Positions 1 to 46,164 of a stretch of 46,164 bases of DNA are shown piece by piece. Positions within the stretch are counted from its first letter, which is position 1. The number at the start of each line of letters is the position of its first letter. This DNA comes from a virus. The DNA lies in the IMG/VR virus record IMGVR_UViG_3300025816_000021, positions 1 to 46,164 of that record; one strand, written 5' to 3'. The notes beneath the pieces were generated by a model. That model made no database searches. It was not told the origin of the DNA and worked only from the letters and a program-made list of their open reading frames with translations. A program made the translations under genes and the position numbers.

Positions 1-80
1 GTCAGGGTAGGAAACCTGTACGAGTTTCAACGCATACTAAATCGAGTGGAAAGAAAAGTGGAACGGGAAAATCATCATAA
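1..80 (+). CDS. 3' end of an unidentified CDS (partial)
   Basis: The reading frame with codons starting at position 3 is open from the window edge to a TAA at 78-80. It encodes 25 visible residues rich in Lys, Arg, Ser, Thr and Gly, ending KSGTGKSS. The stop shares one base with the ATG of the next gene (TAATG), the same coupling used throughout this window, which is the main reason to treat it as real. A basic Ser/Gly tail gives no functional clue. The rest of the gene lies outside the window. Confidence 0.55.
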   Translation, partial: QGRKPVRVSTHTKSSGKKSGTGKSS

Positions 81-760
81 TGGCTGATTTAGTTTTACCA
101 AGAGGAAAAACGAAAGTTTTAAAAGCAGAAGACAAAGACTACGAAAGAGGTATGTTAGTCAAACTGCTTGATAATGGCGGGTACAAGATGGCATATTGGT
201 ATGATAAACCTAATAAGCCGTATCCTGTTGAAATAATAGTAGATGGTAAAAGTATAAAGAAAGATGGAAAAGTAGTAGAAATGAAATTTCATCCAAAAGA
301 CTACTATAAACAAAATGAGGAAACTGATATGAAAGAAGCGAGAGGAACTTGTTGGGTAGGATATCAACAAAAAGGTATGAAAGACAAGAACGGTAAAATG
401 GTTCCTAATTGTGTAAAAGAAGTTTACGAAATTTTTTATGAAACTTCACTTGGTGAAAGTTGTGGATACACGATAGAAGTTGACAGGGATGATAATTTAA
501 AAGAGGCAGAATATCAAGGAAGAAAAGTAAAACTTGGTAAGCCAATGCAAGGTGATACAAAGAAATTTAAAGTATATGTAAAGAATGATAAAGGTAATGT
601 TGTAAAAGTAAACTTCGGTCAAGGTGGAGATGCAAAAGGTGGTACAATGAGAATCCGTAAATCTAATCCAAAAGCAAGAGCATCTTTCAGAGCGAGGCAT
701 AATTGTGATAGTCCAGGTCCTCGTCACAAAGCTAGGTATTGGTCTTGTAGAAAGTGGTAA
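80..760 (+). CDS. Cys-containing virion-type protein of unknown function
   Basis: 226 residues, coupled by a one-base overlap to the preceding gene. Two blocks look conserved from my memory of marine phage proteins. The first runs from C91 to C111 (CW-x-GY...VPNC). The second is a C-terminal basic domain, about 145-226, containing FRARHNCD and ending KARYWSCRKW. Cys 91, 111, 128, 209 and 223 plus His 208 and 216 could bind metal, but no standard finger spacing is evident. In related phages the C-terminal block occurs alone or attached to head proteins, so a structural role is my inference. There is no signal peptide or membrane segment. It lies 6 nt upstream of the large three-domain enzyme. 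I do not recognise a specific function. Confidence 0.8.
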   Translation: MADLVLPRGKTKVLKAEDKDYERGMLVKLLDNGGYKMAYWYDKPNKPYPVEIIVDGKSIKKDGKVVEMKFHPKDYYKQNEETDMKEARGTCWVGYQQKGMKDKNGKMVPNCVKEVYEIFYETSLGESCGYTIEVDRDDNLKEAEYQGRKVKLGKPMQGDTKKFKVYVKNDKGNVVKVNFGQGGDAKGGTMRIRKSNPKARASFRARHNCDSPGPRHKARYWSCRKW

Positions 761-766
761 TCCACT

Positions 767-3700
767 ATGAGTAAACTTTCAGATTGGTTAGTCTATCCTA
801 TTATAGAAGAAGATATAACTAAAAATCCTAAGATAAAAAAAGCGTTAAAAAGATTAATTGATAAGAATCTTTTACCTAAATCTTATGCTGTTAATATCGA
901 TAAACTTCAAAGTTTTTTAAACACAAACCCACAGGTATTTACTTCGTTACTAAAACTATTAGGTGAGAGTGATTACACATTCGGTCCTGATTGGATACCT
1001 ACATCTCTTGGTCAACGTAAGAAGATGAAGAAACTACATAATAAACCTAATCGTAGTATCAGAGGTGAGGCTAAAGGAGATGTTGTTGTAGTTTATTCAG
1101 GTAGATTTCAACCTTTTCATTTAGGTCACTACTCAACATATAAGAAGTTAGTACAGAAATTTGGGAAAGACAAGGTTTTTATTGGAACAAGTAATAAAAC
1201 ACAATCAGGACGTAGTCCATTAAATTTTAAAGAAAAAAAATCTATTATTACAAAGTTTTTTAGTATATCACCTAAGATGATTGTACAAGTTCGTAATCCA
1301 TATTCTCCTGTTGAGATACTAAAAGATTTTCCTAAAGACACTACATATGTAGCCGCAGTAGGAGAAAAAGATTCAAAAAGATTAAAAGGTAAATATTTTA
1401 AACCTTATAAGAAAGGACAATTTGTTCCTTATGAAGAAGGTGGATTTGTTTTAGCGGTACCGCCAACTGATTTTAAAATAGGCGGTGAGCCTGTAAGTGG
1501 AACTAAAGTACGAGCAACTTTCGGCGGGTCTGTAAATATGTCGGCTAAAGAAGAGTTATTCAAACGAATGTATAAAAAAGTTGACAAAAAGATATTACAA
1601 TTTTTAATTAGAAAGTTTGGAGGCACACTATCTGAAGCTACTACAACAACACAGGGAAATCTTGATGATGGCCCACCAACATATTATGCAAGTTATTCTG
1701 ATTATAGAAAGTATTCTACTGCATGGTTGTTGGACCTTTATGGTGAAGATTGGAAAGTATTAGACCATTTAGTGTATTCAGAGTTTGACCCGTTAGAAGA
1801 TTATACTTTAAAATACAATACGGTACCTGCTGTATCATATTTAGATGCTGGTACAATTAAAGGTTCTAAAGATGCTGTTAAAAAATATAAAAAATTTATA
1901 CAAAACATTACAGATGATTTTGGGTGGGATGTGATTAAATGGTTAGGTGTAGATGCTGCAGAAAAAAGTTTAACAGGAACGGTGTTGTCTGCAGGAGTCG
2001 GGAAAGATTTAACTGACCAACACGATTTAAAAGAAAATGTAAAAGAAATAGCAGTTCGACCTAAGCCTAAAAAATTTAGAGATATTTATGATGCTCTTCC
2101 AATTGATTTAAAGAAAAGAGTTATGAATCTTAAAAACTATGACCAAAGAAGAGACGCTCATCCTGAAGGTAATGTTTTAAAACATACTATAGCTGTAACT
2201 AACAGAGCATTGAAAACAGGCGATATTGATTTTGCGTTGTCTGCATTATTTCACGATATAGGAAAAGATTCTACTGCTAAACTACATCCTAAAAAAGGTT
2301 TTTGGACTCATTATGGACACGAGAAAGTTTCAGCTGTTTTAGTAAAAAAATATGCTACTTGGATAAAATCAATGGGTGGTGATGTTGATACTATTCATTA
2401 TATAGTTAAACAACATATGAGAATGAAAGTCTTTGATAAGATGAAATGGACTAAACAAGATAAGATGAGTAAAGAAAAACATTTTGGTAAGCTACAAAAA
2501 TTTACTAAATTTGATAAGGGTGGTAGAGGAATAAATGATAGTGAACTAAAAGAAAATGTATTTTCAGGAAACAAACAACTATTTATAGAAGATAAAGAGT
2601 TACTTTTAATGGGCGGTGCTTACGGACATCTTGCACACCCTTTCGATGATAATAGGTTAACGTTTAGAGATTTGAAAACAATGATAGATTTAGCACTTCA
2701 AGGCAAACTTGAAAGTGTTTCAGAAAAGACAGATGGTCAAAATCTTATGATTTCATTTATTAATGGAAAAGTAAGAGCGGCGAGAAACAAAGGTCAATTA
2801 AAGAACTTTGGTCAAAACTCTCTTGATATTAAAGGCATACAAAATATGTTTTCAGGTAGAGGCGAAATTGAAAAAGCCTTTACATATTCTATGAAAGATT
2901 TAGAGATGGCTATCAAGAAGTTAGGTAAGAAGGATTTAGATTCAATATTTGGTAATGGAAAATCTTTTATGAGTTTAGAAGTAATGTATGTACCTACTAC
3001 AAATGTTATTCCTTATGGAATAAACTTATTAGTATTTCATGGTACTATGACTTACAATGAAAAAGGTGAAGCTATAGGACAGAGTAAATCAGCAGGTTCA
3101 AAGTTAACAAAGTTAATTAAGAAAGTCAACGGAAATGTTCAAAAACATTTTGATATACAAGCACTGCCTAATACTAAACTGCCTAAAGTTAAAGACTATC
3201 AAGCTAAAAAATCTACATTTTTAAATAGAGTGAATAAATTACAGAAACAATATGGTCTTGCAGATACAGATACCGCAGGTGATTATCATCAACATTTTTG
3301 GTTAGAGTTTATTTTATCAGGAGCTAAATCATCTGATTACCCTAATCCTACAGATAACGTTTTGTATAGTTTGATGAAGAGATGGGCGTTCTTTGATAAA
3401 TCATATAAGATACCTACAATTAAAAAAGATTTAAAAGAATATCCTAAATTTTTACAATGGGTATTAGCTGTAGATAAACAAGACCAAACTAAGATATGGA
3501 AAAAGAATATTTCCGCATTTGAAAAAATATTTCTTGATTTAGGAGCAGAAATACTATCTAATATGGAAAACTTCTTATCTGCGAACCCAACACAAGCCGC
3601 AGTTACAATGAGAAAAGAGATTGCAAAAACAATAAAAAAAATACGTTCAAGTAATGATTTGAGAACTATAGATATGATGAAAGCACAACTTGATAAAGTT

Positions 3701-3835
3701 CAATCTATGGGTGGATTTAAAAAGTTAGTTCCTACAGAAGGAATTACTTTTATGTTCAAAGGCAAAGTTTACAAACTAACAGGTTTGTTTGCACCTATAA
3801 ATCAGATACTTGGAATGTTAAAGTATACGAGGTAA
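767..3835 (+). CDS. Three-domain enzyme: NMNAT-like nucleotidyltransferase + HD phosphohydrolase + ligase-like nucleotidyltransferase
   Basis: 1022 residues. Around 105-270 is a cytidylyltransferase-fold domain with GRFQPFHLGH at 112-121, the (H/T)xxH signature of NadM-like nicotinamide-nucleotide adenylyltransferases and related enzymes. Around 460-570 is an HD domain: H465, H473, the H496-D497 pair in FHDIGKD, then HYGHEK. From about 640 there is a domain with EKTDGQ, the Lys-x-Asp-Gly of covalent nucleotidyltransferases (DNA/RNA ligases, capping enzymes). K654 is the probable adenylated lysine. It is followed by ARNKG and by SLEVMY (E738), which fit later ligase motifs. From families, domain one would make NAD or another dinucleotide, domain two would hydrolyse a phosphate ester, and domain three would transfer AMP to an RNA or DNA end. 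A combined RNA-repair/NAD role is inference. No frameshift is seen across the 3 kb. Confidence 0.85.
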   Translation: MSKLSDWLVYPIIEEDITKNPKIKKALKRLIDKNLLPKSYAVNIDKLQSFLNTNPQVFTSLLKLLGESDYTFGPDWIPTSLGQRKKMKKLHNKPNRSIRGEAKGDVVVVYSGRFQPFHLGHYSTYKKLVQKFGKDKVFIGTSNKTQSGRSPLNFKEKKSIITKFFSISPKMIVQVRNPYSPVEILKDFPKDTTYVAAVGEKDSKRLKGKYFKPYKKGQFVPYEEGGFVLAVPPTDFKIGGEPVSGTKVRATFGGSVNMSAKEELFKRMYKKVDKKILQFLIRKFGGTLSEATTTTQGNLDDGPPTYYASYSDYRKYSTAWLLDLYGEDWKVLDHLVYSEFDPLEDYTLKYNTVPAVSYLDAGTIKGSKDAVKKYKKFIQNITDDFGWDVIKWLGVDAAEKSLTGTVLSAGVGKDLTDQHDLKENVKEIAVRPKPKKFRDIYDALPIDLKKRVMNLKNYDQRRDAHPEGNVLKHTIAVTNRALKTGDIDFALSALFHDIGKDSTAKLHPKKGFWTHYGHEKVSAVLVKKYATWIKSMGGDVDTIHYIVKQHMRMKVFDKMKWTKQDKMSKEKHFGKLQKFTKFDKGGRGINDSELKENVFSGNKQLFIEDKELLLMGGAYGHLAHPFDDNRLTFRDLKTMIDLALQGKLESVSEKTDGQNLMISFINGKVRAARNKGQLKNFGQNSLDIKGIQNMFSGRGEIEKAFTYSMKDLEMAIKKLGKKDLDSIFGNGKSFMSLEVMYVPTTNVIPYGINLLVFHGTMTYNEKGEAIGQSKSAGSKLTKLIKKVNGNVQKHFDIQALPNTKLPKVKDYQAKKSTFLNRVNKLQKQYGLADTDTAGDYHQHFWLEFILSGAKSSDYPNPTDNVLYSLMKRWAFFDKSYKIPTIKKDLKEYPKFLQWVLAVDKQDQTKIWKKNISAFEKIFLDLGAEILSNMENFLSANPTQAAVTMRKEIAKTIKKIRSSNDLRTIDMMKAQLDKVQSMGGFKKLVPTEGITFMFKGKVYKLTGLFAPINQILGMLKYTR

Positions 3836-3838
3836 GAT

Positions 3839-4405
3839 ATGAGTCACGATTACGGTAGTAAAAGTGGTAAAGAAAGAGTTCGTGAATATAAAGCGATGGA
3901 AGCTATTTTACGAGGAGAGACTCCTGAAAAAAGAATAATGGTCGGCTACAAAGGTGAAAAAGCTGTACCGGAAGAAAGTCGTTTAACTGAGATAATGCAA
4001 AAAGTTAGAATGCCTTGGTTCTGTCCATCGTGTAAAAAGATTATGAAGAAAAACATTGATAGTCAAGTGTGGAGACAATTTGAACATTGTTTTGATTGTC
4101 AAATAGAATTTGAAAATAAACTAATCATTGAAGGCACACACAAAGAATGGAAAAAACGAAAGTCTTTAGAAAATAAGATATCTAAGATGAAAGACGACTT
4201 ACAAGGTATAAAAGAATTTTATGACCAAAAGTCTGTCACACATTTAAACGCAATAAATCCTGAATTAGGAGCTATTGATAGAGAAGAATATAGCGTTGAG
4301 AATCCTGAAGAATGGGATGCAAAAATTGATGAAGCTGTAAAATTTTTTGAAACTAACATAGAGAAACTTGAAACAGAGTTGGGAGAATTAAATGAAGTGG
4401 ATTAA
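3839..4405 (+). CDS. Zinc-finger plus coiled-coil protein, unknown function
   Basis: 188 residues. A four-cysteine knuckle is formed by C62-x2-C65 (FCPSC) and C84-x2-C87 (HCFDC), spaced 18 residues apart as in zinc ribbons. It is followed by a charged helical region, about 100-188, rich in Lys and Glu, likely a coiled coil. It starts 3 nt after the stop of the three-domain enzyme and overlaps the next gene by 14 nt, so it belongs to the unit leading into the terminase. The small terminase subunit of T4 (gp16) lies just before gp17 and is largely helical. This protein is a positional candidate, but I see no sequence resemblance and leave it unnamed. Confidence 0.85.
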   Translation: MSHDYGSKSGKERVREYKAMEAILRGETPEKRIMVGYKGEKAVPEESRLTEIMQKVRMPWFCPSCKKIMKKNIDSQVWRQFEHCFDCQIEFENKLIIEGTHKEWKKRKSLENKISKMKDDLQGIKEFYDQKSVTHLNAINPELGAIDREEYSVENPEEWDAKIDEAVKFFETNIEKLETELGELNEVD

Positions 4406-4703
4406 ATACATCTTAGGGTTTCTTGGGGCAGTCGGTGCGTTATTTGCTGTGAATAAAGCAAAAAGTGTAGAAGTGAAAAAACTTAAAAAGGTTATCGATG
4501 AAAACAAGAAAGAAGAAAAGAAAGTTGAAAAACAAATCGTAGAATTAGAAACAGCAAAGAAGTCTTCTAAAAAAGAGATTGGCAATATGAAAAGAAAACT
4601 TACTATGTCTAAAAAGAAAACTAAGAAGATGCAGGAAGTTTACGATAATGATGAAGTAGAATCAGCAGAAGATTTTCTTAGAAAGTTTGCTAAAAACAAA
4701 TGA
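4392..4703 (+). CDS. Small membrane-anchored coiled-coil protein
   Basis: 103 residues. A hydrophobic Gly/Ala-rich segment at about 4-20 (YILGFLGAVGALFAV) is followed directly by a Lys/Glu-rich heptad-like region, about 25-75, and a charged tail. The topology of one N-terminal membrane helix and an extended coiled coil resembles an inner-membrane spanin or a small membrane accessory protein. It overlaps the gene before it by 14 nt and the gene after it by 4 nt (ATGA). The next gene is also membrane-linked and coiled, so the two could act as a pair in lysis. That pairing is an inference from topology only. Confidence 0.75.
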   Translation: MKWIKYILGFLGAVGALFAVNKAKSVEVKKLKKVIDENKKEEKKVEKQIVELETAKKSSKKEIGNMKRKLTMSKKKTKKMQEVYDNDEVESAEDFLRKFAKNK

Positions 4704-5110
4704 GATTCAGTATGAAAATATTAAAATATTTCTTAATATCTTTTTTTGTAATGGGTGCTCTAAAAGGCCAAGAGATAAAGAAAGATGGGAAAGTAGTCAC
4801 TACTTTTACACAAGAACAAGCATTAGAAATGTTAAAAGCACGTGATGCTCAATGGGAAAGTAAGTTAGCAAAAGCAGATTCATTGATAGAATCACAAAAA
4901 GTAGTAATTTCTGATTGTGAAGCAGTTGTTTCTAAGTTAGAAGAACAATCAAATTTAGATAGTTTGTTGTTACTTGCTCAGAGAAAACGAATTGATTTGC
5001 TAAAAGTTCGTGATGAAGCTAATGAAAGATTAGTAGAATTAGTTGAACCTAAATGGTACGAAAATCAGTATCTTTGGTTAGGAATAGGATTTATCTTAGG
5101 AAAGATTTAA
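4700..5110 (+). CDS. Exported coiled-coil protein with C-terminal hydrophobic segment (spanin-like topology)
   Basis: 136 residues. It begins with a signal-like stretch (residues 6-20, ILKYFLISFFVMGAL) followed by KGQ, a plausible signal-peptidase region with no lipobox cysteine. A long Glu/Lys/Ser heptad region covers about 38-110. The end, after PKWYENQ, is a short hydrophobic segment (YLWLGIGFILGKI) that could be a second membrane anchor. An exported coiled coil held at both ends resembles a unimolecular spanin, except that the lipid-attachment Cys is missing. A second in-frame ATG at 4712 would trim four residues and leave a cleaner signal peptide. The stop overlaps the terminase ATG by one base. 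Confidence 0.75.
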   Translation: MRFSMKILKYFLISFFVMGALKGQEIKKDGKVVTTFTQEQALEMLKARDAQWESKLAKADSLIESQKVVISDCEAVVSKLEEQSNLDSLLLLAQRKRIDLLKVRDEANERLVELVEPKWYENQYLWLGIGFILGKI

Positions 5111-6687
5111 TGCAATCTGAAGATTTAAAACAAGCACTACGACAAGAATATATTAAGTGTGGTGAAGACCCATCTTATTTTATACGAAAGTATTGTGTAA
5201 TCCAACATCCCATAAGAGGAAAGATACCATTTGAATTATATCCGTTTCAAGTAGACACACTCAAAGAAGTTTTAAATCATAAGTACAATATAATTTTAAA
5301 AGCAAGGCAGTTAGGTATTTCTACGTTAACTGCGGCGTATTCATTATGGTTAATGACATTTAGAAATGATAAAAACATTTTAGTATTAGCAACAAAACAA
5401 GATACTGCTAAAAACCTTGTTACGAAGATTAGAGTTATGCATTCTAATTTACCAGGGTGGTTAAGACAGACTTGTATCGAAGATAATAAATTATCATTAC
5501 GATATAAAAATGGTTCACAAGTAAAAGCAGTTTCAAGTAGTGAAGACTCAGGTCGTTCAGAAGCGTTATCTTTATTAGTATTAGATGAAGCCGCATTTAT
5601 AGACAAGATTGATACGATATGGGCTGCGGCTCAACAAACACTATCAACAGGTGGACAATGTATTGCTCTATCTACACCAAACGGTGTTGGAAATTGGTTT
5701 CATAGAACGTGGGTAGATGCAGAAGAAGGAGTAAATAGTTTTCACACTATAAAATTACATTGGACCGTACATCCTGAACGAGATAAAGCATATAGACTCG
5801 AACAAGATAAACTATTAGGTCCAGGTCTTGCCGCACAAGAATGTGATTGTGACTTTTTAACTTCAGGACAAATGGTTGTAGATGGTACTATTTTACAAGA
5901 GTATAAAGATAATCATTGTAAAGACCCTATGATGAAACAAGGTATAGATTCTAATGTGTGGATATGGGAATCTCCTGATTATACAAAAAACTATATAATG
6001 AGTGCTGATGTTAGTAGAGGTGATGGTAGTGATTATAGCGCATTTCATATATTAGAAGTTGAAAGTATGGAACAAGTTGCAGAGTATCGTGGTAAAATTA
6101 GTACTAAAGAATTTGGTAATTTATGTGTTAATGTAGCTACAGAATATAATGATGCATTATTAGTTGTTGAGAATAACAATATTGGATGGGCGTCTATTCA
6201 ACAAATTATAGATAGAAATTATCAAAATCTATTTTATTCATCACAAGATTTACAATACGTAGATGTAGAACATCAGTTGACAAATAGATATAGAGCGCAA
6301 GATAGAAATTTAAAGCCCGGGTTTTCAATGACAATGAAAACACGACCATTAGTTATTGCTAAGTTAGAAGAATATTTTAGAGAAAAGGCAGTAATTGTTC
6401 ATTCAAATAGATTAATAGATGAGTTGTTTGTATTTATATATAATAACAACAAGGCTCAAGCTATGTCCGGTTATAATGATGATTTGGTTATGAGTTATGG
6501 CATAGCGTTGTGGGTGAGAGATACTGCTTTAAGATTAAGAGCAGAAGGAATAGAACTGAGTAAAAAAACTCTTTCTAATTTTTCTAATCCTAATCAATTA
6601 ATGTACACTCCAGGAAGTAAAGATGATTCTTGGAAAATAGAAATCGGTCCAAATAAAGAGAACGAGGACCTTAAATGGTTATTGTAG
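5110..6687 (+). CDS. 17: Terminase large subunit (T4 gp17-like)
   Basis: The ATP-driven motor that packages DNA into the prohead and cuts the concatemer. I use the ATG at 5110 (TAATG overlap with the previous stop), giving 525 residues; the frame is open further upstream, but that part would overlap the preceding gene. The ATPase domain has an atypical Walker A, ARQLGIST at 65-72, Walker B LLVLDEAAF with D159-E160, and a coupling motif around STPNG. The C-terminal RNase H-like nuclease has ADVSRGDGSDYS (D300), VVENNN (E354) and YNDDLVMS (D457/D458), the expected acidic metal ligands. T4 gp17 is 610 residues, so this is a compact form. It is followed 9 nt later by the portal gene, the usual packaging pair. 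The GGAGTTAATT before the portal start is a good ribosome site. Confidence 0.97.
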   Translation: MQSEDLKQALRQEYIKCGEDPSYFIRKYCVIQHPIRGKIPFELYPFQVDTLKEVLNHKYNIILKARQLGISTLTAAYSLWLMTFRNDKNILVLATKQDTAKNLVTKIRVMHSNLPGWLRQTCIEDNKLSLRYKNGSQVKAVSSSEDSGRSEALSLLVLDEAAFIDKIDTIWAAAQQTLSTGGQCIALSTPNGVGNWFHRTWVDAEEGVNSFHTIKLHWTVHPERDKAYRLEQDKLLGPGLAAQECDCDFLTSGQMVVDGTILQEYKDNHCKDPMMKQGIDSNVWIWESPDYTKNYIMSADVSRGDGSDYSAFHILEVESMEQVAEYRGKISTKEFGNLCVNVATEYNDALLVVENNNIGWASIQQIIDRNYQNLFYSSQDLQYVDVEHQLTNRYRAQDRNLKPGFSMTMKTRPLVIAKLEEYFREKAVIVHSNRLIDELFVFIYNNNKAQAMSGYNDDLVMSYGIALWVRDTALRLRAEGIELSKKTLSNFSNPNQLMYTPGSKDDSWKIEIGPNKENEDLKWLL

Positions 6688-6696
6688 GAGTTAATT

Positions 6697-8493
6697 ATGG
6701 CTGTAGATAAAGGATTATTTACAAGATTACGTAGATTGTTTTCTACCAATGTTGTTGTTAGACAAGTTGGCGGAAAGAAACTTAAAGTTTCTGATACATC
6801 AAGAACACAATCTACTATAAAACATCAGTTGATAGATAGATATCAAAAAATCTATTCATCTGCAAAGCAGTACGGATACGATGGCGGTGCTATTGTTCAA
6901 CAACAACGTTTAGGTCTTTTTAAAGACTATGAAACAATGGACTCTGATTCTATTATTTCTTCTGCTTTAGACATTTATGCAGATGAATCTACTATGAAAA
7001 ATGAATATGGTAAAGTTTTAAATATTGAAACTGATAATGCTAATATTCACGATATTTTACATAATTTATTTTATGATGTTTTAAACATAGAATTTAATTT
7101 ATGGCCATGGGTTCGTAATATGTGTAAATATGGTGACTTCTTTTTATTTATGGATATAGATGAAAAATTTGGAGTTACTAATGTTGTTCCTATGAGTCCT
7201 TATGATGTTTCACGTATAGAAGGCGAAGACCCTGAAAATCCACATATGGTAAAATATCGTATGACACCTATTGACAACGTTAAACACACCCAATATGGTG
7301 GTAGTCAAGAAGATTTAGAATCATTCCAAGTTGCACACTTTAGATTGATAAGTGATGCTAACTTTTTACCATACGGTCGTTCTACATTAGAAGCGGCTCG
7401 TAAAGTTTGGAAACAATTAACTCTTATGGAAGACGCTATGTTAATTCATAGAATTATGAGAGCTCCTGAAAAGAGAGTATTTAAATTTGATATTGGAAAT
7501 ATACCACCAGCAGAAGTTGAAAACTATATGCAACAAGTTGTAAATAAAATGAAGAAGACTCCTGTAATGGATAATCAAACAGGTGAGTACAATTTAAAAT
7601 ATAATATGCAAAACATTACAGAAGATTTCTTTATACCTGTTCGAGGAGGAGATTCAGGTACTTCTATTGACACGTTGAGTGGGTTGAATTACGATTCAGT
7701 TGATGATATTGAATATTTAAGAAATCGTATGTTAGCATCATTACGTGTACCTAAAGCCTTTCTTGGATATGAAGAAGGTGTAGAAGGTAAAGCAACTCTT
7801 GCGGCTGAAGATGTTAGATTTGCTCGTACAATAGAACGATTACAAAGAATCATTGTAAGTGAATTACATAAAATAGCTATTGTACACTTATATGCACAAG
7901 GGTTTCGTGACCAAGAGTTAGTAAATTTTGACTTAACACTTACAAACCCATCTACTATATACGAACAAGAGAAACTTGAGTTGTGGAATACTAAAACAAG
8001 TTTAGCTGACTCTATGTTAAGAGACGGATTAATGTCTTCAGAGTGGGTTTATAAGAATATTTTTGGTATGAGTGATGACGAAATCAAAGAAAATGACGAA
8101 AAAGTTATTTTTGACACAAAAACTAAGTTTAGAAAACAAACTATCGAATCAGAAGGTACTGACCCGGCAAAAGAACCTGAACAAACAGAAACAGGCGATG
8201 AAGAGATAGGTAGAAGTGGAAATGAGTTGGAAAAAAAGATAGGTAGACCACAAGAAGGGCCGAAATATAAAAAAGATGGCTCATCACGTGGTAGAGACCC
8301 TATGGGTTCACACGATTTACGTACAAGTTACGAAAAAGACAACAAAATTAAACATACTTTTAAAAACGGACCGCTGGCTTTATCACATTATGATGGGTTG
8401 ATGCAGGCAATGGATAAAAATTCGAGGAAAATTCTTTCAGAATCGGAAGATTTAACAAATAATTACAAAGAAGAATTAAACTCAGAAAAATAA
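6697..8493 (+). CDS. 20: Portal vertex protein (T4 gp20-like)
   Basis: 598 residues, longer than the 524 of T4 gp20. The dodecameric portal sits at one capsid vertex, nucleates head assembly and serves as the docking site for terminase and the neck. Recognisable features include the N-terminal arginine-rich start, YKDYETMDSDSIISSALD-like text near 70-90, VAHFRLISDANFLPYG in the middle, and RVPKAFLGYEEGVEGKATL, a very typical segment of gp20 homologues. The last 120 or so residues are low complexity (Lys, Glu, Gly, Ser) and account for the extra length. A promoter-like motif follows the gene, so the head-core genes downstream form a separate unit. Confidence 0.96.
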   Translation: MAVDKGLFTRLRRLFSTNVVVRQVGGKKLKVSDTSRTQSTIKHQLIDRYQKIYSSAKQYGYDGGAIVQQQRLGLFKDYETMDSDSIISSALDIYADESTMKNEYGKVLNIETDNANIHDILHNLFYDVLNIEFNLWPWVRNMCKYGDFFLFMDIDEKFGVTNVVPMSPYDVSRIEGEDPENPHMVKYRMTPIDNVKHTQYGGSQEDLESFQVAHFRLISDANFLPYGRSTLEAARKVWKQLTLMEDAMLIHRIMRAPEKRVFKFDIGNIPPAEVENYMQQVVNKMKKTPVMDNQTGEYNLKYNMQNITEDFFIPVRGGDSGTSIDTLSGLNYDSVDDIEYLRNRMLASLRVPKAFLGYEEGVEGKATLAAEDVRFARTIERLQRIIVSELHKIAIVHLYAQGFRDQELVNFDLTLTNPSTIYEQEKLELWNTKTSLADSMLRDGLMSSEWVYKNIFGMSDDEIKENDEKVIFDTKTKFRKQTIESEGTDPAKEPEQTETGDEEIGRSGNELEKKIGRPQEGPKYKKDGSSRGRDPMGSHDLRTSYEKDNKIKHTFKNGPLALSHYDGLMQAMDKNSRKILSESEDLTNNYKEELNSEK

Positions 8494-8508
8494 TTTTTAA
8501 TTAGGACA

Positions 8509-8516
8509 TATTTATA
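8509..8516 (+). promoter_or_regulatory. Late-promoter-like motif TATTTATA
   Basis: TATTTATATATG starts here, in the gap after the portal gene and 24 nt before the ATG at 8541. The same 12-mer occurs in three other intergenic gaps. A start of transcription a few bases downstream would leave a leader just long enough for the GGGGC ribosome site. Confidence 0.65.
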
Positions 8517-8540
8517 TATGACTTGGAAATTGGGGCTAAA

Positions 8541-9395
8541 ATGATTAAACATAATAAAGTTAAAAACACAGCATTTTTATACGAATGTCTAACAAGACAA
8601 ATAACATCAGATGTGCTATCTAATGTTGAACCTTCACCCGCTTTGGCAATAGTCAAAGAATTTTTTAAGCCTACTACTATATTAGGTAAAGAGTTAGTTC
8701 TTTATAAAGCACTAACATCTAAAAAATTAAAAAATGAAGGTAAAATAAATTATTTAGTAGATTCAGTACTTCGTGAAAGAACTAAATTAAATTTTAGTGA
8801 AATGCGTAGGGCTAAGTATAATTTAATTAAGAAGATTACTGAACACTATGAATTGAAAGATTTTTTTAGAACAAGAATTTCTGATTATAAAGACATAGCG
8901 TCTGTTTATAAATTGTTTGAAATCCAACAAACTTCTAATCCTTTCGAAGAGACAGAAATACGTTTCGTTGTTATGGAGAACTTAAAAGAGAAAAAACCTC
9001 TAAGTACAGAAAAAACTTCTGTAGTCGAAAAATTTGCAAAAGAATCTAAAGACCTAAGATTATTATCATATAAAATACTTGTAGATAAGTTTAATCAGAA
9101 ATACTCAAATCTTAATGAATCACAACGTAATTTGTTAAAAACTTATATAAATAACATATCTAATACAAGTACTTTAAAAGACTTCATGGCCGAAGAAATC
9201 AAAAAGATTAAAAATGAAGTTTTAAAAATTCATCCTAAGATTGATGACAAGGTCGTTTCTATCAAACTAAAAGAATGTTTGAATGTTTTAAAGAAGTTGG
9301 ACAAAGGAAACATTGTTAATGAAGAACAACTTATCACTATGATGAGGTTCTATAGTCTTTTGGATGAAATCTATGAAGCAGTCGATAAGTCGTAA
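8541..9395 (+). CDS. Head-region helical protein of unknown function
   Basis: 284 residues from the ATG at 8541; a TTG at 8523 is in frame but lies before the GGGGC ribosome site, so I reject it. The protein is highly charged, Lys-rich and probably all helical. It starts MIKHNKVKNTAFLYECLTRQ, a form I associate with a conserved hypothetical of marine T4-like phages found between portal and protease. No membrane segment, signal or catalytic motif is visible. In T4 this interval holds gp67 and gp68, small prohead-core proteins, so a core or scaffold-assisting role is inferred from position. It is the first gene after the promoter-like motif and overlaps the next gene. Confidence 0.85.
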   Translation: MIKHNKVKNTAFLYECLTRQITSDVLSNVEPSPALAIVKEFFKPTTILGKELVLYKALTSKKLKNEGKINYLVDSVLRERTKLNFSEMRRAKYNLIKKITEHYELKDFFRTRISDYKDIASVYKLFEIQQTSNPFEETEIRFVVMENLKEKKPLSTEKTSVVEKFAKESKDLRLLSYKILVDKFNQKYSNLNESQRNLLKTYINNISNTSTLKDFMAEEIKKIKNEVLKIHPKIDDKVVSIKLKECLNVLKKLDKGNIVNEEQLITMMRFYSLLDEIYEAVDKS

Positions 9396-9831
9396 CGAAT
9401 TAATTGAAATTATAAAAGAGATTATTCGTGAGATGAACGAAGCCTCTGTTACAGGAAATGTTGCTGGTTATGAAACACCAAATGCATTCTCAGGCGGTCT
9501 TGCTAAAAATAAAAAGAAGAAAAAAGATTTAATTAAAAGACTTCATATGAAGTTAGTTGATAAAATAGATGAGTCTTCAATAAATGAAGCAAAATATTAC
9601 GAATATCGTAATGATGACACTCGTAATCCTAAACAAAAGATTTGGCATAATGTAAGAGAAGTTCGTGATAGTTTGATGAAACTTGAAAGAAGTTTAAAAC
9701 ACGCTATCAAGTTAAAAAATGAACAAGGGATGGATTCAAGAACTTATTATAAGTATGCTAAAAATAGTTTTCCTAAAATACAAGAAAGATTAATTAAAAT
9801 GGCTAAGAGAGTTGGGGAGTTGAGCGCGTGA
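9364..9831 (+). CDS. Candidate internal head protein with cleavable leader
   Basis: 155 residues from ATG 9364, or 152 from ATG 9373; the start is uncertain because both overlap the preceding gene. The N-terminus is a helical leader, LIEIIKEIIREMNE, followed by ASVTG. The sequence MNE|A at 26/27 fits the hydrophobic-x-Glu signal cut by T4-type gp21 protease. After it comes GYETPNAF, a short motif I have seen repeatedly in marine phage head proteins. The rest is basic and helical. The gene lies between portal and protease, where T4 carries its processed core proteins gp67/gp68. Its function inside the head is unknown. The TGA overlaps the GTG start of the next gene. Confidence 0.8.
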   Translation: MKSMKQSISRNELIEIIKEIIREMNEASVTGNVAGYETPNAFSGGLAKNKKKKKDLIKRLHMKLVDKIDESSINEAKYYEYRNDDTRNPKQKIWHNVREVRDSLMKLERSLKHAIKLKNEQGMDSRTYYKYAKNSFPKIQERLIKMAKRVGELSA

Positions 9832-10184
9832 GTACATATAAAAAAATGATGAAAGAAGCTTTTGGTGTTGTTAAAGAAGGCAAGATTGAAGCACGTGAAT
9901 TAAAACTTTATATAGAAAACGATTCTGCTTTATATAGACAAAAATTTTTACCTATTATGAGAAATCTTAGTAATCATATGGCAAAAGACAGATATAAAGA
10001 TTCTCTTGCTGTAAAAGCTTTTATGTATTTAGTAGAAGCAGGTGCTAAGAAATATATTAAAGATTTCGGCGGAGACAGAAATACATTTTCTAAAAACGAT
10101 AAGAAAGAAGTTGCAAAAGAATTTGTTCAAGAATTTAAAGATGCGTACGACAACGAAGAGTACGATTTTATGGGAAGAAAATAA
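9828..10184 (+). CDS. Candidate internal head protein with T4-like capsid-targeting sequence
   Basis: 118 residues, GTG start at 9828 overlapping the previous TGA (GTGA). The first ten residues, MSTYKKMMKE, followed by A11 closely match the capsid-targeting sequence of T4 internal proteins, MKTYQEFIAE|A. Length, TY at 3-4 and Glu10|Ala11 all agree. In T4 this peptide carries the protein into the prohead and is removed by gp21. The mature part would be about 108 residues, charged and helical, with no recognised domain. The 1-nt overlap with the next gene and its position upstream of the protease support a head-core role. That it is packaged and perhaps injected is inference. Confidence 0.8.
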   Translation: MSTYKKMMKEAFGVVKEGKIEARELKLYIENDSALYRQKFLPIMRNLSNHMAKDRYKDSLAVKAFMYLVEAGAKKYIKDFGGDRNTFSKNDKKEVAKEFVQEFKDAYDNEEYDFMGRK

Positions 10185-10963
10185 TGAAAATTTTACAAAA
10201 TTATAAAAATCTTGTATCTGAATTATTTGAAGTAGATGATACAAAAATAATCAAGTATAAAGATAAAGATGGTGAAAATAAAGAGATGGCAGCAAAAAGT
10301 GCTAAAACTATGCCTGATGAACATCCTGCTAAACAAGCTTGGGATAAAGAAAAAGATAAAGAAGACGGCGGAGAAGAAGAAAAACCTTCAGGACAAAAAT
10401 TAAGCGGTAGTGACTTTGATAGAGATGGCGGTGATGATAAACCAAAAGAAAAAGATGATAGTGATTCTAAAGAAGCTCCGGAAGAAGAGCCTACGTTTCG
10501 TACTTTAAACAGCCAATTTAAATCAGATGAATTAGAAAAAGTGTCTTTTGATAGAAACGCTTCTGAAGAAGCTCAAGAGATGGAAATGGAAATTGCTGAT
10601 GAACTCCTCGCTCACTATAGTAAAGGTGGCGAAGACGAAGAAATGTTTGATGTGGTTACAGGTGAATCAGAAAGATTAGTTTCTATATATCAAAAAAACC
10701 GTAGAAAACCATCTAAAAGAAATTTGAAAGATTATCGTGACGAATTAATAAAAAGCATTGAAAATAGACGCGCTCAAAACCAAGGCAAGCCTATAGTTCA
10801 TCAAGGTGAAAAAACATCAGATAAAAAAAGTTCCGGTACAATGGGTTCAGTAGGTGTTAGAGAACCAGGACAAGCAGGTTCCGGTATGTACGATTCTGTA
10901 CAACCTAAAAACAAACCATTCTTAAAAGAACAATTAGAACGTATTGGCGGAGGAAAATACTAA
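10184..10963 (+). CDS. Acidic head-core protein A, paralogue of the next gene
   Basis: 259 residues, rich in Asp, Glu, Lys and Ser. It shares with the next gene an N-terminal block of about 90 residues (MKIL-x-NYK..., then EVDD, YKDKDGE, AKTMP, HPAKQ) and the C-terminus KPFLKEQLER-x-GGGKY, while the middle differs. The leader LVSELFE|VDD fits the T4-type prohead protease signal (LFE|V at 16/17). Acidic, low-complexity character and position between portal and protease match T4 gp67, an acidic core protein cut to small internal peptides. Probably part of the scaffolding core or an internal protein; no enzymatic motif is seen. TAATG links it to both neighbours. Confidence 0.83.
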   Translation: MKILQNYKNLVSELFEVDDTKIIKYKDKDGENKEMAAKSAKTMPDEHPAKQAWDKEKDKEDGGEEEKPSGQKLSGSDFDRDGGDDKPKEKDDSDSKEAPEEEPTFRTLNSQFKSDELEKVSFDRNASEEAQEMEMEIADELLAHYSKGGEDEEMFDVVTGESERLVSIYQKNRRKPSKRNLKDYRDELIKSIENRRAQNQGKPIVHQGEKTSDKKSSGTMGSVGVREPGQAGSGMYDSVQPKNKPFLKEQLERIGGGKY

Positions 10964-11937
10964 TGAAAATTTTAGAAAATTATAAAAAAATTGCTCAAGA
11001 ATTACTTCTCGAGGTAGACGATGAGAAAATGATTAGATATAAAGACAAAGACGGTGAGTCTAAAGAGATGAAGGCAGGTTCTGCTAAGACTATGCCAACA
11101 GACCATCCTGCTAAACAACAATGGGATAAGATGCAAGATAGTGGTGATGGTAGTGACGACAAAGAAGCTCCTTCAGATAAAAAAATAGGTAAAGGTGATT
11201 TTGATAGAGATAGCGGAGATAAACCAAAAGGTGATTCGTCTACTGCATCAGAAAAAAACGAATTAGAAGCAAAGTATGATATTAAAATACCTAATGGACC
11301 ACTTGATAAAGAAGATACAGAAGATGAATCTGCTTTGGACATAGCTGACGCAATAGCTAAAAAGTATGATATAAGTGCTGAATACGCTATGGAAAGAGCA
11401 AAAGAAGAAATAGGTAACTCAGAATCATATATAGAATTTGCTAAAACAATGGAAAATGATATAGAAGAAATGGCCGAAGAAGGCGGAGCTCAACCATACG
11501 ATGAACCAATGTTTGACGATGACGGAATGCGTAAGCTAAGAAACAAAGATTCGGACGATGATGACCATGGAGCTATGGAAAAAGAATATAATGTTAAAAT
11601 ACCTGGCGGAACAATGGAACCTGATGAGAATGATGAAGATGATAATGCTAAGGAAATAGCTGACGCATTAGCTAAAAAGTATGATATAAGTAGAGAATAC
11701 GCTATAGAAAGAGCAAACGAAGAAACAGATAGTAGTAATACATATTTAGAATTTGCTAAAAACTTAGAATTTGAGTTTCAAGAAATGGCAAATGAAGGTG
11801 GACACCAAAAATATGATGAACCAATGTTTGACGATGACGGAATGCGTAAGTTGAGGCATCAAGAAGAAAGCGTAAAACCTAAAAAGAAACCATTTCTAAA
11901 AGAACAATTAGAACGTTTTGGAGGAGGAAAATACTAA
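10963..11937 (+). CDS. Acidic head-core protein B with an internal tandem duplication
   Basis: 324 residues. It shares N- and C-terminal blocks with the preceding gene, so the two arose by duplication. Its middle is a tandem repeat of about 95 residues: 100-194 and 206-298. Each copy contains an ADA/ADALAKKYDIS helix, an EFAK segment and the block YDEPMFDDDGMRKLR, which is identical in both. The leader ends LLLE|VDD (17/18), a possible gp21 cleavage site. Acidic composition and location directly before the protease fit a prohead core protein. The repeated DEPMFDDDGMRKLR block might be an interaction motif; this is speculative. Confidence 0.85.
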   Translation: MKILENYKKIAQELLLEVDDEKMIRYKDKDGESKEMKAGSAKTMPTDHPAKQQWDKMQDSGDGSDDKEAPSDKKIGKGDFDRDSGDKPKGDSSTASEKNELEAKYDIKIPNGPLDKEDTEDESALDIADAIAKKYDISAEYAMERAKEEIGNSESYIEFAKTMENDIEEMAEEGGAQPYDEPMFDDDGMRKLRNKDSDDDDHGAMEKEYNVKIPGGTMEPDENDEDDNAKEIADALAKKYDISREYAIERANEETDSSNTYLEFAKNLEFEFQEMANEGGHQKYDEPMFDDDGMRKLRHQEESVKPKKKPFLKEQLERFGGGKY

Positions 11938-12542
11938 TGAAAAAATTACTCGTAGACTATATACCTTTTGAAGTTGCTCCTGAAGCACTCAATGAAGCAA
12001 TGTCTTCTAATGGTAAACTCATTGTAAAAGGTGTTTTACAAAGAGCAGAATCAAAAAATCAAAATGGAAGAGTTTATCCTTCAGAGTTACTACAACGTGA
12101 AGCAAAGAAGTATACTTCTAACTTTATAAAAGAAAAAAGAGCATTAGGTGAGTTAGACCATCCTGATAGTTCTGTTGTTAATCTTAACAACGTTTCACAT
12201 AATGTATTATCAATGGATTGGAATGGTAATGATTTAATGGGTACTATAGAAGTACTTACTACACCAAGTGGAAACATTTTAAGAGAATTATTCAAATCAG
12301 GTATTAGACTTGGTATATCTTCTCGTGGATTAGGTTCTGTTGAACCAATGAAAGAAGACAAAGATGCGCAAGAAGTTCAAAGTGACTTTGAATTAATAGC
12401 GTTTGATTTTGTCTCAAATCCGTCTACACATGGTGCTTTTATGAATCCGGTCAATGAAAGTGTTAACCGCGATGAACAAATACGTTCAGGTAAATGGACA
12501 GCTGTAGACAATACTATAGGACAGATTCTTAGAGGTGAATAA
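11937..12542 (+). CDS. 21: Prohead core protease (T4 gp21-like)
   Basis: 201 residues, close to the 212 of T4 gp21. This serine protease is part of the prohead core. After assembly it cuts scaffold, core and capsid proteins after Glu in (Leu/Ile)-x-Glu contexts. Visible signatures: VLQRAESKNQNGRVYP near 33-48, GELDHPDSS with catalytic-type H75, and LGISSRGLGS with S128/S129, the expected nucleophile region. An early ALNE|A at 20/21 could be its own maturation site. It sits between the candidate core proteins and the scaffold/capsid genes, in T4 order apart from inserted genes. The substrate set proposed for the neighbours depends on this protein. Confidence 0.95.
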   Translation: MKKLLVDYIPFEVAPEALNEAMSSNGKLIVKGVLQRAESKNQNGRVYPSELLQREAKKYTSNFIKEKRALGELDHPDSSVVNLNNVSHNVLSMDWNGNDLMGTIEVLTTPSGNILRELFKSGIRLGISSRGLGSVEPMKEDKDAQEVQSDFELIAFDFVSNPSTHGAFMNPVNESVNRDEQIRSGKWTAVDNTIGQILRGE

Positions 12543-13468
12543 TGCCTGATGCTACAGGAAAAACTACCTTTGGTAGAACTGATTATAAGACTCAAGGTGT
12601 AAACTTTTTTTCTGACGACCACGTTACAGGGTTTTCTCCTTTAATGCAACTCGGTCAGAGTAAAATCAACGGAGTCTTTAACGTTAATGATGATGGTGAA
12701 GTACAACCACCAACGTTTACCGCACCAACGTTAGGTCAATTAAATACCCCACCGTTACAAGAACTTGAACAAAAAACAGCATATAATGTTGGCATAGGCG
12801 CGGTAGATTTCTTTTCAGACGAACAAGGTATGCACGTAGGCTTTACAAAAAACCAACCTCAAGGATTGAGTCTTTATATTAGAGATGGAGGTTCGTCTAT
12901 TATATTTAATGGAGGCGGTGAATATAGTAGTTATGATGGCCCACAAATACCAAATGCGTTTGATGTACCAAATCAACCACTTGAACCTACAGAAAATTTA
13001 GAAGATAGGCAATCAGTTTATAATAATCCAGGCAACGCTAATGAAGATGTATTTGCTTCATCTGCTTTACCCGGACAAGTAAAGTCCGGAACGCCTAACT
13101 ACGATTCTTATAATGCCCCTCCTGAACCAATGTTAGATTTTTTTACACAAATAGGGAGTGTATATTCGTTAGGCGGAAGAACAGATAAAGAAATTCCGGA
13201 ACCGCCGGCACCACCAAACTTTGCTCAAATGGCATTTCAACATAATAGAGCAATGACTAATTCTCGAGGCGGGGGTATAGAATCTGTTCTTGTATCAAAC
13301 CCGAAAGGCAAAACGAACATAGCAGTTGGAATAGGGATTGAAGCTACAGGAGGCGGAGAACAAAATTTACAAGCATTATCAGAACCCGCAAATGTTGAGA
13401 GTACTTTAGATAGTGCATTAAATAACATTAACTCTAATTATAATAATAACATAAACGGAATTTTATAA
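12542..13468 (+). CDS. Gly/Pro/Asn-rich structural protein of unknown function
   Basis: 308 residues, low in Lys compared with its neighbours and rich in Gly, Pro, Asn, Gln and Phe. A short motif recurs: VNFFSDD near 20, VDFFSDEQG near 93 and LDFFTQIG near 200, suggesting a degenerate internal repeat. Long stretches (PPTFTAPTLGQLNTPP, PEPPAPPNFAQ) look disordered. The tail is Asn-rich. There is no leader with a Glu cleavage signal, no membrane helix and no known domain. It is coupled by TAATG to the protease and to the next head gene, so a virion or assembly role is likely by context. I do not recognise a family. Confidence 0.8.
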   Translation: MPDATGKTTFGRTDYKTQGVNFFSDDHVTGFSPLMQLGQSKINGVFNVNDDGEVQPPTFTAPTLGQLNTPPLQELEQKTAYNVGIGAVDFFSDEQGMHVGFTKNQPQGLSLYIRDGGSSIIFNGGGEYSSYDGPQIPNAFDVPNQPLEPTENLEDRQSVYNNPGNANEDVFASSALPGQVKSGTPNYDSYNAPPEPMLDFFTQIGSVYSLGGRTDKEIPEPPAPPNFAQMAFQHNRAMTNSRGGGIESVLVSNPKGKTNIAVGIGIEATGGGEQNLQALSEPANVESTLDSALNNINSNYNNNINGIL

Positions 13469-14805
13469 TGAGTAAACAAAAGTTAAATGAAAACCCAGCA
13501 GTAATAGCAACAGCAGCTCGTATGGCTATACAAAATGCAGATGGTAAGAAAGTATCTGTTAATACTGCTCGTCAAACTAACTATGCTTCAAAAGACCCTG
13601 CCGCTCATAAAAAAGCTAAAAGTATATTTCAAAGAATTAAAGATAAAATTAGTAAGAAAAAAGATAAACCTAAAAAGGATAAGCCGATGTCAAAGAAAGA
13701 TTCAGATTTTTATGCAAGACAATACGGCGGTAAAGTAGAAGCAATAAGCGCATTAATTGAAAAGAATGTTCCTACTGATGCAAGTAAGTGGTCTTATTAC
13801 AAAGGACAAGCAAAAAAGAAATTTGATGTTTATCCATCAGCTTACGCAAATGCATGGGCCGCTAAAAAATATAAAGCCGCAGGTGGTGGGTGGAAAAAAG
13901 AATCTGTTGAACTTGAAGAAGGCACTAAGATTCAAGTACAAGGACTCGGAATGTATGATGATAAAACTCTTAAAAAGAAAATCATACAATTATCAACTGA
14001 CTTACAAAAGAACGCTAAGAAAGGTGATTGGAGTAAAGCATCAGAAAACGGTATTAGAGCATTAGGTCGTATGTGGAAAGCATATCAAGATTGGTCAAGA
14101 AATAACGAATCCGTAAACGAAAATCTACTTAAACAAATTAAACAAGCAGAAAAGATAGCTAAATCAATGAGTGGTAATATGACAGGAGCTGTTAAAGCAA
14201 TTGAAAAGATTAAAAAAGGTTTATCTAAAGATAAGAAAGTAAGAAATGCTCTTAAATTAGCTAATGAATCTGTAAAAGAAAGTAAAACTTCTAATATGAT
14301 GAAAGCTATTCGTAAACATGGAACTGCAGGACCGTGGGATATTATTGTAAGTAAAAATAACAAGATAGTAAAACGAGTATCTGTACAAAATTTAAAAGAG
14401 ATACCAGCAGAGATGGCTGATGTAAAGAAAAAACATCCAAATCATAAAATTGGTATAGAAGCCAAAAGTGGCAAGATAGCTTATAAAGAACAAGTTTTAA
14501 ATGAAAGAATAAAAACTGCTTTTATGGTACACCCTGAAGACCCTGACAAAACAGAAAGACATTGGGTAAAAGTATTTAACGAACTTGCTCAAGGACATCC
14601 AAGTCCAATCGATTACGGCCCAAGAGAAACTCATATGTATGATTGGAACGACAGAAGAAATTATGAATTAGCAATAAGCGAGTATAACAAGATGATGAAT
14701 AAAATTGCTAATGGTCTTAACAAATCACTTGACCAAATGAATAACATTTGGAAAGAGTGGGATAAAATATATAAAAAGTATCTTAAAAAAGACGGGAGAA
14801 AATAA
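13468..14805 (+). CDS. Modular candidate internal head polyprotein
   Basis: 445 residues made of separate basic helical modules. One is at about 75-143, with FDVYPSAYANAWAAKKYK, a block common in marine phage proteins. A second covers about 153-212, a third about 220-265 (AVKAIEKIKKGLSKDKKVRNA), a fourth about 275-340 (GPWDIIVSKNNKIV...), and a last one about 347-445. The joints carry hydrophobic-x-Glu sites of gp21 type: LNE8 near the start, LEE151, VNE218, ANE267 and LNE346. The phrase ESV precedes or contains three of them. This suggests a precursor cut into several small internal proteins, which is inference. No catalytic motif is seen. Confidence 0.83.
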   Translation: MSKQKLNENPAVIATAARMAIQNADGKKVSVNTARQTNYASKDPAAHKKAKSIFQRIKDKISKKKDKPKKDKPMSKKDSDFYARQYGGKVEAISALIEKNVPTDASKWSYYKGQAKKKFDVYPSAYANAWAAKKYKAAGGGWKKESVELEEGTKIQVQGLGMYDDKTLKKKIIQLSTDLQKNAKKGDWSKASENGIRALGRMWKAYQDWSRNNESVNENLLKQIKQAEKIAKSMSGNMTGAVKAIEKIKKGLSKDKKVRNALKLANESVKESKTSNMMKAIRKHGTAGPWDIIVSKNNKIVKRVSVQNLKEIPAEMADVKKKHPNHKIGIEAKSGKIAYKEQVLNERIKTAFMVHPEDPDKTERHWVKVFNELAQGHPSPIDYGPRETHMYDWNDRRNYELAISEYNKMMNKIANGLNKSLDQMNNIWKEWDKIYKKYLKKDGRK

Positions 14806-15194
14806 TGGTCAAGTTAAAAAATATAATAAACGAATCAGCACCTGGCTATGAAAATAGAAAATTTGGTGACCCGTTACCTACATTAGCAGATGTAGCTAAA
14901 AAATATAATGAAAATAAAAAAACTATTTCAGAAAAAAAAGAATTAGGCAGTGCTTATATTGAATCTATAAGAATGCTTACTGATAATAATAATCACACAA
15001 GAGCAAGAGCAGAACTTGCAAGACAAATTGGTGATAAAAGAGTTATAAAAGCATACGAAGGTTTAATGTATGTAGAAGATTTATTAAGACAAGCAAATGA
15101 AACTATAAAAGCAAGAACTAAATTAGACAAAATTTTATTTGCAAGGTCAAAGAAAGTTTTTAGTAATCACGATATAATTATGAGTGTATTTTAA
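14805..15194 (+). CDS. Candidate internal head protein with 10-residue leader
   Basis: 129 residues. The leader MVKLKNIINE is followed by S11 and then APGYENRKFGDPLPTL, a block I associate with marine T4-like phage proteins. INE|S at 10/11 is at the same position as the cleavage site in T4 capsid-targeting sequences. The remaining sequence is helical and basic, with no known domain. One-base overlaps (TAATG) link it to the genes on both sides. A role inside the capsid is inferred from the leader and the location between protease and scaffold. Confidence 0.8.
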   Translation: MVKLKNIINESAPGYENRKFGDPLPTLADVAKKYNENKKTISEKKELGSAYIESIRMLTDNNNHTRARAELARQIGDKRVIKAYEGLMYVEDLLRQANETIKARTKLDKILFARSKKVFSNHDIIMSVF

Positions 15195-15568
15195 TGATTA
15201 AGTTATCAGAAATGTTTAATCAAATGCAAGTGTATTCAAACCCACAAGCAACACCTTTTAAACCAAAAGTTGAAGAAGATTTTGATGCTGTTCCTGCTAA
15301 ATGGAGTAGTGCAGAAGCTAAACAAATGATGGATAACGATGTAAAGAAGATGTCAAAGATTTTAGGAAAAGCATCATATGAAATAATTAAGATGATGATG
15401 GATGGCGTTAAAAATGATAAATACGATGCGATGGATATTATACGTGGAATTGAAACAGGCGCTTTGAATAGAACACACGAAGGTGAAAGACCTTTTATGA
15501 AAATGTTATGGCGTAAAGTTAGAAAAGAATTTAGAAGATACTTACCAAAAGGTAAATTGAGGAGATAA
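15194..15568 (+). CDS. Small basic head-region protein
   Basis: 124 residues. The N-terminus, MIKLSEMFNQ, resembles the leaders of neighbouring genes but has no Glu at the expected place. A possible processing site, VEE|D, lies near 28. The C-terminus is strongly basic (KVRKEFRRYLPKGKLRR), suitable for contact with DNA. No known domain, signal or membrane segment. It starts with a TAATG overlap and ends 3 nt before the next gene, whose GAGGAG ribosome site lies inside the end of this gene. Likely a head-core or internal protein by position only. Confidence 0.78.
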   Translation: MIKLSEMFNQMQVYSNPQATPFKPKVEEDFDAVPAKWSSAEAKQMMDNDVKKMSKILGKASYEIIKMMMDGVKNDKYDAMDIIRGIETGALNRTHEGERPFMKMLWRKVRKEFRRYLPKGKLRR

Positions 15569-15571
15569 GAA

Positions 15572-15862
15572 ATGGCAACAGCAGATGTAGGTGGAATACA
15601 CCGAACACAGAGAAGTAGGTCTCATAGTCCAGGTGACTACAACAAAGTAACATACGTAGGACCAAATTCAACGTATTTTGCGACCGGTTCAGAAGCAGGT
15701 GCTGCAGGATTTATTATTGAAAATGCTACAAACGTAGTAATAAATTGTTCAAACAGCGGCACACTAAATGGTAATCAATGTTTAGTAAAAACGGTTTATC
15801 CTGTAGGAGTGTATTCAGTAACAATAGGTGCTACAGGTAAAGTACACGTATTACATAGATAA
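15572..15862 (+). CDS. Small beta-rich protein of unknown function
   Basis: 96 residues, unlike its helical, charged neighbours. It is rich in Gly, Ser, Thr, Asn and Val with alternating beta-type patterns (NVVINCSNSGTL, VYSVTIGATGKVHVLHR). It has two Cys and no leader peptide. The start is well supported by GAGGAG 6-11 nt upstream. A compact beta protein made in the head operon could be a capsid decoration protein or an accessory head protein, but I see no specific family resemblance. Confidence 0.75.
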   Translation: MATADVGGIHRTQRSRSHSPGDYNKVTYVGPNSTYFATGSEAGAAGFIIENATNVVINCSNSGTLNGNQCLVKTVYPVGVYSVTIGATGKVHVLHR

Positions 15863-15873
15863 AGGAAATTATA

Positions 15874-16461
15874 ATGAAACTTAAAGATATATTAAAAGAA
15901 AGTTCAGTTCTCGTTAGCCCTATTAAAACTATAAAACCTGTCGGTACCATTGAGATGGCTACTATGGTCAACGAAGACGAGCAACAAGAATCAAAGAAAA
16001 TTGATACAGACTCATTTCTTGGTATGGTTAATAGATTTGGTCGTATTGGCGAAGACATTAAAATAAATGATTTACGTAGCATTGCTAATGTACTAAAGAA
16101 TGTTGCTGAAACAGCACAGATACATACAGAATCTCTTCAAGAAGATTGGTTTGACAGAGTAACCGTTTCACGTAATATGAAAGAATTAAATACTCATTCA
16201 AAACAATTTAGTAAGATTGCAGAAGAAGCCGCAAGTCTTCAAGAACGTATGCAGGGTCTATATGAAGATATGGGTAACATAATGGGTCGTTATTATGAGA
16301 TAAGCGAAGACATTACAGAAGATGATGAATATGAAAAATTCTTTCAGTCTGCTTTAAAGAAATTTGATGCAAGTTCACCTGCTGATATGGATAACGACAA
16401 GAAAAAGAAATTTTTTAACTATGTAGATAAAAACTACGATGCGAAGGATGAAAAAGACTAA
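15874..16461 (+). CDS. Candidate internal head protein with 9-residue leader
   Basis: 195 residues, started by ATG after AAAGGAAATTATA. The leader MKLKDILKE is followed by S10, with LKE|S fitting the gp21 cleavage rule. The body is helical: a conserved-looking central segment (EDWFDRVTVSRNMKELN, about 89-105) leads into a coiled coil, with MQGLYEDMGNIMGRYYEISED at about 124-144. The C-terminal module (FFQSALKKFDASSPADM...KKKFFNYVDKNYDAK) I have seen in other marine phage head proteins. Probably a core or internal head component, by inference. The last base overlaps the start of the bS21 gene. Confidence 0.8.
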   Translation: MKLKDILKESSVLVSPIKTIKPVGTIEMATMVNEDEQQESKKIDTDSFLGMVNRFGRIGEDIKINDLRSIANVLKNVAETAQIHTESLQEDWFDRVTVSRNMKELNTHSKQFSKIAEEAASLQERMQGLYEDMGNIMGRYYEISEDITEDDEYEKFFQSALKKFDASSPADMDNDKKKKFFNYVDKNYDAKDEKD

Positions 16462-16667
16462 TGGTATATGTAAAGGTTGACAAAAGAAAAAGTATTGAAA
16501 AGGCAATTTCAATATTTAAACGAAAAGTAAAAGAATCGGGTATTCTTTTAGAGTTACGTGAAAGACAAGAATTTAAAAAGCCAAGTGCGGTAAAAAGAAA
16601 AAAACGAGCACAAGCTAAAGCTCGTATGAGACAAAGAAAAGAAAAAAGACCAACTAAATGGTTATAA
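16461..16667 (+). CDS. rpsU: Ribosomal protein bS21 homologue
   Basis: 68 residues, very basic. It aligns along its whole length with bacterial bS21: VYVKV at the N-terminus, FKRKVKESGILLELRERQEFKKPS in the core (E. coli has [25 protein letters not shown]), and a Lys/Arg-rich tail. bS21 sits on the 30S platform beside the 3' end of 16S rRNA and takes part in translation initiation. Phage-encoded bS21 is known, including in phages of aquatic bacteria. It can replace the host copy. It is the last gene of the head-core unit, overlapping the previous stop by one base, so it would be made late. The intergenic promoter follows it. Confidence 0.93.
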   Translation: MVYVKVDKRKSIEKAISIFKRKVKESGILLELRERQEFKKPSAVKRKKRAQAKARMRQRKEKRPTKWL

Positions 16668-16682
16668 AACTTTTTCTTTATA

Positions 16683-16690
16683 TATTTATA
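16683..16690 (+). promoter_or_regulatory. Late-promoter-like motif TATTTATA upstream of gp22
   Basis: TATTTATATAAA lies just after the bS21 gene, 112 nt before the scaffold start. It is one of seven intergenic copies. This one has the longest leader of the set, and the leader carries two hairpins. Confidence 0.6.
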
Positions 16691-16700
16691 TAAAAACAAA

Positions 16701-16772
16701 TACACTTTCGTACTTCCGTACATCATAAAGTGTACCAATAGAGAAATTCTATAATAGTTTAAAATAACTATT
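16701..16772 (+). promoter_or_regulatory. Two hairpins in the 5' leader of the scaffold gene
   Basis: TACACTTT (16701-16708) pairs with AAAGTGTA (16727-16734), and GTAC/GTAC pairs inside it across a TTCC loop. A second stem pairs AATAGTT (16753-16759) with AACTATT (16766-16772) over a six-base loop. Neither ends in a long T run, so they look more like leader RNA structure, a processing site or a stabiliser of the abundant scaffold/capsid mRNA than terminators. A clear AAGGAG follows at 16790-16795 before the ATG at 16803. Confidence 0.5.
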
Positions 16773-16802
16773 TTAATTCCAAATTCCGTAAGGAGAATAG
16801 TA

Positions 16803-17843
16803 ATGGATGATTTATTAAAAGATGCCATTGCAGATGCCAAAGCAGTTCGTGAAACAGCTATTACTAATGCTAAGTTAGCGTTAGAAGAAGCTTTCACACC
16901 TAAACTTCAGAATATGCTTTCACAGAAAATTCAGAACGAAATCGAAATTGACGAAGATGAACACGAAGATGAAGATGTCGAAGAAGAAATGGATGATGAA
17001 GAAGCAGAAGAAGGTCGTGGCGATATGAGACGCGACGGTGATGAAGTTGAAGAAGATGGTCACGAAGATAGTGAAGAGGTAGATGAGTCTGAGATAATCG
17101 AAATCGATGGTGTAAAGTATGCACCTGTAGTCGCTGAAGAAGAACACGAAGATGAGATGGACGAAGAAGAAGGCGAAGACATGGAAAAATCTGCCGATGA
17201 AGATGAACTTGACCTTGAAGCTGTTATTAAAGAGCTTGAATCTGAACTTGACGAAGATGCCGACCTTGAAGAAGGACGTAATGATAAAGACGAAAAAGAT
17301 GAAGTCAAGGAAGAAGACGAAGACGATAAAGCTAAAGACGAAGTGAAAGAAGAAGAAGAGGACGATGATTCTAAAGATGAAGTTAAGGAAGACTCTGAGT
17401 TTAACTTAGACGAAATACTTGACGCTCTTAAAGAAGAAGACGAGCCTAAAGAAGACGAAGTTTCTGAAACTTCTAAACTTAAAGCTGAGTTAGAAGAAAC
17501 TCGTGCAGCAGTCAAATTTATGAGAGACAAGCTAAACGAAGTTAATCTACTTAATGCTAAGCTTCTTTTCACAAACAAGCTTTTCCGTGCACATGGCCTA
17601 AACAATGAGCAAAAAATGAAAGTTGTTGAAACTTTCGACAGAGCAACAAATCTAAGAGAAGTCAAGTTGGTTTATTCAACAATGGCTGAAACTTTTGGAA
17701 ATGGTGCTAAAAACAATATTAAAGAATCAAAAGGCTCAGCTTCTAAAGCTGTTGCGTCAACAAAGAGTGAAAAACAAACAGAAGTAATTTCTGAAGGTTC
17801 AGCTCTTCGCAACAGATTCAAGAAGTTAGCCAACATCATTTAA
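16803..17843 (+). CDS. 22: Prohead core scaffolding protein (T4 gp22-like)
   Basis: 346 residues. It forms the internal core around which gp23 assembles and is destroyed by gp21 during maturation. The N-terminus has LALEEAFTPKLQNMLSQKI (25-43), a hallmark of gp22 homologues; LEE29|A30 is a fitting cleavage site. Residues about 45-215 are extremely acidic with repeated Glu/Asp/Lys runs, longer than in T4 gp22 (269 residues). The C-terminal coiled region (LKAELEETRAAVKFMRDKL, then LLFTNKLFRAHGLN and TFDRATNLREVKLVY) is the conserved part. It is preceded by AAGGAG and followed 11 nt later by gp23, the classic scaffold-capsid pair. Confidence 0.93.
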   Translation: MDDLLKDAIADAKAVRETAITNAKLALEEAFTPKLQNMLSQKIQNEIEIDEDEHEDEDVEEEMDDEEAEEGRGDMRRDGDEVEEDGHEDSEEVDESEIIEIDGVKYAPVVAEEEHEDEMDEEEGEDMEKSADEDELDLEAVIKELESELDEDADLEEGRNDKDEKDEVKEEDEDDKAKDEVKEEEEDDDSKDEVKEDSEFNLDEILDALKEEDEPKEDEVSETSKLKAELEETRAAVKFMRDKLNEVNLLNAKLLFTNKLFRAHGLNNEQKMKVVETFDRATNLREVKLVYSTMAETFGNGAKNNIKESKGSASKAVASTKSEKQTEVISEGSALRNRFKKLANII

Positions 17844-17854
17844 GGGGAATTAAA

Positions 17855-19489
17855 ATGCCTAATTATGACAACATTAATGACTTAATGAGTGCTCAATCTC
17901 CGCAAGCTGAATTGTTGAAACACACAAGAAAGCTTACAGAGAAATGGGAACCAACAGGTCTACTTGATGGAATCAATGATGAAACTAAGAAAAGTAGTAT
18001 GTCCGTACTTCTTGAAAACCAGGCTTCACAGCTGGTTAAAGAAGCTTCACAGACATCTACTGGCTCACAAAAAGAAGAATGGTCAGGTGTGGCTCTTCCA
18101 TTGGTTCGTAGAATCTTTGGTGAATTAGCTGCTCAAGACTTCGTAAGCGTTCAGCCTATGAATCTTCCAAGTGGACTTATTTTCTATCTTGATTTCAAAT
18201 ACGGCTCCGGTAACGGGCTTGCTTCCACAGGTGGCGACATCTTTGGTAACACATCAGGTTCAGGCGACGCAAGTGGCGGACTTTATGGTGCAGGTAAATT
18301 CGGATACTCTATGAAAGAACTATCCCAAACCGTAGCACATACAGATGGTGCACAAACGCTAGCACAAGATAAATACATAACCGGTTCAGTAGACCAAGAA
18401 GATACTGATTTCGAACCTTCTTTATCAAGTTCTTTAAGTACTTTGATAAAAGTTAGTATTCGTAAACAGGATTTAGACAACGTTGATGTAGACGCTGTAA
18501 GGTCTTTTGAATTAGTAGGAGATAGTGTAACAACTCAGTATCCTGCTTATACAAAGTACGACGGTAATGATACTATTTCTTTCGTTATCGCTCCACCAGC
18601 AACATCCGGTGTATATGGTGCTCACGTAACATCATCTATTGCAGTTAAATTTTCAAAAGAAACTTCTGCTACAAGCAGAGGCGATTTTGAAGACCTCACC
18701 GCAAATGAACCAACACCAGATGACTTGAGTATACCTCAGGTAGACATCCAAATGAAATCAATTCCGATTGTCGCTAAGACACGTAAATTGAAAGCAGTTT
18801 GGACACCTGAATTAGCTCAAGACCTTAACGCTTATCATTCAGTTGATGCTGAAGCTGAGTTAACATCTATGCTTTCTGAGTACGTTTCTATGGAAATCGA
18901 TTTAGAAATCCTTGATATGTTAATGGCTAACGCTTCTGCTAAGACAGATAGATGGTCTGCTAAAGTTGGATTTGAATGGGATGGCGGAAACGTTTTCGCT
19001 GAATCTTCAGGTAACTCAAATGCTTACACTAAAGGCGAGTGGTTCCAAACACTTGGAAACAAAATACAAGCCGTTAGTAATGCTATTCATCAAAAAACAC
19101 TACGTGGTGGTGCTAACTTTATTGTTGTGTCTCCTGAGACAGCTACAATAATTGAGTCTATTCCAGGCTACGCTGCATCTACAAACGGTGATGCGATGAA
19201 TAACAAGTATGCAATGGGTGTACAACAAATGGGTGCATTAAATAACAGATATACGGTTTACAAGAACCCTTATATGTTAGAGAATCAGATACTATGTGGT
19301 TTCAGAGGAAGTAATTTCTTAGAAACAGGTGCTGTATATGCTCCATATATTCCGTTAATTATGACACCTCTTGTGTATGACCCGGTCAACTTTACTCCAC
19401 GTAAAGGTGTAATGACTCGTTATGCTAAGAAGATGGTTCGTCCTGAGTTCTACGGTAAAGTCATCGTTGCAGACGTTGATATGGTGTAA
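17855..19489 (+). CDS. 23: Major capsid protein (T4 gp23-like)
   Basis: 544 residues, close to T4 gp23 (521). HK97-fold capsomer protein made as a precursor. The probable maturation site is LVKE63|A64, matching the T4 cut at Glu65|Ala66. The following region, EEWSGVALPLVRRIFGELAAQDFVSVQPM, is the most typical signature of gp23 (T4 has PALVGLVRRAMPKLVAYDIAGVQPM). Other matches include KTRKLKAVWTPELAQDLNAYHSVDAEAEL, GANFIVVSPETATI and the end VRPEFYGKVIVADVDMV. SD AAGGGG lies before the ATG. It is followed by a strong terminator, consistent with very high expression of this unit. No gp24 vertex paralogue is seen in the window. Confidence 0.97.
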   Translation: MPNYDNINDLMSAQSPQAELLKHTRKLTEKWEPTGLLDGINDETKKSSMSVLLENQASQLVKEASQTSTGSQKEEWSGVALPLVRRIFGELAAQDFVSVQPMNLPSGLIFYLDFKYGSGNGLASTGGDIFGNTSGSGDASGGLYGAGKFGYSMKELSQTVAHTDGAQTLAQDKYITGSVDQEDTDFEPSLSSSLSTLIKVSIRKQDLDNVDVDAVRSFELVGDSVTTQYPAYTKYDGNDTISFVIAPPATSGVYGAHVTSSIAVKFSKETSATSRGDFEDLTANEPTPDDLSIPQVDIQMKSIPIVAKTRKLKAVWTPELAQDLNAYHSVDAEAELTSMLSEYVSMEIDLEILDMLMANASAKTDRWSAKVGFEWDGGNVFAESSGNSNAYTKGEWFQTLGNKIQAVSNAIHQKTLRGGANFIVVSPETATIIESIPGYAASTNGDAMNNKYAMGVQQMGALNNRYTVYKNPYMLENQILCGFRGSNFLETGAVYAPYIPLIMTPLVYDPVNFTPRKGVMTRYAKKMVRPEFYGKVIVADVDMV

Positions 19490-19520
19490 GTTTAAGTTAA
19501 ACTTATACACTTTAAAGATT

Positions 19521-19551
19521 AAGCCCCTCTTTTGGGGCTTTTTCTTTTTTT
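19521..19551 (+). terminator. Intrinsic terminator after the capsid gene
   Basis: AAGCCCC (19521-19527) pairs with GGGGCTT (19534-19540) over a six-base loop, followed by TTTCTTTTTTT. It is 31 nt after the gp23 stop and before the next promoter-like motif. Confidence 0.92.
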
Positions 19552-19578
19552 ACAACCTTCAGAAACTTAATAGTTTTA

Positions 19579-19586
19579 TATTTATA
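19579..19586 (+). promoter_or_regulatory. Late-promoter-like motif TATTTATA upstream of the neck genes
   Basis: TATTTATATATGA, identical over 12 bases to the copies at 8509, 35898 and 41926. It lies between the gp23 terminator and the neck gene, 27 nt before its ATG, with TTTGGAG as ribosome site. The terminator-then-motif order is the best positional argument that the motif starts transcription. Confidence 0.7.
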
Positions 19587-19613
19587 TATGACAAAAGACT
19601 TTTGGAGAAATAA

Positions 19614-20783
19614 ATGGCACAATTACCAATTTGGGCTGGTTCGAGTAATTTTAGTAGTAGTCAAACACCATATGGATTTTATGATTCAGATTCAGAATTT
19701 TCAGGTTCAGGTGTACATTCTGTAGATAGATTTTCTGATTGGGCTGCTAAAAGACTCGGATATCCTATTATAGATGTAGAAATGCAATCAGGCTCTTTTT
19801 ATGCCTGTTATGAAGAATCTATTACTGAATATTCAGCACAAGTAAATCAATTTAATATCAAAGATAATCTATTATCTTTACAAGGACAATCTACAGGCTC
19901 AAATTTAACACACAGACCTGTTACAAATTCTTTCGGCAGATTCATAACTCTTTCAGAACAATATGGTACTGAAGCAGGTGTTGGTGGTACGGTAGATTTC
20001 AAAACAGGCTCTATTGACATTGTTAGTGGCTCACAAGAATACGATTTAAATACATTATGGACAAACGTTTCAGAAAGTGTAGCTTCTTCAGGTAGTGGCA
20101 TAGAAGTTAGAAAAGTTTTTTATGAAGGCCCTGCAGCAGTCAATAAATATTTTGACCCTTATGCGGGTGTTGGTAGTAATAATATGAATATGTTAGACGC
20201 TTTTGGTTGGGGAAATTTTTCTCCTTCAGTACAATTTTTGATGATGCCTATGTATTCTGATTTGCTAAGAATACAAGCGATTGAATTAAACGACCAAATA
20301 AGAAAATCAGCATATACATTTGAATTGATTAACAATAAATTAAGAATTTTTCCAAGACCATTAGAAAACTATAAATTACATTTTAAATATCTGATTAAAG
20401 ATGACAGAGGTAATCCGTTAAAAGGTGATAGTGTAGGAAGAGTTAGTGATATTAGTAATGCTCCGTATGACAATATGGAGTTTAGACATATAAATGATGT
20501 TGGTAAACAATGGATAAAGAAATATGCTTTAGCTCTTTGTAAAGAATTATTAGGAACGATACGAAGTAAATATGCTTCAGTTCCTATACCAGGCGGTGAT
20601 GTCTCAATGGATGGAGATACGTTAAGAAATGAAGCCGCTTCAGAAAAAGAAACTTTAGTAACACAACTTAGGGAAATATTAGAACAAACAAGTAGAAAAG
20701 CAATGATGGAATCAGAACGAGATGAAGCTGAAGCGTTGCAAGAAAAACTTAATAAAGTTCCATACCCTATTTACATAGGATAA
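19614..20783 (+). CDS. 13: Neck protein / head-tail connector (gp13-like by position)
   Basis: 389 residues. After an N-terminal Ser/Gly-rich segment comes a connector-type core: FSDWAAKRLGYPIIDVEMQ, YACYEESITEYSAQVNQFNI, then YDLNTLW, IEVRKVFYEGPAAVNKYFDPYAG, and LNDQIRKSAYTFELINNKLRIFP. I associate this set with neck/adaptor proteins of marine T4-like phages. In T4 gp13 and gp14 complete the head so that the tail can join. The order here (this gene, a 161-residue protein, then a gp15 homologue) mirrors T4 13-14-15. Direct similarity to T4 gp13 is not obvious to me, so the symbol rests partly on order. Confidence 0.75.
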   Translation: MAQLPIWAGSSNFSSSQTPYGFYDSDSEFSGSGVHSVDRFSDWAAKRLGYPIIDVEMQSGSFYACYEESITEYSAQVNQFNIKDNLLSLQGQSTGSNLTHRPVTNSFGRFITLSEQYGTEAGVGGTVDFKTGSIDIVSGSQEYDLNTLWTNVSESVASSGSGIEVRKVFYEGPAAVNKYFDPYAGVGSNNMNMLDAFGWGNFSPSVQFLMMPMYSDLLRIQAIELNDQIRKSAYTFELINNKLRIFPRPLENYKLHFKYLIKDDRGNPLKGDSVGRVSDISNAPYDNMEFRHINDVGKQWIKKYALALCKELLGTIRSKYASVPIPGGDVSMDGDTLRNEAASEKETLVTQLREILEQTSRKAMMESERDEAEALQEKLNKVPYPIYIG

Positions 20784-20787
20784 TAAA

Positions 20788-21273
20788 ATGGCAGGACGCT
20801 TTCTCTCAACAAGAGATAACAACTTCTTTCATAAAGTTAATAAAGAACTTCTTGGTGACCCTGTGAACGGTAAAGACGGAATCATAGACCAAGAAGTTGT
20901 TGTATATCAACTTGACGCTGGTGAAACTCCAACTGATATGTATGGAGAATCAGCATCCGGTAAATCTTGGAAACCGGGTGTCACATTGAATTGTTTAATT
21001 GAAGCTGAAGATTTTGATTTCAATACTGATGAGTTTGGACCGGACAGAAATCAAAATGTTACCTTTTCTTTTCTAAGAGATTCAATTTTAGATGCAAAAA
21101 TTGTTATTAGTTTAGGTGATGTAGTTAATTGGAATTACGCATATTGGACTATTTCTAATTTAAATGAAAATCAGTTAGTAGGAGGTATGCAGAATCAAAA
21201 CTTTTCAGTAATAGCATCAGGATATCTAACACGAATAAGTAGTTTAGGCATTGAACAAGTGAGGACAATATAA
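20788..21273 (+). CDS. 14: Neck protein (gp14-like by position)
   Basis: 161 residues, shorter than T4 gp14 (256). It begins MAGRFLSTRDNNFFHKVNKEL and contains IDQEVVVYQLD, then LNCLIEAEDFDFNTDEFGPD, and a hydrophobic VTFSFLRDSILDAKIVISLGD. Alternating beta-type patterns fill the second half. In T4-like phages the second neck protein carries such a DEFGPD-like stretch before a long beta region, and the neighbours on both sides fit 13 and 15. It would join head and tail. Confidence is moderate because the family match is from memory. It overlaps the gp15-like gene by one base. Confidence 0.7.
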   Translation: MAGRFLSTRDNNFFHKVNKELLGDPVNGKDGIIDQEVVVYQLDAGETPTDMYGESASGKSWKPGVTLNCLIEAEDFDFNTDEFGPDRNQNVTFSFLRDSILDAKIVISLGDVVNWNYAYWTISNLNENQLVGGMQNQNFSVIASGYLTRISSLGIEQVRTI

Positions 21274-22148
21274 TGGCAGGTAGACAAGTAGAGCCAAAGT
21301 TATCAAGACCTATAGAATATACAGAAAAACGTAAAGTAAATAGGTCTCGTGAATTAAGAAGAGATGATGATAGTCTTAAAAAGAATTATTCAATTACTCT
21401 TATGGACCACGATGCGGCTGTTATGTATTATTTTAATGAAGTAATAAGACCCGCAGTTGAAGAAAATGGTAATCAAGTTAAAGTTCCTATTATGTATGCT
21501 AATCCTGAAAGATGGGCTGCAGTTAGAAAATCAGGGTGGATGCAAGACAGAAATAAAAAAAGAGTTATACCTGTTATAGCATTTAGACGAGTCTCTGTTG
21601 AAAAAGACCCAAATTATTCTATTGATAAGTTAGATGCTAATAAGCCAAGACTCAATTATCAATTTCAAAAAAAATATTCTGTAAATAACAGATACGATTT
21701 AATGAGTGCTATGAATGGTGCTGAGCCAAGTCAAGAATTTCATTCTGTAACTATGCCGGATTATATGATTATGAATTATGAAGCTATCATATGGACAAAC
21801 TTCACAGACCAAATGAATAGAATTATAGAAAAGATTAATTTTACTGATGGCTCATATTGGGGTGACCCTGGAAAATTTAAATTTCGAGCAAGTATAGATA
21901 GTTTTCAAGATGCATCAGAGTTTGAACAAGAACGATTAATTAGAACTAATTTTAGTTTTACTTTTAATGGGTATCTACTGCCTGAAGAATTTAATGGCGT
22001 ATCTAACACACAGAGAGGATTTTCTCCAAAGTTTGTTACAAACTTTTCAGAAGCATCAAGTAATCTAAAGCAAACATTAGATAATGAAGATTTAAATGAT
22101 AACAAATATAACTTTCCACAGCAAGGCGGAATTGAGAGTCAAGTATAG
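21273..22148 (+). CDS. 15: Tail sheath terminator/stabiliser (T4 gp15-like)
   Basis: 291 residues (T4 gp15: 272). gp15 forms the hexameric ring that caps the sheath and tube and binds the neck. The layout agrees with T4: an early block VKVPIMYANPERWA (T4 VPITYASKEHF), IPVIAFRRVSVEKD (T4 LPRINLHLVDFSYN), then MPDYMIMNYEAIIWTNFTDQMNRIIEKI (T4 YELSIFTRYEDDMFQIVEQI), and a closing FSFTFNGYLLPEE (T4 LTFEVNGWMYPP). The resemblance is spread over the whole protein, making the assignment firmer than for its two upstream neighbours. The stop is 9 nt before the next ATG. Confidence 0.88.
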   Translation: MAGRQVEPKLSRPIEYTEKRKVNRSRELRRDDDSLKKNYSITLMDHDAAVMYYFNEVIRPAVEENGNQVKVPIMYANPERWAAVRKSGWMQDRNKKRVIPVIAFRRVSVEKDPNYSIDKLDANKPRLNYQFQKKYSVNNRYDLMSAMNGAEPSQEFHSVTMPDYMIMNYEAIIWTNFTDQMNRIIEKINFTDGSYWGDPGKFKFRASIDSFQDASEFEQERLIRTNFSFTFNGYLLPEEFNGVSNTQRGFSPKFVTNFSEASSNLKQTLDNEDLNDNKYNFPQQGGIESQV

Positions 22149-22157
22149 GAGAGGCTA

Positions 22158-22625
22158 ATGCCTGATGCGAGAGATTTTTTAAGAGTTAACCAAATAGGAC
22201 CACAAGAAGATTTAGAGTTCACTAATTCAAATGGCGGGCCAACTCTTTACGTTATGAGAGGCACAGGTCAGCCATCAAGTTCTGCAGATGATAACGCAAT
22301 CGTTACTTATGGTTATCTTAAAGGAAACTTTGTAAACAGACAAGTATATTTGTCCGGTAGCCAATCGTCTTCTCTTGATTCTGATGGAAATCAATTTTAT
22401 CAAGTTACTTTCAAACCAACAGGTTCACAAAGAATAAACACAGATAGTTTAGAAGTATATTTAAACGGATTAAGTTTACGACAAAATGAAAATTCAAATG
22501 CACACTCTTCAGACTACTTTGTATCAGGTACAGATAAAGTTGTAATATATAATATTACAGGTTCATATGGATATCGTCTAAAAGACGAAGATAAATTAAA
22601 AATAAAATTTACTCAAGGATTCTAA
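22158..22625 (+). CDS. Beta-rich virion appendage protein A
   Basis: 155 residues, Ser/Gly/Asn-rich and beta-patterned. Its C-terminal half has SLEVYLNGLSLRQNEN...DYFVSGTDKVVIYN...LKIKF. The next gene carries a diverged copy of this domain. Text like LEVYLNG followed by a DYFVSG turn is common in phage tail appendage proteins that form small beta-sandwich domains. The N-terminus, RDFLRVNQIGPQEDLEF, may attach it to the virion. It is preceded by TAGGAGAGG, a strong ribosome site, and is coupled to the next gene by TAATG. Probably a fibre or collar component; the exact place on the virion is unknown. Confidence 0.78.
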   Translation: MPDARDFLRVNQIGPQEDLEFTNSNGGPTLYVMRGTGQPSSSADDNAIVTYGYLKGNFVNRQVYLSGSQSSSLDSDGNQFYQVTFKPTGSQRINTDSLEVYLNGLSLRQNENSNAHSSDYFVSGTDKVVIYNITGSYGYRLKDEDKLKIKFTQGF

Positions 22626-23131
22626 TGGCAAACTCAACGGAAATACGAAGAATCTTAATAAATTCTATAGTGTCTGTAAATGATGAAAATAATGTTTCTG
22701 AAGTATTAGGATTCAGACATACATTAAATGGTAGTTTAAAGCCTTTTAATTTACATTTAACAAGTAGTTTATCAGAAAACAATACTGATATAATCACGCA
22801 AAATTATGTTAATACTCTTATAAAAGATAGAGAAGAAGTTCTTCCTAAACAACAAAGAAGGTCTGATTCTACTACACAAGTTTATAATATAGATGTTCCT
22901 ACAGGACAAGCAATAGTTACAGGAAGTGTTTCTTTAAAAATAAATGGTTTAGAACAACAAACTACTGAAGACCAAAAAACACACAGGGTTAGTGGTTCAG
23001 ATTATTTTTTATCCGGGTCAAGATTTGAACAATTAGTTTTATATAAACCACGTGGTGACCATAGTGGAATCTTAGTAGATAACTCGGATACCTTACTAAT
23101 TAAGTATAGAGCGGAGACGATAATTGGCTAA
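22625..23131 (+). CDS. Beta-rich virion appendage protein B (paralogue of A in its C-terminal domain)
   Basis: 168 residues. The N-terminal part (RRILINSIVSVNDENNVSE) is unrelated to protein A. From about 100 the sequence SVSLKINGLEQQTTEDQ...SDYFLSGSRFEQLVLYKP...DTLLIKY follows the same strand and turn order as protein A, so one beta-domain is shared. It contains repeated LTSSLSEN-like Ser-rich text typical of marine phage fibres. It overlaps the next gene's TTG start by 8 nt. Likely a structural subunit acting with protein A. No catalytic motif is seen. Confidence 0.78.
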   Translation: MANSTEIRRILINSIVSVNDENNVSEVLGFRHTLNGSLKPFNLHLTSSLSENNTDIITQNYVNTLIKDREEVLPKQQRRSDSTTQVYNIDVPTGQAIVTGSVSLKINGLEQQTTEDQKTHRVSGSDYFLSGSRFEQLVLYKPRGDHSGILVDNSDTLLIKYRAETIIG

Positions 23132-23882
23132 AATAGATTTAACAAGACAAGCAAAAGCACCACAACAAGCGGGACAATTTTTAAGAACTACAAATGTAAC
23201 GAGTTCTTTAACAAGTGAATACGGGTGGGAAACAGCTGACTTTAATTTTACAGGTTCATTTACAGGGTCTTTTTCAGGTTCGTTTGAGATTGATAGAATA
23301 CACGGACTTGGAATAGTTAGTAGTTCTGCACAAACAAAAGCAAATCTACCTGCAAGTACTATAAGTTCTTCTGCACAATTAGCATCACAAATAAGTGGCT
23401 CTTTTTCAAAAGCACATTTAGCCGCAAAAATACCTAATCTGATAAGTGGCTCAGACCAACTAATAGATTTGTTGCCGAAAGGAATTCGTTCAGGTTCACA
23501 AGCAAATTTAGATTCAGACTCACAGCTATTGACTTTTAATGCGTCAACTTACGGATTATCTATCACAGGCGGAAATTCAGTAGACTTATCAGGCCTTTCA
23601 GGAGGCGGTGGCAGTGGCGGTGGCTCAGGATTAGCAATAACTGCTTCATTTTCCGGAAGTATCTTGAGTTCTAATTCAAGGACATTTGATTTTCACGGTG
23701 ACGCAATGACTGCAACAAATAATGGTAATGCTATAAGTATATTTGCTACGACAGGTTCTCGTGTAGTAACTAACAACGTAACGGCTTCGATGTTTTTACT
23801 AAGACCAATCGTAGGTGCGACACCTACTGCAACAGGCGGTGGCATAATGTATAGTGGTAGTGCTTTTTATGTAGGACTTTGA
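23124..23882 (+). CDS. Fibre-like protein with GSF and SSSAQ motifs
   Basis: 252 residues, TTG start at 23124 with GGAG about 10 nt upstream; no ATG is available near the start of the conserved text. It contains NFTGSFTGSFSGSFEID, GIVSSSAQ, ISSSAQLASQISGSF, and a Gly/Ser linker (SGGGGSGGGSG) about two thirds along. The FTGSF and VSSSAQ phrases are hallmarks of fibre proteins in many uncultured marine phages. The C-terminus (ATGGGIMYSGSAFYVGL) resembles a short fibre tip. No chaperone or lyase domain is evident. It is the last gene of the unit that begins with the neck genes; a promoter-like motif follows. Confidence 0.78.
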   Translation: MAKIDLTRQAKAPQQAGQFLRTTNVTSSLTSEYGWETADFNFTGSFTGSFSGSFEIDRIHGLGIVSSSAQTKANLPASTISSSAQLASQISGSFSKAHLAAKIPNLISGSDQLIDLLPKGIRSGSQANLDSDSQLLTFNASTYGLSITGGNSVDLSGLSGGGGSGGGSGLAITASFSGSILSSNSRTFDFHGDAMTATNNGNAISIFATTGSRVVTNNVTASMFLLRPIVGATPTATGGGIMYSGSAFYVGL

Positions 23883-23913
23883 TAGATGATGACACAATTT
23901 TTTAAAAACATAA

Positions 23914-23921
23914 TATTTATA
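23914..23921 (+). promoter_or_regulatory. Late-promoter-like motif TATTTATA upstream of the fibre/giant-protein unit
   Basis: TATTTATAAGTG lies in the 75-nt gap, 36 nt before the ATG at 23958. Its second half differs from the commonest form, so it may be weaker. It is the only clear intergenic copy before the 12-kb stretch that includes the giant gene. Confidence 0.55.
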
Positions 23922-23957
23922 AGTGAAGATGAATAGCCGAATTAGGGGAGAAAAGTA

Positions 23958-25022
23958 ATGGCAAATTGGAAAAAAGTAATCGTTTCAGGCTCAAATGCAA
24001 GTCTGAATAATGTAACTGCGAGTTACTTTAAAGGAGACGGTTCAGCATTAACGGGTGTAACAGCCGCAGTTGATATTGACTCTTTATCTGCTGTAACAAG
24101 TTTACATCAGACAGAAGACCACTTTATTGTTTCAGATAATGGTACTGAAAAGAAGATAACATTTAGTAATGTAGAAGATGGTGTATTCGGAAATGTTAGT
24201 GGAGATGCAACAATCGCAGCAGGTGGTGCATTAACAATCGCCGCAGATTCAGTTGAAAACTCTATGTTGGCAAACATCACAAGAGGTAGTATTAAAGTTG
24301 GTGGCGGTTCAAATGCTCCTACTGATTTAGATGCAAAAACATCAGGACAGATTTTAGTTGGTGATGGAACAGATATTGCTTCAGTAGCAGTTAGTGGAGA
24401 TATTGCATTAGCTTCAAACGGTGCTATGACAATACAAGCTAACTCAGTTGCTTTAGCGACAGATACTACAGGCGATTATGTTCAGAACATAACAGCAGGT
24501 ACAGGTATTTCATCTACAGGTGCTACAAGTGGTGAAAATATCGCACACACATTGAATGTCGATATGTCGGGATTATCTTCTGCAACAATAGGAGCTGGTA
24601 CATCAGAAGTGACTATCGGTGATAATCTTACCATTAATGGTGACTTAACAATCTATGGTGATACGGTTCAACAACAAGTTTCAAATTTATTAGTAGAAGA
24701 TAAATTTATTTTACTTAATAGTGGTTCTGCCGCAGGTGATGGTGGTATTGTAGTACAAACTAACGCATCTTACGCTGGCGCCGCTTTAGTATTTGATGAC
24801 GACATTAACAGATGGGCAGTAGGTGCGGAAGATAAATTAGCACATAATGCGACATCAGTAGATGCTTCAGCAGCAGGATTTCAATACATAGTATCTGTTT
24901 CAGGTTCAGCTTTAGACCCAAATGATGGTGCTAATCCAAATGATTTTGGAACAGCCGCAGGTAGTAGAATAGGTATGATGCACGTAAATACAGCAACAGG
25001 TGATATATTTATTTATTCATAA
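23958..25022 (+). CDS. Fibre-like protein with shared N-terminal block
   Basis: 354 residues, Gly/Ala/Ser/Thr/Asn/Asp-rich. It starts MANWKKVIVSGSNASLNNVT, nearly the same as the start of the protein at 25511, followed by SYFKGDGSALTGV. The middle has beta-helix-like repeats (GDATIAAGGALTIAADSV, GDIALASNGAMTIQANSV, then GDNLTINGDLTIYGDT). The C-terminal domain (LLVEDKFILLNSGSAAGDGGIVVQ...) is typical of marine phage tail-fibre or structural proteins. It has no transmembrane segment or enzyme motif. The ribosome site is AGGGGAG. Probably a virion fibre whose N-terminus docks to the same site as the 25511 protein. Confidence 0.82.
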   Translation: MANWKKVIVSGSNASLNNVTASYFKGDGSALTGVTAAVDIDSLSAVTSLHQTEDHFIVSDNGTEKKITFSNVEDGVFGNVSGDATIAAGGALTIAADSVENSMLANITRGSIKVGGGSNAPTDLDAKTSGQILVGDGTDIASVAVSGDIALASNGAMTIQANSVALATDTTGDYVQNITAGTGISSTGATSGENIAHTLNVDMSGLSSATIGAGTSEVTIGDNLTINGDLTIYGDTVQQQVSNLLVEDKFILLNSGSAAGDGGIVVQTNASYAGAALVFDDDINRWAVGAEDKLAHNATSVDASAAGFQYIVSVSGSALDPNDGANPNDFGTAAGSRIGMMHVNTATGDIFIYS

Positions 25023-25043
25023 AATAGAAGATAAAGGTTACAT

Positions 25044-25268
25044 ATGGGATTAATAGACAAGGTTGACCCTAAACGTAAGAAAACGACAAGGTCAAAACCA
25101 AAAACAGCAATGAACACACCAAATAGTGTTTTAGACTTAGAAAAAAAACATATTGAGTGGTTATTAAGAACAATAGGAGATTCAGTATCACTAAGAGGTT
25201 CTGATTTACAAGTTGCGATTGATTCAGTTCAATGGTTACAAAGTGAGTACAAGAGGCTAACAGGATGA
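25044..25268 (+). CDS. Small protein of the fibre operon, unknown function
   Basis: 74 residues. A basic, Lys/Thr-rich N-terminal third (VDPKRKKTTRSKPKTAMN) is followed by a helical C-terminal two thirds (LEKKHIEWLLRTIGDSVSLRGSDLQVAIDSVQWLQSEYKRL). The latter type occurs in many phages as a small 60-75 residue protein near structural genes, with no assigned function that I know. It starts after AAAGG and overlaps the next small ORF by 4 nt (ATGA). The conserved-looking helix pair could be a protein-protein adaptor. Confidence 0.72.
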   Translation: MGLIDKVDPKRKKTTRSKPKTAMNTPNSVLDLEKKHIEWLLRTIGDSVSLRGSDLQVAIDSVQWLQSEYKRLTG

Positions 25269-25429
25269 AATTCGATATAGCTGAGTTAGATTTTATAAAA
25301 GAGTGTATTTATAATTCTACAATAAAAGGAAAAGATTCACTTTTTGTAGGAGCAGTATTAAATAAAGTTTTTAAGGAAGTAAGTAGACTTAAAAACTTAG
25401 AAGAAAAAAAAGAAGTAATTAGTAAGTAG
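25265..25429 (+). CDS. Very small ORF, 54 residues, unknown
   Basis: ATG at 25265 overlaps the preceding TGA, and AGAGG lies just upstream. The frame encodes 54 residues beginning MKFDIAELDF and ending KKEVISK, with a short hydrophobic centre (DSLFVGAVLNKVF) and a charged, probably helical tail. It ends at TAG 25427-25429. Coupling to its neighbour and normal amino-acid composition make it likely to be translated. A TATTTATA at 25306-25313 falls inside it. No function can be proposed. Confidence 0.6.
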   Translation: MKFDIAELDFIKECIYNSTIKGKDSLFVGAVLNKVFKEVSRLKNLEEKKEVISK

Positions 25430-25510
25430 TAGTAGTATAGTCTATATTGGCCCGTTAAGGGAAGTGGGCTTCAAAAGAAGTAACCAACCGTATAGTAGGA
25501 GAAGTAGTAG
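25430..25510 (+). other. Gap with weak hairpins before the short fibre gene
   Basis: This 81-nt gap contains GCCC/GGGC (25450-25453 with 25466-25469) and an overlapping CTTC-AAAA-GAAG stem (25469-25480). The stems are short and share a base, so they could be alternatives. No T run follows. The ribosome site TAGGAG is near 25495. I see no tRNA or other known RNA in it. Confidence 0.3.
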
Positions 25511-25921
25511 ATGCCAAATTGGAAAAAAGTAATAACATCAGGCAGTAATGCCGTACTAAACGAAGTTACAAGTAGCGGTAATGTACAGATTAATGGTGCA
25601 TTTACCGTAACTCAAACTTCGACTTCTATAACCGGTGCTAATAACATTGACTTATCTGCAAAGAACAATTATAATCTTACTTTAACCGGTAACGTTACTT
25701 TAACTCCAACCGCCTTATCAGGCCGTGAAGGACAAAGTGGACTTATCGCACTAATACAAGATAGTTCAGGTGGTCATTCAATAACATTAAATTCATTGTT
25801 TAAAACCCCTCGAGGAGATTCTATATCATTTGACACATCCGCCAACGGCATTTCTTTAATGTCGTATTACGTGGTCAACACAAGTAACGTGGCAGTCAAC
25901 TATTTAGGCCCGTTTTCATAA
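25511..25921 (+). CDS. Short fibre-like protein sharing its N-terminus with the 23958 gene
   Basis: 136 residues. It opens MPNWKKVITSGSNAVLNEVT, matching the start of the 354-residue fibre-like protein, then continues with beta-rich text (VQINGAFTVTQTSTSITGANNIDLSAKNNYNLTLTGNVTLTP). The end, ISLMSYYVVNTSNVAVNYLGPFS, resembles short appendage or tip domains. The shared start suggests both bind the same virion partner. It is separated by only 17 nt from the giant Thr-rich gene and probably shares its transcript, so it may form the base or partner of that protein. This last point is inference. Confidence 0.8.
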   Translation: MPNWKKVITSGSNAVLNEVTSSGNVQINGAFTVTQTSTSITGANNIDLSAKNNYNLTLTGNVTLTPTALSGREGQSGLIALIQDSSGGHSITLNSLFKTPRGDSISFDTSANGISLMSYYVVNTSNVAVNYLGPFS

Positions 25922-25938
25922 TGAACTAAGGGATAGTT

Positions 25939-28900
25939 ATGGCAAACGGCGCTTTTGGGTTTCTTGACGAATTAAAATTCAGCACAGAGTTTAATACAAC
26001 TAAGGCTACTAATACCACCAGGTCTACAACTTTAGCAACTGCTACGAAATTAGCAACTGCGACTTCACAAAGTACTATAACAACTTTTAATACTACAAAA
26101 GAAACTATAACAACTTTTAATACTACTAAAAATACCACATCAACTTTTAATACTACAAAAGAAACTACTACTGAATATAGTACATCAAAAGTAACATCAA
26201 CAACTTTTAATACTACTAAAAATACTATAACTACTTTTAATACGATTACAACGTATGATACTGCTACTACTTTAGCAACTGCTACTTCAAAAAACACTAC
26301 TACAACTTTTAATACTACAAAAGAAACCACCACGACCTATAATACCACATTATCAACTGCAACAACTTTAGTTACTTCGACTTCAAAAGTAACTGCAACA
26401 ACTTTTAATACTACGAAGAGTACCATCACCACGTTTAATACTATTACTACTTTTAACACCGCTACTACTTTAGAAACTTCAACATCGAAGGTAACTTCAA
26501 CAACTTTTAATACTACTAAAAACACTATAACCACGTTTAATACAATCACTACATATGAAACTATTACTACGTATGAAACTTCTAAGTCAACTATTACTAC
26601 TTACAATACTACAAGGTCAACATCAACATCAATAGCTACGAGTACTTCAAAAGTAACTGCAACAACTTTTAATACTACGAAGAGTACCATCACCACGTTT
26701 AATACTATTACTACTTTTAATACAATAACAACTTACGAAACTTCGAAGTCAACTATTACAACCTTTAATACTACAACAACTACCATTACAACTTTTGAGA
26801 CTTCAAAAACTACTATTGAACAGAGGACTACTTCAACATCGAAGGTAACTTCAACAACTTTTAATACTACTAAAAGTACTATTACAACGTTTAATACCAT
26901 TACCACATATGATACTGCTACTACTTTAGCAACTGCTACTTCAAAAAACACTACTACAACTTTTGAAACTTCGAAGACAACTACAACCACTTATAATACT
27001 TCTAAGTCAACTATAACAACTTATAATACTACTTTAGCTACAGCAACAACTTTAGTTACTTCAACTTCAAAAGTAACTTCAACAACTTTTAATACTACTA
27101 AAAACACTATTACAACTTTTAATACAATCACTACATATTCAACTATTACTACGTATGAAACTTCGAAAACAACTACTACAACTTATGAAACTTCTAAGTC
27201 AACTATTACAAAGTATGCTACAACATTAGCAACTATTGAACAAAGAAGTACTTCAACATCGAAGGTAACTTCAACAACTTTTAATACTACTAAAAGTACT
27301 ATAACTACTTTTAATACGATTACAACGTTTAATACAATAACAACTTATGAAACTTCGAAGACAACTATTACTACTTTTAATACCACATTAGCAACCTCTA
27401 CTTCAAAAAGTACATCTACTTCAAGAAATACTATTACTACTTACAACACCACATTATCAACTATTGAACAAAGAAGCACTTCAACATCGAAGGTAACTTC
27501 AACAACTTTTAATACTACTAAAAACACTATTACAACTTTTAATACAATCACTACATATTCAACTATTACTACGTATGAAACTTCTAAGTCAACTATAACA
27601 ACTTACAATACAACATTAGCAACTATTACTTCTAAGTCTACGATTACTTCAAAAACAACTATTACAACTTTTAATACTACGAAGAATACTATTACTACAT
27701 TTAATACAATTACTACATACGATACTGCAACAACATTGGCAACTGCTACTTCGAAGTCTACTACCACAACGTTTGAAACTTCAAAAACAACTACTACAAC
27801 TTTCAATACAATTACAACGTTTAATACAATAACAACTTATGAAACTTCGAAGACAACTATTACAACTTATAACACAACATTATCTACTATTGAACAGAGG
27901 TCTACTTCAACATCTAAAGTAACTTCAACTACATTCAACACTACTAAAAGTACTATAACTACTTTTAATACTATTACTACGTATGCGACTATAACAACTT
28001 ATGAAACTTCAAAAACTACTACTACTGCATATGCTACAATAACTACTTTTGAAACAATTACTACGTTTGAAACAAATACAACAACTATTACAAAGTACGA
28101 AACTTCAAAAACTACTATTGAACAAAGAAGTACTTCAACATCTAAAGTAACTTCAACAACTTTTAATACTACCAAAAGCACTATAACTACCTTTAATACA
28201 ATTACTTCATTCATTACAACTACAACTTATGAAACTTCTAAGTCAACTATTACGACTTACAATACAACATTAGAAACCATTACAACTTTTGAGACTTCAA
28301 AAACTACTATTGAACAAAGAAGCACTTCAACATCGAAGACAACTTCAACTACATTCAATACACAGAAAAACACTACTACAACTTTTAATACAATTACTAC
28401 TTATTCAACTATTACAACCTATAATACTTCTAAAACAACCATTACTACTTTTAATACAAGTAAAAATACTATTGAAACACGAAATACAATTACTTCGAAA
28501 ACAACTATTACAACCTATAATACTTCTAAAACAACCATTACTACTTTTAATACAATAACAACTTATAATACTGCTACAACATTGGCAACCGCTACTTCAA
28601 AGTCTACTACTACAACTTTTGAAACTTCGAAGACGACTATAACTACTTTTAATACTATTACTACGTATGCGACCATTACTACGTATGAAACTTCTAAGTC
28701 AACTATTACAAAGTATGCTACTACACTATCGACTGCAACATCAAGAATTACAAGTACATCGAAGGTAACTTCAACAACTTTTAATACTACTAAAAGCACT
28801 ATAACTACCTTTAATACAATTACCACTTATTCAACTATCACAACTTTTAATACCTCTAGGTCAACTATTACCACTTACAATACTACTTTAGCAACATCAA

Positions 28901-31900
28901 CATCAAGAAGCACTATTACCTCAAAGACAACTACTACTACTTATAATACTTCTAAAAATACTTTAGAAACAAGGTCAACCTCAACATCAAAGACAACATC
29001 AACAACTTTTAATACCACTAAAAGCACTATAACTACTTTTAACACCATTACTACGTATGCGACCATAACAACTTTTAATACTTCCAGGTCAACTATTACG
29101 ACTTATAATACTACTTTAGCAACATCAACATCAAGAAATACTGCTACTTCAAGAATTACGATTACAACGTATAATACAAGTAAAAATACAATAGAAACAC
29201 GGGCTACTTCTACTTCAAAAAATACTATTACTACTTACAACACAAGTAGAAATACTATTGAACAAAGAGCAACTTCGACTTCAAAAAATACTATTACTAC
29301 TTATAATACTACCAGGAGTACTATTGAAACAAGAAATACAATTACTTCAAAAACAACTATCACAACGTTTAATACAATAACAACTTATACTACCTCAACA
29401 ACTTTTGAAACAAGTAGAAATACTTTAGAAACAAGAGCTACATCAACTTCAAAAAATACTATTACTACTTACAACACAAGTAGAAATACTATTGAACAAA
29501 GAGCAACTTCTACTTCAAAGAATACCATAACAACGTATAACACTACCAGGAGTACTATTGAAACAAGAAATACAATAACTTCAAGAATTACTATTGAACA
29601 AAGAAGCACCTCAACTTCAAAAAATACTATTACTACTTACAACACAAGTAGAAATACAATAGAAACAAGAGCTACTTCTACTTCAAGAAATACTATTACT
29701 ACTTACAACACAAGTAGAAATACTATTGAACAAAGAGCAACTTCTACTTCAAAAAATACTATTACTACTTATAATACTACTTTAAGTACTATTGAAACAA
29801 GAAACACTATCACTTCAAAAAGTACTATTGAACAAAGAGCAACTTCTACTTCAAAGAATACTATTACTACTTATAACACAAGTAGAAACACATTAGAAAC
29901 AAGGGCTACTTCTACTTCAAAAAACACTATTACAACTTACAATACAACATTAGCAACTATTGAATCACGAAATACAATTACTTCGAAAACTACTACAACA
30001 ACGTATAACACTACCAGGAGTACTATTGAAACAAGAAACACTATCACTTCAAAAAGTACCATAACAACTTATGCTACTACTTTAAGCACTATTGAGACAC
30101 GAAGCACTTCAACTTCAAAAGTAACTTCAACAACTTTTAATACTACTAAGAGTACTATAACTACTTTTAATACAATTACTTCATTCATTACAACTACAAC
30201 TTATGAAACTTCAAAGTCTACTATTACTACTTACAACACTACCAGGAGTACTATTGAAACAAGAAACACTATCACTTCAAGAATTACGATTACAACGTAT
30301 AATACAAGTAAAAATACAATAGAAACAAGAGCTACATCTACTTCAAAAAACACAAGTACCGCATATGCTACAAGTACTTCAAAAAATACTATTACTACTT
30401 ACAACACAAGTAGAAATACAATAGAAACAAGAGCTACTTCTACTTCAAAAAATACTACTACTTCATATGCAACACTTACAACTTATAGTACAACAACAAC
30501 TTTCATTACTACTAAAGCTACTGCTACAATAACAACTTATACAACAACCTACACAACTTCTACGGTGATGGTTACAAACAAAAGTACAATAGAAACAAGA
30601 GCTACTGCAACTTCAAAAAACACTACTACAACTTTCATTACATCAAAGAATACCATTACCGCGTTTAATACAATAACAACCTACTCTACCGTGACGGAGT
30701 ATAATACCACAAGAACAACTTCTACTTCGAGAAACACTTCTACCGTTTATAACACATCAAAAAATACTCAGACAACAACGGATGTGACTACTACGTATTA
30801 TACGTACTTCATCACAGCAAAGAATACTTATAAACTAACTTACTATGCTACAGCTACTTCGAAAACTACGACCTACATCACATCTTACTCAACGTGGGTA
30901 GGCTATGGAAATGGGCCTGGAGGTTCACCTGTTAGAACTACTTCTAAGAATACTTCAAGAACTACAACTTTTAATACTATTACAAAACATTATACTTTCT
31001 TTATAACAAACAAAACAACTTATAGGCTCACTTCGAGAACAACTGCATCAGCATTTAACACAAGTACAACTTTTAATACTACTAAAAATACTACTACTAT
31101 TTTTAATACATCAACGAGGTTTAATACGTTAAAATTAACAGCAGAATCAAGGGCTACTGCTACTTCAAAAAATACTCTTACTCAGTATAATACATCGAAA
31201 ACGGTTACTACTACTTTTAATACAATAACAACTTACTCTACTATTACGTTTTATAACACAAGTAGAAATACAATAGAATCAAGAAATACAACACAAAGTG
31301 TGCTAACTATAACATCTTATAATACATCAATATCAACTATTGAAACAAGAAATACAATTACATCGAAGACAACTTCTACCGTTTTTAATACAATTACAAC
31401 TTACACCACTTCAACAACTTTTAATACTACTAAAAATACCACTACCGTTTTTAATACAATTACTTCAAAAAATACTATAACAACTTTTAATACAATAACA
31501 ACCTACACCACTTCAACAACTTTTAATACTATTAAAGAAACTACAACTACGTATTCTACACTTACAACGTATAGTACAATAACAACTTTTAATACTACAA
31601 CGACTACAATCACAACTTACAATACTAATACAACAACTATTGAAAAACGTGCTACTTCTACTTCAAAAAGTACAATAACAACTTTTAATACTAATAAAAA
31701 TACCGTAACTCAATACACTACGATTACTACGTATTCAACTATTACAACGTATAATACCACAGCAAGTACTACTACTTCATATGCAACACTTACAACGTAT
31801 AGTACAACAACAACTTTTAATACAAACACAACTACCACTACTACATATTCTACAACTACAATTTATAGTACAATAACAACTTTTGCTACTACTAAAAATA

Positions 31901-34900
31901 CCATAACTACCTTTAATACAATTACTGCATATATTACAAGTACAACTTTTGCTACTACTACAACTACACTTACTACCTTTAATACGATTACAGCATATTC
32001 GACTACTACTTCGTATGCTACACTTACAACGTATAGTACGATAACAACTTTTAATACTACAAAAACAACAGAAACTATTTTTAATACAATAACAACCTAC
32101 ACTACCTCAACAACTTTTAATACTACTAAAAATACCACAACTACTTTTAATACGATTACAACCTACACTACTTCAACAACTTTTGCTACAAATACAACTA
32201 CCACAACTACTTTTAATACAATTACAGCATATTCGACTACTACTTCATACGCAACACTAACAACTTATAGTACAATAACAACTTTTAATACAACTACAAC
32301 TACACTTACCACGTTTAATACAATAACAACCTACACTACTTCAACAACTTTTAATACTACTAAAAATACTTCTACCGTTTTTAATACAATTACTTCATAC
32401 ATTACAAGTACAACTTTTGAAACAAGTAGAAATACTATTGAAACACGTGCTACATCGACTTCAAAAAATACTACAACTACGTATTCTACACTAACAACTT
32501 ATAGTACAATAACAACTTTTAATACAACTACAACTACAATTACTACGTTTAATACGATTACAACTTATACTACAAGTACAACTTTTAATACTACTAAAAA
32601 TACTACAACTACTTTTAATACGATTACAACTTATACCACAAGTACAACTTTTGAAACTTCAAAAGAAACTACAACCACGTTTAGTACAATTACAACGTTT
32701 AATACAATAACAACTTTTAATACAATAACAACCACAACTACAACTTTTAACACTACTAAATCAACTATTGAACAAAGGGCTACTTCTACTTCAAAAAGTA
32801 CAATAACAACTTTTAATACTAATAAAAACACCGTAACCCAATACACTACAATTACTGCATATATTACAAGTACAACTTTTAATACAAATACAACTACCAC
32901 TACTGCATATGCTACAATAACTACTTTTAATACAATAACAACTTTTAATACTACAACAACCACAACTACAACTTTTAACACTACTAAATCAACTATTGAA
33001 CAGAGAGCTACTTCTACTTCAAAAAACACTATTACAACTTTTAATACTAATAAAAACACCGTAACTCAATACACTACAACAACTACTTTTAGCACAATAA
33101 CAACTTTTAATACTACAACGACCACAACTACAACTTTTAATACTACTACGACAACTATTGAAACACGAAGCACTTCTACAGATAGAGAAACGACAACAAC
33201 TTTTAATACTACTAAGACTACTATAACTACTTTTAATACAATAACAACTTATGATACTGCTACTACTTTAGCAACTGCAACTTCAAGAAATACTACTACA
33301 ACTTTTGAGACAAATACAACAACTACCACTGCATATGCTACACTTACAACTTATACCACTTCAACAACTTTTAACACTACATTAGAAACCACTACAACTT
33401 TTAACACTACTACATCAACCATTGAAACGAGAGCTACTTCTACTTCAAGGTCTACTACTACAACTTTTGAAACCAATAAAAACACTAACACGGTTTACAA
33501 TACAATTACTGCATATTCAACTACTACAACTTATAATACTACATTAGCAACTATTACTACATTTAATACTACAACAACTACCACTACAACTTATAATACT
33601 TTTCAAAACACTATAGAACAAAGAGCTACTTCTACTTCAAAAAGTACAATAACAACTTTTAATACCAATAAAAACACCGTAACTCAATATACTACAATTA
33701 CAACTTATGAGACCACTACAACTTTTAATACTACGAAGTCAACTACTACAACTTACAATACCACAAGGTCAACAATTACTTCTAAGTCTACAATTACTTC
33801 GAAGACAACTACTACAACTTTTAATACTACTACATCAACTATTGAAACACGTGCTACAGCAACTTCAAAGAGTACCACAACAACTTTTGAAACTAACAAA
33901 AATACGGTTACACAATATACCACAATTACAACTTATAGTACAATAACAACTTTTGAAACTTCAAAAGAAACCACTACAACTTTTAATACCACTACATCAA
34001 CTTCTACTTCTAAGTCTACTTCTACAAGTAAGACTACAACAACAACTTTTAATACTACAAAAACTACAATTACTACTTATAATACAATAACAACTTATAA
34101 TACTGCTACAACTTTAGCAACCGCAACTTCAAAAAATACTACTACAACTTTTGAAACTTCAAAAAGTACTACTACTGCATATGCTACCATTACAACTTTT
34201 GAAACAATAACAACTTTTAATACTACAACAACCACAACTACAACTTTTAATACTACTACATCAACTATTGAAACACGTGCTACTTCTACTTCAAAAAACA
34301 CTACTACAACTTTTGAAACCAATAAAAATACGGTTACACAATATACTACAATTACAACTTACTCAACTATTACTACATTTGAGACAAATACAACAACCAC
34401 TACAACTTTTAATACAATAACAACTTTCAATACAATAACAACTTTTAATACTACGAAGTCAACTACTACAACTTACAATACCACTACATCGACTGCTACA
34501 ACATTAGCTACTGCTACTTCGAAGTCTACTATTACAACGTTTGAAACTAATAAAAACACCGTAACTCAATATACCACAATCACTACATATGAAACCATTA
34601 CGACTTTCAATACCACAACAACAACCACTACAACTTTTAATACAAATACAACTACTACTACGACTTTTAATACTACTACGACAACTATTGAACAGAGAGC
34701 CACTTCTACTTCAAAAAACACTACTACAACTTTTGAAACTAACAAAAATACCGTAACTCAATATACCACAATCACAACGTTTAATACTATTACTACATTT
34801 GAGACAAATACAACAACCACTACAACTTTTGAGACAAATACAACAACAACTACGATTTACAATACTACTAAAAATACTTCTACTATTTTTAATACAATAA

Positions 34901-35868
34901 CAACTTATAATACTGCAACAACATTGGCAACTGCTACTTCGAAGTCTACTACTACAACTTTTGAAACTAATAAAAATACGGTTACCCAATATACTACAAT
35001 TACAATATATGAAACTACTACAGCTTATAATACTACATTAGCAACTATTACGACTTACAACACAACTCAAAGTACTACTACAACTTACAATACCACTACA
35101 TCGACTGCTACAACATTAGCTACTGCGACCTCAAAAAGTACTATTACGACTTTTGAAACTAATAAAAATACGGTTACTCAGTACACTACGATTACAACTT
35201 TTGAAACAATTACTACGTTTGAAACAAATACAACAACTACTACGACTTTTAATACTACTACGACAACTATTGAAACAAGAGCTACATCGACTTCAAAAAA
35301 TACCATTACAACTTTTGAAACTAATAAAAACACCGTAACTCAATACACTACGATTACAACTTTCAATACTGCTACAACATTAGCTACTGCGACCACAAAA
35401 AGTACTATTACAACTTTTGAAACTAATAAAAACACCGTAACTCAATACACTACGATTACAACTTTTGAAACAATTACTACGTTTGAAACAAATACAACTA
35501 CCACTACGACTTTCAATACTACAACAACTACTTCTACTATTTATAACACAATAACAACTTATAATACTGCTACAACATTGGCTACCGCAACTTCAAAAAA
35601 TACTACTACAACTTTTGAAACCAATAAAAATACTAATACGGTTTACAATACTACAACAACCACTACTACAACTTTTGAAACTACTAAGACAACTACTACA
35701 ACTTTTGAAACAAGTACAACAACTACAACAACTTTTAATACTACTAAAAGTACTATAACTACTTTTAATACGATTACAACGTTTAATACAATAACAACTT
35801 TCACGACAACTTTCGAGACTATTACAACTTATAATACAAGCCGTATCACAAGTTACTACGTATCTTAA
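25939..35868 (+). CDS. Giant threonine-rich repeat protein, probable virion fibre
   Basis: 3309 residues in one uninterrupted frame. After a short unique start (MANGAFGFLDELKF) almost all of it consists of short units: six-residue units of the form [FYLKR]-x-T-x-T-[TS] and four-residue units such as FNTT or YETS. Thr makes up about half of each unit. I see no Cys, and Gly, Pro and Trp appear only at the N-terminus (Gly) and in one central island at 1653-1666. Thr codons vary freely, so the repeat is kept at the protein level. The first half favours TSKVTSTTF and IEQRSTSTSK; the second favours TNKNTVTQYTTITTY. It ends NTSRITSYYVS. Similar Thr/Ser/Phe-rich text occurs in other phage fibre-like proteins that I remember. 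The neighbours are fibre genes upstream and sugar genes downstream. It could be a long fibre, whisker or adhesin, possibly glycosylated; function unproven. Confidence 0.88.
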   Translation: MANGAFGFLDELKFSTEFNTTKATNTTRSTTLATATKLATATSQSTITTFNTTKETITTFNTTKNTTSTFNTTKETTTEYSTSKVTSTTFNTTKNTITTFNTITTYDTATTLATATSKNTTTTFNTTKETTTTYNTTLSTATTLVTSTSKVTATTFNTTKSTITTFNTITTFNTATTLETSTSKVTSTTFNTTKNTITTFNTITTYETITTYETSKSTITTYNTTRSTSTSIATSTSKVTATTFNTTKSTITTFNTITTFNTITTYETSKSTITTFNTTTTTITTFETSKTTIEQRTTSTSKVTSTTFNTTKSTITTFNTITTYDTATTLATATSKNTTTTFETSKTTTTTYNTSKSTITTYNTTLATATTLVTSTSKVTSTTFNTTKNTITTFNTITTYSTITTYETSKTTTTTYETSKSTITKYATTLATIEQRSTSTSKVTSTTFNTTKSTITTFNTITTFNTITTYETSKTTITTFNTTLATSTSKSTSTSRNTITTYNTTLSTIEQRSTSTSKVTSTTFNTTKNTITTFNTITTYSTITTYETSKSTITTYNTTLATITSKSTITSKTTITTFNTTKNTITTFNTITTYDTATTLATATSKSTTTTFETSKTTTTTFNTITTFNTITTYETSKTTITTYNTTLSTIEQRSTSTSKVTSTTFNTTKSTITTFNTITTYATITTYETSKTTTTAYATITTFETITTFETNTTTITKYETSKTTIEQRSTSTSKVTSTTFNTTKSTITTFNTITSFITTTTYETSKSTITTYNTTLETITTFETSKTTIEQRSTSTSKTTSTTFNTQKNTTTTFNTITTYSTITTYNTSKTTITTFNTSKNTIETRNTITSKTTITTYNTSKTTITTFNTITTYNTATTLATATSKSTTTTFETSKTTITTFNTITTYATITTYETSKSTITKYATTLSTATSRITSTSKVTSTTFNTTKSTITTFNTITTYSTITTFNTSRSTITTYNTTLATSTSRSTITSKTTTTTYNTSKNTLETRSTSTSKTTSTTFNTTKSTITTFNTITTYATITTFNTSRSTITTYNTTLATSTSRNTATSRITITTYNTSKNTIETRATSTSKNTITTYNTSRNTIEQRATSTSKNTITTYNTTRSTIETRNTITSKTTITTFNTITTYTTSTTFETSRNTLETRATSTSKNTITTYNTSRNTIEQRATSTSKNTITTYNTTRSTIETRNTITSRITIEQRSTSTSKNTITTYNTSRNTIETRATSTSRNTITTYNTSRNTIEQRATSTSKNTITTYNTTLSTIETRNTITSKSTIEQRATSTSKNTITTYNTSRNTLETRATSTSKNTITTYNTTLATIESRNTITSKTTTTTYNTTRSTIETRNTITSKSTITTYATTLSTIETRSTSTSKVTSTTFNTTKSTITTFNTITSFITTTTYETSKSTITTYNTTRSTIETRNTITSRITITTYNTSKNTIETRATSTSKNTSTAYATSTSKNTITTYNTSRNTIETRATSTSKNTTTSYATLTTYSTTTTFITTKATATITTYTTTYTTSTVMVTNKSTIETRATATSKNTTTTFITSKNTITAFNTITTYSTVTEYNTTRTTSTSRNTSTVYNTSKNTQTTTDVTTTYYTYFITAKNTYKLTYYATATSKTTTYITSYSTWVGYGNGPGGSPVRTTSKNTSRTTTFNTITKHYTFFITNKTTYRLTSRTTASAFNTSTTFNTTKNTTTIFNTSTRFNTLKLTAESRATATSKNTLTQYNTSKTVTTTFNTITTYSTITFYNTSRNTIESRNTTQSVLTITSYNTSISTIETRNTITSKTTSTVFNTITTYTTSTTFNTTKNTTTVFNTITSKNTITTFNTITTYTTSTTFNTIKETTTTYSTLTTYSTITTFNTTTTTITTYNTNTTTIEKRATSTSKSTITTFNTNKNTVTQYTTITTYSTITTYNTTASTTTSYATLTTYSTTTTFNTNTTTTTTYSTTTIYSTITTFATTKNTITTFNTITAYITSTTFATTTTTLTTFNTITAYSTTTSYATLTTYSTITTFNTTKTTETIFNTITTYTTSTTFNTTKNTTTTFNTITTYTTSTTFATNTTTTTTFNTITAYSTTTSYATLTTYSTITTFNTTTTTLTTFNTITTYTTSTTFNTTKNTSTVFNTITSYITSTTFETSRNTIETRATSTSKNTTTTYSTLTTYSTITTFNTTTTTITTFNTITTYTTSTTFNTTKNTTTTFNTITTYTTSTTFETSKETTTTFSTITTFNTITTFNTITTTTTTFNTTKSTIEQRATSTSKSTITTFNTNKNTVTQYTTITAYITSTTFNTNTTTTTAYATITTFNTITTFNTTTTTTTTFNTTKSTIEQRATSTSKNTITTFNTNKNTVTQYTTTTTFSTITTFNTTTTTTTTFNTTTTTIETRSTSTDRETTTTFNTTKTTITTFNTITTYDTATTLATATSRNTTTTFETNTTTTTAYATLTTYTTSTTFNTTLETTTTFNTTTSTIETRATSTSRSTTTTFETNKNTNTVYNTITAYSTTTTYNTTLATITTFNTTTTTTTTYNTFQNTIEQRATSTSKSTITTFNTNKNTVTQYTTITTYETTTTFNTTKSTTTTYNTTRSTITSKSTITSKTTTTTFNTTTSTIETRATATSKSTTTTFETNKNTVTQYTTITTYSTITTFETSKETTTTFNTTTSTSTSKSTSTSKTTTTTFNTTKTTITTYNTITTYNTATTLATATSKNTTTTFETSKSTTTAYATITTFETITTFNTTTTTTTTFNTTTSTIETRATSTSKNTTTTFETNKNTVTQYTTITTYSTITTFETNTTTTTTFNTITTFNTITTFNTTKSTTTTYNTTTSTATTLATATSKSTITTFETNKNTVTQYTTITTYETITTFNTTTTTTTTFNTNTTTTTTFNTTTTTIEQRATSTSKNTTTTFETNKNTVTQYTTITTFNTITTFETNTTTTTTFETNTTTTTIYNTTKNTSTIFNTITTYNTATTLATATSKSTTTTFETNKNTVTQYTTITIYETTTAYNTTLATITTYNTTQSTTTTYNTTTSTATTLATATSKSTITTFETNKNTVTQYTTITTFETITTFETNTTTTTTFNTTTTTIETRATSTSKNTITTFETNKNTVTQYTTITTFNTATTLATATTKSTITTFETNKNTVTQYTTITTFETITTFETNTTTTTTFNTTTTTSTIYNTITTYNTATTLATATSKNTTTTFETNKNTNTVYNTTTTTTTTFETTKTTTTTFETSTTTTTTFNTTKSTITTFNTITTFNTITTFTTTFETITTYNTSRITSYYVS
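25981..35850 (+). repeat. Degenerate coding repeat array (4- and 6-codon units)
   Basis: Nearly the whole giant gene is a tandem array of 12- and 18-base units, often paired as 30-base modules (for example coding FNTTKSTITT). Some longer blocks recur almost exactly, such as ACTTCAACATCGAAGGTAAC followed by TTCAACAACTTTTAATACTA, seen several times between 26800 and 28800. This suggests growth by unequal recombination followed by drift at third positions. It is not a CRISPR array: there are no unique spacers of constant length. Confidence 0.85.
30781..31032 (+). other. Central non-repeat island of the giant protein
   Basis: Codons 1615-1698. Two related segments, YYTYFITAKNTYKLT (1620-1634) and HYTFFITNKTTYRLT (1684-1698), flank W1653 and GYGNGPGGSPVR (1655-1666). 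W1653 lies within two residues of the exact midpoint of the 3309-residue chain. It could be a hinge, tip or turn separating two arms. Confidence 0.75.
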
Positions 35869-35897
35869 AAAAAATCACTTTTAGAAAAAAAACTTTA

Positions 35898-35905
35898 TAT
35901 TTATA
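35898..35905 (+). promoter_or_regulatory. Late-promoter-like motif TATTTATA upstream of the glycan cassette
   Basis: TATTTATATATGTG lies in the 71-nt gap, 34 nt before the ATG at 35940 and its AAGGAG site. A 12-base match to the copies at 8509, 19579 and 41926. It implies that the sugar genes are switched on with the structural genes. Confidence 0.68.
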
Positions 35906-35939
35906 TATGTGTATATAAAAGGTTATCTAAGGAGTTATA

Positions 35940-36911
35940 ATGCCTAAAATGAAATCTGAAATGTTTGACCCTTCCGTTGCTAATGAAAGGATAGGGGAGT
36001 ACGAAAAAAATAAATATTTAGTTGATAATCTCGCAGGAGTGGATAAATATTTTAGAAAACGTATGAAACGGTATACTACTGAATTTTCATATGATGTAAT
36101 GGCTAACGAAATAGCCTATTTTAAAACTATAAATTATACTGAATACGCTACTTCATTTATGATGTGTCCGTTGAGTCAAATAATGAGAGAACAACAGATA
36201 CGAGATGCATATTATGATGAAGAAACTGAAGAATATCCAATATTAGATTGGGTAACATATTTTAAAGAGAACGTAGAAAATAAAGTATCTAACAAATATC
36301 AAGACAGGATAGATTTAACTGAAGACCCAAAATTTGATAGAGAACTTGAAGCATTAGTAGTTTTACCTGGTTCTAATAAAATTAAAAGTAGAGTTTGTTT
36401 AAATAAATTAAAAACTATTAAAGATAGACACGGAGATAAAGTTTTATTTAAACCACATCCAATAACACAACATCAAATTATAGGAGAATTGAAAGATTTA
36501 TTTGGTGAATCGTGTATACTTCCGCGTGAAGCAGATTTGTATGCTTTTATGATGAAAGTACCAAGAATATATAGTACTAATATTAGTGAATCTTCTTTAT
36601 ATGCAGTTTGTTTAGAAAAAGAACTTGACCATATAGAAGTACATCAGGATATGGCGTGGGGTTCATTTTATCATATGAATTGGCCTTTGTTTATGTCTGA
36701 AGTTCGAGGCCAAGATACTCACTATTTTATTAATAAAGTTCTCTCAAGTCCTAAATGTGGAATAATTAATCCTCGAGTAGATGGAAATTGGAAGAAAAAA
36801 ATAGATGACTATTTGACTTATATACATAAAGAGCGAGAATTATGGTATGAAGTATTTGTTCGTGATGACCCTATTGTCAAAACTGAAGAATTTAAAAAGA
36901 AAAAATCTTAG
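35940..36911 (+). CDS. Putative glycosyltransferase of the KPHP (capsule/Kdo-transferase-like) type
   Basis: 323 residues. The second half has a nucleotide-sugar site pattern: LVVLPGSN (139-146), VLFKPHPIT (168-176), then CILPREADLYAFM, and YSTNISESSLYAVCLEKELDHIEV (211-234). Lys-Pro-His-Pro followed by a Ser-rich SESSLYA segment is typical of GT-B fold enzymes that use CMP- or related activated sugars, such as capsule synthesis and Kdo transferases. The N-terminal 130 residues are not recognisable. It is the first gene of the cassette, 9 nt before kdsA. The link to Kdo is attractive because the next gene makes Kdo 8-phosphate, but the donor is inferred. Confidence 0.65.
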   Translation: MPKMKSEMFDPSVANERIGEYEKNKYLVDNLAGVDKYFRKRMKRYTTEFSYDVMANEIAYFKTINYTEYATSFMMCPLSQIMREQQIRDAYYDEETEEYPILDWVTYFKENVENKVSNKYQDRIDLTEDPKFDRELEALVVLPGSNKIKSRVCLNKLKTIKDRHGDKVLFKPHPITQHQIIGELKDLFGESCILPREADLYAFMMKVPRIYSTNISESSLYAVCLEKELDHIEVHQDMAWGSFYHMNWPLFMSEVRGQDTHYFINKVLSSPKCGIINPRVDGNWKKKIDDYLTYIHKERELWYEVFVRDDPIVKTEEFKKKKS

Positions 36912-36920
36912 GAGTTTAAA

Positions 36921-38360
36921 ATGAAAAAAGTTTCGGTTTCAAATGTAGTATTCGGTGGCGATGAGACACCTATAATTGCAGGGCCTTGTGTTATTGAATC
37001 ATATAAACTTTCAATGGATGTCGCAAAACAACTTGTTAAAATAGGAAAAAACACTAAAACTCCGATAGTATACAAAAGTTCTTGGGATAAAGCAAATCGT
37101 TCTTCTAATTCATCTTATAGAGGTCCTGGTATAGAAAAGGGATTGGAAGCACTTAGAAGAGTAAAAGAAGAAACAGGTATGCCTGTACTTACTGATGTTC
37201 ACGAAGTACACCACGTAAAAGAAGTAGCAGAAGTAGTTGATATAATTCAAATACCAGCATTTTTGTGTAGACAAACTGATTTGATAAAAGAAGTAGCACA
37301 GACAGGCAAAGTAGTAAATGTTAAAAAAGGTCAATTTTTATCACCTTGGGAAATTGAAAATGTTATAATAAAAATTACAGAAGAAGGTAATGAAAATATT
37401 TTAATTACAGAAAGAGGAACTCAATTTGGTTATAACAATCTTGTTGTTGATATGAGGTCGATACCTATAATGCAAGAGTTTGGATTCCCTATAATATTTG
37501 ATGCAACACATAGTAATCAACTTCCAGGAGGAAACGGAACAACTACAGCTGGTATGAGAAATATGGTTCCTTATCTTGCTAAAGCCGCAGTTGCTGTCGG
37601 TTGTGATGGCGTATTTTTTGAAACACACCCTGACCCTGAAAGTGCTAAATCAGATGCATCAACACAATGGCCTTTAGGTGACTTAGAAGAAGTTATTTCA
37701 AATCTAAAAATGAAGCCGGCTAAGGTCAAAAAATCACCTAGTGCGGTTTTAGGAGAAAGTCAAGCAAAAAATAGTAAAACAATGTATAAAGACCGACTCA
37801 ACAAAAAGTATCAATCACATATGGATACAAATCAAATTAATGTTATGAATTTTGATGATATTCCGTTACCTGAAAAACCATCTAATACTTTATCAAGTTC
37901 TAATCCGTTTACGACAACTTGTACAAAATTAATGGATGAAAGAAACTTAACTAAAAGTGTTATTATCTCAAATACTGACGATTTAGAGTCTATGGGTGAG
38001 AATAAATCAGAAGTGATAGCTTGTGACGGATTTCTCGATACGTTAAATCCTGCAGAAGTTGATTTAAATTTAGTCACTATTTTTAATTCTGCTACAAGAC
38101 TAATATTTTTACAACTTGAACCTAAAAGAAGACCTATAGAGTGGTGGATACAAAAGTTAAACTTTTTAAGAGAAAGACACGACCAAAAAGAATTAGATAT
38201 TTTCGTATCTTTTACAGCTGAGCCCGCAAAACTCAGAATGATAACTTTACCTAATGATTATTATAAAAGAAAAGAAGACGAAGAAGTCAAATCTAACAAA
38301 GTAAAGGTTCCTATGATTCGATGGAACAATCCCAAAGATAAACCTAAACCAAGGATATAA
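36921..38360 (+). CDS. kdsA: 3-deoxy-D-manno-octulosonate 8-phosphate synthase (KdsA) with C-terminal extension
   Basis: 479 residues, against about 280 for ordinary KdsA. Residues 1-265 are a clear KdsA: IAGPCVIES (19-27), KSSWDKANRSS, GPGIEKGLEAL, LTDVHE, IPAFLCRQTDLI, VNVKKGQFLSPW, TERGTQFGYNNLVVDMRS and DATHSNQLPGG. It condenses phosphoenolpyruvate with arabinose 5-phosphate. C23, H197, E234 and D245 match the metal ligands of class II enzymes (Aquifex C11, H185, E222, D233, a constant offset of 12), so it should be metal-dependent, unlike E. coli KdsA, which has Asn there. Residues 266-479 are an extra domain with a linker and SVIISNTDDLESMG, then VIACDGFLDTL and PIEWWIQKLNFLRER; it faintly recalls part of a methyltransferase fold. 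No KdsB or KdsC is seen, so the host would have to supply those steps. Confidence 0.93.
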   Translation: MKKVSVSNVVFGGDETPIIAGPCVIESYKLSMDVAKQLVKIGKNTKTPIVYKSSWDKANRSSNSSYRGPGIEKGLEALRRVKEETGMPVLTDVHEVHHVKEVAEVVDIIQIPAFLCRQTDLIKEVAQTGKVVNVKKGQFLSPWEIENVIIKITEEGNENILITERGTQFGYNNLVVDMRSIPIMQEFGFPIIFDATHSNQLPGGNGTTTAGMRNMVPYLAKAAVAVGCDGVFFETHPDPESAKSDASTQWPLGDLEEVISNLKMKPAKVKKSPSAVLGESQAKNSKTMYKDRLNKKYQSHMDTNQINVMNFDDIPLPEKPSNTLSSSNPFTTTCTKLMDERNLTKSVIISNTDDLESMGENKSEVIACDGFLDTLNPAEVDLNLVTIFNSATRLIFLQLEPKRRPIEWWIQKLNFLRERHDQKELDIFVSFTAEPAKLRMITLPNDYYKRKEDEEVKSNKVKVPMIRWNNPKDKPKPRI

Positions 38361-38361
38361 T

Positions 38362-38706
38362 ATGCACACAGCAGGAAAAGTATGGGGCAAGACCGCAAAT
38401 ATATTTTCTAATCCTAATTTTGAAGTACACAGGATAGAAGTAAATAAAGGCGGATATTGTTCAAAACATAAACACAAATATAAATTTAATGCCTTTTATG
38501 TAGAAAGTGGTGAATTAGATATTATAATCTACAAAAATGATTATGATTTAGTGGATACAACTACGTTAAAAGCAGGTGATATGACTATAGCAAAGCCAGG
38601 AGAATATCATAGTTTTAAAGCAAACGCAAAAACTATTTGTTATGAATTTTATTGGGCTGAACTAAATCACAATGATATTGAAAGAGAATCTGTAGGTGGT
38701 GTTTAG
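38362..38706 (+). CDS. Cupin-domain protein (sugar isomerase-like)
   Basis: 114 residues, a single cupin barrel. Motif one is SKHKHKYKFNAFYVESGELD, with H36 and H38 as likely metal ligands and E48 nearby; motif two is LKAGDMTIAKPGEYHSF with H83. Cupins of this size next to sugar genes are often nucleotide-sugar isomerases or epimerases, or regulators of such pathways. Start at ATG 38362 directly after the kdsA stop, with AAGGAT upstream. The stop overlaps the GTG of the next gene by one base. The substrate cannot be told from sequence. Confidence 0.85.
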   Translation: MHTAGKVWGKTANIFSNPNFEVHRIEVNKGGYCSKHKHKYKFNAFYVESGELDIIIYKNDYDLVDTTTLKAGDMTIAKPGEYHSFKANAKTICYEFYWAELNHNDIERESVGGV

Positions 38707-39488
38707 TGCTAACAATTCCTATTAACGAATTTTTAAAAAATAAAAGAGTCGTACTTGTAGGAAATTCTGTAGAAATGATGAACTATGAGTATGGTGATTT
38801 TATTGACTCATTTGATGTCGTAATACATCACGGCGCTGCTATAGCAAAAACACAAGCTCAATATAAAAATCTTGGAAGTAGAACTGATATATGGATTACA
38901 GGTACATTTAGATTTCACGTAGTAAAAACGTTAAAAGATGACTTTGAAAGTGGCCAATATAAAGATACTTTGATATTATTTAATAGAGTTCGTACTAAAT
39001 TATTAGATGTAGACTCTAATATTCCGTGGGAAAACTCATTACCACAAATTCCTAAAATAGATATGTTTAGTGATATTGAACTTATAGAAACATTAGATGA
39101 ATTGAACTATATGGAAGGATTCGGTAATGGAGTTAGAGGACCTAAAAATGGAATGAGACCTTCAGCTGGATTTATGTCTTTATTATATTTTACCCGCAAA
39201 GTAACTTCTTATAAAAGTTTAGATATTATAGGATTTGATTTTTTTAGAAAAATAACTGACGAGAAACGAGGAGGCGGAGATAAGCCTTTTAGTTGGTATC
39301 TTCCTATTAAAGATTGTGGTTCACATCCACATAATGGTAAGTTAGAATATGATTATGTTAAAAAGTTAGAAAAACAAAAGAAGATTAAGTGGAACGTTTT
39401 GTCTGATTTAAAAGAAGAAAAAATAAAATACGACAGAAAATGGTTAGACGGAACTATATTCAATAAGTGGGCTGATGAAAAAAGTTGA
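38706..39488 (+). CDS. GT29-like (sialyltransferase-type) glycosyltransferase
   Basis: 260 residues, GTG start at 38706 overlapping the previous TAG. An L-type sialylmotif is visible: RVVLVGNSVEMM (14-25), then IDSFDVVIHHG (33-43) and GSRTDIWI. An S-type region follows, RPSAGFMSLLYFT (151-163) with LDIIGFDFF (172-180). H209-x4-E214 (HNGKLE) fits the HX4E motif that includes the catalytic histidine. GT29 enzymes transfer sialic acid, and some relatives other 3-deoxy-ulosonic acids, from CMP donors. That fits a neighbour making Kdo 8-phosphate, though the actual donor and acceptor are inferred. The end overlaps the radical SAM gene by 14 nt. Confidence 0.8.
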   Translation: MLTIPINEFLKNKRVVLVGNSVEMMNYEYGDFIDSFDVVIHHGAAIAKTQAQYKNLGSRTDIWITGTFRFHVVKTLKDDFESGQYKDTLILFNRVRTKLLDVDSNIPWENSLPQIPKIDMFSDIELIETLDELNYMEGFGNGVRGPKNGMRPSAGFMSLLYFTRKVTSYKSLDIIGFDFFRKITDEKRGGGDKPFSWYLPIKDCGSHPHNGKLEYDYVKKLEKQKKIKWNVLSDLKEEKIKYDRKWLDGTIFNKWADEKS

Positions 39489-40389
39489 TGATAAATATAG
39501 TTTTCTTCAATATAGAAAAGACCAAGAGAAGAAACATTTAAATTTAATTGAAAATACAACTAACCCGTTACATAGTATATTAACGGTTGAAATGAATTTA
39601 ACAGAATTGTGTAATCGTAAATGTGTTTTTTGTCCACGACACGACCCTAAAGTTTATCCAAATAGAAATTTAAATACAACTATAGAAGATTCTACTACAA
39701 TAGCGAAACGTTTAGCAGAATTTGATTATGTAGGTAGAATATCATTTAGTGGGTTTGGTGAAAACTTTTTAAATAAAGAATTTAATGAAATTGTACAGGC
39801 TATGAGAAAAGAATTGCCTAATAACGTATTTGAATGTAATACTAACGGTGATTTTTTGAATAAAGAGTCTGTTACAGAGATATACAAAAGTGGTATGGAT
39901 ATGTTGTACATAAATCTGTACGATGGACTTGAACAGATAGAGCCGTTTGTTAAAATAATGAAAGATTCAGGTATATCTGAAGATAATTACAAATTAAGAG
40001 CGCATCATACACAAGATGAATGGGGATTATTTGTAAATAACAGAAGTGGGATGATAGATTGGATAGGATTCGATGAAGATGACATCGAAAATTTAAAAGG
40101 AAAGCCTTGTCACTATCCTTATTATAAAATGTTTGTAGATTGGAATGGAGATGTTTTATTTTGTTCAAACGATTGGGGTAGAGAAATAGTAGTTGGTAAC
40201 TTAATTCAAAGTTCTGTTATGGATGTTTGGATGGGTGACAAAATGAAAGAAGTCCGTGACAGACTTTCAGTTGGAGATAGAAGTCACAGCCCGTGTAATA
40301 CGTGTTCAGTAAAGGGTGACTTATTTGGTAAATCAAGTTTTGAATTAATTAACGGATATTATGAAAGTAGCGATAACAGGTCACACTAA
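39475..40389 (+). CDS. Radical SAM protein with SPASM-like domain
   Basis: 304 residues. CNRKCVFC (C46, C50, C53) is the Cx3Cx2C motif that binds the 4Fe-4S cluster used to cleave S-adenosylmethionine. It sits after a strand LTVEMNLTEL and is followed by FSGFGENFLNKEF, a glycine-rich SAM contact. From about 211, CHYPYYKMFVDWNGDVLFCSNDW, VVGNLIQSSVMDVWMGD and a late CNTC form a SPASM-type auxiliary cluster domain. Such enzymes alter peptides or sugars by radical chemistry. The context of glycosyltransferases suggests sugar or aminosugar chemistry; peptide modification is also possible. It overlaps both neighbours (14 and 29 nt). Confidence 0.9.
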   Translation: MKKVDDKYSFLQYRKDQEKKHLNLIENTTNPLHSILTVEMNLTELCNRKCVFCPRHDPKVYPNRNLNTTIEDSTTIAKRLAEFDYVGRISFSGFGENFLNKEFNEIVQAMRKELPNNVFECNTNGDFLNKESVTEIYKSGMDMLYINLYDGLEQIEPFVKIMKDSGISEDNYKLRAHHTQDEWGLFVNNRSGMIDWIGFDEDDIENLKGKPCHYPYYKMFVDWNGDVLFCSNDWGREIVVGNLIQSSVMDVWMGDKMKEVRDRLSVGDRSHSPCNTCSVKGDLFGKSSFELINGYYESSDNRSH

Positions 40390-40912
40390 AGGTTTAGGGA
40401 AAGAACTATATAGTCGATTTGATGATGTAGAAGGGTTTTCATCAAGTAATGATTATGATGTTTCGGATAATTATGAACGAGCAAAGATTATTTTTGAATT
40501 AGAAAAATTTGACTTGTTTATAAACAACGCACACCCAATGTTTGACCAAACTCGTATGTTAATGGAAGTGTTTGATAGATGGAAACATAAAGATAAAACT
40601 ATTGTCAATATAATTAGTAGAGCAAAGTATGACAATATATCTAAAGGGTTTATGTACTCTGCTTCTAAAGCATCATTATCACACTTATCTCATAATCTAC
40701 GATTTAATACAGATAAGAAATGTAAGATAATAGATGTAAATCCAGGACTACTTGAATCAGACTTATCAAGTTTAACTTACAAAGAAATGGCTGATATTGT
40801 TATGTGGTGTATTAATCAACCACAACATATCGAAATAGGTGAAGTATCTGCTTGGCATAGAGACTCATATGTTAATGTACAAAACGAAAAAGCAAAAAAA
40901 TTAAATAGATGA
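40361..40912 (+). CDS. Short-chain dehydrogenase/reductase
   Basis: 183 residues, shorter than the usual 250. TGHTKGLG (6-13) is the NAD(P)-binding glycine motif, FINNAH (54-58) the NNAG-equivalent, S86 in NIISRAKY the catalytic Ser, and Y99-S-A-S-K103 the YxxxK catalytic pair. NPGLLESDL is the usual PG motif. All catalytic residues are present, so it should be an active oxidoreductase despite its small size. In this cassette it may reduce or oxidise a sugar intermediate. The start at 40361 lies inside the end of the radical SAM gene. The end overlaps the next gene as ATGA. Confidence 0.88.
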   Translation: MKVAITGHTKGLGKELYSRFDDVEGFSSSNDYDVSDNYERAKIIFELEKFDLFINNAHPMFDQTRMLMEVFDRWKHKDKTIVNIISRAKYDNISKGFMYSASKASLSHLSHNLRFNTDKKCKIIDVNPGLLESDLSSLTYKEMADIVMWCINQPQHIEIGEVSAWHRDSYVNVQNEKAKKLNR

Positions 40913-41616
40913 ATGTTTATATAGGTTACGATAGTAGGCAAGATTACTCTGAACATTTTTCAGAAGTAGTAAACCCTCCGTATCAAGTATCTAAGTACTC
41001 AATAGAGAAATATAATAAAAGTGTTAATATAGAACCTATAATTGTCTCAGAATTAAAGTTAAAAAATATTTATTGGCGACAAGCAGACTATCTTTCAAGT
41101 ACAGAGTTTGTTTATAGTAGATTTCTTACTCCACATCTTAATGGTTATAAAGGAATAGCATTATTTTGTGATTCTGATTTTTTGTGGCAAACAGATGTTA
41201 ATGAGTTATTAGATTACTACGATGAAAAGTATTCAGTTATGTGTGTAAAACACAATTATACACCTCCTGAAAGTACAAAGATGGATGGAAAAGCACAGAC
41301 ACATTATCCAAGAAAAAATTGGTCAAGTCTAATGATGTTTAATTGTTCACATCCTGATATTAAAAAATTAAGTGTTAAAAATATTAATGCAAAAAATGCA
41401 AAGTGGTTACATAGATTTGAATGGACAAGTGATGAGTGTGTTGGAGAGATACCAGCAACTTTTAATTGGTTAGAAGGATGGTATAACGATAATATTAACC
41501 CAAAAGCAATTCACTATACACGTGGCGGGCCTTGGCATACTACGTGGAACGGTCAATACAAAGACAAATGGGTAGAAACATATAACAAATTAGTTAAGGA
41601 GAAATCGAATGGCTAA
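40909..41616 (+). CDS. GT-A fold glycosyltransferase (DxD type)
   Basis: 235 residues. It opens MNVYIGYDSRQDY, a strand-loop seen in GT8-like and related phage transferases. RQADYLSSTEFVYSRFL leads to the donor-binding strand IALFCDSDFLW with D88-x-D90, the metal/nucleotide-sugar DxD motif. KNWSSLMMFNC and IHYTRGGPWH later match acceptor and metal-binding segments of this family. There is no membrane anchor, so it is cytoplasmic. It would transfer a hexose-type sugar from a nucleotide donor, complementing the CMP-sugar type enzymes upstream. The exact sugar is unknown. It overlaps the next gene by 8 nt. Confidence 0.87.
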   Translation: MNVYIGYDSRQDYSEHFSEVVNPPYQVSKYSIEKYNKSVNIEPIIVSELKLKNIYWRQADYLSSTEFVYSRFLTPHLNGYKGIALFCDSDFLWQTDVNELLDYYDEKYSVMCVKHNYTPPESTKMDGKAQTHYPRKNWSSLMMFNCSHPDIKKLSVKNINAKNAKWLHRFEWTSDECVGEIPATFNWLEGWYNDNINPKAIHYTRGGPWHTTWNGQYKDKWVETYNKLVKEKSNG

Positions 41617-41899
41617 CGAAACAAAGTTCTCAGAAGATGAACTAAAACAAATAAACGAAGTAGCAGATACTTACAGCGCTCTACAAACAGAGTTAGGTAA
41701 TCTTGGAGTTCAAAAAATATTAGTAGAAGACAGAGCAACTACTATTGAAAATAGAGAAAGTTCTATTCGTGATGAATGGAAAAAGAATCAAGTTAAAGAA
41801 CAAGATTTAGTAAAGATTCTAAGTGATAAGTATGGTGCAGGTACTCTTGACCCTAAAACAGGCAATTTTGTGCCGGTAAAAGAAAATAAACCGAGTTAA
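41609..41899 (+). CDS. Small coiled-coil protein, unknown function
   Basis: 96 residues, acidic and mostly helical. Residues about 8-75 have heptad-like spacing (LKQINEVADTYSALQTELGNL...). The end, LSDKYGAGTLDPKTGNFVPV, is a recurring phrase in small proteins of marine T4-like phages. It has an AAGGAG ribosome site inside the end of the glycosyltransferase gene. It is the last gene before the sheath promoter, so it is probably made with the cassette. Its job could be assembly-related rather than sugar-related. Confidence 0.8.
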   Translation: MANETKFSEDELKQINEVADTYSALQTELGNLGVQKILVEDRATTIENRESSIRDEWKKNQVKEQDLVKILSDKYGAGTLDPKTGNFVPVKENKPS

Positions 41900-41925
41900 A
41901 TATAACGTTTTGAAATTTTAAAAAC

Positions 41926-41933
41926 TATTTATA
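41926..41933 (+). promoter_or_regulatory. Late-promoter-like motif TATTTATA upstream of the tail sheath
   Basis: TATTTATATATGTTT lies in the 79-nt gap, 45 nt before the gp18 ATG. One of the four copies with the full 12-base match. Confidence 0.68.
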
Positions 41934-41978
41934 TATGTTTAACACAATAACCTCATTTTATTATAACAGGAGACAATA

Positions 41979-44408
41979 ATGGCAGAACGAATTGTATCTC
42001 CGGGTGTATTTACCCGAGAGAAAGATTTATCATTCTTACCACAAGGTGTCGCAGAGATTGGAGCCGCAGTAGTCGGACCAACTTTACGAGGCCCTGCATT
42101 TACTCCTACCGTAATCACAAGTGCAAGTGACTTTGAAGCTCAATTTGGTGCGATAGGTGGTTCTAAGAACTACTACACAGGAATAGCAGTACAAAGATAT
42201 TTGAATGGCGGAGCGCCAAGTGTGACGGTAGTTAGAGTATTAGGTATAGGAGGATACTCAGTAGACGCAGTAAACGTAGTACTTGGTACCGGACACGCGG
42301 CTCAACAACACCGAATTTTAGCAACTTTATTACCATCAAGAAAACATTCAGCAGGATTAGGCGATTTAACTTCTACTTTAGTTAGTGGAAGTCTTGATGC
42401 TGGCCCATCTGCCGGTTTTGGTGATTATGCATCAGGAAGTGTAAAGGTTAGTGTATCAGGTTCAGACCTTTTACTTAACACGATACCAGGTGCTAATTTT
42501 TCAGGTGGCGGAACTAATGCAGTTACATCTGACCCGCAAGATAATACTAATCACGTTTATATGTACAAGTATTTTAATCAAGGCGGAAAAGTTCCATCAG
42601 GAGCGGTTAGCGGTGCTAATAGTATTTCAAGTTCACTTGTTACATTGAACTTACGAGATGGTGTACAATCATTTGATGCAAATGGTAACGCTAACACTTG
42701 GACAGGTAATAGTTCATATTCTGTTGCAAGAACACCTTATATAATTTCACAGAGATTGAACGGCGCTGCTGCTTCAAGTCTGTTTAGAATTTATACTCGT
42801 GGTTCAGGTACAGAAATGAACGAAAGAATACATATTGCTATTTCTAATATCAAAGCCGCAGCATCAAACAACACATCACCTGACTTTGCTCAGTTTGATT
42901 TACAAGTTTATCTAAAGAACGATAGTGGTGTATTTTCTTCTGTTGAAAACTTCAATGGATGTAATTTAGACCCTAAAAGTTCTAACTTTGTAGTTGCTAT
43001 GATTGGTGATGGACACGAAGTAACTGATAATAACGGAAAGATTACTAAATATAGCAATTATGGTAATAAAGCTCAGTTTATTAGAATCGGTGATTACACA
43101 GCATTAACAGATGGTACTAATCCAGCATTAGCGCCTATGGGATTTGGTAAAGTAAACAATCCTATAGCAGGTGGTGTTAATGTACCAAGTGCATCGTTTG
43201 TAACAAGTTCAGATAGTGACTTACAATTTGACCCAGGTAAATTTCCAGGTTGGGACTTTTCTGCAGCAAATTATATTAATAATGCTTACTTAGCTCCGAT
43301 ACCTTTAGATGCAGGTGTAGGTGCAAACGTATCATTTTCACTTGAAGACCTTTCAGGTTCAGCCGGTGGTAACGCAGGATTTGCTAACGCAACAACTCAG
43401 TTATCATTAGCATCAGGAACTAACGTACAACAGCGTAAGTTTAAAATACCGATGCAGTGGGGATTTGATGGTGATAATCCTGCTCGTGAAATTAAGTTTG
43501 GTAACGATATTGTTGCTAATAACACTCAAGGACTTGATTGTTCTACAGCAGTTAAGAGTGGTTCTGTTGCTTATAAAAGAGCATTGAATACACTTGCTGA
43601 CCCTGACTTTATCGACATTAATATGTTAGCAACACCAGGTATTATACACGCTTATCATCCTGCTGTTAGTAACAAGGCGATGAGTATTGCATCAAATCGT
43701 GGTGATACGTTCTACATATTAGATGGCTCTAAATACAACGAATCAGTAGCAAACGCTATTAGTAACGTTGCGAGTATAGACAACAACTATGTAGCTACTT
43801 ACTTTCCTTGGGTTCAGATATCTAATCCAGGAGGCGGTCCTCAACTTTGGGTTCCACCATCAGTAGTTATGTTAGGTGTCTTTTCACAGAACGATAGAAT
43901 CGGTCAAGAATGGTTTGCTCCCGCAGGTTTAAATCGTGGTGGCATCGCCGCTCTTGATGTTAAGAAGGTATTAACTCATACAGACAGAGATGAATTGTAT
44001 GATGGTAAAGTTAATCCGATTGCTTCTTTCCCAGGACAGGGTATTGTAGCATTTGGTCAAAAGACTCTACAATCAAGACCTTCAGCGCTCGACAGAATAA
44101 ATGTTCGTAGATTATTAATTAACTTGAAGAAGTTCATAGCATCATCTTCAAGATTCTTAGTATTTGAACAAAATACTGCGGCAACGAGAAATCGTTTCTT
44201 GAACATTGTCAATCCTTATATGGAATCTGTACAACAACGTTCAGGTCTTTCGGCATTCAGAGTAGTAATGGATGATTCCAATAATACTCCTGAAGTAGTA
44301 GATAGAAACCAATTAATTGGTCAAATCTTCATACAGCCTACAAGAACTGCTGAGTTTATTGTACTCGACTTTGTTGTATTGCCAACAGGCGCGGCATTCC
44401 CTGAATAA
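41979..44408 (+). CDS. 18: Tail sheath protein (T4 gp18-like)
   Basis: 809 residues; T4 gp18 has 659. Contractile sheath subunit that surrounds the tube and shortens during injection. Signature text: SPGVFTREKDLSFLPQGVAEIGAAVVGPTLRG at the N-terminus, ASDFEAQFG, QRYLNGGAPSVTVVRVLG, and in the C-terminal core ATYFPWVQI, WVPPSVVMLGVFSQNDR, WFAPAGLNRGGI, INVRRLLINLKKFI and TAEFIVLDFVVLPTGA. The extra length is in the middle (about 110-450), the variable outer domains of sheath proteins, which are Ser/Gly/Asn-rich here. It is preceded by ACAGGAG and followed by an intrinsic terminator. It is a single-gene unit. Confidence 0.97.
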   Translation: MAERIVSPGVFTREKDLSFLPQGVAEIGAAVVGPTLRGPAFTPTVITSASDFEAQFGAIGGSKNYYTGIAVQRYLNGGAPSVTVVRVLGIGGYSVDAVNVVLGTGHAAQQHRILATLLPSRKHSAGLGDLTSTLVSGSLDAGPSAGFGDYASGSVKVSVSGSDLLLNTIPGANFSGGGTNAVTSDPQDNTNHVYMYKYFNQGGKVPSGAVSGANSISSSLVTLNLRDGVQSFDANGNANTWTGNSSYSVARTPYIISQRLNGAAASSLFRIYTRGSGTEMNERIHIAISNIKAAASNNTSPDFAQFDLQVYLKNDSGVFSSVENFNGCNLDPKSSNFVVAMIGDGHEVTDNNGKITKYSNYGNKAQFIRIGDYTALTDGTNPALAPMGFGKVNNPIAGGVNVPSASFVTSSDSDLQFDPGKFPGWDFSAANYINNAYLAPIPLDAGVGANVSFSLEDLSGSAGGNAGFANATTQLSLASGTNVQQRKFKIPMQWGFDGDNPAREIKFGNDIVANNTQGLDCSTAVKSGSVAYKRALNTLADPDFIDINMLATPGIIHAYHPAVSNKAMSIASNRGDTFYILDGSKYNESVANAISNVASIDNNYVATYFPWVQISNPGGGPQLWVPPSVVMLGVFSQNDRIGQEWFAPAGLNRGGIAALDVKKVLTHTDRDELYDGKVNPIASFPGQGIVAFGQKTLQSRPSALDRINVRRLLINLKKFIASSSRFLVFEQNTAATRNRFLNIVNPYMESVQQRSGLSAFRVVMDDSNNTPEVVDRNQLIGQIFIQPTRTAEFIVLDFVVLPTGAAFPE

Positions 44409-44428
44409 TAGGGAGGTTTGAAAGAACT

Positions 44429-44456
44429 AAGGGGTTCAATTATGAGCCCCTTTTTT
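44429..44456 (+). terminator. Intrinsic terminator after the tail sheath gene
   Basis: AAGGGGTTCA (44429-44438) pairs with TGAGCCCCTT (44443-44452), with one G-T wobble and a four-base loop; a run of six T begins at 44451. It lies 20 nt after the gp18 stop. Confidence 0.9.
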
Positions 44457-44528
44457 CTTATATTATAAAACTAAGAAAAAACTAAGAAAAAGAGATACAT
44501 TGTTTCTGATGATTTTGTAGTATCCTTA

Positions 44529-44536
44529 TATTTATA
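44529..44536 (+). promoter_or_regulatory. Late-promoter-like motif TATTTATA upstream of the tail tube
   Basis: TATTTATAATAG lies 32 nt before the gp19 ATG and after the sheath terminator. Terminator and motif again occur together, as at 19521-19586. Confidence 0.6.
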
Positions 44537-44568
44537 ATAGAACAATAAACTTAACAGGAGAAAAGCAG

Positions 44569-45057
44569 ATGCCTGATTTGATAGATGCTAATGAGATATT
44601 TTTTACACCTTTCGAACCAAAAACGAAAAATCGTTTTATTATGGAAGTCGAAGGTATACCAAGTTTCTTAATTAGAGCCGCAAACCGTCCATCAATAGAA
44701 TTTGAAGAGATTGAATTAAATCACATTAATGTTAAGCGCTATGTGAAAGGTAAAGCTTCTTGGCAACCTTTGGACATTACTCTTTATGACCCAATCGTAC
44801 CAAGTGGTGCTCAAGCAGTTATTGAGTGGATAAGACTTGGACACGAATCAGTAACAGGAAGAGATGGATACTCTGACTTCTATAAAAAGAATGTTAACTT
44901 CCAATTACTTGGACCTGTCGGTGATGTTGTTGAGAAATGGGACCTTAAAGGCGCTTATATTCAATCTGCAAATTTTGGAGATTTGGATTGGTCAGTTAGT
45001 GAACCTGTAGACATAACTTGTACATTACGTTATGACTACGCAGTATTACAATTCTAA
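44569..45057 (+). CDS. 19: Tail tube protein (T4 gp19-like)
   Basis: 162 residues, the same size as T4 gp19 (163). It stacks in hexameric rings to form the inner tail tube through which DNA passes. Typical text: KTKNRFIMEVEGIPSFLIRAANRPSIEFEEIELNHIN, WQPLDITLYDPIVPSGAQAVIEWIRLGHE and the end VDITCTLRYDYAVLQF. These strands match the tube fold shared by gp19 homologues. Ribosome site ACAGGAG. It comes after the sheath gene, as in T4, but the two are separated by a terminator and a new promoter-like motif. Confidence 0.96.
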   Translation: MPDLIDANEIFFTPFEPKTKNRFIMEVEGIPSFLIRAANRPSIEFEEIELNHINVKRYVKGKASWQPLDITLYDPIVPSGAQAVIEWIRLGHESVTGRDGYSDFYKKNVNFQLLGPVGDVVEKWDLKGAYIQSANFGDLDWSVSEPVDITCTLRYDYAVLQF

Positions 45058-45060
45058 AAT

Positions 45061-45273
45061 ATGAATTTTATTAGAGAAATGCTATCAAGTGATGCGAAGA
45101 TATCGTCTAAACGGGCGATAGGTTTCGCATCATTTGTTATGCTAATAGCAAGTTGGGTAGCAAATACATTTTGGCAGTTTGAAGTGAAAGACATCATTCT
45201 TGAAAACTTTATGTATATTACCATAGTTGGCTTAGGCGTAACAGCAGCAGAAAAATTTAGTCGAAATAAATAG
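45061..45273 (+). CDS. Small two-helix membrane protein (holin-like)
   Basis: 70 residues. A polar start (MNFIREMLSSDAKISSKR) precedes a hydrophobic segment (19-37, AIGFASFVMLIASWVANTF), a short charged loop (FEVKDIILE), and a second hydrophobic segment (48-62, ENFMYITIVGLGVTA), ending in a charged tail (AEKFSRNK). Size, two membrane helices and charged ends resemble class II holins, which open the inner membrane at lysis. Placement between tube and baseplate genes is unusual for a holin. A membrane or tail role is also possible. Start only 3 nt after the gp19 stop. Confidence 0.72.
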   Translation: MNFIREMLSSDAKISSKRAIGFASFVMLIASWVANTFWQFEVKDIILENFMYITIVGLGVTAAEKFSRNK

Positions 45274-45308
45274 TTATAAATTCTTAACTTAATTAAGAGG
45301 TAATTGTT

Positions 45309-46046
45309 ATGAGTAAATTCCCTACTGAGGTAATAGATTTACCTTCAAGAGGATTAGTGTATCCTAAAGAACATCCACTTTCAAGTGGTAAAGTTGAAAT
45401 AAAATATATGACAGCAAAAGAAGAAGATATTCTTACTTCTCCTAACCTTATAGAAAAGGGTATTGTATTAGATAAACTATTAGAAAGTATTATCGTTACA
45501 GAAGGAGTCAAGTTAGATGACTTTGTTGTTGGTGATAAAAATACTTTGTTAGTATCAGCACGTATACTTGGGTATGGTAAAGATTATCCTATACAATTTG
45601 CTGACGAAGAGATAAACATTGATTTAACAAGTTTAAAAGAAATTTGGGTTGATGAGAAACATCTTGTCGAACCACATAAAAATGAGTTTAAGTTCACTAC
45701 ACCAATTAGTAAGAATGAAATAGTATATTCTATATTAGATGGTCATATGGAAAAACAACTTGAAGATTTAAATAAAGCATATGAAAAAGCAGGTCAATCA
45801 AGAGAGTTGACAAATAGATACAAAATGATTATCAAATCTGTTGATGGCAAATCAGAGAGAAAAGATATAGATGACTTTGTAGATAATTTATTTATGGCGA
45901 GAGATTCAGTAGCATTTAGAGACCATATAGCGAGTATATCTCCTGATATAGACTTCTCAACTAAAATAAAAAGAGAAGACGGAACTGAGCAGGAGGTAAC
46001 GGTCCCAATGACCGTTCGATTTTTTTGGCCTAACGCCTCAATATAG
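45309..46046 (+). CDS. 26: Baseplate protein (T4 gp26-like)
   Basis: 245 residues; T4 gp26 has 208. The N-terminus LPSRGLVYPKEHPLSSGKVEIKYMTAKEEDILTSPNLIEKG, followed by VLDKLLESIIV, is the signature of the T4 baseplate-protein family. The middle (LLVSARILGYGKDYPIQF) also fits. The last third is helical and charged, ending VPMTVRFFWPNASI. In T4, gp26 belongs to the baseplate hub/wedge assembly pathway. A Shine-Dalgarno-like AGGAGG, a hairpin and a T7 run lie inside its last 19 codons, and a conserved-looking frame without a start codon continues beyond it. This suggests that the protein also exists as a longer frameshifted form, as in tail-assembly chaperone pairs. Confidence 0.88.
   Translation: MSKFPTEVIDLPSRGLVYPKEHPLSSGKVEIKYMTAKEEDILTSPNLIEKGIVLDKLLESIIVTEGVKLDDFVVGDKNTLLVSARILGYGKDYPIQFADEEINIDLTSLKEIWVDEKHLVEPHKNEFKFTTPISKNEIVYSILDGHMEKQLEDLNKAYEKAGQSRELTNRYKMIIKSVDGKSERKDIDDFVDNLFMARDSVAFRDHIASISPDIDFSTKIKREDGTEQEVTVPMTVRFFWPNASI
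45991..46026 (+). promoter_or_regulatory. AGGAGG + hairpin + T7 run: candidate frameshift element (or terminator)
   Basis: AGGAGG is at 45991-45996. AACGGTC (45998-46004) pairs perfectly with GACCGTT (46010-46016) over a CCAAT loop. Three bases later come seven T (46020-46026), read in the gp26 frame as TTT-TTT-TGG. Phe-tRNA on TTT can re-pair after a +1 or -2 slip and enter the downstream frame. Hairpin plus T run also looks like an intrinsic terminator. Both readings are open. Confidence 0.55.
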
Positions 46047-46164
46047 AGAAAGCGTCTACGAACAAATATTTCAGCTTGGTTATTATAGCCAAGGTTTTTA
46101 TAGTTTTGATGAGTTATACAAAATGCCTATAGGTATGAGAGAATGGCATTACAGACGATTAGTA
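46012..46164 (+). CDS. Start-less downstream ORF, probable frameshift extension of the gp26-like gene (partial)
   Basis: This frame (+1 relative to gp26) opens after a TGA at 46009-46011 and has no stop to the window end, 51 codons. From the T run it reads FFGLTPQYRESVYEQIF, then QLGYYSQGFYSFDELYKMP and IGMREWHYRRLV. The pattern 'Y-EQIFQL-YY---F-F-E-Y-MP---R-W' resembles short tail or baseplate proteins of marine phages, where such a segment begins shortly before the MP motif. The first ATG (in KMP) comes only after that segment, and no GTG or TTG precedes it. A frameshift from gp26 is the simplest way to translate it; a homopolymer sequencing error is the alternative. Confidence 0.6.

Follow-up and report, generated by a model that had tools for sequence, protein, structure and literature searches.

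In phage T4, tRNA repair relies on Rnl1 and Pnkp, separate enzymes that are made after infection. RNA ligases, kinases and phosphoesterases of phages are described as cooperating repair enzymes in a review of jumbo phages (PMC7824862), and a survey of phage NAD systems reported that every phage with NadM also has NadV (PMC9503650). Protein processing in the T4 head depends on gp21, which cuts after Glu and trims Alt at ITE-6 and LTE-619; T4 capsid-targeting peptides (CTS) span 10–20 aa and the gp23 propeptide 65 aa (PMC5694885). Polyvalent proteins, as described by Iyer et al. (2017, PMC5512222), are large phage polypeptides made of unrelated enzyme domains. Here we examine an ORF that combines features of these systems, and we conclude that it probably encodes a precursor polyprotein that a marine T4-like myovirus would package in its head and that a gp21-type protease would cut into injected RNA-repair enzymes.

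The ORF occupies positions 767–3835 on the + strand of the window, that is, the whole 46,164-nt (46 kb) stretch of virus record IMGVR_UViG_3300025816_000021 that was analysed; it starts with ATG and encodes 1022 aa, and its parts and the terminase, protease and capsid genes described below lie on the same strand. The window corresponds to the structural module of a T4-like myovirus and carries genes for terminase, portal, a prohead protease of gp21 type, the major capsid protein and the tail sheath, and the ORF precedes the terminase large subunit (5053–6687; phrog_2, 1.2e-48), as a preliminary description had stated. Since dN/dS against close relatives (87–93% aa identity per domain) is low, at ~0.07–0.15 for the NMNAT, middle and ligase parts, we regard the ORF as real and constrained. 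IMG/VR encodes more than 590 relatives; most records are metagenomic fragments, and Microcystis phage Mel-JY01 is the one isolate found to carry the NMNAT–ligase pair.

The adenylyltransferase, HD phosphohydrolase and KTDG nucleotidyltransferase that the preliminary description had read from the letters are all present in the chain; it had missed an N-terminal helical part, a middle domain and protease-type linkers. The helical part (residues 16–101, positions 812–1069; helices at residues 21–64 in the AlphaFold2 model) contains a candidate site, LGE67↓S (arrows mark the presumed cut), and ends in a weak one, RGE101↓A, ahead of the NMNAT-type (HIGH) adenylyltransferase domain (residues 102–286, positions 1070–1624). 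This domain matches Pfam PF01467 (CTP_transf_like) at residues 109–167 (E 6e-6, above the curated cut-off) and the ORF matches PHROGs cytidyltransferase phrog_395; NadM/NMNAT matches in NCBIfam fall below cut-off. It carries GRFQPFHLGH at residues 112–121 and VSGTKVR at 243–249, and a Foldseek search with a model of residues 1–610 returned NadM (2qjt, 2r5w, 2qjo) and NadD first, so that the GRFQPFHxGH and SGTxxR motifs and the fold of an NMNAT or NadM enzyme occur together. Activity may nevertheless differ within the family, because FGPHH or FGLHH replaces HxGH in 27 of 73 distinct homologs. Pfam detected no Nudix domain in the chain.

The middle domain, which starts at DDGP (residues 291–423, positions 1637–2035), is conserved and is modelled with low confidence. 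It also occurs free-standing, as residues 288–433 match separate small ORFs in relatives; it thus moves as a module, with no recognised fold. The HD domain (residues 428–596, positions 2048–2554; H473, H496-D497) matches PF01966 at residues 470–555 (E 6.8e-7, above the curated Pfam cut-off), and its closest families, TIGR02692 in NCBIfam and phrog_2244 in PHROGs, represent the C-terminal part of tRNA nucleotidyltransferases. Two related loci (L018 and L044) encode PolyA_pol, PolyA_pol_RNAbd and then HD in one chain, a complete CCA-adding enzyme; in the 46-kb window the PolyA_pol head (PF01743) is absent and the HD domain stands without it.

Comparison of 77 loci revealed that these modules recur in varying orders and combinations, together with other RNA-repair enzymes. 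HD is missing in L007–L014, the other parts of which are 77–92% identical; it precedes NMNAT in many of L017–L033 and forms a gene of its own in many of L036–L071. In further relatives the set includes a P-loop kinase with similarity to polynucleotide kinase and a CCA-adding head, in keeping with the theme of RNA repair and counter-defence that had been proposed for the locus. This variation bears on the view that the product is a stable multidomain enzyme, in which one intracellular, unpackaged chain would pass substrates between domains for RNA repair and NAD supply, much like the single fused cycle of NAD synthesis, end trimming and ligation first envisaged. The fusion of the domains here, and the retention of NMNAT and ligase together in most relatives, Mel-JY01 included, are what such an enzyme would show. 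We nonetheless consider it unlikely: domain order varies, HD can be absent between flanks that are 77–92% identical or encoded separately, the ligase can be split, the gene sits among head genes and protease-type sites lie at the domain borders. Because prohead-protease-type sites separate its domains, the chain is probably not kept whole.

HD is 80–86% identical between otherwise distant loci. One explanation tried was that HD had spread recently as a mobile piece, and it was weakened by the substitution rates: HD dS is 1.2–1.4 versus 1.5 for its neighbours, and dN is low. As dS is nearly at the neighbours' level and dN low, strong constraint explains most of the HD identity.

Residues 606–1022 (positions 2582–3832) are covered by no Pfam, PHROG or NCBIfam model, and sequence-family profiles for Rnl1 and Rnl2 (Pfam RNA_ligase and others) matched 1 of 23 members, at E 0.11; a PDB sequence search with a profile of this part returned chance matches only. 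The region contains all motifs of the covalent nucleotidyltransferase superfamily, namely K654 in KxDG (motif I), R673 (Ia), E738 (III), F757 (IIIa), E991-G992 (IV) and K1003 (V), and K654-x-D-G and each of the other residues are invariant in an alignment of 34 diverse homologs (invariant columns E48 K49 D51 G52, A67 R68 N69, E133, F152, E386 G387 and K398 of alignment A2). It is accordingly a distant or new family of this superfamily, and the invariance of the motif-I lysine supports, at the level of sequence, the earlier proposal that K654 would be the nucleotidylated residue.

The AlphaFold2 model of this domain (pLDDT 87, pTM 0.83) points to an RNA-ligase-type fold. In VIA-align, covalent nucleotidyltransferases fill rows 1–44, and nearly all of the top 33 are RNA ligases; since the best Z values (T4 Rnl1 8.2, Naegleria ligase 8.1, fungal Trl1 7.6, T4 Rnl2 7.1), near 8 at 8–10% identity, are moderate, we base the fold call on this rank pattern and the motifs. 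The best Foldseek match was likewise T4 Rnl1 (9do4), with E-values above 0.01. Because the structures closest to it belong to ATP-dependent RNA ligases, an NAD-dependent ligase is unsupported; the preliminary description had named NAD as the adenylate donor, and NadV (NAPRTase, PF04095) gives this view no support either, as none was found in 11 long records including the window, records that may be incomplete. We take ATP as the probable donor and RNA as the probable substrate. Another covalent nucleotidyltransferase role (DNA nick sealing, RNA capping or protein AMPylation), or catalytic retirement, would fit the matches of DNA ligases and capping enzymes to the same model (Z 5–6) and an unusual helical insert of 200 residues that separates motif IIIa from motif IV. 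Its probability appears low, as RNA ligases lead by 2–3 Z units, all motifs are conserved with dN/dS of 0.08–0.11, and modules for a CCA-adding enzyme and a kinase accompany the ligase domain.

In one group of relatives the ligase is naturally divided at a position equivalent to residues ~665–669 (2759–2773 in the window), as judged from the relatives' ORFs and the ligase model. The break falls in the active-site hairpin, in the turn between strands 53–60 (after motif I) and 63–67 of the ligase model, and 31 ORFs show the division, all from loci within L034–L071 and from MAG contig L154. The N-piece, running through TEKLDGQNLMISW, forms the end of a small downstream ORF, and the C-piece lies in the upstream gene, beginning (LNE↓)GKLIAARNKG or (ITE↓)ATGGKLIAARNKG; L(L/I)xE↓GG or a similar sequence directly precedes every N-piece and LxE every C-piece. 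All eight records considered (up to 80.8 kb) have a single N-piece, a single C-piece and no intact ligase copy, and both pieces are under purifying selection (dN 0.02–0.18 versus dS 0.5–1.8). A frameshift or assembly error was rejected in view of complementary pieces in 8/8 contigs that are both under strong purifying selection, and so was a split intein, as the N-piece ORF stops right after the motif-I strand and contains no intein. Because each half would be freed by an LxE cut, the split ligase may become active only after head maturation. The wider proposal, that many marine T4-like phages carry a head-packaged RNA-repair kit diced by the prohead protease, and that in the one group the split ligase would serve as a proteolytic activity switch, is one that we advance tentatively, at a little under an even chance.

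Intein-like sequences were noticed in two other loci: an L072 kinase module (1068–1439) is apparently interrupted in its P-loop, where GGPG is followed by CFDENTLIKTETGYT, and the 484 kb uncultured phage LR756508 has an intein-like insertion (WCVSGDTRVLTNNGYIPIKKIY...VHNC) in an ORF (L156, 15615–17396).

The domain borders of the window protein carry motifs resembling gp21 sites. By analogy with the T4 CTS, residues 1–15 (positions 767–811) form a putative capsid-targeting sequence, MSKLSDWLVYPIIEE↓D, ending in IEE↓D; residues 1–14 have low pLDDT, and MDKLTEWLTKPFLEE↓D and MNKLTKELIKPFLTE↓D are its equivalents at the head of other polyproteins. Proteins of the window tend to fit this targeting-sequence form more often in the head than in the tail region (Fisher p 0.03–0.05 with two patterns and 0.19 with the strictest one); over all flanking ORFs of the loci, N-terminal enrichment gave no clear signal. 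Beyond E15 and E67, candidate prohead-protease sites are LSE290↓A (1628–1636), which lies in a low-pLDDT linker (289–309) and is matched by sites in homologs, LKE423↓N and VKE427↓I (2027–2047) and LKE596↓N (2546–2560). Every site except E67 is in or beside segments with pLDDT below 50. Three (L/I/V/M)xE motifs, at E200, E653 and E891, lie within domains, and A, G, S or N follows none of them.

The same placement was evident across the family. Among 80 dereplicated polyproteins, [LI]xE↓[AG] occurred 72 times in linkers versus 29.1 ± 5.1 in shuffled sequences, and 18 times in domains versus 31.3 ± 5.1; the linker z was 8.4, with control patterns at or below 2.3, and because relatedness of the sequences inflates z, we give more weight to site position. 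(L/I/V/M)xE precedes NMNAT in all 35 distinct contexts (10–14 aa before it in 32; 18.0 ± 2.8 when shuffled) and is found upstream of the middle domain in 30/30 distinct homologs, within 4 aa before the kinase in 9/9 and before the split ligase C-piece in 7/7. It thus marks most domain borders and stays before each module though the neighbouring module changes. In Mel-JY01, the NMNAT–ligase protein (WWT39297.1) shows LYKE↓G and IIAE↓GG ahead of its ligase part, and the phage also encodes a prohead protease. Within the window, (L/I/V/M)xE followed by A, G, S or N reaches 7.3 per 1000 aa in head-region proteins and 1.8 in tail proteins (~4x).

The genome also encodes the enzyme that we propose to act on these sites, a T4 gp21-type prohead protease (11937–12542; phrog_207, 2.2e-54) bearing LNE20↓A at its own N-terminus, together with a major capsid protein (17855–19489; phrog_138, 3.5e-73) whose propeptide ends LVKE63↓A. 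L[IV]xE↓[AS], presumed to be the capsid cleavage motif of this clade, is at the matching place in 41/41 distinct capsid-protein N-termini. The virus probably packs and injects ready-made pieces with which to repair RNA cleaved by the host, because the linkers resemble the cutting sites of its own head protease.

A 14-nt direct repeat, TAAAAGAAAATGTA, bounds HD (copies at 2028–2041 and 2547–2560), encodes LKENV and overlaps the candidate sites at E423, E427 and E596; in HD-less loci the LKEN/IKEN junction is single (L007, L008 and L010–L013) or reads LKESV (L009). The repeat would also serve recombination, and the motif 'ELLLEGGAYGH' could belong to the ligase fold, so (L/I/V/M)xE might be a structural or recombination footprint (domain starts or module-exchange repeats) in place of a protease site, which we find quite improbable given that it recurs in disordered linkers, at a fixed distance before unrelated folds while other residues vary, and is identical to the presumed capsid-cleavage motif of the clade. 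The protease-site and recombination roles can hold together.

Several neighbouring genes have similar features. Positions 13468–14805 encode another likely head-region polyprotein with LNE↓N, LEE↓G, VNE↓N and VKE↓S and no known domain, and the gene upstream of the ORF (80–760) has a terminal module, phrog_7595, after LKE↓A and MKE↓A ahead of another short module, so that its site logic looks alike. Adjacent paralogs at 10184–10963 and 10963–11937, which share an N-terminus (MKIL.NYK...ELxxE↓VDD) and a C-terminus (KPFLKEQLERxGGGKY), are probably packaged or scaffold proteins. In another locus, the polyprotein L045:2020–5691 has stretches that resemble, by eye, Alt-like ADP-ribosyltransferase and Ntn-hydrolase, and that match no Pfam or PHROG family.

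In the mechanism we propose for the packaged precursor, the N-terminus would direct the polyprotein to the prohead core, where it would co-assemble with the core, and the genome's own gp21-type protease would cleave the linkers after (L/I/V/M)xE. This would release the NMNAT-type adenylyltransferase, the middle domain, a CCA-enzyme-type HD phosphohydrolase and the RNA-ligase-type nucleotidyltransferase, which would enter with the injected DNA and act at once. HD may trim cyclic or 3'-phosphate ends of RNA, and the ligase may self-adenylate at K654 with ATP and re-join cut (t)RNA. The NMNAT-type domain could make or restore a dinucleotide, for example NAD, and this role is the least certain step because NadV, reported to accompany NadM in every phage that has it (PMC9503650), was not seen in the 11 records. 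If this is true, phages can deliver RNA repair at time zero, ahead of any gene expression, a point of relevance to defences based on early tRNA cleavage. The findings also indicate that a large ligase family has gone unannotated and that a nucleotidyltransferase can be split naturally, and (L/I/V/M)xE borders could serve as a rule when T4-like phages are searched for other injected effectors. The literature searched, with partial coverage, yielded no report of gp21-diced enzyme polyproteins or of a split phage RNA ligase.

Set against known systems, the ligase-type domain shares fold and motifs with the tRNA-repair ligase Rnl1 of T4, and relatives add a polynucleotide-kinase-like kinase reminiscent of Pnkp; in contrast, the enzymes here are fused, HD stands in place of the Pnkp phosphatase and membership of the Rnl1 sequence family is undetectable. 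The NMNAT-type domain has the motifs and fold of NadM, yet it has no fused Nudix domain, NadV was not found in the 11 records and part of the family carries FGPHH. HD is closest to that of bacterial CCA-adding enzymes, of which the window has HD only, whereas head, RNA-binding part and HD are complete in L018 and L044. Like polyvalent proteins, the ORF product combines a number of dissimilar domains in a single chain, and its gene lies close to head genes; for those proteins too, packaging, injection and cleavage into units have been predicted. Their cleavage is attributed to zincin or assemblin-like peptidases within the chain, an embedded peptidase being common but not universal, and in the part of that account consulted no NMNAT or CCA/HD–ligase set was found described (PMC5512222). 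The ORF 767–3835 chain has no peptidase family match in Pfam or NCBIfam and, unlike polyvalent proteins, carries sites for the separate gp21-type protease of the phage, a pairing of protease and matching sites as in gp21-processed head proteins. The gp21 substrates IPI–III and Alt of T4 begin with a targeting peptide whose end is (L/I)xE, a form that the putative targeting sequence of the ORF would fit, and Alt has a cut at either end (ITE and LTE; PMC5694885); these internal proteins are single effectors, whereas the ORF strings several enzymes together with sites between them. The proposed packaged kit is best read as a variant of both polyvalent and T4 internal proteins.

Follow-up and report, generated by a model that had tools for sequence, protein, structure and literature searches.

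The 3' end of a 46,164-bp virus record (the window, by which we mean the whole stretch of DNA analysed) raises the question of how an open frame is expressed that overlaps the end of a gp26-like tail gene and in which no ATG, GTG or TTG codon precedes the conserved part in the window. The first-pass annotation, made from the sequence alone, had described this frame as protein-like and startless, and proposed that ribosomes enter it by a programmed +1 or -2 slip on a run of seven T. Our analysis indicates that the gp26-like gene is probably a tail-assembly-chaperone gene, and that a programmed +1 frameshift on its mRNA would yield a second, long form (TAC-NC, ~310 aa).

The gp26-like gene and the frame beyond its stop

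The tail genes at the 3' end of the window lie in the order sheath, tube, a 70-aa ORF and gp26-like. The sheath gene (gp18, 41979..44408, + strand) was identified by the Pfam families Phage_sheath_1 and Phage_sheath_1C and the tube gene (gp19, 44569..45057, + strand) by PHROG 4542 tail tube (E 6.5e-31), and both serve as syntenic context for the gp26-like gene; the tube gene also matches Pfam Phage_T4_gp19 at E 1.1e-4, under that model's curated cut-off. The hydrophobic 70-aa ORF (45061-45273) between the tube and chaperone genes is without a family match in Pfam or PHROG, and an ORF of near-equal length occupies the same place in the relative L002 (2743-2952). Further upstream, a gene cluster amid the phage genes (36921-41616) resembles sugar or LPS metabolism when its translations are read by eye, with a KDO-8-phosphate-synthase-like N-terminus, and two further products look like a radical-SAM protein (CxxxCxxC) and a glycosyltransferase.

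The gp26-like gene (45309..46046, + strand, stop TAG at 46044-46046) encodes a 245-aa protein, the putative short form of the chaperone (TAC-N), which matches the PHROG 150 baseplate hub at E 3.1e-5 and was compared in a 49-sequence alignment. Its C-terminal end reads ...VTVPMTVRFFWPNASI up to the stop. In the +1/-2 frame no stop interrupts positions 46012 to 46164, the last of the window, and the translation is FFGLTPQYRESVYEQIFQLGYYSQGFYSFDELYKMPIGMREWHYRRLV; under the +1 model it is read from 46024, which gives a trans-frame extension (46024..46164, + strand), the C-terminal part of the long form, that is cut off by the window end.

To compare this arrangement across relatives, we used a gp26 protein search, searches with alignments of the extension and two isolate genomes to gather 395 loci (some contigs were fetched twice), which comprise 291 different contexts of 70 nt and a set of 136 diverse loci. 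This revealed that the extension lies in the +1 (equivalently -2) frame relative to gp26 in 396 of 396 sequences with both halves, counting the window and its copy L001 and including the isolate genomes immuto and Mel-JY01, while none of the 396 has it in frame or in the -1 frame. The trans frame has no stop within 50 codons in any of 289 sequences, compared with 267 and 289 of the 289 for the other two frames. Past the gp26 stop, synonymous and nonsynonymous codon differences number 29633:12457 in the trans frame, against 5054:36620 and 3012:38582 in the others; these pairwise counts are non-independent, but the contrast between frames is large nonetheless. Judged by codon differences, then, the extension evolves as a protein, under purifying selection, solely in the +1/-2 frame. 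Its conservation starts exactly at the slip site. Complete extensions measure 62-118 aa, with 67 aa past the slip site in the two closest relatives, L002 and L003. In L002 the large tail ORFs further downstream are separated from the chaperone extension by an ORF with a weak methyltransferase match (3943-4551).

The slip site and the elements upstream of it

The predicted slip site, UUU-UUU-U at 46020..46026 on the + strand, lies in the overlap of the two frames, as the first-pass annotation had noted, and is read TTT TTT TGG in the 0-frame. T7 runs are common in the window, with seven on the + strand and 32 on the other, and a T7 alone is unremarkable; what counts is its position, frame and conservation. 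The heptamer follows the pattern TTT-[TC]T-[TA]-T, consensus UUU-YUW-U, in 291 of 291 contexts (one, L396, was assigned by hand as TTT TTT TGG), the variants being TTTTTTT (~248 contexts), TTTCTTT (42), TTTTTAT (1) and TTTCTAT (1). A T6 run in a relative would have fused the frames, and none was found: every relative has T7 or an interrupted run.

The first codon of the heptamer is always TTT and never TTC, although TTC makes up 17.6% of Phe codons in gp26-like genes; over the 136 diverse loci, treated as independent, the probability of this by chance is ~6e-12. Heptamer positions 2-4 are TTT or TTC in every context, and a P-site tRNA-Phe on codon 1 therefore always has a cognate codon at +1, after which positions 5-7 form the next codon of the new frame, TTT or TAT (Phe or Tyr). 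P-site slippage of this kind, from UUU to UUC at +1, is on record (PMC3498833). The base preceding the run is also constrained: it is T in 12 of 291 contexts, whereas 39% of third bases are T, and where an Asn codon precedes the run the ratio of AAC to AAT is 42:2, compared with 122:421 elsewhere. Since a T at this position would allow tandem -1 slippage, its avoidance bars that route.

Two elements lie just upstream, both of which had been picked out in the first-pass annotation. The first is a Shine-Dalgarno (SD)-like AGGAGG (45991..45996, + strand), whose last base is 24 nt 5' of the first T of the slip site; the second is a hairpin with a perfect 7-bp stem (45998..46016, + strand; AACGGTC/GACCGTT, loop CCAAT), which ends 3 nt 5' of the slip codon. 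We compared both, across the 136 loci, with a null model that kept the amino acids and sampled synonymous codons at their local frequencies. AGGAG or GGAGG occurs at -45..-19 in 106 of 136 loci, against 22.7 expected, its last base usually at -24 or -27, and an SD-like excess of comparable size was absent from four control stretches. At codon -10 the ratio of GAG to GAA is 78:7, compared with a background of 170:674. The 30 nt 5' of the slip site have a mean folding energy of -5.96 kcal/mol, against -3.05 expected (mean z -1.7), while the same control gives z values of -0.1 to -0.5 elsewhere. Perfect helices of at least 5 bp are found in 64 of the 136 loci (32±4.5 expected), and in 54 of these 64 the helix stops 3-6 nt 5' of codon 1 (at -7..-4). 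By this synonymous-codon test, selection acts on both the AGGAGG and the upstream hairpin over and above what the encoded protein requires.

In the 38 loci with the window's peptide pattern, the third-base pair -16:-10 is complementary in 21 (9.5±2.3 when shuffled) and the pair -19:-7 in 22 (16.7±2.1), with no excess complementarity at -22:-4. Hairpin pair covariation was non-significant in a second group of relatives, with the pattern Pro-x-Gly, in which the Gly codon is GGG in 41 of 71 cases, compared with 27 of 398 in the background; this preference is compatible with hairpin formation and with direct SD-like pairing alike. Together with the non-significant covariation in this group, the following count against the +1 model: about half of the 136 loci are without a perfect 5-bp helix, the SD lies at a linear distance of 23 nt upstream, more remote than in prfB or dnaX, and SDs are rarely used for initiation in the Flavobacterium relative (PMC12421855). 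A downstream stimulatory structure was also considered; the stretch directly 3' of the site has a folding z of -1.09, but it is coded in two frames, and hence we make no claim for such a structure.

Direction and codon of the proposed shift

The sequences establish the conserved trans frame, the slip motif and the selection on the SD and hairpin, and link the protein, through intermediates, to T4-type chaperones; from these we infer that a shift occurs, at some efficiency, and for which way it goes and at which codon we rely on pairing logic, the statistics of the motif and precedent. In the favoured model, the majority of ribosomes would decode UUU-UUU-UGG-CCU through to the stop, whose last base is 20 nt 3' of the T run, and release the short form. 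Some ribosomes would instead pause while tRNA-Phe occupies the P site on the first UUU. During the pause the hairpin would refold directly behind the E-site codon, assisted by the AGGAGG, for which 16S rRNA is a potential partner; abutting the E site, this hairpin duplex would strain the mRNA. The tRNA-Phe would then move from 46020-46022 to 46021-46023, re-pairing at +1 on UUU or UUC, and decoding would proceed as UUU-GGC-CUN (...F-F-G-L...). The part given here to the distant AGGAGG is a conjecture; folding of the hairpin would bring it close to the place that the hairpin itself occupies.

This geometry has precedents. With 70S ribosomes, stable hairpins adjacent to the slip site stimulated +1 and attenuated -1 shifting, the +1 stimulation reaching ~60% of that of an SD (PMC6321510). 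A natural stem-loop stimulates +1 shifting in yeast ABP140, only at sites that permit P-site re-pairing (PMC12661321), and in prfB an SD lies 3 nt 5' of CUUU (PMC12421855). By analogy, our locus fits the upstream-duplex +1 class: its P-site codon can re-pair at +1, and a duplex would lie just upstream of the codon in the E site.

The frame itself would be entered equally well by a -2 shift, as in phage Mu, in which the tRNA at positions 4-6 would move back to 2-4 and an extra residue would be incorporated (F-F-F-G). We regard this as unlikely. It has a precedent in Mu gpGT (PMC5009743; PMC3498833), UUU to UUU re-pairing would be perfect in 248 of 291 contexts, and the invariant T at position 3 is equally compatible with it; the CTT, TTA and CTA variants, however, would require a Leu tRNA to wobble or mispair on UUC or UUU, and a duplex near the E site promotes forward and opposes backward slippage (PMC6321510).

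It is improbable, too, that a +1 slip takes place one codon later, with the tRNA moving from positions 4-6 to 5-7 while a slow UGG (Trp) codon occupies the A site, in the manner of CUU-U in prfB. Such a slip would leave the invariant T at position 3 unexplained and the hairpin 6-9 nt off, and the tRNAs reading the TTA and CTA variants (L012/L252, L069, and TTT-CTA-TTC in L405) would be unable to re-pair on UAU, even though the TTT and CTT variants are compatible and CTT-TGG is similar to CUU-UGA. Slippage of the tRNA at positions 4-6, in either direction, thus meets mismatches in some Leu-coding variants. What favours a +1 slip at the first Phe codon is that tRNA-Phe finds a cognate UUY one base forward in all variants. 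Of the two slips first proposed, then, the shared frame is borne out in every copy, and +1 is preferred to -2.

Transcriptional slippage, in which mRNAs with an altered number of U would fuse the two frames, is very improbable: a T7 is a plausible site for it, but ~44 contexts with interrupted runs (TTTCTTT, TTTTTAT, TTTCTAT) retain the arrangement, and selection on the SD and hairpin indicates translation. We give scarcely any credence to the extension being a separate protein made from its own start codon, with the AGGAGG as its ribosome-binding site. An ATG, GTG or TTG of some kind is present in the trans frame near the site in 68 of 136 loci, but the other 68, the window included, are without any, a start with an SD-like motif at the usual spacing occurs in nine of the 136, and conservation sets in exactly at the slip site; no consistent start codon emerges among the relatives. 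Finally, a sequencing error, to which homopolymer runs are prone, or a decayed gene is ruled out by the frame shared in all 396 copies, isolates included, and by purifying selection on the extension.

A programmed frameshift at TTT-TTT-TGG is supported by the frame, by the motif and by the upstream elements, and a +1 slip at its first codon is the reading we carry forward.

The chaperone family and comparison with known systems

In Flavobacterium phage immuto the annotated gene order is sheath, tube, gp26-like, short ORF, tape measure. The location of the pair between tube and tape measure thus combines the tube in the window with the tape measure downstream in immuto, as the window ends before that point. 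The lambda gene order is V-G-GT-H, to which the immuto order corresponds. In profile comparisons, the fused product of the window's clade matched the fused products of phages with a -1 shift (prob 96.9, 274 columns); these in turn matched T4 gp26 and full-length gp51 (prob 99.8 each), and T4 gp26 matched the N-terminal part of gp51 (prob 99.3). Direct profile comparison of the window's clade with T4 was non-significant. Through these intermediates, profile homology probably places the gene pair in the T4 gp26/gp51 family of tail-assembly chaperones, and we infer the chaperone function from this relationship. The short form is modelled with confidence by AlphaFold (pLDDT 91.8); among viral models it resembles, with others, gp26-like proteins of SP-15 and of T4-like phages, and in the PDB it weakly matches the HK97 tail chaperone 2ob9 (prob 0.41, E 2.0). 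The extension modelled alone is poor (pLDDT 64). A methyltransferase-like ORF after the extension in L002 counts against the proposed role, in which binding of the tape measure is putative. By this role, the ratio of short to long form would be used for tube assembly around the tape measure, as in lambda G/GT.

Several T4-type relatives have the homologous extension in the -1 frame, namely P-SSM2, MED4-213, Melnitz-3, OLIVR5, RHph_Y68, S13, ZPAH1, Mendera and phiM12. Their site is (T)TTT-TT(C/T/G), with a T before the run in nine of nine and G-rich sequence ~10 nt upstream. In these loci the ORF after gp26, which is this -1 extension, bears the label baseplate hub assembly catalyst gp51 or no annotation (L407, L408 and L414, cyanophages and a Methylophilales phage; L398 and L409, Pootjesviridae; L399 and L403, Straboviridae; L410; L411). 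T4 has two separate genes, 26 and 51. It appears from these comparisons that a single chaperone family is expressed in three ways, by a +1 shift, by a -1 shift and from two genes. A more distant group, comprising Bacillus phage SP-15 (L412), Listeria phage LIS04 (L413) and phage GXN1 (L404), also has an extension in the +1/-2 frame, with TTT-TTT-CAC, TTT-TTT-AGT or TTC-TTT-CGT near the gp26-like stop, followed by a common xCC-CGA.

Frameshifted tail chaperones with -1, -2 and +1 shifts are well known (PMC5009743), and a -1 GTTTTT site was described in Vandenendeviridae in 2025 (PMC12846349). Vladimirov et al. 2022, as cited in PMC10885494 and PMC12846349, treat T4 gp26/gp51 as chaperones; the title cited in PMC10885494 has T4-like phages employ a mechanism other than frameshifting, and the 2025 paper credits the same work with -1 poly-T signals in T4-like TAC-N genes (PMC12846349). 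The literature searched, with most subscription papers outside its scope, holds no description of a +1 shift in a gp26-type gene or of an SD-plus-hairpin upstream stimulator in a phage. While tail-chaperone frameshifting is already known, a +1 shift in T4-type phages with such a stimulator appears to be new. By a narrow balance, we favour a broader reading, in which this is a natural phage +1 signal where an E-site-refolding hairpin and an upstream SD replace the SD duplex of prfB, and in which, within one chaperone family, the direction of the shift (+1 or -1) changes along with the upstream stimulator and the one base that precedes the T run.

Earlier descriptions have T4 without a tail-chaperone frameshift; a large, mostly uncultured T4-type clade, with isolates on Flavobacterium and Microcystis, very probably has one, in the unusual +1 direction. 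Its putative SD-plus-hairpin +1 stimulator occurs in hundreds of natural variants, which provide a test of how a duplex on the exit side of the ribosome determines the direction of slippage. For annotation, a short gp51-like ORF after gp26 in many phages, cyanophages too, should probably be read as the latter half of a gene with a frameshift.

The locus resembles lambda G/GT, and likewise P2 and Mu, in having overlapping ORFs between the tube and tape-measure genes and a long form that would arise by a frameshift near the end of the first ORF: the second ORF lies in another frame, overlaps the end of the first and is startless, and the slippery sequence is conserved. The first-pass annotation drew this parallel while regarding a gp26-type gene as an unusual host for it; the parallel holds, but the gene itself is probably a tail-assembly chaperone. 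Whereas the shifts in lambda, P2 and Mu are -1 or -2, the one here is apparently +1 on UUU-Y with an upstream SD and hairpin, in a protein probably of the T4 gp26/gp51 family, and the slip-site variants make a Mu-type -2 shift less likely. The Kyanoviridae, Pootjesviridae, S13/ZPAH1, Menderavirus and phiM12 share a homologous fusion with the shift at a Phe-Phe pair just 5' of the gp26 stop, but in the -1 frame and with a T preceding the run. Through this -1 clade, the short and fused long forms are profile-homologous to gp26 and gp51 of T4 (Straboviridae), in which the two forms are separate genes. With prfB (release factor 2) the locus would share a +1 P-site slip and a duplex that ends 3 nt before the codon that slips; in prfB, however, that duplex is formed by the SD with 16S rRNA and a stop codon occupies the A site, whereas at our locus an mRNA hairpin stands in the adjacent position, with the SD further away and a sense codon (TTT, CTT, TTA or CTA) in the A site. 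The stimulator itself is like the yeast ABP140 stem-loop (PMC12661321) and synthetic hairpins in the 70S system (PMC6321510), where a hairpin directly upstream of a +1 site stimulates shifting; the present locus would differ from these as a natural, widely conserved phage case with an SD in addition.
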